From assembly GCA_009840285.1 (NCBI GenBank), contig VXOF01000050.1, forward strand, positions 1-41,206: 41,206 nt of DNA. The letters run 5' to 3'. Positions 1 through 41,206 of this stretch are shown here, one piece after another. The notes beneath the pieces were generated by a model, which worked only from the letters and a program-made list of their open reading frames with translations, was not told where the DNA came from and ran no database searches. Numbering within the stretch: the stretch's first letter is position 1; each line of letters starts with the position of its first letter. This stretch comes from Nitrospira sp. SB0662_bin_26 (GTDB lineage Bacteria > Nitrospirota > Nitrospiria > Nitrospirales > UBA8639). The translations under genes were made by a program, and so were the position numbers.

Positions 1-13
1 TTTATAAGAGACT

Positions 14-58
14 GGCCCCACGGCGGGGCTCTATTTGTTTTGGTTGTTTTTTCATAAA
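14..58 (+). terminator. Probable rho-independent terminator
   Basis: GGCCCC and GGGGCT arms with an ACGGC loop are followed by a T-rich stretch on the plus strand. It would end a plus-strand gene lying outside the window. The stem is only 5-6 bp, so the call is moderate. Confidence 0.45.
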
Positions 59-65
59 AATATGT

Positions 66-102
66 GGGGGGGGGGGGGGGGCCCACCCCCCCCACCCCCA
101 CT
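66..102. repeat. G16 homopolymer followed by C-rich tract
   Basis: Sixteen consecutive G (66-81) are followed by an almost pure C stretch to 102, just beyond the stop codon of the Slam-like gene. On the minus strand the two tracts can pair as a very GC-rich hairpin followed by ATATTTTT, so it could terminate that gene. The tract length may be variable or misassembled. Confidence 0.7.
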
Positions 103-105
103 GGC

Positions 106-1611
106 TCAAAACTGCCGGACCCAGCGCATTTCCACGAGGTTGCGTTTGAAGTCCCACAGTTGGGCGTTGGATTCGCGGACCTGGTTGGAGAACGCGAGCT
201 GCGGGCTGAACCCGAACACGGTGATGGCGCGGTTCAGGAGTGTGGCCTGCAAGATGCGGGTCTGGTCCTTACGTGGCGTCGTGTTATCGGGGATGAACGG
301 AAACCACCCGGGTTCGAATTCCGTCCACCGGAACTCGGCGCTTAAGCCCACGGTAAAGCCCCCCGGCAAGGCCACGACCGTGCCCCCGCGCGTCCAGTAG
401 CCCGCACTGCTCCAGGCTCGAGACACGGCATCCTGCTGCTGATAGCCGACCAGGGCGTGGACCTGCACGGTCGGGAAAAGCACGTACCTGGCGCCGAGGG
501 AGAACACCATGAGCGGGCCTTCGAGTTGCTTCTGCTGCTGGAATTTGCGGTCGCTCCACTGGGCCCGGCCGCTCAGCCGCAGGCCCGCGAAGACCCGGTG
601 CTCCACTTCCAGGCGCGCGCCGTAATCATAGTTCAAGGAGGAGCCGCCCCACCAGCGCTGGCTCGCGGTGGCCAGAAGGCTCATCTCCGTATCCCGGGTG
701 ATCAGCCAGCGCGGCCCCGCGTACCCGGAGAGAAACGTCTGGTCCCACCGGCTCCCCTTGTACTCCCGGTGGTTGACGTTCAGACCCGAACGCAACCGCC
801 AGCGTTCGGCCAGCGGGTACTGGTATTCACCGCCCCCCCAGCCCACGAGGCCGATACCGGTACTGGCCCGGCCTGTGGCCCCCCGGCGAAATGGCAGCCC
901 TTGAATATAGATGAACTCCGCGTCCGACGCCGCGTTGATGTTCGTATCCGGGGCAATGGAGAAGCCGAACCACGCGTCCCAACGGCGCCGCGCCCGAATG
1001 ACCTTCAAGAGCCGGGTGACGTTCTCGACCAGGGTCTCCGGCGGCTTCCCGACCAAAGCCCGCTCGAAATGCTCGCGGGCCAGGTTGTCCTGCTGCTTGA
1101 AATAGAAGGCCAAGCCCAGTTCCAGGCGCACGCGCACCAAGTCGGGCCGGCGGATCAGGATGGACCGGAAGGACTCGATGGCCGCGTCCAGGAGCGCCTC
1201 CCGTTGCTCATCCGGGAGCCCGCGCGCCTGGGACCCGCGGCTGGCCGCCAGGCCCAGGAGAAACCGCACGTCCGTCTGGTCCGGGTGATCAGCGACCAGA
1301 GGCAACAGGATTTTCAGGGCCTCGGCAAACCGGTTGCGTTCGACCAGCGCGCGCGCGGTATTGACACGCGGATCCGACGACAGGTGAGACCGGCCGGGAG
1401 AAGCCGGGGCGCGGAGAGCAGGTGGGGCTTTCGATGGCTGATTCGACTCAGAAGGAGTAGGGGCACTTGAGGCAGAAGGGCGAAAATATTGCACACCTCC
1501 GCAGTCCCGGCAGGGTTCCGGCGGAGCCGCTGACGCGTCGCCGGACTCGGCCAAAGCCGACGGTGTATGGAACAGGAGCAGAACGATGAGCGTACAAAGC
1601 GCGTTCATCAT
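106..1611 (-). CDS. Slam-type surface lipoprotein assembly modifier (DUF560 barrel)
   Basis: 501 residues. An N-terminal signal peptide (about 1-21, ending ALAES) is followed by a Pro/Ser-rich linker with a CRDCGG motif. Helical TPR-like repeats occupy about 80-200 (ALVERNRFAEALKILLPLVA, a second helix pair around the LELGLAFYFKQQ motif). From about 210 to the end alternating hydrophobic strands form a predicted outer-membrane barrel that ends in Phe, as outer-membrane barrels usually do. TPR plus a 14-strand barrel is the Slam architecture; Slam proteins move lipoproteins to the cell surface. The gene upstream on the same strand encodes a lipoprotein with a TbpB-like C-terminus, a natural client. 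Tandem ATG codons start the ORF; no clear ribosome-binding site is visible. The assignment rests on architecture and context, not on an alignment. Confidence 0.75.
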   Translation of the reverse strand: MMNALCTLIVLLLFHTPSALAESGDASAAPPEPCRDCGGVQYFRPSASSAPTPSESNQPSKAPPALRAPASPGRSHLSSDPRVNTARALVERNRFAEALKILLPLVADHPDQTDVRFLLGLAASRGSQARGLPDEQREALLDAAIESFRSILIRRPDLVRVRLELGLAFYFKQQDNLAREHFERALVGKPPETLVENVTRLLKVIRARRRWDAWFGFSIAPDTNINAASDAEFIYIQGLPFRRGATGRASTGIGLVGWGGGEYQYPLAERWRLRSGLNVNHREYKGSRWDQTFLSGYAGPRWLITRDTEMSLLATASQRWWGGSSLNYDYGARLEVEHRVFAGLRLSGRAQWSDRKFQQQKQLEGPLMVFSLGARYVLFPTVQVHALVGYQQQDAVSRAWSSAGYWTRGGTVVALPGGFTVGLSAEFRWTEFEPGWFPFIPDNTTPRKDQTRILQATLLNRAITVFGFSPQLAFSNQVRESNAQLWDFKRNLVEMRWVRQF

Positions 1612-1619
1612 GACAGGGC

Positions 1620-1654
1620 AAAAAAGAAGGGCAGCTTTTGGGCTGCCCTTCTTT
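1620..1654 (-). terminator. Strong hairpin terminator or attenuator between lipoprotein and Slam gene
   Basis: A perfect 13-bp stem (1623-1635 with 1642-1654, loop TTTTGG) is followed on the minus strand by a T run. It lies between the lipoprotein stop and the Slam start only 9 bp upstream of that start, so Slam transcription depends on readthrough or a promoter inside the lipoprotein gene. Confidence 0.8.
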
Positions 1655-1698
1655 GATCCATAGCCCGCTAGGCGCGGACTTTTGATAGGCCAGAGACG

Positions 1699-3267
1699 TT
1701 ACTCCATCTGCTCACGCACACCGAAGGCGCCAGCCACCGAGCCGTTGGTGAACCCGGCGTTGAATTCGCCGACCGCGCTGCTCGGATACACGCTGTCATT
1801 ATCCTCCAGAGTGGCCGTCCCGGTCGCAGCAGTGGCGGTGCCATGGAAAGTCCCGCTGAGGGAACCATCGCCCACGCCTCCCTTGGCCATGCCGGAGAAG
1901 GTGCCATCGGACACGTCGATGTCACCCGACAAAGCCACCGACCACGCATTCGCCTCGCCGCCGGACAGCATGAAGTTGTTGATGGCGCCGGTGATGGAGT
2001 TGAGCATGTTGGCCGGGATGGTCCCGTCGGTATCGGTAGCGGAAACCTGCACCTGCCCGAACGTCGCCGTCAGGCTGGCATCCGCCCTGAAGTGGCCGGA
2101 GGTCGCCGAGGCCTCGGTCCCGTCCGGGTTGCTCACGCTGTAGACGTAGACGCCGACCGCATTGCCTTCGTAGCTCGCGCTCCCCGCAACCCCGCTAGCA
2201 ATGGCACCAGTGGGGGCAACCGACGAACCGGCGAAGGTTTCGACCTCGTTGTAGGTGAGCACGCCATCCTCGTCCGTCGTTCTCTTCAGCCAGAAGCCGT
2301 AATGCAGGTAGTCGGCATCCGGCACGTCGGAGGTGGCGCCCTTGTCGGGGACGAAGACCCAGTTGGCGCTGTTACCGATGACCTCGCCCTTGGCGTTGAA
2401 CGTGACGGTGCAGGCGGCAGTGCCCACGCACCTGTATGTGCCCTCGGCCCCGTTATAGGTGCCGTCGTGCAGGCCCTCGTCCACGCCCACGGTGTTCGGC
2501 TCGCCGTCCACAGGGTTGTCCTGGGTGTAGTTGAGCGTGCCGTTCATGGTCGAGCGCGCGAACATCAGGTTCGCATTCGCATCCCCTGTAAGGGTGATGT
2601 CCGCCGCGATGGCCAAGGCGTTGTTGACCTCGTCGCCAGTCGCCTCCACGCCGGTGGAGGAATCCACATCCAGCGCCTGCCCGGTTACCATCGCGAACGG
2701 CGTGGCTTTCGGCCCCTGGATGTCCGTCGCAACCAGCACAACCTCGGTCATCACTTCGCCGTCGTCATTCGCCTCCATGGTGCGGGTGAGCATCTGACGA
2801 CCGCCGCTCAACATCTCGGCGACTGCGAACTTGGGATCGTCGTCGCCCGCGTTGTCGGGGTCGGTGATCTCGATCTTGGCAGCCTCGCCGCGAGCACGGC
2901 TGATCATCATGGTCATGGCATCGTCAGACGTGTCGTCGGCGGTGGTCGAGCCGTCCGCGTCGGTCCTGGCACTACCGCCGAGCCCGGTCCCAACGTCATT
3001 CGTTCCCGACGCTGTTTCGGCCTCCGTTGCGATAGCTTTCCTCTTGGTATCCGCCCTTGCCGTTAACTCTTCAGTTGAGGGACCCGGAGGCGGTATCGGT
3101 ACACAATCGCCATCAGCATTCCTTTGCTGGCCATCTGGGCACGGCATCGGCATCGGATCCGGCCCCGGATCCGGCGTCACCATTGTCGTCCCGCCGTTGC
3201 CGCCACACCCAGCCAATGCCAAGGCGGCTATCACGATGAAATACAAGAAGAATCGTTTCGTGTCCAT
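1699..3267 (-). CDS. Surface-exposed lipoprotein with TbpB-like C-terminal barrel (putative Slam substrate)
   Basis: 522 residues. The signal peptide carries a lipobox, LAGC, with Cys20 as the lipidated residue, then a Pro/Asp/Gly-rich linker containing a likely disulphide pair (CPDG and DGDC). The mature protein is acidic and rich in Gly, Thr and Ala. Its C-terminal 130 residues contain beta-hairpin repeats ending in VGEFNAGFTNGSVAGAFGV, which resembles the small C-terminal barrel of TbpB and other Slam-dependent lipoproteins. AAAGGAG lies 10 bases before the ATG, supporting this start. The Slam gene follows on the same strand, separated by a strong terminator. The ligand is unknown; metal, haem or host-protein binding would be speculation. 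Confidence 0.7.
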   Translation of the reverse strand: MDTKRFFLYFIVIAALALAGCGGNGGTTMVTPDPGPDPMPMPCPDGQQRNADGDCVPIPPPGPSTEELTARADTKRKAIATEAETASGTNDVGTGLGGSARTDADGSTTADDTSDDAMTMMISRARGEAAKIEITDPDNAGDDDPKFAVAEMLSGGRQMLTRTMEANDDGEVMTEVVLVATDIQGPKATPFAMVTGQALDVDSSTGVEATGDEVNNALAIAADITLTGDANANLMFARSTMNGTLNYTQDNPVDGEPNTVGVDEGLHDGTYNGAEGTYRCVGTAACTVTFNAKGEVIGNSANWVFVPDKGATSDVPDADYLHYGFWLKRTTDEDGVLTYNEVETFAGSSVAPTGAIASGVAGSASYEGNAVGVYVYSVSNPDGTEASATSGHFRADASLTATFGQVQVSATDTDGTIPANMLNSITGAINNFMLSGGEANAWSVALSGDIDVSDGTFSGMAKGGVGDGSLSGTFHGTATAATGTATLEDNDSVYPSSAVGEFNAGFTNGSVAGAFGVREQME

Positions 3268-3672
3268 GTTGTCTCGTCTCCTTTGATTGATAAGTTATAG
3301 AGAGTAGGTCAAGTATCCTATTCGCGTGTTTCGCACGATTCTACTTTCGGTGGGTGGGTAAGTCAAGCCTTCCTCTCTTTAAAATCTCTTTGATTGAACA
3401 GCTAAATTGAAGATTGGAAAGATGTGGACAGCATAAGAGCAAAAAGCTGTTTTGGATTGTACGAATGACGGATGGGTAAGTCAAGCCCTTTGTATTTCTT
3501 TTTTTATTGTTTTTTTGTTGGTGGTCTTGTCGATTGTGCGATAAGGGCAGGTGCGGTCACGCTGAACATTGTCAATCCGGTTCATTATCGGGAATGACCA
3601 TTCCGGTATGTGAGGGGGTACGCCGGCGTAAGTAGGCAGGAGTAAGTGGGAATGCAAAGGGGGAAAGAAACT
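3268..3672. repeat. AT-richer intergenic region with a 15-bp direct repeat
   Basis: The motif TGGGTAAGTCAAGCC occurs at about 3355-3369 and again at about 3473-3487, upstream of the lipoprotein gene. A related GTAGGTCAAGT lies near 3305. The region is less GC-rich than its surroundings and holds no convincing gene. The copies may be regulator sites for the lipoprotein promoter or traces of duplication. Confidence 0.5.
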
Positions 3673-3769
3673 ATGCGGGGTTTCGCCCCCGCACGACGAG
3701 ATCCTTTTGTTTCGGCAAAAGGATCCAAAACCATTGGCGCCCGGGCGTGGCCCTCCGGGTGCCTTTGCC
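3673..3769 (+). repeat. Family B structured repeat, 5' half (copy B1)
   Basis: Carries the 5' hairpins TGCGGGG/CCCCGCA and GATCCTTTTG/CAAAAGGATC and the GGCGCCCGGGCGTGG arm, then stops where a family A repeat begins. The second hairpin reads GATCC/GGATC here but GGTCC/GGACC in the other copies, a paired change. A small fragment (GGCGCCCGGGGAGGGA) recurs near 3887. Confidence 0.85.
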
Positions 3770-3774
3770 TTTCT

Positions 3775-4031
3775 TGTCATCCTCGACAGCTTTCGTCGGG
3801 GATCCAGGGTTTAGCTTTTTCCTAGTTCCCAAGAATAAAGACACTGGATTCCCGCTAAAAGCTTGCGGGAATGACAGAAGGAGGATTGGCGCCCGGGGAG
3901 GGACCAAAACCACTCTACCCCACCCGCATTTCCTCTTCGGAAAAAGTTCCCGTCCTTACAAAGGAGGGGGAAAAGACACTGGCTCCGCGCCCTCGATCGG
4001 GGTCAAGGGCAGGCTCTCGCAAGGATGACAG
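3775..4031. repeat. Family A palindromic repeats (paired unit plus long arm)
   Basis: 3775-3876 is a head-to-head unit bounded by TGTCAT and ATGACA: a TCCTCGAC...GTCGGGGA arm, a T-rich centre, then a TTCCCGC...GCGGGAA arm. 3973-4030 is a longer arm with an inserted CCCTCGATCGGGGTC segment. No gene is supported between 3268 and 4037. Confidence 0.85.
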
Positions 4032-4037
4032 GAAGAG

Positions 4038-4349
4038 TTACACGGCGAGTTTGATGACGGCGTCGATGGCCTTGGCGGCCTTGGTGATTTCCAGGATGAC
4101 GGCTTCGCGTTCTTCCGTTTCGCGGAGGGCGCGTTTGGCCAGCTTGACCGCCTGGTTGGTTCGCTCGACCGCGGCTGTGTATGTGCCGGTGGTCTTGTCG
4201 AGCTTCTGGCGCAGCACCTCGTCGAGCATGGCGGAGAGCAGGGCTCGCCGGCTCAGGTACTGCTCCCGCAGTTCGCCGGTCAGTTCCACGTTGCGCAGGA
4301 GTTCGTCCAGGGCATTGATGAGTTCGACGAGCCGGGATCGCAGGTTCAT
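4038..4349 (-). CDS. Small helical protein of unknown function
   Basis: 103 residues with no signal peptide and no membrane segment. The composition (Leu, Arg, Glu, Ala in heptad-like spacing) suggests two or three long helices, roughly 1-50 and 57-100, and possibly a coiled coil. The ribosome-binding site AAGGAG overlaps the stop codon of the upstream lipoprotein gene, so translation of the two is probably coupled. That link suggests a shared task at the envelope, for example as a cytoplasmic partner, but I do not recognise the family. It is followed directly by repeat DNA. Confidence 0.7.
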   Translation of the reverse strand: MNLRSRLVELINALDELLRNVELTGELREQYLSRRALLSAMLDEVLRQKLDKTTGTYTAAVERTNQAVKLAKRALRETEEREAVILEITKAAKAIDAVIKLAV

Positions 4350-4352
4350 GCC

Positions 4353-5270
4353 TTACTCCTTGAGTTGTTTGCGGAGGCGGCTCGCGGCTCGCGCCGTGTC
4401 GGCTACGCGACCCACCGCCTCGACGAGGTGCTCGCGGTCCGCGGTTCCGGTCGTCGCCTCGTAGAGGGCCTGTTCCGCGATGGTGAGGTGTTCGACGGCT
4501 TCCTGCAGGCGCCCGTACAGCGTTTTGACGGTCGCCGCCCTGTCCCACGCTTCCCGGATACGGTTCAGCCGCTTGAGCCGCGTGTCGGGGTTTTTGGATA
4601 ACCGCTCCTTCTGGCGGTCCGTGTTGTAGCGGCTCATCAGGGTTGCCTTCTCGCCTTCCGCCTGGTTGCGGTGCGCGATCCCGAAGATGCCCGCGGGGCC
4701 GACTTCGTCGCGGAGGATGGGCAGGATGTCCTGCATGACGCCATGCTGGATCACCACGGCCCGGCGGATGCCTTCGCGCCGTTGGGCTTGCGTGACCTCC
4801 CCGCCGATCACGGTGACGAGTTGTTTGACGGCCCCGCGCCGGACGGCCGGTTCTTTCTTCCCGGTGATGCTCTCATAGTGCTTTCCCAGGGCGTCGAGCG
4901 CGCCCGCCAGTTTGGTAAGGGCTTTGTCCATGGCTTTGGTGCGATCGGCGGACGCGAGTTCGTCCAACGCCGTGGCGTACCGCTCCAGCGCGTCCAGGAA
5001 CTCGATGCGCGCGGCGTAGGCGTTGTCCGCGACCAGCGGCGTGAAGAGCGCGTCGTCCACCCCGCCCCCGAGTTCGGCGCGTTCGCGCAGTTTGCGCGTG
5101 ACCACGGCGGCGTTGGACGCCGAGAGGGTGTCCCTGGCCACGGTGGCGACCATGATCGTGGCGGTGGCGAAAGTGCTGACCTGCCGGTCCGTGGGGATGG
5201 ATTGACAGCCCGCGGACACGGCCGTGGCGCCGAGCAGGAGGGCGAGCAGCAGGCGGGAGGTTGTGCGCAT
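4353..5270 (-). CDS. Lipoprotein of unknown function, helical
   Basis: 305 residues. A signal peptide with lipobox VSAGC gives Cys21 as the lipidation site. The rest is predicted mostly helical, with Ala/Leu/Arg-rich stretches (about 80-130, 200-300) and no recognisable catalytic motif. It is the first gene of a two-gene operon with the 103-residue protein. A sigma70-like promoter and a GC hairpin in the leader lie immediately upstream. The residue after Cys21 is Gln, not Asp, which in the E. coli rule would favour transfer to the outer membrane. No function is claimed. Confidence 0.75.
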   Translation of the reverse strand: MRTTSRLLLALLLGATAVSAGCQSIPTDRQVSTFATATIMVATVARDTLSASNAAVVTRKLRERAELGGGVDDALFTPLVADNAYAARIEFLDALERYATALDELASADRTKAMDKALTKLAGALDALGKHYESITGKKEPAVRRGAVKQLVTVIGGEVTQAQRREGIRRAVVIQHGVMQDILPILRDEVGPAGIFGIAHRNQAEGEKATLMSRYNTDRQKERLSKNPDTRLKRLNRIREAWDRAATVKTLYGRLQEAVEHLTIAEQALYEATTGTADREHLVEAVGRVADTARAASRLRKQLKE

Positions 5271-5279
5271 AGGGTCCTG

Positions 5280-5335
5280 ACCCGCGCCGGTCGGCGCGGG
5301 TAGCCCACTATGGCAATTTTATATCGGTGGGTCAA
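5280..5335 (-). promoter_or_regulatory. Promoter with leader hairpin for the lipoprotein operon
   Basis: On the minus strand TTGACC (5330-5335) and CATAGT (5307-5312) are 17 bp apart. The predicted transcript begins just before a perfect 9-bp stem ACCCGCGCC/GGCGCGGGT (5280-5301, 4-base loop) that ends 9 bases before the ATG. The hairpin could stabilise the mRNA or limit ribosome access. Confidence 0.55.
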
Positions 5336-5345
5336 ATAAAGGAAA

Positions 5346-5714
5346 AGGCACTGGATCCTCGCGTTCGCAAGGATGACAGAAAGAAAAAACGTAAAGAGAA
5401 AGGCACTGGATCCTCGCCCTCGATCGGGGTCAAGGGCAGGCTCTCGCAAGGATGACAGAAGCAGAAGACAAGGATGCCGCCTCTCCTGTCATCCCCGACT
5501 CGATCGGGGATCCAGGGTCGTTGCTTTTGCTTTTATCTGTCATCCTCGACAGCTTTCGTCGGGGATCCAGGGTTTTTACTTTTTTCATGCGTGAGGGAAA
5601 AGACACTGGATTCCCGCTAGATCCCCGATTACAAACGTCGGGGACAGGCCTGCGGGAATGACAGCAAGAGGATGCGAGTCTTCGGGACTGCGGCGCAGCC
5701 ACGCCCGAAGGCAG
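5346..5714. repeat. Family A cluster with nested copy, plus family B fragment
   Basis: At least five arms lie here: 5346-5383, 5404-5459, 5488-5518 and the paired unit 5538-5663. In the last, the right arm TTCCCGC...GCGGGAA is interrupted by another palindrome (CCCCGA...TCGGGG), so one repeat sits in another. 5681-5714 is a fragment of the 3' end of family B. No gene is supported in 5336-5719. Confidence 0.8.
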
Positions 5715-5719
5715 GAAGC

Positions 5720-6010
5720 TCAGGATGTCAAGGCGTTGGCAACGACTTGCGGATTCTTTGCTGCGACCCGCAGTAAGGCACGGGCCGGTCCTTCCGGTTT
5801 TCGTCGCCCTTGCTCCCAGTTCTGGAGTGTCGCCACGCTGACGCCGATCATCAGCGCGAATTCTTGCTGAGACTTCTTCAACCGGGCACGAATCGTCTGC
5901 ACGTCTTCAGGCCGGAAATCGGTCGCCCGTCCGGGCTTCAGGTGACCCCGGCGAATAGCCCCTGCCTGCTTCACACTGGCGACTAAACGTTCAAAGTCCT
6001 TTTGCTTCAC
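5720..6010 (-). CDS. XRE-family antitoxin (HigA/NadS-like)
   Basis: 96 residues. A helix-turn-helix of the Cro/C1 type covers about 37-75, with the recognition region SQQEFALMIGVSVATLQNWE and the following QGRRKPEGPARALL typical of this antitoxin family. The ATG overlaps the end of the toxin gene by four bases, so toxin precedes antitoxin as in higBA. The protein should neutralise the RelE-like toxin and repress its own promoter. The N-terminal 30 residues probably form the toxin contact. Confidence 0.88.
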   Translation of the reverse strand: MKQKDFERLVASVKQAGAIRRGHLKPGRATDFRPEDVQTIRARLKKSQQEFALMIGVSVATLQNWEQGRRKPEGPARALLRVAAKNPQVVANALTS

Positions 6011-6324
6011 TTGAATTCCTCCTTGATTAACCGTCGCAAGGTTGCCAATTGTTTGGACGTTAGATTTTCCTGGTCATTCTTGCGGTATACCATCAACATA
6101 TAGCAGGTTTCGGACATCGCTTCCCAATAATAGATAGCTCGCAATCCACTCCTCTTCCCCATACCGGCCCGGTGCCACCGGAGTTTGCGCAGTCCTCCGG
6201 AACCTTGAATCAGATTGCCCTGTGTGGGCCGGAGCAGCAGAGTTAACTGAAGCTGCCTGTATTCCTCCAATGAGAGTTCACGTTCGACGTCCTCCGTGAA
6301 GATGGGAGTCTCTATAAACCTCAT
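6007..6324 (-). CDS. RelE/HigB-family toxin (probable mRNA interferase)
   Basis: 105 residues, the usual length. Features of the RelE/HigB fold are visible: an N-terminal strand with FIETPIFT, the segment GNLIQGSGGLRKLRW, then KRSGLRAIYYW and the C-terminal strand CYMLMVYRKN followed by the helix SKQLATLRRLIKEEF. Family members cleave mRNA on the ribosome. The antitoxin gene overlaps the 3' end. There is no clear ribosome-binding site before the ATG; CCAATG/CATTGG arms at 6339-6344 and 6367-6372 could be an operator. The reading frame is intact, so this locus should be functional, unlike the second one at 9.7 kb. Confidence 0.88.
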   Translation of the reverse strand: MRFIETPIFTEDVERELSLEEYRQLQLTLLLRPTQGNLIQGSGGLRKLRWHRAGMGKRSGLRAIYYWEAMSETCYMLMVYRKNDQENLTSKQLATLRRLIKEEFK

Positions 6325-6379
6325 GTTGTCAGACTACGCCAATGGCGGAGCACCTGCAACTTTTGTCATTGGCAGTTGT

Positions 6380-6679
6380 TGTCATGCCCGGCTTGATCGG
6401 GCATCCAGGGGTTTTGTGGGTTCGTTTGTAAAGATAACTGCCCTGGATCCTCGATTAAAAATGTCGAGGATGACAGAAGGAGGAAGAAGGAAAGAAAGGC
6501 AACGACTCTGGATCCTCGCCCTCGATCGGGGTCAAGGGCAGGCTCTCGCAAGGATGACAGAAAGAGAAAACGTAAAGAGAAAGACACTGGATTCCCGCGT
6601 TCGCGGGAATGACAGAAAGAGGAAAGGCGAAAGGCAAAGGCCCCCTCACCCTGCCCTCTCCCGCATGGGGAGAGGGTTT
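6380..6679. repeat. Family A cluster and a CCCTCTCCC-type repeat
   Basis: 6380-6475 is a paired unit bounded by TGTCAT and ATGACA. Single arms follow at about 6504-6559 and 6585-6616. 6641-6679 is the CCCTCACCCTGCCCTCTCCC-type repeat, able to form CCCTCTCCC/GGGGAGAGGG, directly downstream of the TonB-dependent receptor gene. Confidence 0.8.
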
Positions 6680-6699
6680 TCAGGATGTGATGCCTTCGC

Positions 6700-9138
6700 C
6701 TAAAAGTAGAAGCGGCTGAGGATGCCGAAGGTGCGGGGTTGGCCCACGCGATACGCCATCCGGGCGGCGCCGTTGCGTTCCCGGTCGAACGAAAGCTGCG
6801 GGTTTTCGTCCGTGATGTTCTTGATGTAGAACATGACTTCCCACGTGTCGTACAGCAGGCCCGTGTTGAGATTGAGCAGATGGTACGCGTCCAGTTCCAT
6901 CTGATCCCGGAAGTTGTCGGACGCCATGTCCGCTCCCGTCAGACCTGCAATAAGTCTGGACGGGTATGGCGTACTGTCCTGATCGCCGGGTTGGGTGAAC
7001 TGACTCCCGACGTACTGCCAGGAGGCCGTCACGTAACTCTCTTCGGACTGGAAGAGGCCCGGGAACGTGTACGTGGCCACCGCGGAAAGCTGCCAGTTGG
7101 GCACGGACGGGATGCGGTTGCCGTCCTTGATGCCCGACACCACGGACCCGTCCACCGCGCTGGTTATCGTGGAATCGAATTCCGCCTCCACGTAGCTTCC
7201 GGCAAACGTGACCAGTAAGGCATCCGTGGGATGCACGGCGAACTCCAGTTCCCCGCCCATGCTGTGCGCCTCGGGCACGTTGACGGTCACCCGCGATGAA
7301 CATTCACCGGCCACCACGTTTACGCCCAGGTTGCTGATGTCGGCATAGTACACGGACGCGTTCATCGTCACTTTGTCGTATGAGGACTTGAGGCCGATTT
7401 CGTAGTTCCACAGGGTCTCGTCCTTGAACCGCTGGAACCCCCGGTAGGTTTCATAGTCCGCTCCGCACAGCGGCACGTTCAATGGATCGTTCACGCCGCC
7501 CAGCCGGAACCCCCGCGACGCTTGCGCGTTCAGGGCCACGCGGTCGGTCACGTCGTAGTTGATCATGAACCGGGGCGTGAAGCCGTTGGAGGACACCGTG
7601 ACGGCCTGGTTCTGCGCCGCCGAGTTTGAAAAGTTCCCGCCCGATCTGAAGGTCTTGTCTTCTTCCCAATCGTACCAGCGCAACCCGGCGGTCACCCCGA
7701 GACGGTCGAAGAGCGTATAGGTCGCCTCGCCGAACACGGCGATCTGGCTGAGGTCGTAGGTCAAGTCCGATACATAGGGCGAATCCGTGGTGACAAACCC
7801 ATTCCTGACACCGTCTATGGGACCGATCGGACTGCCGGCCCCCACGTATGTCAAGTCCCACCCGGGCGTGGGCAGACGCTGGGAATAGTCGCGTTTGATA
7901 TTGGAGTAAAAGACGCCTGCCTGCCATTGGAACGGGCTGTTATCGGTGGAAGCGACCCGCACTTCATGGGTCATCTGTTCCACTTCGGTGGTGTCCCGCA
8001 GGTTGGACGGCAGGAGCACGCCTTCCGGTGGAAATCCGATATCGACCGCCACACTCCCGGCCAGCGCGCTGGAGTCCCGGCTGACCAGCAGGTTGCGCTT
8101 GGTATAGCTGGCGACGTAGGTCGCCTCGACGCGGTCGTTCGGGTTCCATTTGATCGTGTTGTCGAGGAGCATGGTTTCGTCTTCGAAGGCTTCTTCCAGC
8201 AACAGGAACTGCTGCCGCTTGCCGAGCTGCACGCGGGGCCGCGTGGTGGAGTACGGGTTGGCGTACAGGTTGAAGAGCTCTTCGCGGTTGAACCCGTCCA
8301 TGTCGATGTTCTGATAGACCAGCCGGGGGGTGATGGTTATGTTGTCGGTGGGTTGCCACAACACGGACGCGCGCCCGCCGAAGCGGCCGCCGTCGTTGAC
8401 GTTGTCGTCCGTTTCGCCCGTGACCCGCAAGGCGTCGATGAACCCGCCGTACCTGGTGCCGTAGCCCACCACGCGTATGGCCGCGCTGTTGCCCAGGGGC
8501 GCGTTGAACGCCGCCTTGACGTTCCCGCCGGCCGAACCGCTGTCGATGGTGTTCAGGTCGAATTGCGTCCTCACGTCCTTCATGCCGAGTTGCGGCTTGT
8601 TGGTGACGTACCGCACGGTGCCGCCGATGGAGCCGGAGCCGAACAGCGTGCCTTGCGGGCCCCGCAGGGTTTCCACGCGCTGGACGTCATACAGGTCCAG
8701 GTCCGGGGTGAACAGCGAGATCGCGATCGGCGTATCGTCCAGATAGACGCCCACCTGTTCCTTGACGCCGGGCTGGTCGCGCACGATCTGGCCGGATGAG
8801 ATGCCGCGGATATTGACCACGCTCTGGCCGGGTCCCAGGTTCTGGATGTTCAGGCCGGCGATGTTGCGGGAGAGGTTTTCCAGGTTGAAGTTGTTCAGCC
8901 GCAGGATGTCCGCTTCTTCCTGCACGTTGACCGAAAAGGGCACGTCCATGACCGTTTCGGTCCGCCTCGTGGCCGTGACCACGACTTCCTCCAGGCGTTG
9001 GATATCCGACGCGCTCGCGCTTTGGGACGTGCCCGCGTCACTTTGTGCGACGGCTTCCCCCGCACCCAGCACTATTGCCAGCGGTAGTAGTGCGAGATAT
9101 TGTATTGTCATTTTCAAGCATGCTTGTTGTTTCTTCAT
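6700..9138 (-). CDS. TonB-dependent outer-membrane receptor
   Basis: 812 residues. A signal peptide (about 1-31, ending AVAQ) is followed by a TonB-box-like segment EEVVVTATRRTETVMDVP. The plug domain covers about 55-175 with the conserved LRGPQGTLFGSGSIGGTVRYVT. The remainder is a 22-strand barrel ending in the aromatic LSRFYF. Such receptors import siderophores, haem, cobalamin or glycans using TonB energy; the substrate cannot be told from the sequence. The gene stands alone on its strand between repeat blocks. The Slam and TbpB-like genes 3 kb away recall TbpA/TbpB/Slam systems, but they are not in one operon. Confidence 0.93.
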   Translation of the reverse strand: MKKQQACLKMTIQYLALLPLAIVLGAGEAVAQSDAGTSQSASASDIQRLEEVVVTATRRTETVMDVPFSVNVQEEADILRLNNFNLENLSRNIAGLNIQNLGPGQSVVNIRGISSGQIVRDQPGVKEQVGVYLDDTPIAISLFTPDLDLYDVQRVETLRGPQGTLFGSGSIGGTVRYVTNKPQLGMKDVRTQFDLNTIDSGSAGGNVKAAFNAPLGNSAAIRVVGYGTRYGGFIDALRVTGETDDNVNDGGRFGGRASVLWQPTDNITITPRLVYQNIDMDGFNREELFNLYANPYSTTRPRVQLGKRQQFLLLEEAFEDETMLLDNTIKWNPNDRVEATYVASYTKRNLLVSRDSSALAGSVAVDIGFPPEGVLLPSNLRDTTEVEQMTHEVRVASTDNSPFQWQAGVFYSNIKRDYSQRLPTPGWDLTYVGAGSPIGPIDGVRNGFVTTDSPYVSDLTYDLSQIAVFGEATYTLFDRLGVTAGLRWYDWEEDKTFRSGGNFSNSAAQNQAVTVSSNGFTPRFMINYDVTDRVALNAQASRGFRLGGVNDPLNVPLCGADYETYRGFQRFKDETLWNYEIGLKSSYDKVTMNASVYYADISNLGVNVVAGECSSRVTVNVPEAHSMGGELEFAVHPTDALLVTFAGSYVEAEFDSTITSAVDGSVVSGIKDGNRIPSVPNWQLSAVATYTFPGLFQSEESYVTASWQYVGSQFTQPGDQDSTPYPSRLIAGLTGADMASDNFRDQMELDAYHLLNLNTGLLYDTWEVMFYIKNITDENPQLSFDRERNGAARMAYRVGQPRTFGILSRFYF

Positions 9139-9264
9139 GATTGGCCTCCCAGAGCGGTGAGTTTCTCAATCATTTTTATTGCCAACCTCCGGTTCCGGAA
9201 TGCCAATACTACGTGTTTTTCTAATTTAGTTCCATCGGTCTGAAACAAGCTTCTTTGTTTTTTC

Positions 9265-9491
9265 ATGCGGGGTTTCGCCCCCACACGACGAGGTTCCTTC
9301 GACAAGCTCAGGACAGGCTCTTTTGTTTCGGCAAAAGGACCCAAAACCATTGGCGCCCGGGCGTGACCCCAAGGGGGTGCCTTTGCCCCAGTCCCGATTG
9401 CTTGGGCTGCGGAACTCGCTTCGCTCAGACAGTCCTCGCCCCCAAATAGAATTTTCGGGACTGCGGCGCAGCCACGCCCGCAGGCGCCGGG
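9265..9491 (+). repeat. Family B structured repeat, full length with REP-like insert (copy B2)
   Basis: All B stems are present. Within the second hairpin a segment of about 26 bp containing TTCGACAAGCTCAGGACAGG (family C, REP-like) has been inserted. The middle stem is CAGTCCCG/CGGGACTG, where copy B4 has CGGTCCCG/CGGGACCG. Confidence 0.88.
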
Positions 9492-9507
9492 AACTGGCCT
9501 TTGCCTT

Positions 9508-9602
9508 TCTTGTCATCCTCGACGCTTGTCCCCGATCTGATCGGGGATCCAAGGGGCTTTCTGTTTCTTTGGTCTTTGTAGCCGCGTCATCTTATGACGC
9601 CG
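9508..9602. repeat. Family A arms and a GTAGC-GCGCC-type repeat
   Basis: 9510-9553 holds a TGTCATCCTCGACGC arm with a nested CCCCGATCTGATCGGGG palindrome. 9577-9602 holds GTAGCCGCGTCATCTTATGACG, one of a short family also seen at 22.7 and 24.3 kb. Confidence 0.65.
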
Positions 9603-9626
9603 AAAACGCAAACTTTTTCGCCTCTC

Positions 9627-9655
9627 TTGACTTGATGTGCTAAATTTAGCACAAT
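9627..9655 (+). promoter_or_regulatory. Promoter with perfect 18-bp palindromic operator of the second TA locus
   Basis: TTGACT (9627-9632) and CACAAT (9650-9655) are separated by 17 bp. The spacer and the -10 box are covered by TGTGCTAAATTTAGCACA (9636-9653), a perfect palindrome. An XRE antitoxin binding here would block RNA polymerase. The predicted start of transcription falls at or within a base of the toxin ATG (9662), so the mRNA may be leaderless. Confidence 0.7.
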
Positions 9656-9661
9656 ACTTAA

Positions 9662-10023
9662 ATGAAAAAGATCGCCTGGGATTTCTCCGCAAGAAAAACC
9701 GTGAGGTCTTTTCCGGTAGAGATCAAGAAAGAGTTGGGAGCCCTTCTTTTAGCCCTTCAACGAGGGTGCTTCTTGGGATGCCTCAGTCGAGAAAGATCCC
9801 GGTACTACACCAATCGGCCTTTGAGTTGAGAATTAAGGATGCGAACGGGATCTATAGAGTTTTTTATGCTCTTTTTGATGGTGATACCATTTTGGTACCC
9901 CATGCTTTTACCAAGAAGACTCAGAAAACTCCCCAAAAAGAAATCGACACAGCCAAACAACGTTTGAGGAGGATGATTCATGAACATCAGTCGACACGCC
10001 AGAAAATTGGCAAAAGATCTTGA
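9662..10023 (+). pseudogene. Gp49-like (DUF891/HigB-type) toxin, broken by a one-base deletion
   Basis: From ATG 9662 the frame reads MKKIAWDFSARKTVRSFPVE and continues to LALQRG, matching the start of phage Gp49-like toxins. After CGAGGG (9761-9766) the frame fails and hits a stop. The family sequence resumes in the -1 frame as LLGMPQSRKIPVL and runs through FELRIKDANGIYRVFYALF and HAFTKKTQKTP to the stop at 10023. Restoring one G in the GGG run (9764-9766) gives LQRGVLLGMPQ, exactly the family pattern. So one base is missing, by mutation or sequencing error. The 3' end overlaps the antitoxin gene by 44 bases. Confidence 0.85.
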
Positions 10024-10261
10024 ACTGAGTGATGCGGACGCGGCCATCATGGAATTGAAATCGCTGCTTTACGAACGGGCTGCCCAGGCTATTCAACATT
10101 CGGGGGAATCCCACGAAGCCATCGCCGCTAAACTTGGAACGTCACGGGCACGGATTACCCGTATCAGCAATAGAGGAGAAAATAGTATTTCCATTGATCT
10201 TCTCTTGAAAATCATCGTCGTCCTGGAAAAGAAAATCCCCTTTCGGCTTGTTGCAGCTTGA
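9980..10261 (+). CDS. XRE-family antitoxin partner of the broken toxin
   Basis: 93 residues with a helix-turn-helix around 45-70 (HEAIAAKLGTSRARITRISN) and a C-terminal helix and strand. This matches antitoxins paired with Gp49-like toxins. It starts inside the 3' end of the toxin gene, a usual arrangement for coupled expression. The reading frame is intact, so the locus may now be an orphan antitoxin that still represses through the palindrome at 9636-9653 and could counter related toxins. Confidence 0.85.
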   Translation: MNISRHARKLAKDLELSDADAAIMELKSLLYERAAQAIQHSGESHEAIAAKLGTSRARITRISNRGENSISIDLLLKIIVVLEKKIPFRLVAA

Positions 10262-10324
10262 CTCGGCACATGGATGCCACAACTGCGGAGAGACCGTTTT
10301 GTCTTCGTCTCTTTTGTCTTGATG

Positions 10325-10479
10325 TGTCATCCCCGACCCCGATCGGGGGTCCAGAGTTTTTGTTTTTTCCTTTGTCCGTGAAGAGAAAAACCCTGGATCC
10401 TCGCTTTCGCAAGGATGACAGAAAGAACAAACGCAAAGAGTAAGACGCTGGATTCCCGGTCAAGCCGGGAATGACAGAA
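10325..10479. repeat. Family A paired unit plus single arm
   Basis: 10325-10420 is a 96-bp unit bounded by TGTCAT and ATGACA with a T-rich, then A-rich centre. A separate CCCGG...CCGGGAATGACAG arm lies at about 10446-10478, ending about 50 bp before the next gene. Confidence 0.85.
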
Positions 10480-10530
10480 GGAGAAAGAGCTTGTCTTGAC
10501 AAATCCGGAGGGCCGGTGCTTACTGTTTGC

Positions 10531-11328
10531 ATGATGCCGTCTATTGAACACGCCGCCGGTGATTCCACGGGCAAGGCCGTGTCGCAATGGTCCGGCCCGC
10601 CGCGGGAACAGGCCGTACAGCGCATGTTTACGGCAATTGCCGCCCGGTACGATCTCAATAATTCCCTGCTCAGTTTCGGACTCCATCACCGCTGGAAGGC
10701 ATTGGCCGCCGGCGCTATCCCTGCCCTGACGCACGGACGCGCCCTGGACCTGGGCGCCGGCACCGGTGACCTGGCCCTGTTGCTGGATCGCCGCATGGGC
10801 AAGCACGGCCGGGTGGTGGCGATGGATTTGAACTTCGCCATGCTGCGCGTGGGCGCGGCGAAGATCGCGCGGCGCGGGCTGAGTTCCCGTATCGCGTGTT
10901 TTCGCGGGAACGCGGAACAGATCGTCTTCCGCGACGACACGTTCGACGCGGTGACTACGGGGTTTTGCATTCGGAACGTGGGCGACCGGCCGCAGGCCTT
11001 TCGCGAGATTTACCGCGTGCTGAAACCGGGCGGGCACTTCGTGTGCCTGGAGTTTTCCCGGCCGGTGCCGGCGTGGCTCCGGCGCGTGTATGACTGGTAT
11101 TCGTTCCGTCTCCTGCCCGCGATCGGCACCTGGGTGGCCGGGGATCACACGGACGTGTATCGCTATCTGCCTGAATCCATCCGCACGTTTCCGGATCAGA
11201 ACGAGTTGGCCGCGATGCTGCGCGAAGCCGGCTTCTCCCACGTGGAGTATCGCAATCTGAGCGGCGGGATCGTGGCGATTCACGTGGCCGTGAAGCCTGT
11301 CCAGCCTGAACGGGGGGATGCGGCGTGA
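10531..11328 (+). CDS. ubiE: UbiE/MenG-family quinone methyltransferase
   Basis: 265 residues from tandem ATG codons at 10531/10534; an upstream in-frame ATG lies in the repeat and is unlikely. The SAM-binding motif ALDLGAGTGD is at 71-80. The sequence FTAIAARYDLNNSLLSFGLH at 33-52 and the segments GNAEQIVFRDDTFD, GFCIRNVGD and YRVLKPGGHFVCLEFS are hallmarks of UbiE/MenG, which methylates demethylmenaquinone or the ubiquinone precursor. The C-terminal motif NLSGGIVAIH is also typical. The enzyme is cytosolic or at the inner membrane face. The radical SAM gene begins at the last base of the stop codon, so the two are translationally coupled. Confidence 0.9.
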   Translation: MMPSIEHAAGDSTGKAVSQWSGPPREQAVQRMFTAIAARYDLNNSLLSFGLHHRWKALAAGAIPALTHGRALDLGAGTGDLALLLDRRMGKHGRVVAMDLNFAMLRVGAAKIARRGLSSRIACFRGNAEQIVFRDDTFDAVTTGFCIRNVGDRPQAFREIYRVLKPGGHFVCLEFSRPVPAWLRRVYDWYSFRLLPAIGTWVAGDHTDVYRYLPESIRTFPDQNELAAMLREAGFSHVEYRNLSGGIVAIHVAVKPVQPERGDAA

Positions 11329-12929
11329 TGGATTCGCTGCTTTACGTGTTCCTGCCGTGTAAGAAGGTCTATCCCACCGGCATTACGTACCTGGCCGATT
11401 TCATTCACCGGCGACGGCCGGACGTCCGCCAACAGATCCTGGACCTGTCGCTGTTTCCGCTCTCCGACCGTTCCCGCGCGTTGCGGGAGACGGTGCACTC
11501 GTTCCGGCCGGACCTCGTATGTTTTTCCTGGCGTGACATCCAGATTTTTTCGCCGCATGAAGGCGACGCGTCATTGGAGCAGGCGTTCAATTTTTACTAC
11601 GCGAGCAATCCGCTGAAGCGCGTGGCGGCATCGTTTCAGGGTCTGCGCAACCTGTACCGCTATTATCAGGACATCCGCCGGAACCTGTCGTACCCGTGGC
11701 TCGTGCACCGGGAGTTTCCGGACGCGCGGTTGATGATCGGCGGCGGGGCGTTCACCGCGTTCGCGGATCAGTTGATCGAACGCCTACCCGACGGGACGCT
11801 CGGCATTCTGGGCGAGGGGGAGGACGCGATCCTCAAGGTGTTGAACAATGAGCCGCTGACGGATGAACGGTTCATTGTCCGGGAGCACGGGCGCGTGACC
11901 AAGGGCGAGAAGCACACGCCGGCTTTACTGGATTCATTGACGGTGGACCTGCCCTACCTGACGTCGATTTTTCCGCAGTACCCCGAATACGTGGGCGAGT
12001 GTATCGGGGTGCAGTCGAAACGGGGCTGCCCGTATGACTGCGCGTTTTGTTTGTATCCGTATATCGAGGGGAAGCGCGTGCGTTACCGGCCGCCTGAGAA
12101 CGTGGTGCACGATATCGCGCAGTATTATCACCAGTGGGGCGCGCGGCGGTTCTGGTTTACGGATGCGCAGTTCATTACGGGCAAGGACGCGTACCCGCAA
12201 TGCACGGAGATCCTGGAGCGGATCATCCGCGAGGGCCTGGACATAGAATGGTCGGGATACGTGCGCACGTCGCTCATTTCCGCGGACCTGGCCAAGCTGA
12301 TGGTGCGGTCCGGCGTGGGCGACCTGGAAGTGGCGATTACCGCGGGCTCACAGCAGGTGCTGAACAGCCTGCACATGGGCTTCAAGCTGGAACACCTGTA
12401 CGACGGATGCCGGTATTTGCAGGAGGCGGGGTTTGCGGGCCGCGTGATCCTGAATTATTCGCTCAACTCGCCGGAGGAAACCGAAGAGACGCTGTTGCAA
12501 AGTATCGAGTCGTATAAGGTGGTGGCGTCGATTCTTGGGGAGGATCGCGTGTTCCCGCTGATGTTCTTTCTGGGTGTCCAGCCGAATACGGACCTGGAAC
12601 AACGGTTGTTGTCCGACGGCTACCTGTCCGCGGGCTACAACCCGCTCAGCCTCACGCCGTGGAACATCAAGAAGATGCTCTACAACCCCGCGCCGCTGAA
12701 CAAACTGATTGCGAAGGCGTGTCTCGCGGCCTGGAACCGGAAACACGGAAGCCGCGACCCGCGACCCTGGTCCGGCAGCCTGAGTCAAAGCGCCACGCAG
12801 GACCACGGCCACACCTACGCGGACCAGAGCCTGTCCAAGGGCCTGGAAGCCAACTCGGGCCGGGACGCCCTGCTGACCCTCGAAGAGTTGTTGCGGTCCC
12901 GTCCCGCGGCGCGGCAGCGCGCGTCGTAA
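11328..12929 (+). CDS. B12-binding-type radical SAM protein coupled to ubiE
   Basis: 533 residues from ATG 11328 (a GTG three bases earlier is possible). A Rossmann-like N-terminal domain (about 1-190, with LMIGGGAF and GEGEDAIL) resembles cobalamin-binding domains of class B radical SAM enzymes but lacks an obvious DxHxxG cobalamin ligand. The radical SAM core follows with Cys234, Cys238 and Cys241 (GCPYDCAFC). A C-terminal helical tail covers about 440-533. The ATG overlaps the ubiE stop (TGATG) with GGGGGG upstream, implying co-translation. The substrate is unknown; a quinone or isoprenoid lipid is suggested only by the partner gene. Confidence 0.85.
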   Translation: MDSLLYVFLPCKKVYPTGITYLADFIHRRRPDVRQQILDLSLFPLSDRSRALRETVHSFRPDLVCFSWRDIQIFSPHEGDASLEQAFNFYYASNPLKRVAASFQGLRNLYRYYQDIRRNLSYPWLVHREFPDARLMIGGGAFTAFADQLIERLPDGTLGILGEGEDAILKVLNNEPLTDERFIVREHGRVTKGEKHTPALLDSLTVDLPYLTSIFPQYPEYVGECIGVQSKRGCPYDCAFCLYPYIEGKRVRYRPPENVVHDIAQYYHQWGARRFWFTDAQFITGKDAYPQCTEILERIIREGLDIEWSGYVRTSLISADLAKLMVRSGVGDLEVAITAGSQQVLNSLHMGFKLEHLYDGCRYLQEAGFAGRVILNYSLNSPEETEETLLQSIESYKVVASILGEDRVFPLMFFLGVQPNTDLEQRLLSDGYLSAGYNPLSLTPWNIKKMLYNPAPLNKLIAKACLAAWNRKHGSRDPRPWSGSLSQSATQDHGHTYADQSLSKGLEANSGRDALLTLEELLRSRPAARQRAS

Positions 12930-12959
12930 GCGGTTCCTTTATCCCCGTCTTTCCTCCTG

Positions 12960-13020
12960 CTGTCATCCTCGACATTCCCGTCTGTCATTCCCGACATGAG
13001 TAATCGGGAATCCAGGGTCT
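12960..13020. repeat. Family A arms, nested
   Basis: TGTCATCCTCGACATTCCCG is followed directly by TGTCATTCCCGACATG and the matching CGGGAATCCAGGG. The first arm is incomplete, its partner apparently displaced by the second repeat. Confidence 0.7.
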
Positions 13021-13031
13021 TTGTTTCTTTC

Positions 13032-13233
13032 ATGCGGGGTTTCGCCCCCACACGACGAGGTCCTTTTGTTTCGGCAAAAGGACCCAAAACCATTCGCGCC
13101 CGGGCGTGGCCCCGAAGGGTGCCTTTGCCCCAATCCCGTTTGTTTGGGCTGCGGAACTCGCTGCGCTCAGACAGTCCTCGCCTCTAAATAGAGTCATCGG
13201 GACCGGGGCGCAGCCACGCCCGAAGGCGCCGGG
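13032..13233 (+). repeat. Family B structured repeat, full length (copy B3)
   Basis: 202 bp with both 5' hairpins, the outer pair GCGCCCGGGCGTGGC/GCCACGCCCG..GGCGC, the middle pair CCCC..TCCCG/CGGGA..GGGG with an AA/CC mismatch, and the inner TTGGGC..GGA/TCC stem. It is flanked by family A on both sides. Confidence 0.9.
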
Positions 13234-13252
13234 ACTAGGCATTTGCATTTGT

Positions 13253-13346
13253 TGTCATGCCCGGCTTGATCGGGCATCCAGCGTCTTTGTTGTTGCTTCT
13301 TTGTAAAAAATAAAGACCCTGGATTCCCGCGTGCGCGGGAATGACA
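13253..13346. repeat. Family A paired unit
   Basis: A 94-bp unit bounded by TGTCAT and ATGACA: GCCCGGCTTGATCGGGC arm, T-rich centre, and TTCCCGCGTGCGCGGGAA arm. Nothing coding is visible between 12930 and 13426. Confidence 0.88.
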
Positions 13347-13426
13347 GAAAGAGAGGGCAGAGATGTCAGAAGGGTAAAGCGAGCATGAAAGATAAGGCAG
13401 GTTAATGTGCGGGATGCCCGAGCCGA

Positions 13427-14071
13427 TCAATCCGTGATCGTGAACGCCATGGTGCCGATCACGTTGGGTTCGTACAGATCCTGGCCGGGACTTTCGAAGT
13501 AGAGCTTGACGAGATACTTTCCTTTTTTCCAGCCGTCCTCAGGCCGGTAGATTTCCAGGTACCCCGCCTTTTCGTTCATTTCCATGAACAGGGCATCGGT
13601 TCCGGTCAGTTCCGTGGACGGGGTTTGTCCGTCCGGCATGTGAAACCACGCCGCTCGATACTGCGAAGGCGCGTCGAGGGCCGAAACCGCGAAGACGAGA
13701 TAGAAGATATCCGTATCCGGCGAAAATTCGGACACGCCGGGGTCCACGGGTTCCACGTAGGCGTCATCCGTCATCCATCCCTGTCGCCCGAACGTGTCCC
13801 AGGGCATTTTGATGTCCCGGGCCATGGCGATCCATTTGAAGGCGGATTGCGGGCGCTGCCAATTTTTCTGGTCCAGCGCCATCAGTTCGGTCGTGGTGGT
13901 CACACTTCCTTCACTCTCTTTCGTGGCGGCTTTGGGTGCAAAGCCTTGGTCTTCTTGCCCGACGGCTCCCGAGGGTATGACGAGGGCGAGCATAAGTATG
14001 GCGAGGCCGATGCTCCTGAAGGATCGGTCAACGCGGCGCGCGCAATGTGCGTCTGATGGTTGCTTGGGCAT
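13427..14071 (-). CDS. Exported protein of unknown function
   Basis: 214 residues from ATG 14071; upstream in-frame codons read through repeat DNA and are not credible. A basic N-terminus and hydrophobic stretch (about 17-36, ending VGQED) give a signal peptide. The mature part has two features: QKNWQRPQSAFKWIAMARDI, then alternating strands with FYLVFAVSALDAPSQYRAAW and KKGKYLVKLYFES, ending in GTMAFTITD. The strand pattern suggests an immunoglobulin-like or beta-sandwich fold. Lack of a lipobox points to the periplasm. I do not recognise a family. Confidence 0.7.
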   Translation of the reverse strand: MPKQPSDAHCARRVDRSFRSIGLAILMLALVIPSGAVGQEDQGFAPKAATKESEGSVTTTTELMALDQKNWQRPQSAFKWIAMARDIKMPWDTFGRQGWMTDDAYVEPVDPGVSEFSPDTDIFYLVFAVSALDAPSQYRAAWFHMPDGQTPSTELTGTDALFMEMNEKAGYLEIYRPEDGWKKGKYLVKLYFESPGQDLYEPNVIGTMAFTITD

Positions 14072-14182
14072 GATACACCTGTCTCGGCAAAGGCTTGTCT
14101 CCAGCGGTACTTTACCGCTCTCGCGGCGTTTTCGCAATCGTTTGGGGGGTGGAGGATGCAGGATCTTAGTGTTTTCATTTTT

Positions 14183-14320
14183 TGTCATCCTTGCGAAAGC
14201 GAGGATCCAGGGTTTTCTTTTTCCCATGTCCGTGAAGAGAAAGACACTGGATCCCCGATCGGGGTCGGGGATGACAGACAAAAATAAAGACCCTGGATTC
14301 CCGCGTGCGCGGGTATGACA
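14183..14320. repeat. Family A paired unit plus single arm
   Basis: 14183-14276 is a 94-bp unit bounded by TGTCAT and ATGACA. It shares the central GTCCGTGAAGAGAAA with the unit at 10325. A further TTCCCGCGTGCGCGGG arm ends at 14320, 32 bp from the HAD stop codon. Confidence 0.88.
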
Positions 14321-14352
14321 GAGGGAAACCAATGCTGCATACCAAACGCTCG

Positions 14353-15231
14353 TCAAGGCGGGGGCGCGGCGACGCGGGTGACGGCAATGGCGTGGCGGCG
14401 GCGTTCGACGATGCCGTCGGCGATTTCGGCGATGTGCTGTTCCAGAATCATGCGGAGTTGGCTCCCGCTACGGTAATCGGCCGGAGCCATGAAATGCACG
14501 CGGTCGGCATGGTGCGCGAGGTCGTAACATTTTTTGAACGACCGGCGCGTGGGATCGTCCGGGTTGTACACGGCCACGGCGAGGCCGCCGTGCTTTTTGA
14601 TGACGGTGAAACAGGGCACGTCGGTCGGGCCGTCCCCTACGTAGATCATATGCGGGAACGGCACGCGCCTTGCTTCCTCGGGCATGTGGTCGTTCACGTC
14701 CTGAGCCGGGTCCAGGAGGTTCTTGTTGACCCGGAACAGGTATTGCGTTTTTTGCGTGTGACTGATGGTGCGCTTGGGGAAACTGATGTGCCCGTCGGCT
14801 TCATCAAACTGGCATCCCCAGATGGCTTTGGTCCACTTCGCGATCTCGCTGCCGGCCAGGATAGCTTCCAGCCCCGAACTGACGACGTAATGTTCCAGGT
14901 GAATGTCCCATTCCTGGTATTTGGGTTGTTGGATGATGGCGTTCAATTCGCCGAAACAGTCCGGGATGCCCGGGAAAAACGTGAGTTTCGCACCCATGCG
15001 TTGCAGGTCCTGGTTCGACAGGGACCTGAGCGCATCGTGTTCCAGCATCCGCTTCATGTAGGCGAGTTCCTGGTCGTAGCCTTTTTCCCGGATGAGCGCG
15101 GTGCAGCTTTCCCAGAAGGCCTGCGGATCGATCCCGGCGTGCGGCAGGATGGTCTGATCCTGCATGTACTGCGGGCTCAGGGTATGATCGAAGTCGTAGA
15201 CGACGGCGATGATGTTTTGTGGTTCGGCCAT
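14353..15231 (-). CDS. HAD-superfamily phosphatase
   Basis: 292 residues from ATG 15231, preceded by GAGAGA; earlier in-frame codons lie in repeat DNA. Motif I is DFDHT (Asp13, Asp15). Motif II is probably the Ser pair in YVVSSG, and the late acidic motif is VGDGPTDVPCF. A helical cap lies between about 25 and 110. The pattern resembles phosphoserine-phosphatase-like HAD enzymes, which hydrolyse small phosphate esters through an aspartyl-phosphate. The substrate is not evident and the gene has no operon partner; repeats flank it on both sides. Confidence 0.85.
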   Translation of the reverse strand: MAEPQNIIAVVYDFDHTLSPQYMQDQTILPHAGIDPQAFWESCTALIREKGYDQELAYMKRMLEHDALRSLSNQDLQRMGAKLTFFPGIPDCFGELNAIIQQPKYQEWDIHLEHYVVSSGLEAILAGSEIAKWTKAIWGCQFDEADGHISFPKRTISHTQKTQYLFRVNKNLLDPAQDVNDHMPEEARRVPFPHMIYVGDGPTDVPCFTVIKKHGGLAVAVYNPDDPTRRSFKKCYDLAHHADRVHFMAPADYRSGSQLRMILEQHIAEIADGIVERRRHAIAVTRVAAPPP

Positions 15232-15243
15232 GGCTCTCTCTTC

Positions 15244-15358
15244 TGTCATCCTCGACATCTTTAATCGAGGATCCAAGTGTTTTTTGTTCCAAGCGGTTCC
15301 GTACGAATGGAGGGGCAAAAGAGAAAGACTCTGGATTCCCGCGTTCGCGGGAATGACA
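15244..15358. repeat. Family A paired unit
   Basis: A 115-bp unit bounded by TGTCAT and ATGACA with arms TCCTCGAC..GTCGAGGA-type on the left and TTCCCGCGTTCGCGGGAA on the right. A REP-like TTTCGGCTTCGCTCAGGGC lies at about 15418-15436. Confidence 0.85.
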
Positions 15359-15443
15359 GATTCAGGGTATTTTCACACCAATGAAACATGGCCAACCGGA
15401 ACGGGTCGCCGGCGACCTTTCGGCTTCGCTCAGGGCGGGCTCA

Positions 15444-16256
15444 TTAAAAGATCGCTTTTACCAGTTCTTGGATGCTGCGGTGCATGTCGGCGTCGTCCGT
15501 GATGGGCTGGACCACCGCCACCTCACACGCGCGCTCCGGGGCCACGCCCTGCCGCATGAGGGTACCGGCATAAATGAGCAGCCGCGTGCTGACGCCTTCC
15601 TCCAGCCCGTGGTTGCGCAGGGTCCGCACCTTGCCCCCGAGTTTGACGAGCCGTTGGGCCACGTCCTTGGCCACACCGGCTTCATGTTCGATGATTTTCG
15701 TTTCGACGTCCGCGGGCGGATACGTGAACTCGATGGCCATGAATCGCTGTTTCGTGCTTTGCTTCAATTCCTTGAGCACGCTCTGGTAGCCGGGGTTATA
15801 GGAAATGACGAGCATGAAGTCATCGACGGCTTCGATGACCTGCCCGCGTTTTTCAATCGGCAGAAACCGGCGGTCGTCGCCGAGCGGGTGCACGACCACC
15901 GTGGTGTCTTTCCGGGCTTCGACGATTTCATCCAGATAGACGATGGCCCCGTGTTTCACCCCGAGCGTCAGGGGGCCGTCCACCCACACGGTCTCTTCGC
16001 CCTTGAGCAGGTACCGGCCCACCAGGTCCGACGCGGTCAGGTCCTCATGGCAGGCCACCGTGATCAGCGGGCGCTTCAGCCGGTAGGCCAGGTGTTGCAC
16101 GAACCGGGTCTTGCCGCAACCCGTCGGGCCTTTGAGCATCACGGGCAAATGCTGTTGCGCCGCGATGTCGGCCAGCCCGATCTCGCCGTTGATCTCCTCA
16201 TAGAACGGCTCTTCGGTGATCCGGTATTGCTCGATGTCGATTTCGTGTCCTTTCAC
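15444..16256 (-). CDS. CbbQ/NirQ/NorQ-family AAA+ ATPase
   Basis: 270 residues from GTG 16256, which matches the family N-terminus ([13 protein letters not shown]); an ATG 84 bases upstream would add an unrelated extension. Walker A is GPTGCGKT at 43-50 and Walker B AIVYLDEI at 104-111, followed by [19 protein letters not shown] and the [10 protein letters not shown] sensor segment. The C-terminal [11 protein letters not shown] motif is also characteristic. MoxR-type ATPases of this group activate Rubisco or nitric-oxide or nitrite reductases together with a VWA-domain partner (CbbO/NorD). No such partner or client enzyme is in this window, so the target is unknown. Confidence 0.9.
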
Positions 16257-16435
16257 GCGTCGTCTGTTTCCTTCTCTCGATGAGCGCCCGGTGTCGTTGT
16301 ACCAGGCACTCTCCATTGCTTCACGATTTGTCCGGCACATGCGAGGGCACGGCCGTTAAACCTCAGCGAGCAAGGTAGCCCACTTCCGTACCATCGTCAA
16401 CTGCGGCAGCGTGACCTGCATTTCTGTCAATGTCT

Positions 16436-16663
16436 GTCCTGAGCGTTCTTCGACTTCGCTATCGCTACGCTCAGAACGAACGGAAGAAAAGTCGAAGGGC
16501 TCAGGACGAACGGGGGGAGAAGCCAGGATTTTTCTCTTCACAAAAACAGGAAAAAGCAAAGACTCTGGATTCCCGATTAAGAATGTCGGGAATGACAAAT
16601 AAAAGCAAAGACAACGACGCTGGATCCCCGATCGAGTCGGGGACAAGCGTCGAGGATGACAAG
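16436..16663. repeat. REP-like inverted repeat and family A arms
   Basis: 16436-16507 is an inverted repeat with GTCCTGAGCG and CGCTCAGGAC-type ends and TTCGACTT/AAGTCGAA inside (family C). Family A arms follow at about 16561-16597 (TTCCCGATTAAGAATGTCGGGAATGACA) in part and 16617-16661, the latter with CCCCGATCGAGTCGGGG nested. 16257-16435 and 16664-16850 hold nothing I can identify. Confidence 0.7.
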
Positions 16664-16850
16664 AAAAGGCAAAGGCACCCGAAGGGCCACGCCCCCGCAG
16701 AAAGCAGATTCGAGGCCGCTTGCTTGTCTCCCCGCGAGGGGTCGTGGTAGTATGACTTTCTGTTGGGTGTTCTGTTGCGACCCTGCGAACTCCACCAACA
16801 GCCATTCTTCATCCCTTCACCATTACGATCCACTGAGGTATAAGGTTTTC

Positions 16851-18332
16851 ATGGCTCACGGCCCGGCGGCAGGTCCCATGCTTCAGCAGTATTCGGATAC
16901 GGCATCCCCTTCGGGCTTCTCTCCCGCGCCTCCGCTGAGCGAAGAGGGCCGGCGCTGCCTGGCCGTACAAGATGCCCTTCAGGCGGCGGGGTTGTTCGAG
17001 TCTTCGCCGGCCTGGCGTGTCTCACCCGTTCCGTTCCCGTTGACCGCAGATGAGGTGTCGTTCTTCGAGGACCTGGGCCCCCGGCTCTGGTCGTTTTCGA
17101 AGGCGCTCAACCGGCTGTATCTGGAGAGCGTCAAAGGCCGTCAACCGTTCTGGGTCCACCAGTACCTGGACCAGGGCAAGCCGCAAGCCCTGCTCGACTA
17201 TGCGCGTATGAAACGGTTTCGGGAGGCGGTCCCCAGTGTGATCCGGCCCGACGTGATTCCGACCGAGGCCGGCATGACGATTACCGAGTTGGACTCCGTG
17301 CCCGGCGGGATCGGGATTACCGGCAGCCTGTCCGCCGCCTACGCCGCGCTGGGTGATACGCTGGTCGGCGGAGCCGGCGGGATGATCGACGGGTTTGCCG
17401 GGCTGTTCGGGTCCGGCGAAGATGCCGGCTGTGTCGCGATCGTAGTGTCCGATGAGGCCGAAGATTACCGGGCCGAAATGGACTGGGTGGCGTGCCGGCT
17501 CCGGCAAAAGGGGTTGGACGCCTGGTGCGTGCATCCCCGGGACCTGCGGTTCACGGAGGAGCAGCCATCGTTGACCCCGACGTTGGTCGCCTCCACTCCT
17601 TCGGGGGAACGACCCGTTTCGCACGTCTACCGGTTTTTCGAACTCTTCGACCTGGACAATATTCCGAAGTCCGAATTGTTGATGTACACGGCCAAAAAGG
17701 GCGGGGTGAGCGTGACGCCGCCGTACAAGCCCTGGATGGAAGAGAAGCTGGCCTTCGCGCTCCTGCATCACCCCATGCTGGAGAAGTTCTGGTCCGACGA
17801 GTTGGGACCGGACGTGTTCGCGCATCTCCGGCAGGTCATGCCTAAAACCTGGATTGTGGACCCGCGTCCCCTGCCGCCTTCCGCGATCATCCCGGACCTC
17901 ACGCTCGACGGGAAGGCCGTGTCCGATTGGCGACAGTTAGCCCAAGCCACGCAGAAGCAACGACAGTGCGTCCTGAAGCCGTCGGGGTTTTCGGAACTGG
18001 CCTGGGGCAGCCGCGGGGTGGTGGTGGGGCATGATATCCCGCAGTCCGTCTGGGCGGCGAAACTGGACCACGCGCTGGATGCCTTTTCCTCGACGCCCTA
18101 CGTGTTCCAGGCGTTCCACAAGGGCCGCCAGTTCGAGATGACGTATTGGGACGAGCGCGCGGGGCAACCGGCATCGATGGAGGGACGGGCCCGGCTGTCC
18201 CCGTATTATTTCGTGTCCGGCGACGAGGTGACGCTCGGAGGGATTCTGGCGACGGTGTGTCCCAAGGACAAAAAAGTGCTGCACGGCATGCGCGATGCCA
18301 TCATGGCGCCGTGCGCCCTTCGGGCCGGGTAG
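16851..18332 (+). CDS. ATP-grasp-like protein (glutathionylspermidine-synthase-type fold)
   Basis: 493 residues from ATG 16851, with GAGGTATAAGG upstream; longer frames run into repeat DNA. The segment RPDVIPTEAGMTITELDSVP followed by GGIGITG at about 132-157 resembles the N-terminal substrate or nucleotide region of glutathionylspermidine-synthase-like ATP-grasp enzymes. The C-terminal CVLKPSGFSELAWGSRGV with the later YVFQAFHKGRQFEMTYW resembles their ATP-binding lysine loop. Such enzymes join a carboxylate to an amine with ATP. Glutaredoxin and lysine-aminomutase-like genes follow on the same strand. The substrate is unknown, and the family link rests on motif similarity only. Confidence 0.6.
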   Translation: MAHGPAAGPMLQQYSDTASPSGFSPAPPLSEEGRRCLAVQDALQAAGLFESSPAWRVSPVPFPLTADEVSFFEDLGPRLWSFSKALNRLYLESVKGRQPFWVHQYLDQGKPQALLDYARMKRFREAVPSVIRPDVIPTEAGMTITELDSVPGGIGITGSLSAAYAALGDTLVGGAGGMIDGFAGLFGSGEDAGCVAIVVSDEAEDYRAEMDWVACRLRQKGLDAWCVHPRDLRFTEEQPSLTPTLVASTPSGERPVSHVYRFFELFDLDNIPKSELLMYTAKKGGVSVTPPYKPWMEEKLAFALLHHPMLEKFWSDELGPDVFAHLRQVMPKTWIVDPRPLPPSAIIPDLTLDGKAVSDWRQLAQATQKQRQCVLKPSGFSELAWGSRGVVVGHDIPQSVWAAKLDHALDAFSSTPYVFQAFHKGRQFEMTYWDERAGQPASMEGRARLSPYYFVSGDEVTLGGILATVCPKDKKVLHGMRDAIMAPCALRAG

Positions 18333-18349
18333 AACGACACAAGGCATGT

Positions 18350-18551
18350 CCCGGCGCCTTCGGGCGTGGCTGCACCCCGGTCCCGAATACTCTATTGGGG
18401 GGCGAGGACTGTCTGAGCGAAGCGAGTTCCGCAGCCCAAGCAAACGGGACCGGGGTAAAGGCACCCCCTCGGGCCACGCCCGGGCGCCAATGGTTTTGGG
18501 TCCTTTTGCCAAAACAAAAGGACCTCGTCGTGCGGGGGCGAAACCCCGCAT
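18350..18551 (-). repeat. Family B structured repeat, full length (copy B4)
   Basis: 202 bp in reverse orientation to B2 and B3. The middle stem is perfect over 12 bp (ACCCCGGTCCCG with CGGGACCGGGGT) and the loop of the second hairpin is TTTTGG, where others have TTTCGG. Family A follows within 15 bp. Confidence 0.9.
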
Positions 18552-18563
18552 GCGAAAAGCAAA

Positions 18564-18600
18564 GACCCTGGATCCCCGATCGGGGTCGGGGATGACAGAC
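18564..18600. repeat. Family A single arm
   Basis: CTGGATCCCCGATCGGGGTC followed by GGGGATGACAG, ending 17 bp before the glutaredoxin start codon. Confidence 0.8.
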
Positions 18601-18616
18601 AAAAACAGAAGGACCC

Positions 18617-18856
18617 ATGCCCTCGATCACGTTGTATCATACTGAGTGGTGTCCGGAGTGCGCCGTGGTGCGCAGCCGGCTGGATGAGTTGGAGATCGCG
18701 TATAAAAGTGTTATTGTTCCATCAGTCCGCCCGTTCCGCAAACAGGTGTTTGAGGTCTCGGGACAGTATTACGTGCCCGTCCTGGTCGATGGAGACACCG
18801 TCCTGACGGAAACACCGGACATTCTGGAACACCTTGACGACCTGGCGTCCACGTAA
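18617..18856 (+). CDS. Glutaredoxin-like protein
   Basis: 79 residues, near-minimal thioredoxin fold. The redox motif CPEC (Cys12, Cys15) follows an initial strand ITLYHTEW. VPVLVDGDTVLTETPDI at about 53-69 holds the conserved cis-Pro and the glutathione-side loop, so it also resembles the N-terminal domain of glutathione transferases. It probably reduces disulphides or mixed glutathione disulphides in the cytosol. It lies between the ATP-grasp-like gene and the radical SAM aminomutase on the same strand, although a family B repeat separates it from the former. Confidence 0.85.
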   Translation: MPSITLYHTEWCPECAVVRSRLDELEIAYKSVIVPSVRPFRKQVFEVSGQYYVPVLVDGDTVLTETPDILEHLDDLAST

Positions 18857-18917
18857 GGAGCAATCATGGTTGCTCCTCATCAAATCGCACCCGCGTTTAC
18901 ACCCCTAGTCACGAGGC

Positions 18918-20045
18918 ATGCCGATGGATGATTGGAAACGTGTCCTGGCCGAGAGCATCACCAAACCCGACGATTTGGCGAAACATCTCGGCGTGGATCC
19001 CAAAGAGGTGGAGCAGGTCGTCGGCCCGTATCCCATGCGGATCACGCCCACGGTGCTCGCCACGATCAAGGAGCAAGGCGACGCGATCTGGAAACAGGTG
19101 GTGCCGGACGCCGTCGAGATGGACGACTTCGACGCGCCCGACGATCCCCTGGAAGAAGACACCGACAGCCCCGTGCCGCACCTGGTCCATCGCTATCCGG
19201 ACCGCGTGCTCTTGATGGTCACGAATCAATGCCCGATCTATTGCCGGTTCTGTACGCGCAAGCGGCTGGTGGGCAAACCCGGGTTCCTGAAGAAGGGCGA
19301 GCTGGATCAGGCCATCGCGTATCTCCGCGAGCATACGGAAGTCCGGGACGTGATCCTCTCGGGCGGCGACCCCCTGTTGTTGCCCGATCACCTGATCGAA
19401 CGCATTCTGAAGGCGCTCCGCACCATTCCGCATCTCGAACTCATCCGGTTCGGCACCCGCGTGCCCGGGACTCTGCCCCAGCGCATCACCCCGGAACTGT
19501 GCGAGATCGTCAAACAGTATCATCCGATCTATATGAACCTGCATTTCAATCATCCCGACGAACTCACCCCGGACGTGAAAGCCGCCTGCGGCCGCCTAGC
19601 CGACGCCGGCGTGCCCTTGGGCGCGCAAACGGTGTTGCTGAAGGGGGTGAACGATGATCCGGTCGTCATGAAGCGGCTGATGCACGAACTCCTGCTGGCC
19701 CGCGTGAAGCCGTATTATCTGTACCAGGCCGACCTGACCAAGGGCACCAACCATTTCCGCACGACCGTGGAAACAGGCTTGTCCATCATCCAGTCGTTGC
19801 AAGGACACACCAGCGGCATGGCCGTTCCGCATTTCGTGATCGATGCCCCGGGCGGCGGCGGGAAAATTCCGTTGTTGCCGTCCGACTATCTGCTCAACCT
19901 GGATGAGAACGGCGCGGTGCTGAAAAATTACGAAAACAAGACCTACCATTATCCGCAGCCCGACGCGGGTCGCCTCCGGGAACTGCCTATGGTCGGCACC
20001 TCCGCTTCCGAGGGTCTCTGCAGCCTGGGCGCCATGGACGAATAA
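18918..20045 (+). CDS. Lysine 2,3-aminomutase-family radical SAM enzyme (KamA/EpmB type)
   Basis: 375 residues. The radical SAM cluster ligands are Cys105, Cys109 and Cys112 (CPIYCRFC), followed by TRKRLVG and the DVILSGGDPLLLPD motif. The PLP-binding lysine is expected in DAPGGGGKIPLLP near residue 320. These features define the lysine 2,3-aminomutase family, which moves the alpha-amino group of lysine to give beta-lysine. EpmB-type members modify the lysine that EpmA attaches to EF-P; no EpmA-like gene is visible here, while an ATP-grasp-like ligase lies upstream. The dCTP deaminase gene starts 2 bp after the stop, so the two are cotranscribed. Confidence 0.9.
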   Translation: MPMDDWKRVLAESITKPDDLAKHLGVDPKEVEQVVGPYPMRITPTVLATIKEQGDAIWKQVVPDAVEMDDFDAPDDPLEEDTDSPVPHLVHRYPDRVLLMVTNQCPIYCRFCTRKRLVGKPGFLKKGELDQAIAYLREHTEVRDVILSGGDPLLLPDHLIERILKALRTIPHLELIRFGTRVPGTLPQRITPELCEIVKQYHPIYMNLHFNHPDELTPDVKAACGRLADAGVPLGAQTVLLKGVNDDPVVMKRLMHELLLARVKPYYLYQADLTKGTNHFRTTVETGLSIIQSLQGHTSGMAVPHFVIDAPGGGGKIPLLPSDYLLNLDENGAVLKNYENKTYHYPQPDAGRLRELPMVGTSASEGLCSLGAMDE

Positions 20046-20047
20046 CA

Positions 20048-21205
20048 ATGGGCGCGCCGCGCAAGCACGGGATTCTGTCCGATACTCACCTGAAAACCTT
20101 GATTCGGGACCGCGCGATCGACGCTGATCCAGCGGTCACCGACGGCCAGGTCCAACCGGCCAGCGTGGATCTCCGGCTCGGCACGAAAGCGTACCGGTTG
20201 ATCAGCAGCTTTCTTCCTGAGCGCTCGGAGATCAGCGAGCGCTTGAACGTGCTGGACCTCTACCAATCCGAGTTGGTCATGTATGAGATTGACCTGACCC
20301 AAGGCGCCATCCTGGAAAAGGGACACGTGTACCTGGTGCCCTTGTTGGAACGCGTGGCCTTGCCCCCGGACGTTCGTGGGAAAGCGAATCCCAAAAGCTC
20401 CACGGGACGCCTGGATATTTTCACGCGGCTCATCACGGACCTGAACGCGGGGTTCGATGAAATCCCCGCAGGGTACCAGGGGCCCCTCTACCTGGAGATC
20501 GTGCCCCGGTCGTTTACCATTCGCGTGCAAACCGGCTTGGCGCTCAACCAACTCCGGCTCCTGACCGGCCGGCCCACGGTCTCGGATTCGCGCCTCCGTG
20601 CGTTGCACCGGTCGGCCAAGCTGCTGTACCACAATGACGACGACCCGGCGGACTCCCGCCCGCTGGCCGCGCCGGACGTCCGGGTGGATCACGGCCTGTT
20701 CTTGCGCATCGACCTGCGAGGTTCCGGCACGGACCGCGAAATCGTGGGGTACCGGGCGAAGAAGAACAGTCACGTGGTGGACCTGTCCAAGACAGGGCAT
20801 TATTCGGCGCTCGATTTCTGGGAACCCATCTACCGGCAATCCAATAATACGCTGTTGCTCGAACCCGAGGAGTTTTATATCCTGACGTCCCATGAGCGCA
20901 TTAAAGTGCCCGCGGGGTACGCCGCCGAGATGGTGGCTTACGAAGCGGCGTTCGGTGAGTTGCGGACCCACTACGCCGGGTTCTTCGACCCGGGCTTCGG
21001 CGCCGGGGACGGGCCGCGCAAAGGCACGCAGGTCGTGCTGGAAGTCAGGCCGCATGACGTGCCGTTCTTGATTCACGACGGCCAGACGTTTTTCAAGGTG
21101 GTGTACGAACACATGCTGGACTTGCCGGAACGCCTGTACGGGGCCTCCATCGGGTCCAGTTATCATCAGCAGGGACTCACGCTCAGTAAACATTTCAAGT
21201 GGTAG
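20048..21205 (+). CDS. dcd: 2'-deoxycytidine 5'-triphosphate deaminase (double-length)
   Basis: 385 residues, about twice the ordinary Dcd/dUTPase length. The first half contains QPASVDLRLGTKAYRL and GKANPKSSTGRLDIF, the classic dCTP deaminase motifs, with LALNQLRLLTGRP. The second half again has a barrel-like pattern (LLEPEEFYILTSHERIKVP, HYAGFFDPGFG, VFKVV-like strand), consistent with a tandem fused form known in some lineages. It converts dCTP to dUTP for thymidylate synthesis. It is tightly packed with the radical SAM gene upstream (2 bp) and the membrane gene downstream (3 bp). Confidence 0.88.
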   Translation: MGAPRKHGILSDTHLKTLIRDRAIDADPAVTDGQVQPASVDLRLGTKAYRLISSFLPERSEISERLNVLDLYQSELVMYEIDLTQGAILEKGHVYLVPLLERVALPPDVRGKANPKSSTGRLDIFTRLITDLNAGFDEIPAGYQGPLYLEIVPRSFTIRVQTGLALNQLRLLTGRPTVSDSRLRALHRSAKLLYHNDDDPADSRPLAAPDVRVDHGLFLRIDLRGSGTDREIVGYRAKKNSHVVDLSKTGHYSALDFWEPIYRQSNNTLLLEPEEFYILTSHERIKVPAGYAAEMVAYEAAFGELRTHYAGFFDPGFGAGDGPRKGTQVVLEVRPHDVPFLIHDGQTFFKVVYEHMLDLPERLYGASIGSSYHQQGLTLSKHFKW

Positions 21206-21208
21206 CGC

Positions 21209-21682
21209 ATGACACCCGAGACGGAACAGCCTGACCCTTCCCGCGTTGCCGCGCCGTCCGAGCCACCTGAGCCGCCCAAGCGGCAGGTGCCCGGGATCCC
21301 CGTGGGTCCGCCGCGCCAGGATGCGGACGTGGACCAGGAAGCGCACGAAGCCCTGCAAATGAAAGTGGCCATGAAGATGGTGGGCTCCGCCATGGTCTTC
21401 ATCGGGTTCATTCAGGTCTTCATGTCCGCCAGCACCGGCGCGGAGATTTCCATCTTTCCCATGATCCTGTACTTTTCGGGCCTGGCCCTGTGGGCGTATT
21501 CCTCCGTCAAGATCCCCGTTGTCCGGTACGCGGTCATCGCCTTTTCCCTCTTCTGCATCGTCGCCTTCATCAACATCGGCGAAGTCCTCTTCTGGCACAA
21601 ATACGTCATCTACTGGGGCACCATCGCCATGGTGGTCTACTTCATGTTCCAGAACCCGATGAAACCCTCCAAACCGTCGTAG
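21209..21682 (+). CDS. Small integral membrane protein of unknown function
   Basis: 157 residues. A Pro-rich cytoplasmic N-terminus (1-50) precedes four predicted membrane helices at about 57-74, 80-99, 104-124 and 131-148. The short C-terminal tail is basic. No charged residue pattern or family motif is recognisable. It begins 3 bp after the dCTP deaminase stop, so it is the last gene of that operon, and its role is not inferable. Confidence 0.75.
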   Translation: MTPETEQPDPSRVAAPSEPPEPPKRQVPGIPVGPPRQDADVDQEAHEALQMKVAMKMVGSAMVFIGFIQVFMSASTGAEISIFPMILYFSGLALWAYSSVKIPVVRYAVIAFSLFCIVAFINIGEVLFWHKYVIYWGTIAMVVYFMFQNPMKPSKPS

Positions 21683-21696
21683 CGGCTTCTGGCTGC

Positions 21697-21737
21697 AACT
21701 CCCTCTCCTTCTGGGAGAGGGCTGGGGTGAGGGGGAG
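21697..21737. repeat. CCCTCTCC-type intergenic repeat
   Basis: CTCCCTCTCCTTCTGGGAGA followed by GGGCTGGGGTGAGGGGG. The same family lies at 6641-6679 and 22629-22667; such repeats are widespread in bacterial genomes. Confidence 0.7.
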
Positions 21738-21780
21738 ACGAATTCTCAACGAATAAGGAAAAACATCAGGAGAAGGAGAA

Positions 21781-22101
21781 ATGGAAAAATTCATATGGTT
21801 GTCCTACGATCTGGGCATAAAGGGCGACTATCAAGGTATATATTCATGGCTTGATGATCATGGGGCGAAAGAATGCGGTGATAGCGTCGCCGCTCTGTCG
21901 TTTTCCTATGAAGGGGGAGATTTCTTCGAAGCACTCAAGGCTGATTTGGAAGCGGATGTCTCGCTGGACAGACATTCGCGAATATACGTCGTCCGGCAGG
22001 AAAACGGGAAATTGAAGGGGCGTTTCTTATTTGGCAAGCGCCAACGCGCCCCTTGGACAGGGTACGGCACATACCTGGAACAAGACGAAGACGAGGACTA
22101 A
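21781..22101 (+). CDS. Small acidic protein paired with a PIN protein
   Basis: 106 residues with AGGAGAAGGAGAA directly before the ATG. The order strand (FIWLSYDLG), helix (YQGIYSWLDDHG), strands (SVAALSFSYE), helix (FFEALKADLEADV), strand (RIYVVRQE) and strand (KGRFLFG) suggests a small beta-alpha-beta ferredoxin-like fold such as in Cas2/GhoS-type proteins. That is inference from predicted order only. The C-terminus is acidic (QDEDED). The PIN gene starts 4 bp downstream, an arrangement like a toxin-antitoxin pair, but no DNA-binding domain is evident. Confidence 0.7.
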   Translation: MEKFIWLSYDLGIKGDYQGIYSWLDDHGAKECGDSVAALSFSYEGGDFFEALKADLEADVSLDRHSRIYVVRQENGKLKGRFLFGKRQRAPWTGYGTYLEQDEDED

Positions 22102-22105
22102 GTCA

Positions 22106-22567
22106 ATGTTCAAAGGTCCTGAACGTATTCTGGTGGATTCCTCATTTTTCTTCGCACTCTTCGACCCAGAGGATGACTGTCATAACAAGGCCCTCAAAGA
22201 GCAGGACAAGCTCGATAAGTTTCCCATTATAGTACCTTGGCCCATTCTGTACGAGACCATCAACAGTAAATTCGTCAAGTCTCCAGCGACGATTAAGGGC
22301 TTCGAGAACATCATTCGCCAGCCTAACACAAAGTTGCTCGACGATTCCGAATATCGCAATGAGGCGTATCAGGAGACCCTTGCATTGGCTAAACGAGGGT
22401 ACAAACGAGGATACGGTGCCATAAGTCTCGTGGATTCGGTGCTTCATGCCATTCTCAAAGATGTGAACGTGCCGATCAGCGCGATGCTGACGTTCGATTA
22501 CCGCGATTTTGTTCCTATCTGTGCTTCGCGAAACATAGAAGTTCTCTCATTGGATTCATCGTTTTAG
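22106..22567 (+). CDS. PIN-domain protein (putative ribonuclease)
   Basis: 153 residues from ATG 22106. The strand ILVDSSFFFALFDPED at 8-23 carries the first PIN aspartate. PWPILYETINS holds the conserved Glu, and GAISLVDSVLHAIL the third acidic residue, followed by MLTFDYRDF with the last Asp. This spacing fits VapC-like PIN domains, which cleave RNA using a metal ion. The protein is slightly longer than typical VapC toxins. Its neighbour 4 bp upstream would be the antitoxin, but it is not of a known VapB type. The locus is bounded by repeats on both sides. Confidence 0.82.
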   Translation: MFKGPERILVDSSFFFALFDPEDDCHNKALKEQDKLDKFPIIVPWPILYETINSKFVKSPATIKGFENIIRQPNTKLLDDSEYRNEAYQETLALAKRGYKRGYGAISLVDSVLHAILKDVNVPISAMLTFDYRDFVPICASRNIEVLSLDSSF

Positions 22568-22628
22568 ATGTGTCTCGGCCTCTCCGGAGTTGCAGCCGCG
22601 CGATCTGCTTGGAGAGGCCGTCAAGAAT

Positions 22629-22692
22629 ACCCTCACCCCGGCCCTCTCCCATGGGGAGAGGGAGACCGGCGCCATAAGATGGCGCAGCTACA
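22629..22692. repeat. CCCTCTCCC-type and GTAGC-GCGCC-type repeats
   Basis: 22629-22667 reads CCCTCACCCCGGCCCTCTCC with the complementary GGGGAGAGGG; 22668-22691 reads GGCGCCATAAGATGGCGCAG plus CTAC. Both families recur elsewhere in the window. Confidence 0.65.
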
Positions 22693-22726
22693 AAAAAAGG
22701 AGAGGTAAGCGAAACCGTATCGCGCC

Positions 22727-23431
22727 ATGTCTCTCTCGATTGCCGTTGTGATTCCCACGTTGAACGAGGAACGCGTGCTGTCGCGGACGCTGCTCGCGTT
22801 GCGACAGTTGCGTTTCGATGAAGTCGTGCTCGTGGACGGCGGGAGCCGCGACCAGACGGTGGCCATTGCGCAGGGCCAGTTGCCGGGACTCAGTCTGCAA
22901 CCCGCGAAGATGCTGGAGGCTGAGCAGGGCCGCGCCCCGCAAATGAACGCCGGCGCCCGGACCACGCGTTCCGACGTGCTGTTGTTCCTGCATGCCGATA
23001 CGCTCCTGCCGCCGGAGACGCGCACCGAGATCGAGCGGGTCCTGGAGAATCCCAAGTACGTGGGTGGCCGGTTCGACGTCCGGTTCGAGGACGATCGCGG
23101 GTGGGCGTGGCTGATCAGTCGTCTGATCAATTGGCGCTCTCGATGGTCGGGCATCGCCACGGGGGATCAGGCGTTGTTCGTCCGTCGTTCCGCATTCGAC
23201 GACCTGGGCGGGTTCGCCGACGTCCCCCTGATGGAAGATATCGAGTTGACGCGGAGACTCAAACGTATGGGATCTTTTGCAGCCTTGCGCGCCACGGTGA
23301 CCACGTCGTTCCGGCGATGGCAGCAACAGGGGACTCTCCGCACCATTTTGCAGATGTGGCTCCTCCGCTTTTTGTACTGGATGGGCGTCCCGCCCAGAAT
23401 CTTGCAGCATTGGTATGGCACGATCAGGTAA
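22727..23431 (+). CDS. Family 2 glycosyltransferase (TIGR04283 type)
   Basis: 234 residues, soluble. A GT-A fold is indicated by VVIPTLNEE at about 7-15, EVVLVDGGSRDQT, FLHADTLLPPE with the metal-binding HAD, and PLMEDIELTRRLK near 175. This is the group called rSAM/selenodomain- or arsenosugar-associated transferase 2. Its partner, the TIGR04282 type, follows and overlaps by 17 bases, so the pair is co-translated. The acceptor and product are unknown here; no radical SAM selenodomain gene or arsenic gene adjoins. Confidence 0.85.
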   Translation: MSLSIAVVIPTLNEERVLSRTLLALRQLRFDEVVLVDGGSRDQTVAIAQGQLPGLSLQPAKMLEAEQGRAPQMNAGARTTRSDVLLFLHADTLLPPETRTEIERVLENPKYVGGRFDVRFEDDRGWAWLISRLINWRSRWSGIATGDQALFVRRSAFDDLGGFADVPLMEDIELTRRLKRMGSFAALRATVTTSFRRWQQQGTLRTILQMWLLRFLYWMGVPPRILQHWYGTIR

Positions 23432-24206
23432 CGCCGGCTCATCGCGCCGGGACCGCCGCAAACGGAGAGGCGACCCGTCTTCGGGACCCGCCGCAGGACG
23501 ACGTCCTGTGCCTGCGGAGGGCGCGATCATTATTTTCGCCAAGGCGCCGGTGCCCGGCACCGTAAAGACACGCATGTGCCCGCCCCTGATTCCCGATGAA
23601 GCGGCGAGCCTGCATGGAAGTCTGGTCATGGACGCCGTGGAGCGCACCAGGTCGTTGCGAGGGTTCGACGTGTTCCTGGCCTGCACGCCCGGGATGGACC
23701 ATCCGTTTTTCCAAACGCTGGCGGCCCGTTATCGCATCCGTTTGTGCGACCAGGTGGGTGAGGATCTCGGACAGCGCATGGATCACGCGCTCACCGCCGC
23801 GTTCAACCGCGGGTACGCGCATGCCGTGCTTGTCGGCACGGACATTCCCAACCTGGCCGCCCGGCACTATGAGCGCGCGACAGCGCTGTTGCAGACCACG
23901 GACGTGGTGTTGGGTCCCACGGAAGACGGCGGCTATTATCTGGTGGGGGCCAAACACCCCGTGCCCGCACTCTTCGCGAATATTCCCTGGTCGACCGGCG
24001 AGGTGCTCGCTCAAAGCCGGGCCCGCGCCGACCGGGCGGGGCTGGTTGTCGGGTTGCTGGATCCCGAACGTGATCTCGATACGTTCGACGACATCCGGGC
24101 TTTTCTGCACGACGACGCGGGATCAGGCAGGCAGGCGTTATCGACGCGAACGGGCAACGTGCTGCACACGTTGATCCAACGGCACGGAAACACTCCGCCC
24201 GCTTGA
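23415..24206 (+). CDS. DUF2064 glycosyltransferase (TIGR04282 type)
   Basis: 263 residues from the ATG overlapping the previous gene; GTG 23508 would remove a basic 31-residue extension not typical of the family. The core starts at AIIIFAKAPVPGTVKTRM, a nucleotide-sugar-binding motif. LVGTDIPNLAARHYERA and VLGPTEDGGYYLVG are diagnostic for DUF2064 proteins, and LLDPERDLDTFDDIRAF is close to the C-terminus. It acts with the preceding transferase. The two commonly occur together, probably building one glycan or glycolipid. Confidence 0.85.
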   Translation: MARSGNAGSSRRDRRKRRGDPSSGPAAGRRPVPAEGAIIIFAKAPVPGTVKTRMCPPLIPDEAASLHGSLVMDAVERTRSLRGFDVFLACTPGMDHPFFQTLAARYRIRLCDQVGEDLGQRMDHALTAAFNRGYAHAVLVGTDIPNLAARHYERATALLQTTDVVLGPTEDGGYYLVGAKHPVPALFANIPWSTGEVLAQSRARADRAGLVVGLLDPERDLDTFDDIRAFLHDDAGSGRQALSTRTGNVLHTLIQRHGNTPPA

Positions 24207-24258
24207 CCGGCGATGAGTCGTTTCCCTGCCTTAGGGCTCCGCCAGAGTCTCCAAAAAT

Positions 24259-24405
24259 TTACTTGTAGCGGCGCCATCTCATGGCGCCTGAAAGGCCAAC
24301 AACAGGCGCGATAAGATCGCGCGGCTACAACTACAAAGATAAAGACACTGGATCAGTCCCCGACATTCTTAATCGGGGATCCAGTTCATATGGTCGAGGA
24401 TGACA
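24259..24405. repeat. Two GTAGC-GCGCC repeats and a nested family A arm
   Basis: 24262-24289 (GTAGCGGCGCCATCTCATGG) and 24305-24329 (GCGCGATAAGATCGCGCGGC) form an inverted pair. 24341-24404 holds a family A arm with a second palindrome, CCCCGACATTCTTAATCGGGG, inside it. GGCGGC-rich traces near 24440-24470 look like a further copy. No gene is supported in 24207-24549. Confidence 0.65.
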
Positions 24406-24549
24406 AGCCTGGTGTTTTGTACAGGATTACCACGCCGGAACTTGGCGGCAAACGATGCCGCCGCTACAATGGCCTTGAACTTGCGACCTGAAGATCCAGG
24501 CGCTGGACTGAGAGGCAGGAGCAATTGTTAATTTGAAGGAGGCACGGCC

Positions 24550-25284
24550 ATGGACCCGAAAGTCGCTCTGATCACCGGTGGCGCGCGTGGTATCGGAAAA
24601 GGCATTGCCCTCGACCTGGCAACACGGGGCTGGTCCGTTGCCATTTGCTATCGGACCAGCGAACAGGATGCCGCTACGACCACTCAGGCTATCGTCGAGC
24701 GAGGCGGCCACGGGTTCGCCGTTCGTTGCGACGTGTCCGATTCCGCGGCCTGCCGGGACCTGGTCCGGCAAGTTGAAGAGCGCTGGGGGAAGATCGACGT
24801 CCTGGTGAACGGGGCGGGACCGTATCACCGGGTCAATTTGTTCGACGAAACACCGGAAGGCTGGTCGGACATGTTTACCAATAACCTGCACCCGATTTTT
24901 TATCTGGCCCAGGCGGTGGCGCCCGGCATGAAGACGCGACAGTACGGTCGCATCATCTCGTTCGGCATGGCCAACGCGGACAAGATGGAAGCCCAGCCTA
25001 TGGTCACGGCGCATTATATCGCCAAGGCGGGCATCCTGATCCTGACGCGGACCCTGGCGAAACTGTTGGCCCCGCACGGGATTACGGTCAATGCGATTTC
25101 ACCGGGCTTTATTGATTCGGGAAGCGCCCCGCCCGGAGAACTCGATGGGATGGCGAAGAAAATTCCGGCCGGGGTCATCGGCGACGTGAACGACATTGTC
25201 TCGGTGGTGACGTACCTGTTATCTGATGAGGCCCGGTACGTGACGGGCACGAACATTCACGTCAGCGGCGGCTGGGGCCTGTAA
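24550..25284 (+). CDS. SDR-family reductase (FabG-like)
   Basis: 244 residues with GAAGGAGG upstream of the ATG. The NAD(P)-binding motif is GGARGIGKG near 9-17. The NNAG position reads VNGAGPYH. The active site pairs Tyr and Lys in HYIAKAG, with the Ser in IISFG about 19 residues before the Tyr, a longer gap than usual. The ending YVTGTNIHVSGGWGL is typical of FabG-like enzymes. It probably reduces a ketone with NADPH; 3-oxoacyl-ACP is only one option. It is transcribed toward lipB, with the TIR element between them. Confidence 0.85.
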   Translation: MDPKVALITGGARGIGKGIALDLATRGWSVAICYRTSEQDAATTTQAIVERGGHGFAVRCDVSDSAACRDLVRQVEERWGKIDVLVNGAGPYHRVNLFDETPEGWSDMFTNNLHPIFYLAQAVAPGMKTRQYGRIISFGMANADKMEAQPMVTAHYIAKAGILILTRTLAKLLAPHGITVNAISPGFIDSGSAPPGELDGMAKKIPAGVIGDVNDIVSVVTYLLSDEARYVTGTNIHVSGGWGL

Positions 25285-25311
25285 CGCGGCTCACGCCGCG
25301 CCCCGCCCCCT

Positions 25312-25458
25312 CGGGAACCTCTGATTTACTTGTGATAGCGGGATGCAGGGCAAGGCGTCCCGGAGCGAAACCCGAGGCTTATCAGAGAGATAGGTGAGGG
25401 TTGAGCGAGGACACAACGCAGCCCTGCGCCCGATAGTGCAATAAATCAGAGGTTCCCG
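25312..25458. mobile_element. 147-bp MITE-like element with perfect 17-bp terminal inverted repeats
   Basis: CGGGAACCTCTGATTTA (25312-25328) and TAAATCAGAGGTTCCCG (25442-25458) are perfect inverted copies. The interior has no transposase and no target-site duplication is visible. The element supplies the last 25 or so codons and the stop of lipB, so it appears to have landed in the 3' end of that gene. No second copy lies in the window. Confidence 0.7.
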
Positions 25459-26188
25459 CATGGCGTGAGTCTTGCCAGTCCAATCCGAACACGTCCCCGA
25501 AACATCGCGCGATCCGGTCACGGACTTCGTTCGGCTCGACCTTCTTGCCCAGCACTTCGGCCATTGAGGTGACACGGCAGCTTTCAATGCCGCACGGCAC
25601 GATCCCGGCATACGGCGTGAGATCGACCGTGACGTTCAACGCAAAGCCGTGCAAGGTCACGCCACGAGTGATTTTCACCCCCATCGCCGCGATTTTGGCC
25701 AAGGGCCCGTCCCGGGAGACGGGATCCCGCACCCAAACCCCGACGAACTTGTCCACGCGCCGGCCTTCGATCCCCCAGTCCGACAACACACGAATGATCA
25801 CCTCTTCCAACATGCGCATATACGACTTCGGACCCGGACAAAAGTGTTTGAGTTTCACGATCGGATATCCGACTACCTGCCCGGGTCCGTGGTAGGTCAC
25901 GGACCCGCCGCGCTCACTTGCAATCACCCGGAGAGCACGCCCTTCGGGCGCCGCATCAAGCCCGTTCCAATGCGCGTCCTTGGTGGTCCGGCCGAGCGTC
26001 AGCACGGGCTCGTGTTCCACCAACACCAACGTATCCGGTCGAACGTCCGAGACCCGTTCTTCGTGTAGACGCCATTGGAGTCGGCGAGCTGCTTCGTAGT
26101 CCGTCAGTGGAAGCGAGAGGACCTCACCGGGAAGCTTGTGACGGGAACCCGGCCGATTCGGCAGCGAGAGTAAGGAGGGAGGATTCAT
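25382..26188 (-). CDS. lipB: Octanoyltransferase LipB with element-derived C-terminus
   Basis: 268 residues. HEPVLTLGR near 60, ASERGGSVTYHGPGQVVGYP and KIAAMGVKI (active-site Lys) followed by LHGFALNV, and VPCGIESCRVTSM (active-site Cys) identify LipB. It transfers octanoyl from acyl carrier protein to lipoyl domains. From about residue 243 on (GTSDLLHYRAQ onward) the protein is encoded by the 147-bp inverted-repeat element and should not be native. The catalytic core is complete, so activity is likely retained. The N-terminal 15 residues are uncertain because later start codons are possible. No lipA is adjacent. Confidence 0.92.
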   Translation of the reverse strand: MNPPSLLSLPNRPGSRHKLPGEVLSLPLTDYEAARRLQWRLHEERVSDVRPDTLVLVEHEPVLTLGRTTKDAHWNGLDAAPEGRALRVIASERGGSVTYHGPGQVVGYPIVKLKHFCPGPKSYMRMLEEVIIRVLSDWGIEGRRVDKFVGVWVRDPVSRDGPLAKIAAMGVKITRGVTLHGFALNVTVDLTPYAGIVPCGIESCRVTSMAEVLGKKVEPNEVRDRIARCFGDVFGLDWQDSRHAGTSDLLHYRAQGCVVSSLNPHLSL

Positions 26189-26275
26189 CGATTGCCGATC
26201 TTACGCCCGCTCCACTGCGGGACGCAAAAGCGCGTACCCATCATGCGAGGTTTCGCCCCCGCGGGAGAAAGAAAA

Positions 26276-26342
26276 GACGCTGGATCTTTATAGATTGTCT
26301 GGATCCCTGATCAAGTCAGGGACAAGCGTCGAGGATGACAGA
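26276..26342. repeat. Nested family A arms and a family B fragment nearby
   Basis: CTGGATC and GTCGAGGATGACAG flank an inner CTGGATCCCTGATCAAGTCA with GGGACAAG. About 26243-26263 reads GCGAGGTTTCGCCCCCGCGG, a trace of the family B 5' hairpin. Confidence 0.65.
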
Positions 26343-26380
26343 CAAGTGCAATAAAGAAACTCGATGCTATCGCGCCATGG

Positions 26381-26580
26381 CCCGGCGCCTTCGGGCGTGG
26401 CTGCGCCCCGGTTCCGCAAACTCTATTGGGGGGCGAGGACTGTCTGAGCGAAGCGAGTTCCGCAGCCCACGCAAGCGGGACGGGGGCAAAGGCACCCGGA
26501 GGGCCACGCCCGGGCGCCAATGGTTTTGGGTCCTTTTGCCGAAACAAAAGGACCTCGTCGTGCGGGGGCGACACCCCGCA
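26381..26580 (-). repeat. Family B structured repeat, full length (copy B5)
   Basis: 200 bp, reverse orientation. The middle stem is GCCCCCGTCCCGC with GCGGAACCGGGGC, carrying two mismatches but an extra GC closing pair. It abuts the terminator of the histone-like gene, separated by a few A residues. Confidence 0.88.
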
Positions 26581-26615
26581 AAAAAACGGCGGAAGAAGGA
26601 ACCCTTCTTCCGCCG
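26581..26615 (-). terminator. Rho-independent terminator of histone-like gene 1
   Basis: A perfect 13-bp stem CGGCGGAAGAAGG/CCTTCTTCCGCCG (26587-26599 and 26603-26615, 3-base loop) followed on the minus strand by TTTTTT. Confidence 0.92.
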
Positions 26616-26637
26616 CGTGTGCAACATGGAAGAAAAT

Positions 26638-26772
26638 CTATTTCTTTTTCTTAGCCGGGGCTTTCTTCTTCGCGGCCTTCTTAGCCGGGGCCTTCTTCTT
26701 GGCAGCCTTCTTCGCTGGCGCTTTTTTCTTGGCAGCCTTTTTGGCCGGGGCTTTCTTCTTAGCTGTTGCCAA
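26638..26772 (-). CDS. Lys/Ala-repeat histone H1-like protein, copy 1 (TTG start)
   Basis: 44 residues, beginning MATAKKKAPAKKAAKKKAPA and made of about four repeats of KKAPAKKAAK, ending in KKKK. It resembles the C-terminal tails of eukaryotic histone H1 and bacterial nucleoid proteins such as AlgP or Hc1-like proteins, and should bind DNA or RNA by charge. The start is TTG, chosen because AAAGGAGGTGAG lies just upstream and the next gene has the same arrangement. There is no ATG in frame. A strong terminator follows. It is shorter than the second copy by 15 residues, a difference in repeat number. Confidence 0.82.
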   Translation of the reverse strand: MATAKKKAPAKKAAKKKAPAKKAAKKKAPAKKAAKKKAPAKKKK

Positions 26773-27085
26773 TAGTCTCACCTCCTTTCAGGTCTTCTTC
26801 GAGACTACGTCTTACTCTTTCATCACAGCAAAGCATAAAACCCTATGCGCTTCTTACGCCTGTACACAATTTTTTTCAATCCCCTTTTTTCGTGACACAC
26901 GGTTGTCAATCGTCGCACGGAAGAACGACGTTCATTGATAGACGTCATCCGAATCGCTCTTCATGTCACACGGCAGACGTTGTCCGGCAACGTCGCATCA
27001 TTTCGTTATTGTGAACAACGATGCAGAGGTCGTGGCGTGATCGCCATCGCGTTTTGACTCTTGAAAAGATGTGCAGAAAGGCTGA
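26773..27085. promoter_or_regulatory. Gap between histone-like genes, with an inverted repeat
   Basis: GACGTTG and CAACGTC (26976-26994) form a perfect 7-bp inverted repeat with a TCCGG spacer, and related GACGT motifs lie at about 26930 and 26941. No gene is supported. The region must hold the promoter of copy 1, but I could not place it. GACGT-containing sites might be an operator. Confidence 0.4.
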
Positions 27086-27111
27086 CTGGGAGTAGACGAA
27101 TCTACTCCCAG
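27086..27111 (-). terminator. Hairpin downstream of histone-like gene 2
   Basis: A perfect 11-bp stem CTGGGAGTAGA/TCTACTCCCAG with a CGAA loop, 25 bp after the stop codon. The T run that follows on the minus strand is weak. Confidence 0.65.
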
Positions 27112-27136
27112 CAGTGTCGTTAAGCGGAGAGAAGGA

Positions 27137-27316
27137 TTACTTCTTCTTTTTGGCGGGAGCTTTCTTCTTCGCAGCCTTCTTGGCCGGTGCCTTCTTCTTG
27201 GCAGCTTTCTTGGCGGGAGCTTTCTTCTTGGCAGCCTTCTTAGCCGGTGCCTTCTTCTTTGCAGCTTTCTTCTTGGCAGCCTTCTTAGCCGGTGCCTTCT
27301 TCTTTGCTGTTGCCAA
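27137..27316 (-). CDS. Lys/Ala-repeat histone H1-like protein, copy 2 (TTG start)
   Basis: 59 residues with the same start MATAKKKAPAKKAAKKK and the same ending as copy 1, with one extra AAKKK unit and one more repeat. The TTG start is supported by AAGGAGGTGAG placed exactly as in copy 1; the conservation extends through the ribosome-binding site, so the two genes arose by duplication. Function is probably DNA compaction or nucleoid organisation. The gene lies 79 bp downstream of the HARE-HTH gene on the same strand and may be cotranscribed with it. Confidence 0.85.
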   Translation of the reverse strand: MATAKKKAPAKKAAKKKAAKKKAPAKKAAKKKAPAKKAAKKKAPAKKAAKKKAPAKKKK

Positions 27317-27395
27317 AAGTCTCACCTCCTTCCAGCGTTGCGGCAATGATGATGAACGACACTCTTGTTCATCGAGTCACGCGCGTCCGGACTTG

Positions 27396-27926
27396 TCATC
27401 CGGACGCGTTCACGGACTTTTCGGTTGACTCCACGTTAGCAAAAGTATTCGGTCCAACTTTTTTGAAACGGGGGTCTCGTTTGAGCGAGGTCGCAATCGA
27501 CGTCACGGGTGTTTTTCCTCTGATCTGCATCCCACCCTCAAGGAGACGCTGACACAATTCTTTGGCATGCATGGGTCCTCGCGTTTCCCGGAAAATGATG
27601 AACGCGGCGTCCGGAACGCTCATCCCGACGTATTTGCTGCGCCCCAGAAGAATTTCCTTGGATTGATCCGTGACATCCGTGACCGGTAATGGTGGGGCGC
27701 CCGTTTCATCCGAAATGATTTGGCTGGAGAGACTGGCCAATTTCGCTTTGTCCGCTTCAACTCGATATAACGTCTTTGCCAACTCCAAGTATTTCTCAAT
27801 GGTCGCAATTTCTTCATTGAGTCTCTCCCTCTTCTTCTTGAAGTCCTTGAGCTTGGTTTCATACGCAGTTATGCGCTGTTCCAAGCCGACGATAATATCC
27901 TTGATTTCATCTTTGATTTCTTCCAT
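27396..27926 (-). CDS. Coiled-coil protein with C-terminal HARE-HTH-type winged helix
   Basis: 176 residues. Residues 1-70 are a charged coiled coil (EEIKDEIKDIIVGLEQRI and following heptads). Residues about 101-163 match the HARE-HTH winged helix: MSVPDAAFIIFRETRGPMHA, KELCQRLLEGG, then TSLKRDPRFKKVGPNTFA. This domain, known from HB1/ASXL proteins and restriction endonucleases, binds DNA or links modification systems to transcription. Here it stands alone with a dimerising helix, so a DNA-binding or regulatory role is likely. An apparent operator covers its promoter. It precedes the histone-like genes on the same strand, so it may regulate them or act with them on the nucleoid. Confidence 0.78.
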   Translation of the reverse strand: MEEIKDEIKDIIVGLEQRITAYETKLKDFKKKRERLNEEIATIEKYLELAKTLYRVEADKAKLASLSSQIISDETGAPPLPVTDVTDQSKEILLGRSKYVGMSVPDAAFIIFRETRGPMHAKELCQRLLEGGMQIRGKTPVTSIATSLKRDPRFKKVGPNTFANVESTEKSVNASG

Positions 27927-27929
27927 GTC

Positions 27930-27982
27930 AAAAGCAAGCTTGATTTTTGCTTGCTTTTATCATTTCTTTAAAAGCAAGTCAA
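27930..27982 (-). promoter_or_regulatory. Promoter overlapped by three AAAAGCAAG boxes
   Basis: On the minus strand TTGACT (27977-27982) and TAAAAG (27954-27959) are 17 bp apart. AAAAGCAAGC (27930-27939) and GCTTGCTTTT (27949-27958) form a perfect inverted pair over the -10 and start site, and a third AAAAGCAAG (27970-27978) touches the -35. This looks like an operator, probably for autoregulation. Confidence 0.6.
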
Positions 27983-28169
27983 TATGAAATGTTTGCATTT
28001 TTATTAACATATAAATGAGTCAATTTTCCTGACAATATAGTTTTTTTAGTTTACGTCATACACCCACTATATGAACTTGCTGTCATGTAATATTTCTAAG
28101 CCTATATTTGGTGTTATTAGTCATAGCTCTACAAAATCCAGTGTCGTTATTTTTTCAAAGCAGAAACCA

Positions 28170-28207
28170 CAAAGACACTGGATGCCCGATCGTGGTCGGG
28201 CATAACC
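28170..28207. repeat. Family A single arm
   Basis: CACTGGATGCCCGATCGTGG followed by TCGGGCATAAC; the end is CATAAC where other arms have ATGACAG. The stretch 27983-28169 is AT-rich with no supported gene. Confidence 0.65.
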
Positions 28208-28226
28208 ATAAATGCGAATGCCTAAT

Positions 28227-28455
28227 CCCGGCGCCTGCGGGCGGGGCTGCGCCCCGGTCCCAAGAACTCTATGTGGGGGCGAGGACTGTCCGAGCGCCCT
28301 TCGACTCCAGGCGCGTGGCGCCTTACGCTCAGGGTGACCGGAGAAGCACCCGTTCGTCCTGAGCCCTTCGACTGCGCTCAGGACAGGCGTAGCGTTAGCG
28401 AAGTCGAAGGAAGCAGAGCGAAGGAACCTCGTCGTGCGGGGGCGAAACCCCGCAT
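28227..28455 (-). repeat. Family B repeat rearranged by REP-like inserts (copy B6)
   Basis: Both ends of family B are present (CCCGGCGCCTGCGGGCGGGG at the left, the GGGGCGAAACCCCGC hairpin at the right). The middle is replaced by REP-like DNA with CGACTGCGCTCAGGACAGG and related motifs. This shows insertion of family C into B followed by loss of B sequence. Confidence 0.75.
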
Positions 28456-28533
28456 GAACCTCTCTGGTTGGGTGTGTTGTCGTACATTTCCAGCCTGTGA
28501 TAGGGTTTTTTTAGTCCTCAACCCGTCCTTGCC

Positions 28534-29607
28534 ATGACCCCGCCAACCCCGACCAATCTCGTTGCGCTCGATTTTGCGAATATGGCTTCCCTGGTGGCCC
28601 GGTTGGGATGGCCATCCTATCGGACCAGGCAAATCCTCCGGTGGATCTACCAACACCGGATTCAAGACATCGCCGGGATGAGCAATCTTTCACTTCTGGA
28701 TCGGGAGATGCTGGGACGAGAAGCCGTTCTTGAACGGTTGGCGTCGCCCACGCTTTTCCAAAGCGCGGATGGGACCAAGAAATTCCTGTTTTCCCTGAAA
28801 GACGGGTTGACCGTGGAGAGCGTACTGATCCCGGATGGAGAGCGGTTGACTCAATGCGTGTCAACCCAGGTCGGGTGCACCCTGGATTGCGGGTTCTGCG
28901 TAACCGGGCAAATGGGGCTCAAGCGGAACCTCAAGGCACATGAAATTGTCGATCAGATTTTGACGGCCCAGGATCAACTCCGACCCGGCGACCGGATCTC
29001 GTCCCTGGTGTTCATGGGCATGGGCGAACCGTTGGCGAATTTCGATGAACTGTCGGAGGCCCTCATCCGGCTGACCGATACCGAATGGGGTGTGGGCTTT
29101 CCCAAACGACGCATCACGATTTCAACGGCGGGGTTTTCGCCACGATTTCACGACGTCGCCCAGCTCGGCGTGAACCTGGCCGTATCGCTGAACGCCACGA
29201 CGTCCGAGCAGCGAGACCGGCTCATGCCGATGATGAATCGCTTACACCCCCTGCCCGACCTTCTCGAGGCATGCCGCGCGTATCCCGTCCCGGCGAACCG
29301 TTACCTGACGTTCGAATACGTGTTGTTACAAGGAGAGAACGATTCCGCTGCCGACGCCGCCCGCTTGAGCCGGCTGCTTCACGGCATTCGGTGCAAAATC
29401 AATCTGATCCCCTTCAACGAATTTCCGAACAGCCCGTTCCGCCGGCCGGCGGACCCCGTCATTGCGGCGTTCCAAACGATCCTCCGGCAGAAAGGCTATG
29501 ACGTGTTCGTCAGACAGAATCGTGGGCGTGACGTCTTGGGCGCCTGCGGCCAACTCGGAACCCTGCCCGTGCGAACGGCGCCCGCGTCTCTTTCCATAGG
29601 AACCTGA
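28534..29607 (+). CDS. rlmN: Dual-specificity 23S rRNA/tRNA adenine C2-methyltransferase RlmN
   Basis: 357 residues. The radical SAM motif CTLDCGFC gives Cys115, Cys119 and Cys122. MGMGEPLANFD near 165-175 and ISTAGFSPRF are family motifs. The C-terminal ACGQLG supplies the resolving Cys338; Cys338 and the other family cysteine carry the methylene transfer. RlmN methylates A2503 of 23S rRNA and A37 of some tRNAs. The stop codon TGA overlaps the ATG of the next gene by one base, so larE is translationally coupled. The start ATG sits 78 bp after family B; no clear ribosome-binding site is seen. Confidence 0.95.
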   Translation: MTPPTPTNLVALDFANMASLVARLGWPSYRTRQILRWIYQHRIQDIAGMSNLSLLDREMLGREAVLERLASPTLFQSADGTKKFLFSLKDGLTVESVLIPDGERLTQCVSTQVGCTLDCGFCVTGQMGLKRNLKAHEIVDQILTAQDQLRPGDRISSLVFMGMGEPLANFDELSEALIRLTDTEWGVGFPKRRITISTAGFSPRFHDVAQLGVNLAVSLNATTSEQRDRLMPMMNRLHPLPDLLEACRAYPVPANRYLTFEYVLLQGENDSAADAARLSRLLHGIRCKINLIPFNEFPNSPFRRPADPVIAAFQTILRQKGYDVFVRQNRGRDVLGACGQLGTLPVRTAPASLSIGT

Positions 29608-30434
29608 TGCAAGACCTGCACCTGCTCCCCGTTTCCCGGGACCTCCAAGCCAAAACAGCCACGCTGCTAGACTGCTTTGAGGGGTTGAATGGCGTTCTGG
29701 TCGCGTTTTCCGGAGGCGTGGACAGTACCCTTGTGCTCAAGATCGCCGCGGAGGTGTTGGGCGCCCGTGCTACCGCCGTCACCGCGGCGTCTCCCACCCT
29801 GCCACAGGAAGAGTTGAAGGCCGTCCGTCAATTGTGTGAGGAAATCGGGACGCCGCTGATCGTGGCCTCCACGAATCAACTGGACGTCGAGGAGTTCGTC
29901 CGCAACGACTCGCTGCGATGCTATCATTGCAAGACCGATTTGTACCGGCTGTTGGCTCCCATCCAACAGGAAACGGGCATTGCCACGATCGTCGACGGCG
30001 CCCACGTGGACGACCTGGGCGATGACCGGCCGGGGATGCAAGCAGCCCGGGAATTCGGGGTCCGCAGTCCGCTGGTGGAAGCCGGGTTCCGCAAGGCCGA
30101 CGTCCGCGCCCTGGCCAAAGCCCTGGGCCTCTCCAACTGGGACAAGCCCGCGGCCGCGTGTCTGTCCTCTCGTATTCCGCGAGGGATAAAAATTACCGAA
30201 GAGAAATTACGGCGGATCGAGCAGGCCGAACGGTTGTTGAAGGAAGACGGGTTCCGGCAGGTGCGGGTCCGCGATCATGACGGCATGGCCCGCGTCGAGG
30301 TGGACCCGACAGAGCTTTCCGCGTTGCTCGAGCCCGTACGGCGCGACCGTATCACCCGGGGCCTGAAAGCCCTCGGGTTTCAATTCGTCACGTTGGACCT
30401 GGAAGGCTACCGCCCGGGCGGAAGCGTGAGATAA
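29607..30434 (+). CDS. larE: LarE-type ATP-dependent sulfur transferase (PP-loop)
   Basis: 275 residues. The PP-loop FSGGVDSTLVLK gives SGGVDS at 35-40. RCYHCKTDLY carries Cys105 and Cys108, and PAAACLSSRIPRG carries Cys185 at the site of the sacrificial Cys176 of Lactobacillus LarE. LarE adenylates the pyridinium dicarboxylate precursor and donates sulfur in building the nickel-pincer cofactor of lactate racemase-type enzymes. larB, larC and larA are not in the window. It follows rlmN with a one-base overlap and ends 4 bp from the convergent atpF stop. Confidence 0.9.
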   Translation: MQDLHLLPVSRDLQAKTATLLDCFEGLNGVLVAFSGGVDSTLVLKIAAEVLGARATAVTAASPTLPQEELKAVRQLCEEIGTPLIVASTNQLDVEEFVRNDSLRCYHCKTDLYRLLAPIQQETGIATIVDGAHVDDLGDDRPGMQAAREFGVRSPLVEAGFRKADVRALAKALGLSNWDKPAAACLSSRIPRGIKITEEKLRRIEQAERLLKEDGFRQVRVRDHDGMARVEVDPTELSALLEPVRRDRITRGLKALGFQFVTLDLEGYRPGGSVR

Positions 30435-30438
30435 GGTG

Positions 30439-30948
30439 TTACTTCTGGGATTCGCCGGCGGCTACGGCTTGGACGGCTTCCCGGGCGAGGCGCTTGTGAT
30501 CGTCGTCCGACAGACTTCTCGCCAGGACTTTTTCCGCCACCGTCAACGCCAGGTCCGCGGCTTCGTTCCGAATATCCTGCAGGGCTTTTCGCCGTTCCCG
30601 CTCGATTTCCTGCGTCGTCTCAGCCTGGATCCGTTCCGACTCGGTGCGTAGCCGTTGCTCGTTCTCTTCCAGCAGCCGTTGAGCCTTGGCTTTCGCGTCC
30701 GCCACGATCGCCTCGGCTTCCTGCGCCGCACCGTTCAGCTTCGCTTCGTAGTCGGCCAAGCGTTGTTCGGCCGTCAGCCGGTTCTGTTCCGCTTGCTCGA
30801 TACTGTCACGAATCTTGCGTTCACGCGTTTCCAAGGCCTCCAGGATCGGCGGGAACGCAAATTTGTACAGGACCCAGAGCAGGATGCCGAATGAGACGAC
30901 TTCCCAAAAAATCAGGGACGAAAAGAAATGGACGTCAAATTGAGGCAT
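30439..30948 (-). CDS. atpF: F0F1 ATP synthase subunit b
   Basis: 169 residues. A single membrane helix near 9-28 (LIFWEVVSFGILLWVLYKF) is followed by the long, charged, coiled-coil stalk (ALETRERKIRDSIEQAEQNR and later repeats). The length is that of classical b subunits. It forms the peripheral stalk joining a to F1 delta. The order a, c, b on this strand is that of the atp operon, but delta, alpha, gamma, beta and epsilon do not follow: the gene ends the cluster, 4 bp from the convergent larE stop. Confidence 0.95.
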   Translation of the reverse strand: MPQFDVHFFSSLIFWEVVSFGILLWVLYKFAFPPILEALETRERKIRDSIEQAEQNRLTAEQRLADYEAKLNGAAQEAEAIVADAKAKAQRLLEENEQRLRTESERIQAETTQEIERERRKALQDIRNEAADLALTVAEKVLARSLSDDDHKRLAREAVQAVAAGESQK

Positions 30949-30960
30949 GGCATTCGCGTC

Positions 30961-31191
30961 CTATTTCCGCAGACCCATAATGATGAACGCGATCACCAGC
31001 CCGTAGAGGGCGATCGCCTCGACCAAGGCGAAGCCGATCCACATGTACTTGCCGACCCGGCCTTCGGCCTCAGGTTGGCGGGCCACGGCCTCGATCATTT
31101 TTCCGAAAATATACCCGATGCCCACACCGGCGCCGGCAAACCCCGCCGCCGCGAGCCCCATGCCCAATAATGCTGCTGCTGCAGAATCCAT
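30961..31191 (-). CDS. atpE: F0F1 ATP synthase subunit c
   Basis: 76 residues, two membrane helices. Helix 1 has the Gly-rich GMGLAAAGFAGAGVGIGYIF, the loop has RQPEAEGR, and helix 2 has the ion-binding Glu in GFALVEAIALYGLVIAF. The residues that would give sodium specificity are absent: Ile replaces the Gln of helix 1 and Ala follows the Glu instead of Ser or Thr. This points to proton coupling. It forms the rotor ring. It lies between atpB and atpF with spacings of 59 and 12 bp. Confidence 0.96.
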   Translation of the reverse strand: MDSAAAALLGMGLAAAGFAGAGVGIGYIFGKMIEAVARQPEAEGRVGKYMWIGFALVEAIALYGLVIAFIIMGLRK

Positions 31192-31250
31192 GATCTTATG
31201 TTCTCCCTGGTGAAATCGTTAATAAGAATGTATCGAACAGGCGTTTCAAG

Positions 31251-32072
31251 CTAATGCAGATGAAAAGCGTCTCCCATATAGACACACGTCAGGATCGTAA
31301 AGATGTAGGCCTGAATGAAGGCGATGCCGACTTCCAACCCGTAGAGCGCTACGGTAAAAGAAAAGGGCAGCCACCCGATCAGCAGCCCGCCGCTGATCGC
31401 CAATCCGAAGAGGACTCCGAGAATGACGTGGCCCGCGGTCATGTTGGCGAACAACCGGACGGACAGGGACACCGGACGCGCCAGTTGACTGATGATTTCA
31501 ATCGGAACCATGAGCGGCAACAGCCACCCCGGCGTGCCCGACGGCACGAGGATAGTCAGAAACTTCATCCCGTGGATCTTGAGCCCGACCAGGAGACTGA
31601 GCGTATAGACCCCCAGGGCAAATACGCCGGTGACCACGAGTTGACTCGTGACCGTATAGGCGCCGGGCATAAGCCCCAGCAGATTACAAAACAGAATAAA
31701 CAAGAACAGGGTGGCGATCAGGGGGAAAAACCGCATTCCTTCCGGGCCCATGGTGTCGTGAATCATCCCGCGAATGAACTCCACCAGCAGTTCGGCCACG
31801 CTCTGTAATTTCGTCGGGATGAGGGAGCCGGACGAACGCGCTTTCGTCAGCAACAGGATGACCAGCCCCACCACGACAAACATCATGATCACGGCCTTGT
31901 TGATGGACACGTCCAAGCCGAACAGGGACAACGGGACAATCGTATGAAGCTCAAAAGGATGCAGTGGATCTTCCAACGGAACCTCGTCTTCGTGTTCGAG
32001 AAAACGTTCAGGGGAAACGCTACGATTGATCCCAGCGTTGGGCAGTACGGTAGGCGTTTCGAATACCGGCAA
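31251..32072 (-). CDS. atpB: F0F1 ATP synthase subunit a
   Basis: 273 residues with five to six membrane helices. The essential arginine is in ARPVSLSVRLFANMTAGH. FIQAYIFTILTCVYMGDAFH is the last helix, ending in HLH. The N-terminal 40 residues are hydrophilic (EHEDEVPLEDPLHPFELH). Subunit a provides the proton half-channels beside the c ring. Its start overlaps the end of atpZ by 53 bases and no later ATG or GTG fits before the first helix, so an overlapping start is the best reading. Confidence 0.93.
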   Translation of the reverse strand: MPVFETPTVLPNAGINRSVSPERFLEHEDEVPLEDPLHPFELHTIVPLSLFGLDVSINKAVIMMFVVVGLVILLLTKARSSGSLIPTKLQSVAELLVEFIRGMIHDTMGPEGMRFFPLIATLFLFILFCNLLGLMPGAYTVTSQLVVTGVFALGVYTLSLLVGLKIHGMKFLTILVPSGTPGWLLPLMVPIEIISQLARPVSLSVRLFANMTAGHVILGVLFGLAISGGLLIGWLPFSFTVALYGLEVGIAFIQAYIFTILTCVYMGDAFHLH

Positions 32073-32241
32073 TCAGCCCGAGGATCAGACCTCCCACCAA
32101 ACCCCACGGTTCAGTGGGCAACAGGTAGGAATCGATGCTCCACCCCAACCCTCCGCCCACCATCAAGGTCGCAAGCAGATTCGTGCCGATACGCACGGCC
32201 TGCCCCAACCCTGCAAACAATGGATCTTGTGACGAAGGCAT
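32020..32241 (-). CDS. atpZ: AtpZ/AtpI-like small membrane protein
   Basis: 73 residues from ATG 32241, preceded by GAGAGG. Two membrane helices (about 20-37 and 43-62) with the GxxxG-rich ATLMVGGGLGWSIDSYLLP and GGLILGLIAGIRNAYR. This is the small protein at the start of atp operons thought to assist c-ring assembly or magnesium transport. It precedes and overlaps atpB. A perfect -35 hexamer lies upstream. Confidence 0.85.
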   Translation of the reverse strand: MPSSQDPLFAGLGQAVRIGTNLLATLMVGGGLGWSIDSYLLPTEPWGLVGGLILGLIAGIRNAYRTAQRWDQS

Positions 32242-32270
32242 AGGCCCAGCCTCTCGAATCCGGGCACGGT

Positions 32271-32300
32271 ATTCAAACAAAATCCGGTTTCGACTGTCAA
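32271..32300 (-). promoter_or_regulatory. Promoter of the atpZ-B-E-F operon
   Basis: On the minus strand TTGACA (32295-32300) and TTGAAT (32271-32276) are 18 bp apart, 30 bases before atpZ. The intergenic region also serves the divergent pab genes, for which TATGAT (32385-32390) is a possible but weak -10. Confidence 0.5.
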
Positions 32301-32423
32301 CCCGAACCTGTTTTCCTCCTTGGAATCGACCTCTCTCCCTCCACGTTTCTTTCTGAAGGGCTTTCTCTCCCTTGTCCACTCCGCTATGATGCATAGACAA
32401 CCGTCTGAACCCTTTCCCAAACC

Positions 32424-33908
32424 ATGAGCCAGCCCGTTCTCACTTCAGGTTCTGCCACGCGTCCCGGCACCGGACGGTTTCCGCTGGTCCGGACCAGGCC
32501 TTTGCTGGAAGAAAATCCCTGGGACGTCTACCGGCGGATCGCTACGCCGCACCGGCCTTCCGTTCTTCTGGAAAGCGGGAAACCGCCGTCCGGTCAGGCC
32601 CGCTGGTCCTTCGTGGCCGCCGATCCGTACATGGTCTTCTCCGGAGGACCGGGTCGCTATACTTTCGAAACCGAACACGGCACCACGCATCATCGCGGGG
32701 ATCCGCTTGTCGCCTTATTCGGCGTGCTGGGTCCGTGCCTCGTGCCCCGTTCCGACTCCCTGCCGCCGTTCGTCGGGGGGGCCGTGGGGTACGCCAGTTA
32801 TGATACCGTCCGGCACTACGAAACGCTGCCGTCGATGGCCCGCCGTGACCTGCCTCTGCCGGATCTGGAGTTTTTGTTTTTCGATCTGGTGATCGTGATC
32901 GATCACCATACCCGGTTGCTGCATATGATTTTCACGCCGGCCCCCGAGCGGTTGCTGGCCGAATCCCATGAAGCGTTGTATCGAGAAGGTACCGCGAGGA
33001 TGGATGAACTGGACAGCCGCTGGGATGCCCCCGTGCCGACCTCCCCCCGGGAATCACCGATCAAGGCCTCCAGCATGGAAGGCACTCATTCTGAACGGGA
33101 GTACGTCGAGCGCGTGCAACAGTGCCAGACCTATATCGGCGCCGGCGACATCTATCAGGCCAATCTCGCCCAACGCTTTTCCGTCGCGTTCAATCCGGCG
33201 GAGGGCCGGTCGCTGCACGCGGTCGGCCAAAACCTGTATCACCGCCTGCGCATGGTGAACCCGTCGCCGTTTGCCGGGCTGTTCGTGACCGGGAACCTCG
33301 CGTTGGTCTCGTCCTCGCCCGAACGACTCGTGCAAGTCATCGGCAACCGGGTGACTGCCCGGCCCATTGCCGGCACTCGACCTCGCGGCCGCAGCGCCAT
33401 GGAAGATCACGCCTTGATGGACAACCTGCGGCTGGACGCGAAAGAACGGGCGGAACACCTCATGTTGGTGGACCTGGCTCGCAATGACCTGGGCCGGGCC
33501 TGCGAATACGGGTCGGTCCAGGTCGAGGAATTCATGACGATCGAACAGTATTCGCACGTGGCGCACTTGGTCTCCGAGGTCACGGGGACACTGAAGCCCG
33601 CCTGTTCGACGCCGGATCTCATCCGCTCCGTGTTCCCGGGCGGCACGATCACCGGCGCGCCCAAGATCCGCTGCATGGAGATCATCGAAGAACTGGAACC
33701 CGTTCGTCGCGGGCCTTATACCGGATCCCTGGGGTACATCAGTTGGACCGGCGACGTGGACTTCAACATTCTGATCCGCACCATGGTCCTGACGGGGCAA
33801 CGGGCCTATCTGCAAGTGGGCGCCGGGATCGTCGCGGATTCCGATCCCCGGCGCGAGTATCAGGAAACCCTGTATAAGGCCCAGGCCCTGTTCGAGGCGT
33901 TGCAATAG
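32424..33908 (+). CDS. pabB: Chorismate-utilising component I (PabB/TrpE family)
   Basis: 494 residues, full length. N-terminal domain about 20-180 with SFVAADPYMVF and FVGGAVGYASYD; catalytic domain about 220-494 with YQANLAQRF, GLFVTGNLALVSSSPERL, PIAGTRPRG (314-322), DLARNDLGR, FPGGTITGAPKIRCMEII and RTMVL. It uses chorismate and glutamine-derived ammonia. PIAGT is the form usual in anthranilate synthase TrpE; E. coli PabB has PIKGT. The aminodeoxychorismate lyase-like gene 9 bp downstream favours PabB in folate synthesis. No glutamine amidotransferase component lies here, so it must be elsewhere. TrpE remains possible. Confidence 0.85.
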   Translation: MSQPVLTSGSATRPGTGRFPLVRTRPLLEENPWDVYRRIATPHRPSVLLESGKPPSGQARWSFVAADPYMVFSGGPGRYTFETEHGTTHHRGDPLVALFGVLGPCLVPRSDSLPPFVGGAVGYASYDTVRHYETLPSMARRDLPLPDLEFLFFDLVIVIDHHTRLLHMIFTPAPERLLAESHEALYREGTARMDELDSRWDAPVPTSPRESPIKASSMEGTHSEREYVERVQQCQTYIGAGDIYQANLAQRFSVAFNPAEGRSLHAVGQNLYHRLRMVNPSPFAGLFVTGNLALVSSSPERLVQVIGNRVTARPIAGTRPRGRSAMEDHALMDNLRLDAKERAEHLMLVDLARNDLGRACEYGSVQVEEFMTIEQYSHVAHLVSEVTGTLKPACSTPDLIRSVFPGGTITGAPKIRCMEIIEELEPVRRGPYTGSLGYISWTGDVDFNILIRTMVLTGQRAYLQVGAGIVADSDPRREYQETLYKAQALFEALQ

Positions 33909-33917
33909 GACGCCGCG

Positions 33918-34763
33918 TTGCCTGCCATGTGGGTGTATCTGAACGACCGGATCGTGCAGGCGGAACGGGCGCGGGTCTCCGTTTTCGATCGCGGGTTCCT
34001 GTACGGGGACGGTGTCTTCGAAACCGTCAGGATCCATGACGGGCAACCGGTGTGGTTGGACCGTCATCTCGCACGGCTCGCCGACTCCTGTAAGCAGATC
34101 GGCCTGTCGTTACCCGACAAACCGTGGCCGGCGATTTTTCAGAAGGTTATCGACAAGAATCGCGTGGACCATGCGGCGATCCGGTTGACGCTCTCGCGTG
34201 GGGCCGCAGACACCGGCGACGATCCAACGGTCGTGCTGTTTCACCGGCCCCTTCCGCACGTCACACCCTCCCAACGGCGCAGGGGCATCAGGCTCACCCT
34301 CACGACGATTCGTAGGCTTTCGCCACGTTCACACCCGACCCAAGCCAAAACCCTGAACTATCTGAACAGCCTGCTGGCCAAACGGGAAGCTGCGGAACGG
34401 GGGGCCTTCGACGGGTTGATGGCCACGACGGACGGGTACGTGGCCGAATGCTCGATGAGCAACATTTTCTTTATCAGGGACAGGACATTGTACACGCCGT
34501 CATTGGCCTGTGGCGTCCTGCCCGGGATTACCCGGGGAGTTGTGCTGGACGTGGCCCCATCGCTCGGCCTGCAAATCCGGGAGGGGCGCTACCGCCCGGC
34601 ATTCCTGTATGGAGCGGATGAATGTTTCCTGACCGGTAGCGGGATCGGCATTCTCCCGGTTGCAACGATCGACGGGCATTTCTTTCCCAGGCAAACAGCC
34701 GGTTCCCGGGTGGCTGTGCTTCAAACCCGGTACAACCGGTTGCTACGAGCACAAAGTCCATGA
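33918..34763 (+). CDS. pabC: Class IV aminotransferase, probable aminodeoxychorismate lyase
   Basis: 281 residues from TTG 33918, preferred because AGGA lies 7 bases upstream; ATG 33927 is the alternative. FDRGFLYGDGVFETVRIHDG is the class IV N-terminus. QAKTLNYLNSLLAKREA contains the PLP lysine, and VAECSMSNIFF and GVLPGITRGVVLD are conserved. PabC releases pyruvate from aminodeoxychorismate to give 4-aminobenzoate. The same fold includes branched-chain and D-amino-acid aminotransferases; the pab context decides. It is the second gene of the operon, and repeats follow. Confidence 0.85.
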   Translation: MPAMWVYLNDRIVQAERARVSVFDRGFLYGDGVFETVRIHDGQPVWLDRHLARLADSCKQIGLSLPDKPWPAIFQKVIDKNRVDHAAIRLTLSRGAADTGDDPTVVLFHRPLPHVTPSQRRRGIRLTLTTIRRLSPRSHPTQAKTLNYLNSLLAKREAAERGAFDGLMATTDGYVAECSMSNIFFIRDRTLYTPSLACGVLPGITRGVVLDVAPSLGLQIREGRYRPAFLYGADECFLTGSGIGILPVATIDGHFFPRQTAGSRVAVLQTRYNRLLRAQSP

Positions 34764-34830
34764 ACGGGAAAGCCACCTTCCCTTTCATCCTGCCCTGATC
34801 GGGAATCCGGGTCTCTTCTTTTGTTTTGTC

Positions 34831-34931
34831 TGTCATCCTCGACATTTTTAATCGAGGATCCAGCGTCTTTGCATTTTCACTCGTGTGTGAAGAGAACGAC
34901 ACCGGATTCCCGATCGGGGTCGGGAATGACA
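34831..34931. repeat. Family A paired unit
   Basis: A 101-bp unit bounded by TGTCAT and ATGACA with arms TCCTCGACATTTTTAATCGA and TTCCCGATCGGGGTCGGGAA. A partial arm (CTGATCGGGAATCC) lies at about 34795-34808. Confidence 0.88.
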
Positions 34932-34937
34932 GAAAGA

Positions 34938-35026
34938 GGGCTGCGGAACTCGCTTCACTCAGACAGTCCTCGCCCCCAAAGCGGTTTCGGGGCTGGGCTG
35001 CAGCCACGCCCGCAGGCGGCGGGGAC
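34938..35026 (+). repeat. Family B 3' half (copy B7)
   Basis: Starts at the inner stem GGGCTGCGGAACTCGCTTCA and runs to the outer arm GCCACGCCCGCAGGCGGCGG. The 5' half is missing and replaced by family A. It ends 34 bp before the nadB stop codon. Confidence 0.8.
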
Positions 35027-35059
35027 AGGGTTATTGCCCTATCGGGCGTATTGCGTTGG

Positions 35060-36682
35060 CTACCCGGCGCGCCGCCGGGTTTTGGGAGACGAATCGAGCG
35101 GTTCGTCCAGACGGACTTGACTGTGCGTTCTCCACGCCTCACCCCGGCAGCTTGGGAAATCTTCACGGTAATGCGTGCCCAGGCTGTTTTCCCTCCACAG
35201 GGCGGCTTCGGTCACACATCGCGCCACCTGGATCATGTTCTTGACTTCGAGGTCGGACCGCGTGTGCAACGAAGCCTGGATTTGCGGGTCCCACCGGGAG
35301 AGTTGCGCCAACGCCTGGATCAGGGAATCGCCGGTCCTGACCAACCCGACCTTGGTCCACATCAGCCGGCGCAAGGAGTTCCTGAGTTTTTCGCTGTCTT
35401 CCAACGCGCCGGCCGGTTCCGCGGCGAATTTCGCGGCCAGACTCTTGAAATGCGCCCGCTTGGGGCCCGCCGGGAGAGACGCCGCCGACGTGGCGGCGCG
35501 GTAGCCGAAGACCAGCCCTTCCAACAACGAATTGCTGGCCAACCGGTTCGCGCCGTGGACCCCGTTGCAGGCCGTTTCCCCGGCGGCCAGCAGGCCGGGC
35601 AAGGTGGTTTCGCCATCGATCCCGGCTTTCAGGCCGCCCATGAAATAGTGGGCGCTGGGAGCAACCGGAATCCATTCTTCCGTGATATCGATGTCGAACC
35701 GCAGGCAGGTCCTGTAGATCGTCGGGAACCGTTTCTTGATGAAATCCTTCCCCAAATGCGTGACGTCCAAATACACGTGGCGCGACCGGGACGCGGCCAT
35801 TTCCGACCAGATCGCCCGGGCAACGATGTCCCGGGAAGCCAGTTCAGCCGCCGGATGATACCGCGACAGAAACGACTCGCCTTTCCGATTGCGAAGTAAC
35901 CCGCCTTCACCTCGCATGGCTTCGGACAACAGAAACGGGGGACTCGAAGGCAGGTGCAGTGCCGTGGGATGAAATTGGACGAATTCCATGTCTTCCAACA
36001 CCACGCCCGCCCGATAAGCCATCGCCATGCCGTCACCCGTGGCATTGCCCGTATTGGTGGTTCTCCCGTAAATCTGGCCTGCGCCCCCGGTGGTCAGAAT
36101 GACCGCCGTGGCCGGGAGTAGTTTGACGTCTCCCGTGGCTTCACTCACCGCCACCGCGCCGCAGCACCGGCCGTCCACGACCAACAGGTCCATCGTGAAA
36201 TGCCGATCAAACCATTGAATGTTCTCGTGCTGCCGGGCCCGTTCCAGCAGGACGCGAATCATTTCATTGCCCGTGGCGTCGCCCCGGGCCCGCAGCACGC
36301 GGTTCCGGCTGTGAGCCCCTTCCTTGGTAAAGGCGAATTTCCCGCCCACCTTATCGAACTGCGTGCCCCAGGTGATAAGTTCCTGAATCCGCGTCGGCCC
36401 TTCCTCGACCAGGACCCGTGCCGCGTCTTCCCGGCCGAGCTGATGCCCGGCCCGGATCGTATCGGAGAAATGCAGGTTCACGTCGTCTTCGGCGTTCATG
36501 GCCACGGCGACGCCGCCCTGGGCATAGATCGAATTGCTTTCCAGGCGACTGCCCTTTGTCACGATCAGCACTTTGCCGTGTTGAGCCAATTCGATCGCGG
36601 CGCGCAATCCCGCGATCCCGCTCCCGATGACCAGGAAGTCAGCCTCCGGCCCCCACCGATGCCGTGTCGTGTTTTTTTTCAT
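35060..36682 (-). CDS. nadB: L-aspartate oxidase NadB
   Basis: 540 residues. The FAD-binding GSGIAGLRAAIEL is at about 20-32, SNSIYAQGGVAVA and HSRNRVLRARGDATG follow, and RMEGEGG-like MRGEGGLLRNRKG and HYFMGGL with GETACNGVHGANRLASNSLL mark the catalytic and FAD contacts. A C-terminal helical domain ends the protein. NadB oxidises aspartate to iminoaspartate for quinolinate and NAD synthesis. nadA and nadC are not in the window. The gene is intact and appears monocistronic; repeat B7 abuts its 3' end. Confidence 0.95.
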   Translation of the reverse strand: MKKNTTRHRWGPEADFLVIGSGIAGLRAAIELAQHGKVLIVTKGSRLESNSIYAQGGVAVAMNAEDDVNLHFSDTIRAGHQLGREDAARVLVEEGPTRIQELITWGTQFDKVGGKFAFTKEGAHSRNRVLRARGDATGNEMIRVLLERARQHENIQWFDRHFTMDLLVVDGRCCGAVAVSEATGDVKLLPATAVILTTGGAGQIYGRTTNTGNATGDGMAMAYRAGVVLEDMEFVQFHPTALHLPSSPPFLLSEAMRGEGGLLRNRKGESFLSRYHPAAELASRDIVARAIWSEMAASRSRHVYLDVTHLGKDFIKKRFPTIYRTCLRFDIDITEEWIPVAPSAHYFMGGLKAGIDGETTLPGLLAAGETACNGVHGANRLASNSLLEGLVFGYRAATSAASLPAGPKRAHFKSLAAKFAAEPAGALEDSEKLRNSLRRLMWTKVGLVRTGDSLIQALAQLSRWDPQIQASLHTRSDLEVKNMIQVARCVTEAALWRENSLGTHYREDFPSCRGEAWRTHSQVRLDEPLDSSPKTRRRAG

Positions 36683-36779
36683 GGCAATGATTTGTGGTTG
36701 ATGCTGGAACGGCCGGCGACACCGGCCCGCTCAAACATGGGACATGACGCGCAAGTTCATCAGGAACAGGGAACGGGGG

Positions 36780-37244
36780 TTAGCGGTCTGCCTTTCCGAA
36801 CGGCATCGCTCCTTCCACGCCCGCCAACAGAATATCCTTTGTGCCTTGCCAGACCCACACCCCGTGGCCACTTTCCACCACCGGCGTTTCTGCGGGAGAA
36901 CGTCGCCAAGCCCCGTCCCATCGCACGTTGACTTTGATCTGCTCTCTCTTGATGTAAATCCGCTCAATCGCGACGCGTAAGGAAATGGTGGCATACGTGT
37001 CGAAGTCCCGTTGGATCCGACCTTCGAGTTGCTGAAAGCCTTGTAACGGCAACATCAATTTTTGAATCGCGTCGAACTTTTGCTGTTCATACGTCGAGCG
37101 CAGGGTTTCCACCGCCTGGACGATTCGCTCAAAGCGTGCATGGTCTGCGGAAACTTTCTTGTCGCTGGAGAAGAACTGGCACCCCGCCGCGGTCATAACG
37201 AGAATCAGCAGCAGGCTGATCAAGGAGAGACGGTATCGAACCAT
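36780..37244 (-). CDS. Small lipoprotein of unknown function
   Basis: 154 residues from ATG 37244. The signal peptide with lipobox TAAGC ends at about Cys22. A helical segment (ARFERIVQAVETLRSTYEQQ) is followed by a strand-rich C-terminal half with FDTYATISLRVAIERIYIKR and VNVRWDGAWR, suggesting an NTF2-like or SnoaL-like small domain. A TATAAT box lies exactly 6 bases before the ATG, so the mRNA may be leaderless. The longer frame upstream would run through this promoter. No family is recognised. Confidence 0.75.
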   Translation of the reverse strand: MVRYRLSLISLLLILVMTAAGCQFFSSDKKVSADHARFERIVQAVETLRSTYEQQKFDAIQKLMLPLQGFQQLEGRIQRDFDTYATISLRVAIERIYIKREQIKVNVRWDGAWRRSPAETPVVESGHGVWVWQGTKDILLAGVEGAMPFGKADR

Positions 37245-37250
37245 GGGGCC

Positions 37251-37256
37251 ATTATA
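37251..37256 (-). promoter_or_regulatory. Perfect TATAAT -10 box placed for a leaderless transcript
   Basis: TATAAT on the minus strand ends 6 bases before the ATG of the small lipoprotein gene, so the A of ATG falls at about +1. No strong -35 stands at 17 bp; TTGACA lies too close (9 bp) to serve. Confidence 0.5.
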
Positions 37257-37438
37257 GCGGGAGCCTGTCAAAACCTCAAAAGCCGTCAACCGCGCCGTTT
37301 CTTGACACTTCTTGGAACGCTGTGTTACCTCTGCACCGCTACGTACCTATTCTGATCGCGTGTCTCCAGGCCGTTCGTGAGACGCGGATCGGCGAAGAGC
37401 GATGAGCTTCCGCCTGAGGAAGAATTGAAGGAGTCTGA

Positions 37439-37534
37439 ATGGCGAGTGTAGTTAAAAAACGACGAAAAAAAATGCGGAAGCATAAGCATAAAAAACTTCG
37501 CCGACGCATGAAATTCGCCCGTCGGCGGAACTGA
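37439..37534 (+). CDS. AURKAIP1/COX24-type 31-residue basic protein
   Basis: 31 residues, MASVVKKRRKKMRKHKHKKL followed by RRRMKFARRRN. More than half the residues are Lys or Arg. The pattern matches the AURKAIP1/COX24 family, related to small-subunit mitoribosomal protein mS38 and bacterial bS22-type peptides, so a ribosomal role is likely. GAAGGAG is 6 bases upstream of the ATG. The gene is far below usual ORF-length limits and easily missed. It is not visibly part of an operon. TTGACA at 37302-37307 is a possible -35, but its -10 is poor. Confidence 0.88.
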   Translation: MASVVKKRRKKMRKHKHKKLRRRMKFARRRN

Positions 37535-37609
37535 GGTTCACGATTCCAGCACCAGGTGGGCCGGGGAAATACTCTCTACCTCCCGACTTTTCCCTCTTCG
37601 GAAAAAGTC

Positions 37610-37648
37610 CCCGTCCTGACCCTTCGACTTCGCTCAGGGCAGGCAAAG
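37610..37648. repeat. REP-like family C fragment
   Basis: CCCTTCGACTTCGCTCAGGG followed by CAGGC in the gap before the ABC exporter; the rest of 37535-37758 shows nothing coding. Confidence 0.6.
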
Positions 37649-37758
37649 GAGGGGAACAGACGGCAGAGTCATCCTGTCGTTGCCCGGCCCCACGACGGTC
37701 CATGGTTACCCGTTTCCCCGCACTCCTTTCCCGCCGGTCCTGACGGTTCGCTCTTGCC

Positions 37759-39504
37759 ATGAGTCACTTCTCCCGCCTGCTCCCGTTTGTCCGGCCGCAT
37801 CTTTCTCAACTGGCCTTGGCCGGCGTCCTGATTATGGGTGTGGCGGCCCTCAACCTGACGTTGCTGAGACTCGGCGGCACGCTGTGGGACCTCATCACGG
37901 TCCAACGGGACGTCGAACGCATGACGCAGACCATCCTGCTGTTTCTGGTAATCGCCGTCGTCCAAAGCGTCCTGAGCATGGGCCAGAGCTACTTGAGCAC
38001 CCGCCTGTCCCAACTGATCATCGCGGATTTCCGCATCCACCTGTTTCGCCATTTGCAAACCCTGTCACTCAACTTCTTTGCCAAACGGCGAACCGGGGAA
38101 ATTCTTTCAAGGCTCATGAACGACGTGGGCGTCATCCAGAACCTGGTGACCGAAACGCCCATCGATTCCGCCAAACAACTGGTGACGCTGGTGGGCGGCA
38201 TCGCGTTCCTCCTGTTCATGAATTGGAAACTCTGCCTCCTGATCGTCCTATTGCTGCCGCTCCTGGTCCTGGTGGCGCGGTTGTTCGGCAAGCGGTTGAA
38301 GTCCCTCTCCACGCAAATACAGGATCACACCGCCGCGCTGTCCACGCTCATCGAAGAAGTGATTTCGGGGATTCGGGTCGTGAAATCCTTCGTCCGGACG
38401 AACCGGGAGGAAAGCCGATTCGGCGCCGCGGTCGACAGGTTGGTGTCCGGCACGCTCCGCCGCGCCAAAATTCTCTCCGTGTTCGTCCCCGTCATTACCC
38501 TCCTGACGTTCATCATGGCCGGGGTCGTTCTCTGGTACGGCGGCAAGCAAGTGATCGACGGGGCCATGACTCCCGGGGATCTCCTGGCCTTCGTGTTGTT
38601 CGCGGGGATTCTCATCGGTCCGTTCGGCGCCGCGGCACGCATCTTTTCTCAGTTGAAGGAAGGACAGGGTGCCCTGGAACGCGTGTTCGAATTGCTCGAT
38701 ACCGCACCGGAAGTCACGGATGCCCCGCACGCCCGCGCGTTGCGTGACGTGCAAGGCCACGTCAGCTTTTCACACGTGAGTTTTGCGTATGACCCGCGTC
38801 ACCCGGTACTCACTGATCTTTCCTTCGAGGTTCAGCCGGGCGAAATCGTGGCGTTGGTGGGCCCGACCGGTTCGGGGAAGAGTACGATCGCCAACCTCTT
38901 GCACCGGTTTTATGATCCGACTGAAGGGGCCGTCACGATCGACCGGCAGGACCTGCGGGACGTACAGTTGTCCAGCCTGTATCGACAACTGGCCATCGTC
39001 CCTCAGGAAACTGTGCTGTTCGGGGACACGATCATGGAAAACATTCGATACGGACGGGAAGACGCCTCGGAAGAGGATCTTCTGGCAGCGAGCCGGGCGG
39101 CGCACGCCCATGAATTCATTTCGGCGCTCCCGGACGGGTATGCCACGCTGGTCGGGGAAAAAGGCGTCAACCTGTCGGGGGGGCAGCGGCAACGCATTGC
39201 CATCGCCCGGGCCATCCTCAAGAATCCCCGGCTCCTGATTCTGGATGAAGCGACGTCGGCGCTGGATTCCGAATCCGAGTTGCTGGTCCAACGTGCGTTA
39301 CAGAAACTCATGGCGGGACGCACGACCGTGGTGATCGCGCACCGCCTCACGACCATTCAGGAAGCCGACCGGATCGTCGTGCTCAACAAGGGGAGGATCG
39401 TCGAGGAGGGCACGCATGCGGCGCTCATGCAGCAGGACGGCCTCTACCGCCACCTGTATACGCTACGCATGGTGGAATCGGAAACGCCGGCTTCCGCGTC
39501 TTGA
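37759..39504 (+). CDS. ABC exporter, MsbA-like (fused membrane and ATPase domains)
   Basis: 581 residues. Six membrane helices span about 1-310, typical of type IV exporters. The ATPase half has Walker A GPTGSGKST near 368-376, the signature LSGGQRQRIAIARAIL near 472, Walker B LLILDEATSALDSESE, and the H-loop VVIAHRLTT. It functions as a homodimer in the inner membrane. MsbA-type lipid A or lipid flipping, or drug export, are both possible; similarity to MsbA is in architecture only. No clear ribosome-binding site precedes the ATG. The neighbouring gene is convergent. Confidence 0.9.
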   Translation: MSHFSRLLPFVRPHLSQLALAGVLIMGVAALNLTLLRLGGTLWDLITVQRDVERMTQTILLFLVIAVVQSVLSMGQSYLSTRLSQLIIADFRIHLFRHLQTLSLNFFAKRRTGEILSRLMNDVGVIQNLVTETPIDSAKQLVTLVGGIAFLLFMNWKLCLLIVLLLPLLVLVARLFGKRLKSLSTQIQDHTAALSTLIEEVISGIRVVKSFVRTNREESRFGAAVDRLVSGTLRRAKILSVFVPVITLLTFIMAGVVLWYGGKQVIDGAMTPGDLLAFVLFAGILIGPFGAAARIFSQLKEGQGALERVFELLDTAPEVTDAPHARALRDVQGHVSFSHVSFAYDPRHPVLTDLSFEVQPGEIVALVGPTGSGKSTIANLLHRFYDPTEGAVTIDRQDLRDVQLSSLYRQLAIVPQETVLFGDTIMENIRYGREDASEEDLLAASRAAHAHEFISALPDGYATLVGEKGVNLSGGQRQRIAIARAILKNPRLLILDEATSALDSESELLVQRALQKLMAGRTTVVIAHRLTTIQEADRIVVLNKGRIVEEGTHAALMQQDGLYRHLYTLRMVESETPASAS

Positions 39505-39511
39505 GTTGATT

Positions 39512-39532
39512 CCCGGCCCGACGAGCGCCGGG
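39512..39532. terminator. Possible bidirectional terminator between convergent genes
   Basis: CCCGGC (39512-39517) and GCCGGG (39527-39532) form a stem in the 30-bp gap between the ABC exporter stop and the stop of the exported protein gene. No T run follows on either strand. Confidence 0.4.
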
Positions 39533-39534
39533 CC

Positions 39535-40197
39535 TTACTTGATCTTCGAAAAATCCGCCTCGATCGTGACCAATTTGCCGTCGGGGAAAAACACGACGAT
39601 ATTCGTCACGGCCTGCGGGTCAAAATCCTGATAGGCGAACCGCGCGGAAAACCGCGACACATAGTCCATCTCCGATCCGGGAATTTTCCGGCCGCGGCTG
39701 GGCTTGCCTTTGTCCACGGCCATGACGTTCGTGGACCCTTGTTGCAGGGCCACGTCGGCCCCTTCGGCAAAAAACTCTTCCTGCCCGCACAGCCCGATCT
39801 CCATTTCCAGGTTGGGCATATTCAGGATTTCCTGGATTTTGGATTCCGGCATCCGGACTTCCTGTTTCGCGACCTTGGACCGGCGGCCTTCTTCGCGTCC
39901 GAAATATTCGAACCAATAGGTTTTCGTTCGGAGAATCGCGCTGCTGCCACAGGGTTTGACGGCCGGGTCGTCCCCGATGCGGGAGTTCTTGTCCGCGGCC
40001 TTGATGATGGCGAACATTTCGTCATTGGAAGCCGCCTGCTCCATGGGCCCTCGTGCCGAGGCCATGATCTGTTTGGCTTGCTCCAGTGTCAACTCGACGT
40101 CGATCGCCAACGCCGGCGATCCCATCACTCCCAACGCCAACAACAGCATGAGCCCGAATGCCTTTTTCCGGTGGTGGTATCGTTCACGTGAGCTCAT
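39535..40197 (-). CDS. Exported protein of unknown function
   Basis: 220 residues. A basic N-terminus and hydrophobic stretch end in SPALA at about residue 31, a signal peptidase I site. Two Cys (about 82 and 138) could form a disulphide. The mature part has an N-terminal helix (TLEQAKQIMASARGPMEQAA) and a strand-rich rest with KTYWFEYFGREEG and VTNIVVFFPDGKLVTIEADF. No lipobox, so periplasmic. I do not recognise a family. It is transcribed toward the ABC exporter. Confidence 0.72.
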   Translation of the reverse strand: MSSRERYHHRKKAFGLMLLLALGVMGSPALAIDVELTLEQAKQIMASARGPMEQAASNDEMFAIIKAADKNSRIGDDPAVKPCGSSAILRTKTYWFEYFGREEGRRSKVAKQEVRMPESKIQEILNMPNLEMEIGLCGQEEFFAEGADVALQQGSTNVMAVDKGKPSRGRKIPGSEMDYVSRFSARFAYQDFDPQAVTNIVVFFPDGKLVTIEADFSKIK

Positions 40198-40383
40198 GCG
40201 GTCTCTCCTTTTTGCTTCAGATTGGCATGGATAGCCTAGGGGTTTTTTGAACCTGACGGCAACGTTGAATTGTAAGAAACATCCCTATCTCTTTTCAATG
40301 CCTATCAGCCGCCCGGCCGGCCTCTCGACCGGATGAAAACGGGATACCAAACGGTTGACTCATAGTCGGCGTAGTGTTAAATT

Positions 40384-40466
40384 TCTGCCCCTATCGTGCC
40401 CGCTTCAGATGGGCCTTCCAAGGGTGCCGGGGCAGAACGGGAGCACTCCCGTCTCACGCTCTCCCG
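40384..40466 (+). promoter_or_regulatory. Structured leader upstream of the methyltransferase gene
   Basis: TCTGCCCC (40384-40391) pairs with GGGGCAGA (40429-40436), enclosing GCCC/GGGC (40398-40401, 40411-40414). Next, CGGGAG (40438-40443) can pair with either of two CTCCCG copies (40446-40451 or 40461-40466), which are mutually exclusive. It might be a regulatory leader; no known riboswitch class is recognised. Confidence 0.45.
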
Positions 40467-40523
40467 AAGTAACGTTCCTGTAGCCGCAAGTGATCCAATC
40501 GCACAACTAGCAAGGGGTATGGC

Positions 40524-41192
40524 ATGGGAAATGGAATAAACCAACAGGAACAGGCCATGAACCTCGAAAGCCTGGAGCGCGTCTATACGAATTACTCCTC
40601 AGTCTATGACCAAACCTTCGGGAAGGCTTTTGACGAGTCACGCGAATCGGCCGTGAAAGGGCTGAACATCGCTCCTGATCAGCACGTGCTGGAAGTCGGC
40701 GTGGGAACGGGCATGGCCCTGCCCCTGTATCCGGCCCACTGCCGGATCACGGGCATCGACCTCTCGGAAGGCATGCTGAAAAAGGCCGAGGAGCGCATTA
40801 CCAAGCATAGCCTCGAGCACGTCACGCTCCAACGCATGGACGCGGGAGACATGTCGTTCCCGGACGATACCTTCGACCTGGTGATGGCCGCCTACGTCGT
40901 GACCGCGGTCCCGGATTACCGGAAAGTCGTCTCGGAGATGATTCGCGTCTGCCGTCCCGGCGGCCGCATCGTCATGTTGAACCACTTCAGCAACGGGAAT
41001 AAGTTCATTGCCGCCGTGGAGAAAATGATTTCCCCCATCTGCCAGCGGATCGGGTTCCGCACGGATTTGTCCTTGGATCACGTGCTCGACGGCACGCCCC
41101 TCAAGGTCGCGAAAAAGGAGAAGATGGATCCCTTCCAATATTGGTACCTGGTGGAATGCGTGAACGCAAAAAACGGGTATTCCCACTCGTAA
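40524..41192 (+). CDS. SAM-dependent methyltransferase, phospholipid N-methyltransferase-like
   Basis: 222 residues. AAGGGG lies 6 bases before the ATG. The SAM site is VLEVGVGTGMALPLYP at 55-70, followed by ITGIDLSEGMLKKAEERI, MDAGDMSFPDDTFDLVMAAY and RVCRPGGRIVMLNHFSNGN. YTNYSSVYDQTFGKAF at the start is like PmtA, the phosphatidylethanolamine N-methyltransferase of bacteria making phosphatidylcholine. An arsenite or quinone methyltransferase is less likely because Cys pattern and UbiE motifs are absent. A structured leader precedes it. The gene is intact at the window edge. Confidence 0.82.
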   Translation: MGNGINQQEQAMNLESLERVYTNYSSVYDQTFGKAFDESRESAVKGLNIAPDQHVLEVGVGTGMALPLYPAHCRITGIDLSEGMLKKAEERITKHSLEHVTLQRMDAGDMSFPDDTFDLVMAAYVVTAVPDYRKVVSEMIRVCRPGGRIVMLNHFSNGNKFIAAVEKMISPICQRIGFRTDLSLDHVLDGTPLKVAKKEKMDPFQYWYLVECVNAKNGYSHS

Positions 41193-41206
41193 CCACCGCG
41201 ACTGAT

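Follow-up and report, generated by a model that had tools for sequence, protein, structure and literature searches.

Slam (T11SS) systems have been described across Proteobacteria (PMC5449769, PMC8406197, PMC12282271), the only bacteria that the surveys consulted deal with. In animal pathogens, they are studied as surface-display systems and as vaccine targets. Well-known examples are the Slam1–TbpB and Slam2–HpuA pairs of Neisseria (PMC5449769, PMC8406197), with which the cassette described here shares a protein consisting of a TPR domain and a 14-strand DUF560 barrel, encoded beside a lipoprotein with a TbpB-like barrel. It differs from them in being hosted by Nitrospirota, in occurring as a single copy, and in its order of client, terminator and then Slam. 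A comparable arrangement is NilB/NilC of Xenorhabdus (PMC8406197, PMC9100927), where an animal symbiont likewise pairs a member of the Slam family with a lipoprotein; a demonstrated role in host colonization sets the Xenorhabdus pair apart. In a text search, neither PMC8406197 nor PMC12282271 mentioned Nitrospirota or sponges, and an open-access literature search returned no paper linking Slam with either (an earlier mention elsewhere is possible). What is new here is the phylum, together with a regulatory layout that is conserved; Slam itself is a known kind of system.

Host and distribution

The window (the whole stretch of DNA analysed, 41,206 nt) belongs to a 2.2-Mb genome whose RpoB shares 97–99% identity with the RpoB of Nitrospirales MAGs, Nitrospira sp. 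bin75 among them, and a genome search assigns this genome and G018 to one genus. By these sequence comparisons the host is a member of the Nitrospirota, in the GTDB genus containing "Nitrospira sp. bin75" (Ca. Nitrosymbion), and a relative of nitrite oxidizers, in line with the suggestion in the preliminary description that the mix of genes hinted at a phylum other than Proteobacteria. According to PMC11812461, which names it Ca. Nitrosymbion, the genus bin75 is made up chiefly of MAGs from sponges; coral supplied one MAG and cold seeps two.

Of the 14 genus members, 10 have a strong PF04575 match; in the remaining genera sampled from the family and order, the match is weak or absent, never strong. 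PF04575 proteins elsewhere in Nitrospirota (L097–L116) share the phylum and the family match with the window's Slam, but these matches are mostly weak, the proteins fall in a separate part of the sequence tree, and no TbpB-like gene was seen upstream of them.

Table 1. Features of the cassette and its surroundings (positions in the window).
Feature	Position	Strand	Size and basis
Slam (SlipAM/DUF560) translocator	106-1611	-	501 aa; PF04575, AlphaFold2 model
Intrinsic terminator hairpin	1623-1654, T-tract 1620-1626	-	fold z -4.3, covariation, comparison with control pairs
TbpB-like lipoprotein, putative Slam client	1699-3267	-	522 aa; translation, Foldseek, PF01298 in relatives
Proximal client promoter-like site, TTGACT-17-TAGAAT	3338-3366	-	scan; similar distance in several relatives
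Distal client promoter-like site, TTGACT-17-TACAAT	3456-3484	-	scan; within 33-nt repeat
RelE-type toxin gene	6007-6324	-	PF06296
TonB-dependent receptor	6700-9138	-	siderophore/haem type by weak subfamily matches

The Slam protein

A Slam had been proposed within 106–3267, with a 14-strand barrel expected on structure prediction, and both proposals hold. The PF04575 (DUF560) profile matches the 501-aa ORF at 106–1611 far above its cut-off (E=6.6e-21; 75.5 bits versus a cut-off of 22, Pfam profile search) and is covered over nearly its whole length, with TPR matches lying N-terminal to it: TPR_16 above its cut-off, and TPR_Slam (E=7.5e-6) below its own. In a profile search, this was the sole PF04575 gene of the 2.2-Mb genome. 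Its product is 83% identical to a Slam of Nitrospira sp. bin75 across 468 residues, and the family is conserved among relatives, ending in a C-terminal phenylalanine. The AlphaFold2 model, built from nine sequences (pLDDT 75, pTM 0.62), has 7 helices followed by 14 long strands, laid out as a signal peptide, a low-confidence linker, a TPR domain (~81–207) and a 14-strand barrel (210–500). Published Slams are built in this way, from a TPR domain and a 14-strand barrel (PMC5449769). When the Slam model was compared with the PDB by Foldseek, the matches were generic TPR/barrel exporters and porins, with no Slam among them. Judged by profile and model together, the 501-aa protein is a genuine Slam outer-membrane translocator, for which translocation itself is predicted. 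No Shine–Dalgarno sequence is visible ahead of its ATG, where the T-tract of the hairpin occupies that place.

The putative client

The adjoining lipoprotein begins with MDTKRFFLYFIVIAALALAGC, in which a lipobox, LALAGC, can be read by eye from the translation (LAGC being residues 18–21), and ends with NAGFTNGSVAGAFG, in agreement with the earlier quotation. It comprises a variable N-terminal portion and a C-terminal handle plus β-barrel at ~266–519. The predicted structure has a mean pLDDT of 71, high for the C-terminal barrel and poor for much of the N-terminal half. No profile in Pfam or NCBIfam matched the protein, PF01298 and NF041636 included. PDB sequence searches with the client and Slam profiles also produced nothing relevant, making structure comparison necessary. 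With Foldseek, the top 15 solved structures were exclusively TbpB, a Haemophilus haemophore and an fHbp chimera, all of which we take to be Slam-client folds. TbpB was matched at E 3.2e-5 and the TM-score reached at most 0.44 (TbpB C-lobe), a modest value that demonstrates a common barrel fold, not transferrin binding. By these matches the C-terminal barrel corresponds to the 8-strand barrel of TbpB-like proteins, and the model leaves the exact strand count approximate. The model further suggests a single handle-plus-barrel unit; TbpB proper, the transferrin receptor, has two lobes, binds transferrin and is paired with TbpA.

In predicted fold and C-terminal motif, the protein resembles the lipoproteins covered by NF041636 (slam_lipo) and PF01298 (TbpB_B_D), but at the sequence level it lies below detection, while relatives and a second lipoprotein of the same genome match weakly. 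Among 18 members of the lipoprotein family, 3 match PF01298 (TbpB barrel), the best at 2.7e-4. The missing match of the window protein is a matter of model sensitivity, and such a match is not a defining trait of clients. Of the label "TbpB-like" given in the preliminary description, the fold stands and the sequence-level part does not, as no Pfam TbpB model matches the window protein; the proposal that the C-terminal motif fits a Slam client agrees with the best solved-structure matches of the predicted model. Judged by sequence and model, the lipoprotein is probably the client of the adjoining Slam. The pairing recurs across phyla: a client adjoins Slam in 10 genus cassettes and in other MAGs as well. 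Our guess is that the ligand is a sponge-derived nutrient or surface.

A conserved hairpin between client and Slam

The 94-nt stretch from the client stop to the Slam start folds at -38.2 kcal/mol (z = -4.3), and 0 of 200 shuffles were as good. It contains a perfect 13-bp stem with a loop of 6, plus a T-tract; the hairpin begins 44 nt past the client stop and finishes 11 nt short of the Slam ATG. A standard terminator scan of the window missed it, probably because its rule treats the first T's as stem, and a separate custom scan, whose rule passes ~0.7% of shuffled intergenic stretches, detected it. We rejected the idea of a genome-wide repeat, as a search of all 2.2 Mb of the genome found a single copy of the hairpin core.

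The order lipoprotein, hairpin terminator and Slam on one strand, noted from the sequence at the outset, is present in the window and in all ten genus cassettes: each of the 10 client–Slam pairs has a hairpin and T-tract 3′ of the client stop. Other same-strand gene pairs from these loci served as controls: 1/23 of them had a terminator, versus 8/8 callable client–Slam pairs, and an alignment of the ten cassettes revealed compensatory changes in 7 of 14 stem pairs. When other phyla were added under the same rule, 18 of 21 client–Slam pairs had a terminator; there the stem sequence varies, and its position and the T-tract are mostly kept. Several cassettes also have a small second hairpin upstream. 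Among broader proteobacterial client–Slam pairs, where the upstream genes were called clients by reading their C-termini, ~5/14 had a terminator and several others were overlapping or tightly packed. A terminator unique to this Slam branch was accordingly rejected.

Promoter-like sites and separated genes

Of the genus cassettes, 7/10 have sigma-70-like sites ahead of the client, and several of these have two, at ~-100 and -217. A strict consensus scan, which demands T as the final base of the second hexamer, found none in the 300 nt ahead of Slam in any of the 10 cassettes; a promoter type outside the consensus scan could serve Slam. In the window, both client sites are contained in a 33-nt direct repeat (3337–3369 and 3455–3487, spacing 118 nt), and paired sites resembling them were seen in several relatives.

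In some relatives, the two genes lie apart. At L008 (genome G005), the client retains its hairpin with no Slam downstream, and the single Slam of this genome lies away from it on C40, the same place in G025 being read as L083. This orphan Slam (L036/L083) has neither client nor terminator, and carries TTGACT-17-TATAAG upstream. A second orphan Slam, L085, has a promoter-like site of the same kind. These sites were found by eye and are not scored by the strict scan. A pyrimidine-rich tract persists ahead of the orphan Slams. A client that keeps its hairpin and an orphan Slam that bears a promoter-like site fit a cassette Slam that depends on transcripts passing the client terminator.

Proposed mechanism and alternatives

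The locus is likely to be a type 11 secretion (Slam) cassette, in which the client is displayed on the surface via Slam and readthrough of the terminator gives much client and little Slam. Underlying this are the identity and predicted fold of the two proteins, their adjacency, the conservation and covariation of the hairpin, and promoter-like sites found ahead of the client only. From these we infer surface exposure, dependence on Slam, readthrough and the resulting client:Slam ratio. The lipoprotein would be made with its lipobox signal and then lipidated, after which the Slam barrel would pass it, recognizing the C-terminal TbpB-like barrel, so that it would end up lipid-anchored and facing outward. 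The promoter region ahead of the client would drive both client and Slam. Most transcripts would end at the hairpin past the client, and a minority would read through to yield few Slam molecules, which would suffice because the translocon works repeatedly. The original suggestion of high lipoprotein and low Slam output through readthrough appears well supported by comparative anatomy, namely terminator conservation, the promoter-like sites and L008. If so, the conserved terminator would offer a simple, testable rule for client/translocon balance.

An unlikely alternative makes the hairpin merely the client's terminator and Slam a separate unit, driven by a promoter of its own that overlaps the client 3′ end or the hairpin. 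The orphan Slams with promoter-like sites indicate that independent transcription is workable in the genus, but the 300 nt ahead of the cassette Slams were empty in the scan, the stem in the window stops 11 nt before the ATG, and transcripts from any promoter before that would end at this terminator as well. We give slightly less credence to a hairpin that sets the client:Slam ratio as a regulated attenuator or an mRNA processing or stability element, and not by passive readthrough. The small second hairpin and the strong conservation of the main stem would suit such an element, but comparison of the sequences by eye revealed no recurring fold that would act as a competing antiterminator, on which ground an antiterminator or riboswitch was rejected, and divergence of the stem across phyla with persistence of position and T-tract is what a plain terminator would give.

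The identity of the players can be doubted as well. An unrelated, periplasm-facing lipoprotein that adjoins Slam by chance would explain the absence of a sequence-level family match, yet the top Foldseek matches, the PF01298 matches of relatives and the recurrence of adjacency to Slam across phyla make this very improbable. Even harder to credit is a misbinned contig of truly proteobacterial origin. Its one attraction is that the Slams cluster with proteobacterial ones and not with the other Nitrospirota PF04575 proteins. Against it, the single-contig genus genomes G022 and G023 both carry Slam with an adjoining client, so that contamination is not the explanation, and in one single-contig genome a copy of the window's radical-SAM gene (86% identical) lies ~2.4 kb from Slam (L089). 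We rejected misbinning on these two observations. The readthrough cassette remains our preferred reading.

Slam phylogeny

In a tree of 87 sequences, built with a quick method, the Slams of the genus form one group (support 96) nested in a fully supported 36-member group that also holds Slams of Alphaproteobacteria, Defluviicoccus, a gammaproteobacterium, Nitrospinota and two 'Chloroflexi' bins, a grouping favoured by our having picked the non-Nitrospirota members for carrying a related client. Its departure from the species tree suggests lateral transfer of Slams between phyla. Chloroflexi were not accepted as a host phylum of this Slam branch, as the bins may be mixed. The record titles of the non-Nitrospirota members name no host, and these MAG series are presumably from sponges. 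We put forward, tentatively and with somewhat more doubt than confidence, a sponge-symbiont-specific Slam/lipoprotein branch that would have spread laterally among Nitrospirota, Nitrospinota, Alpha- and Gammaproteobacteria with a fixed client–terminator–Slam layout, displaying host-interaction lipoproteins that aid life in the sponge. That a mainly sponge-dwelling Nitrospirota genus carries a complete cassette, and shares its Slam branch with further MAG lineages, suggests that Slam lipoproteins are a widespread means of living with animals.

Other lipoproteins and neighbouring features

The same genome (G000) encodes another lipoprotein whose C-terminus is TbpB-like, on contig C49, a different contig from that of Slam (L152:11257-12429, minus strand), with weak matches to PF01298 (E=6.3e-4) and NF041636 slam_lipo (E=2.5e-5); three small, related lipoproteins are encoded close by. 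Its presence raises the possibility that the single Slam serves clients in trans, and by its sequence the C49 lipoprotein is a possible client of this kind.

Within the window, the TonB-dependent receptor gene lies 3.4 kb upstream of the client, and its product has a weak match to a Tbp/Lbp receptor model. The order receptor, 305-aa gene and client is also found in one relative, L008, and any functional tie of the receptor or the 305-aa gene to the client is putative. Short dispersed repeats, CACTGGATTCCCGC...GGGAATGACAG, occur at 3775–4031 and 5337–5673, and similar-looking ones follow the L008 client. Just past the stop codon of Slam and close to where the contig ends, positions 67–97 consist of a long G run followed by C-rich sequence, possibly an assembly artefact. 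The RelE-type toxin gene lies between the client and the receptor gene; toxin–antitoxin modules are listed among the genes unique to the genus bin75 (PMC11812461).
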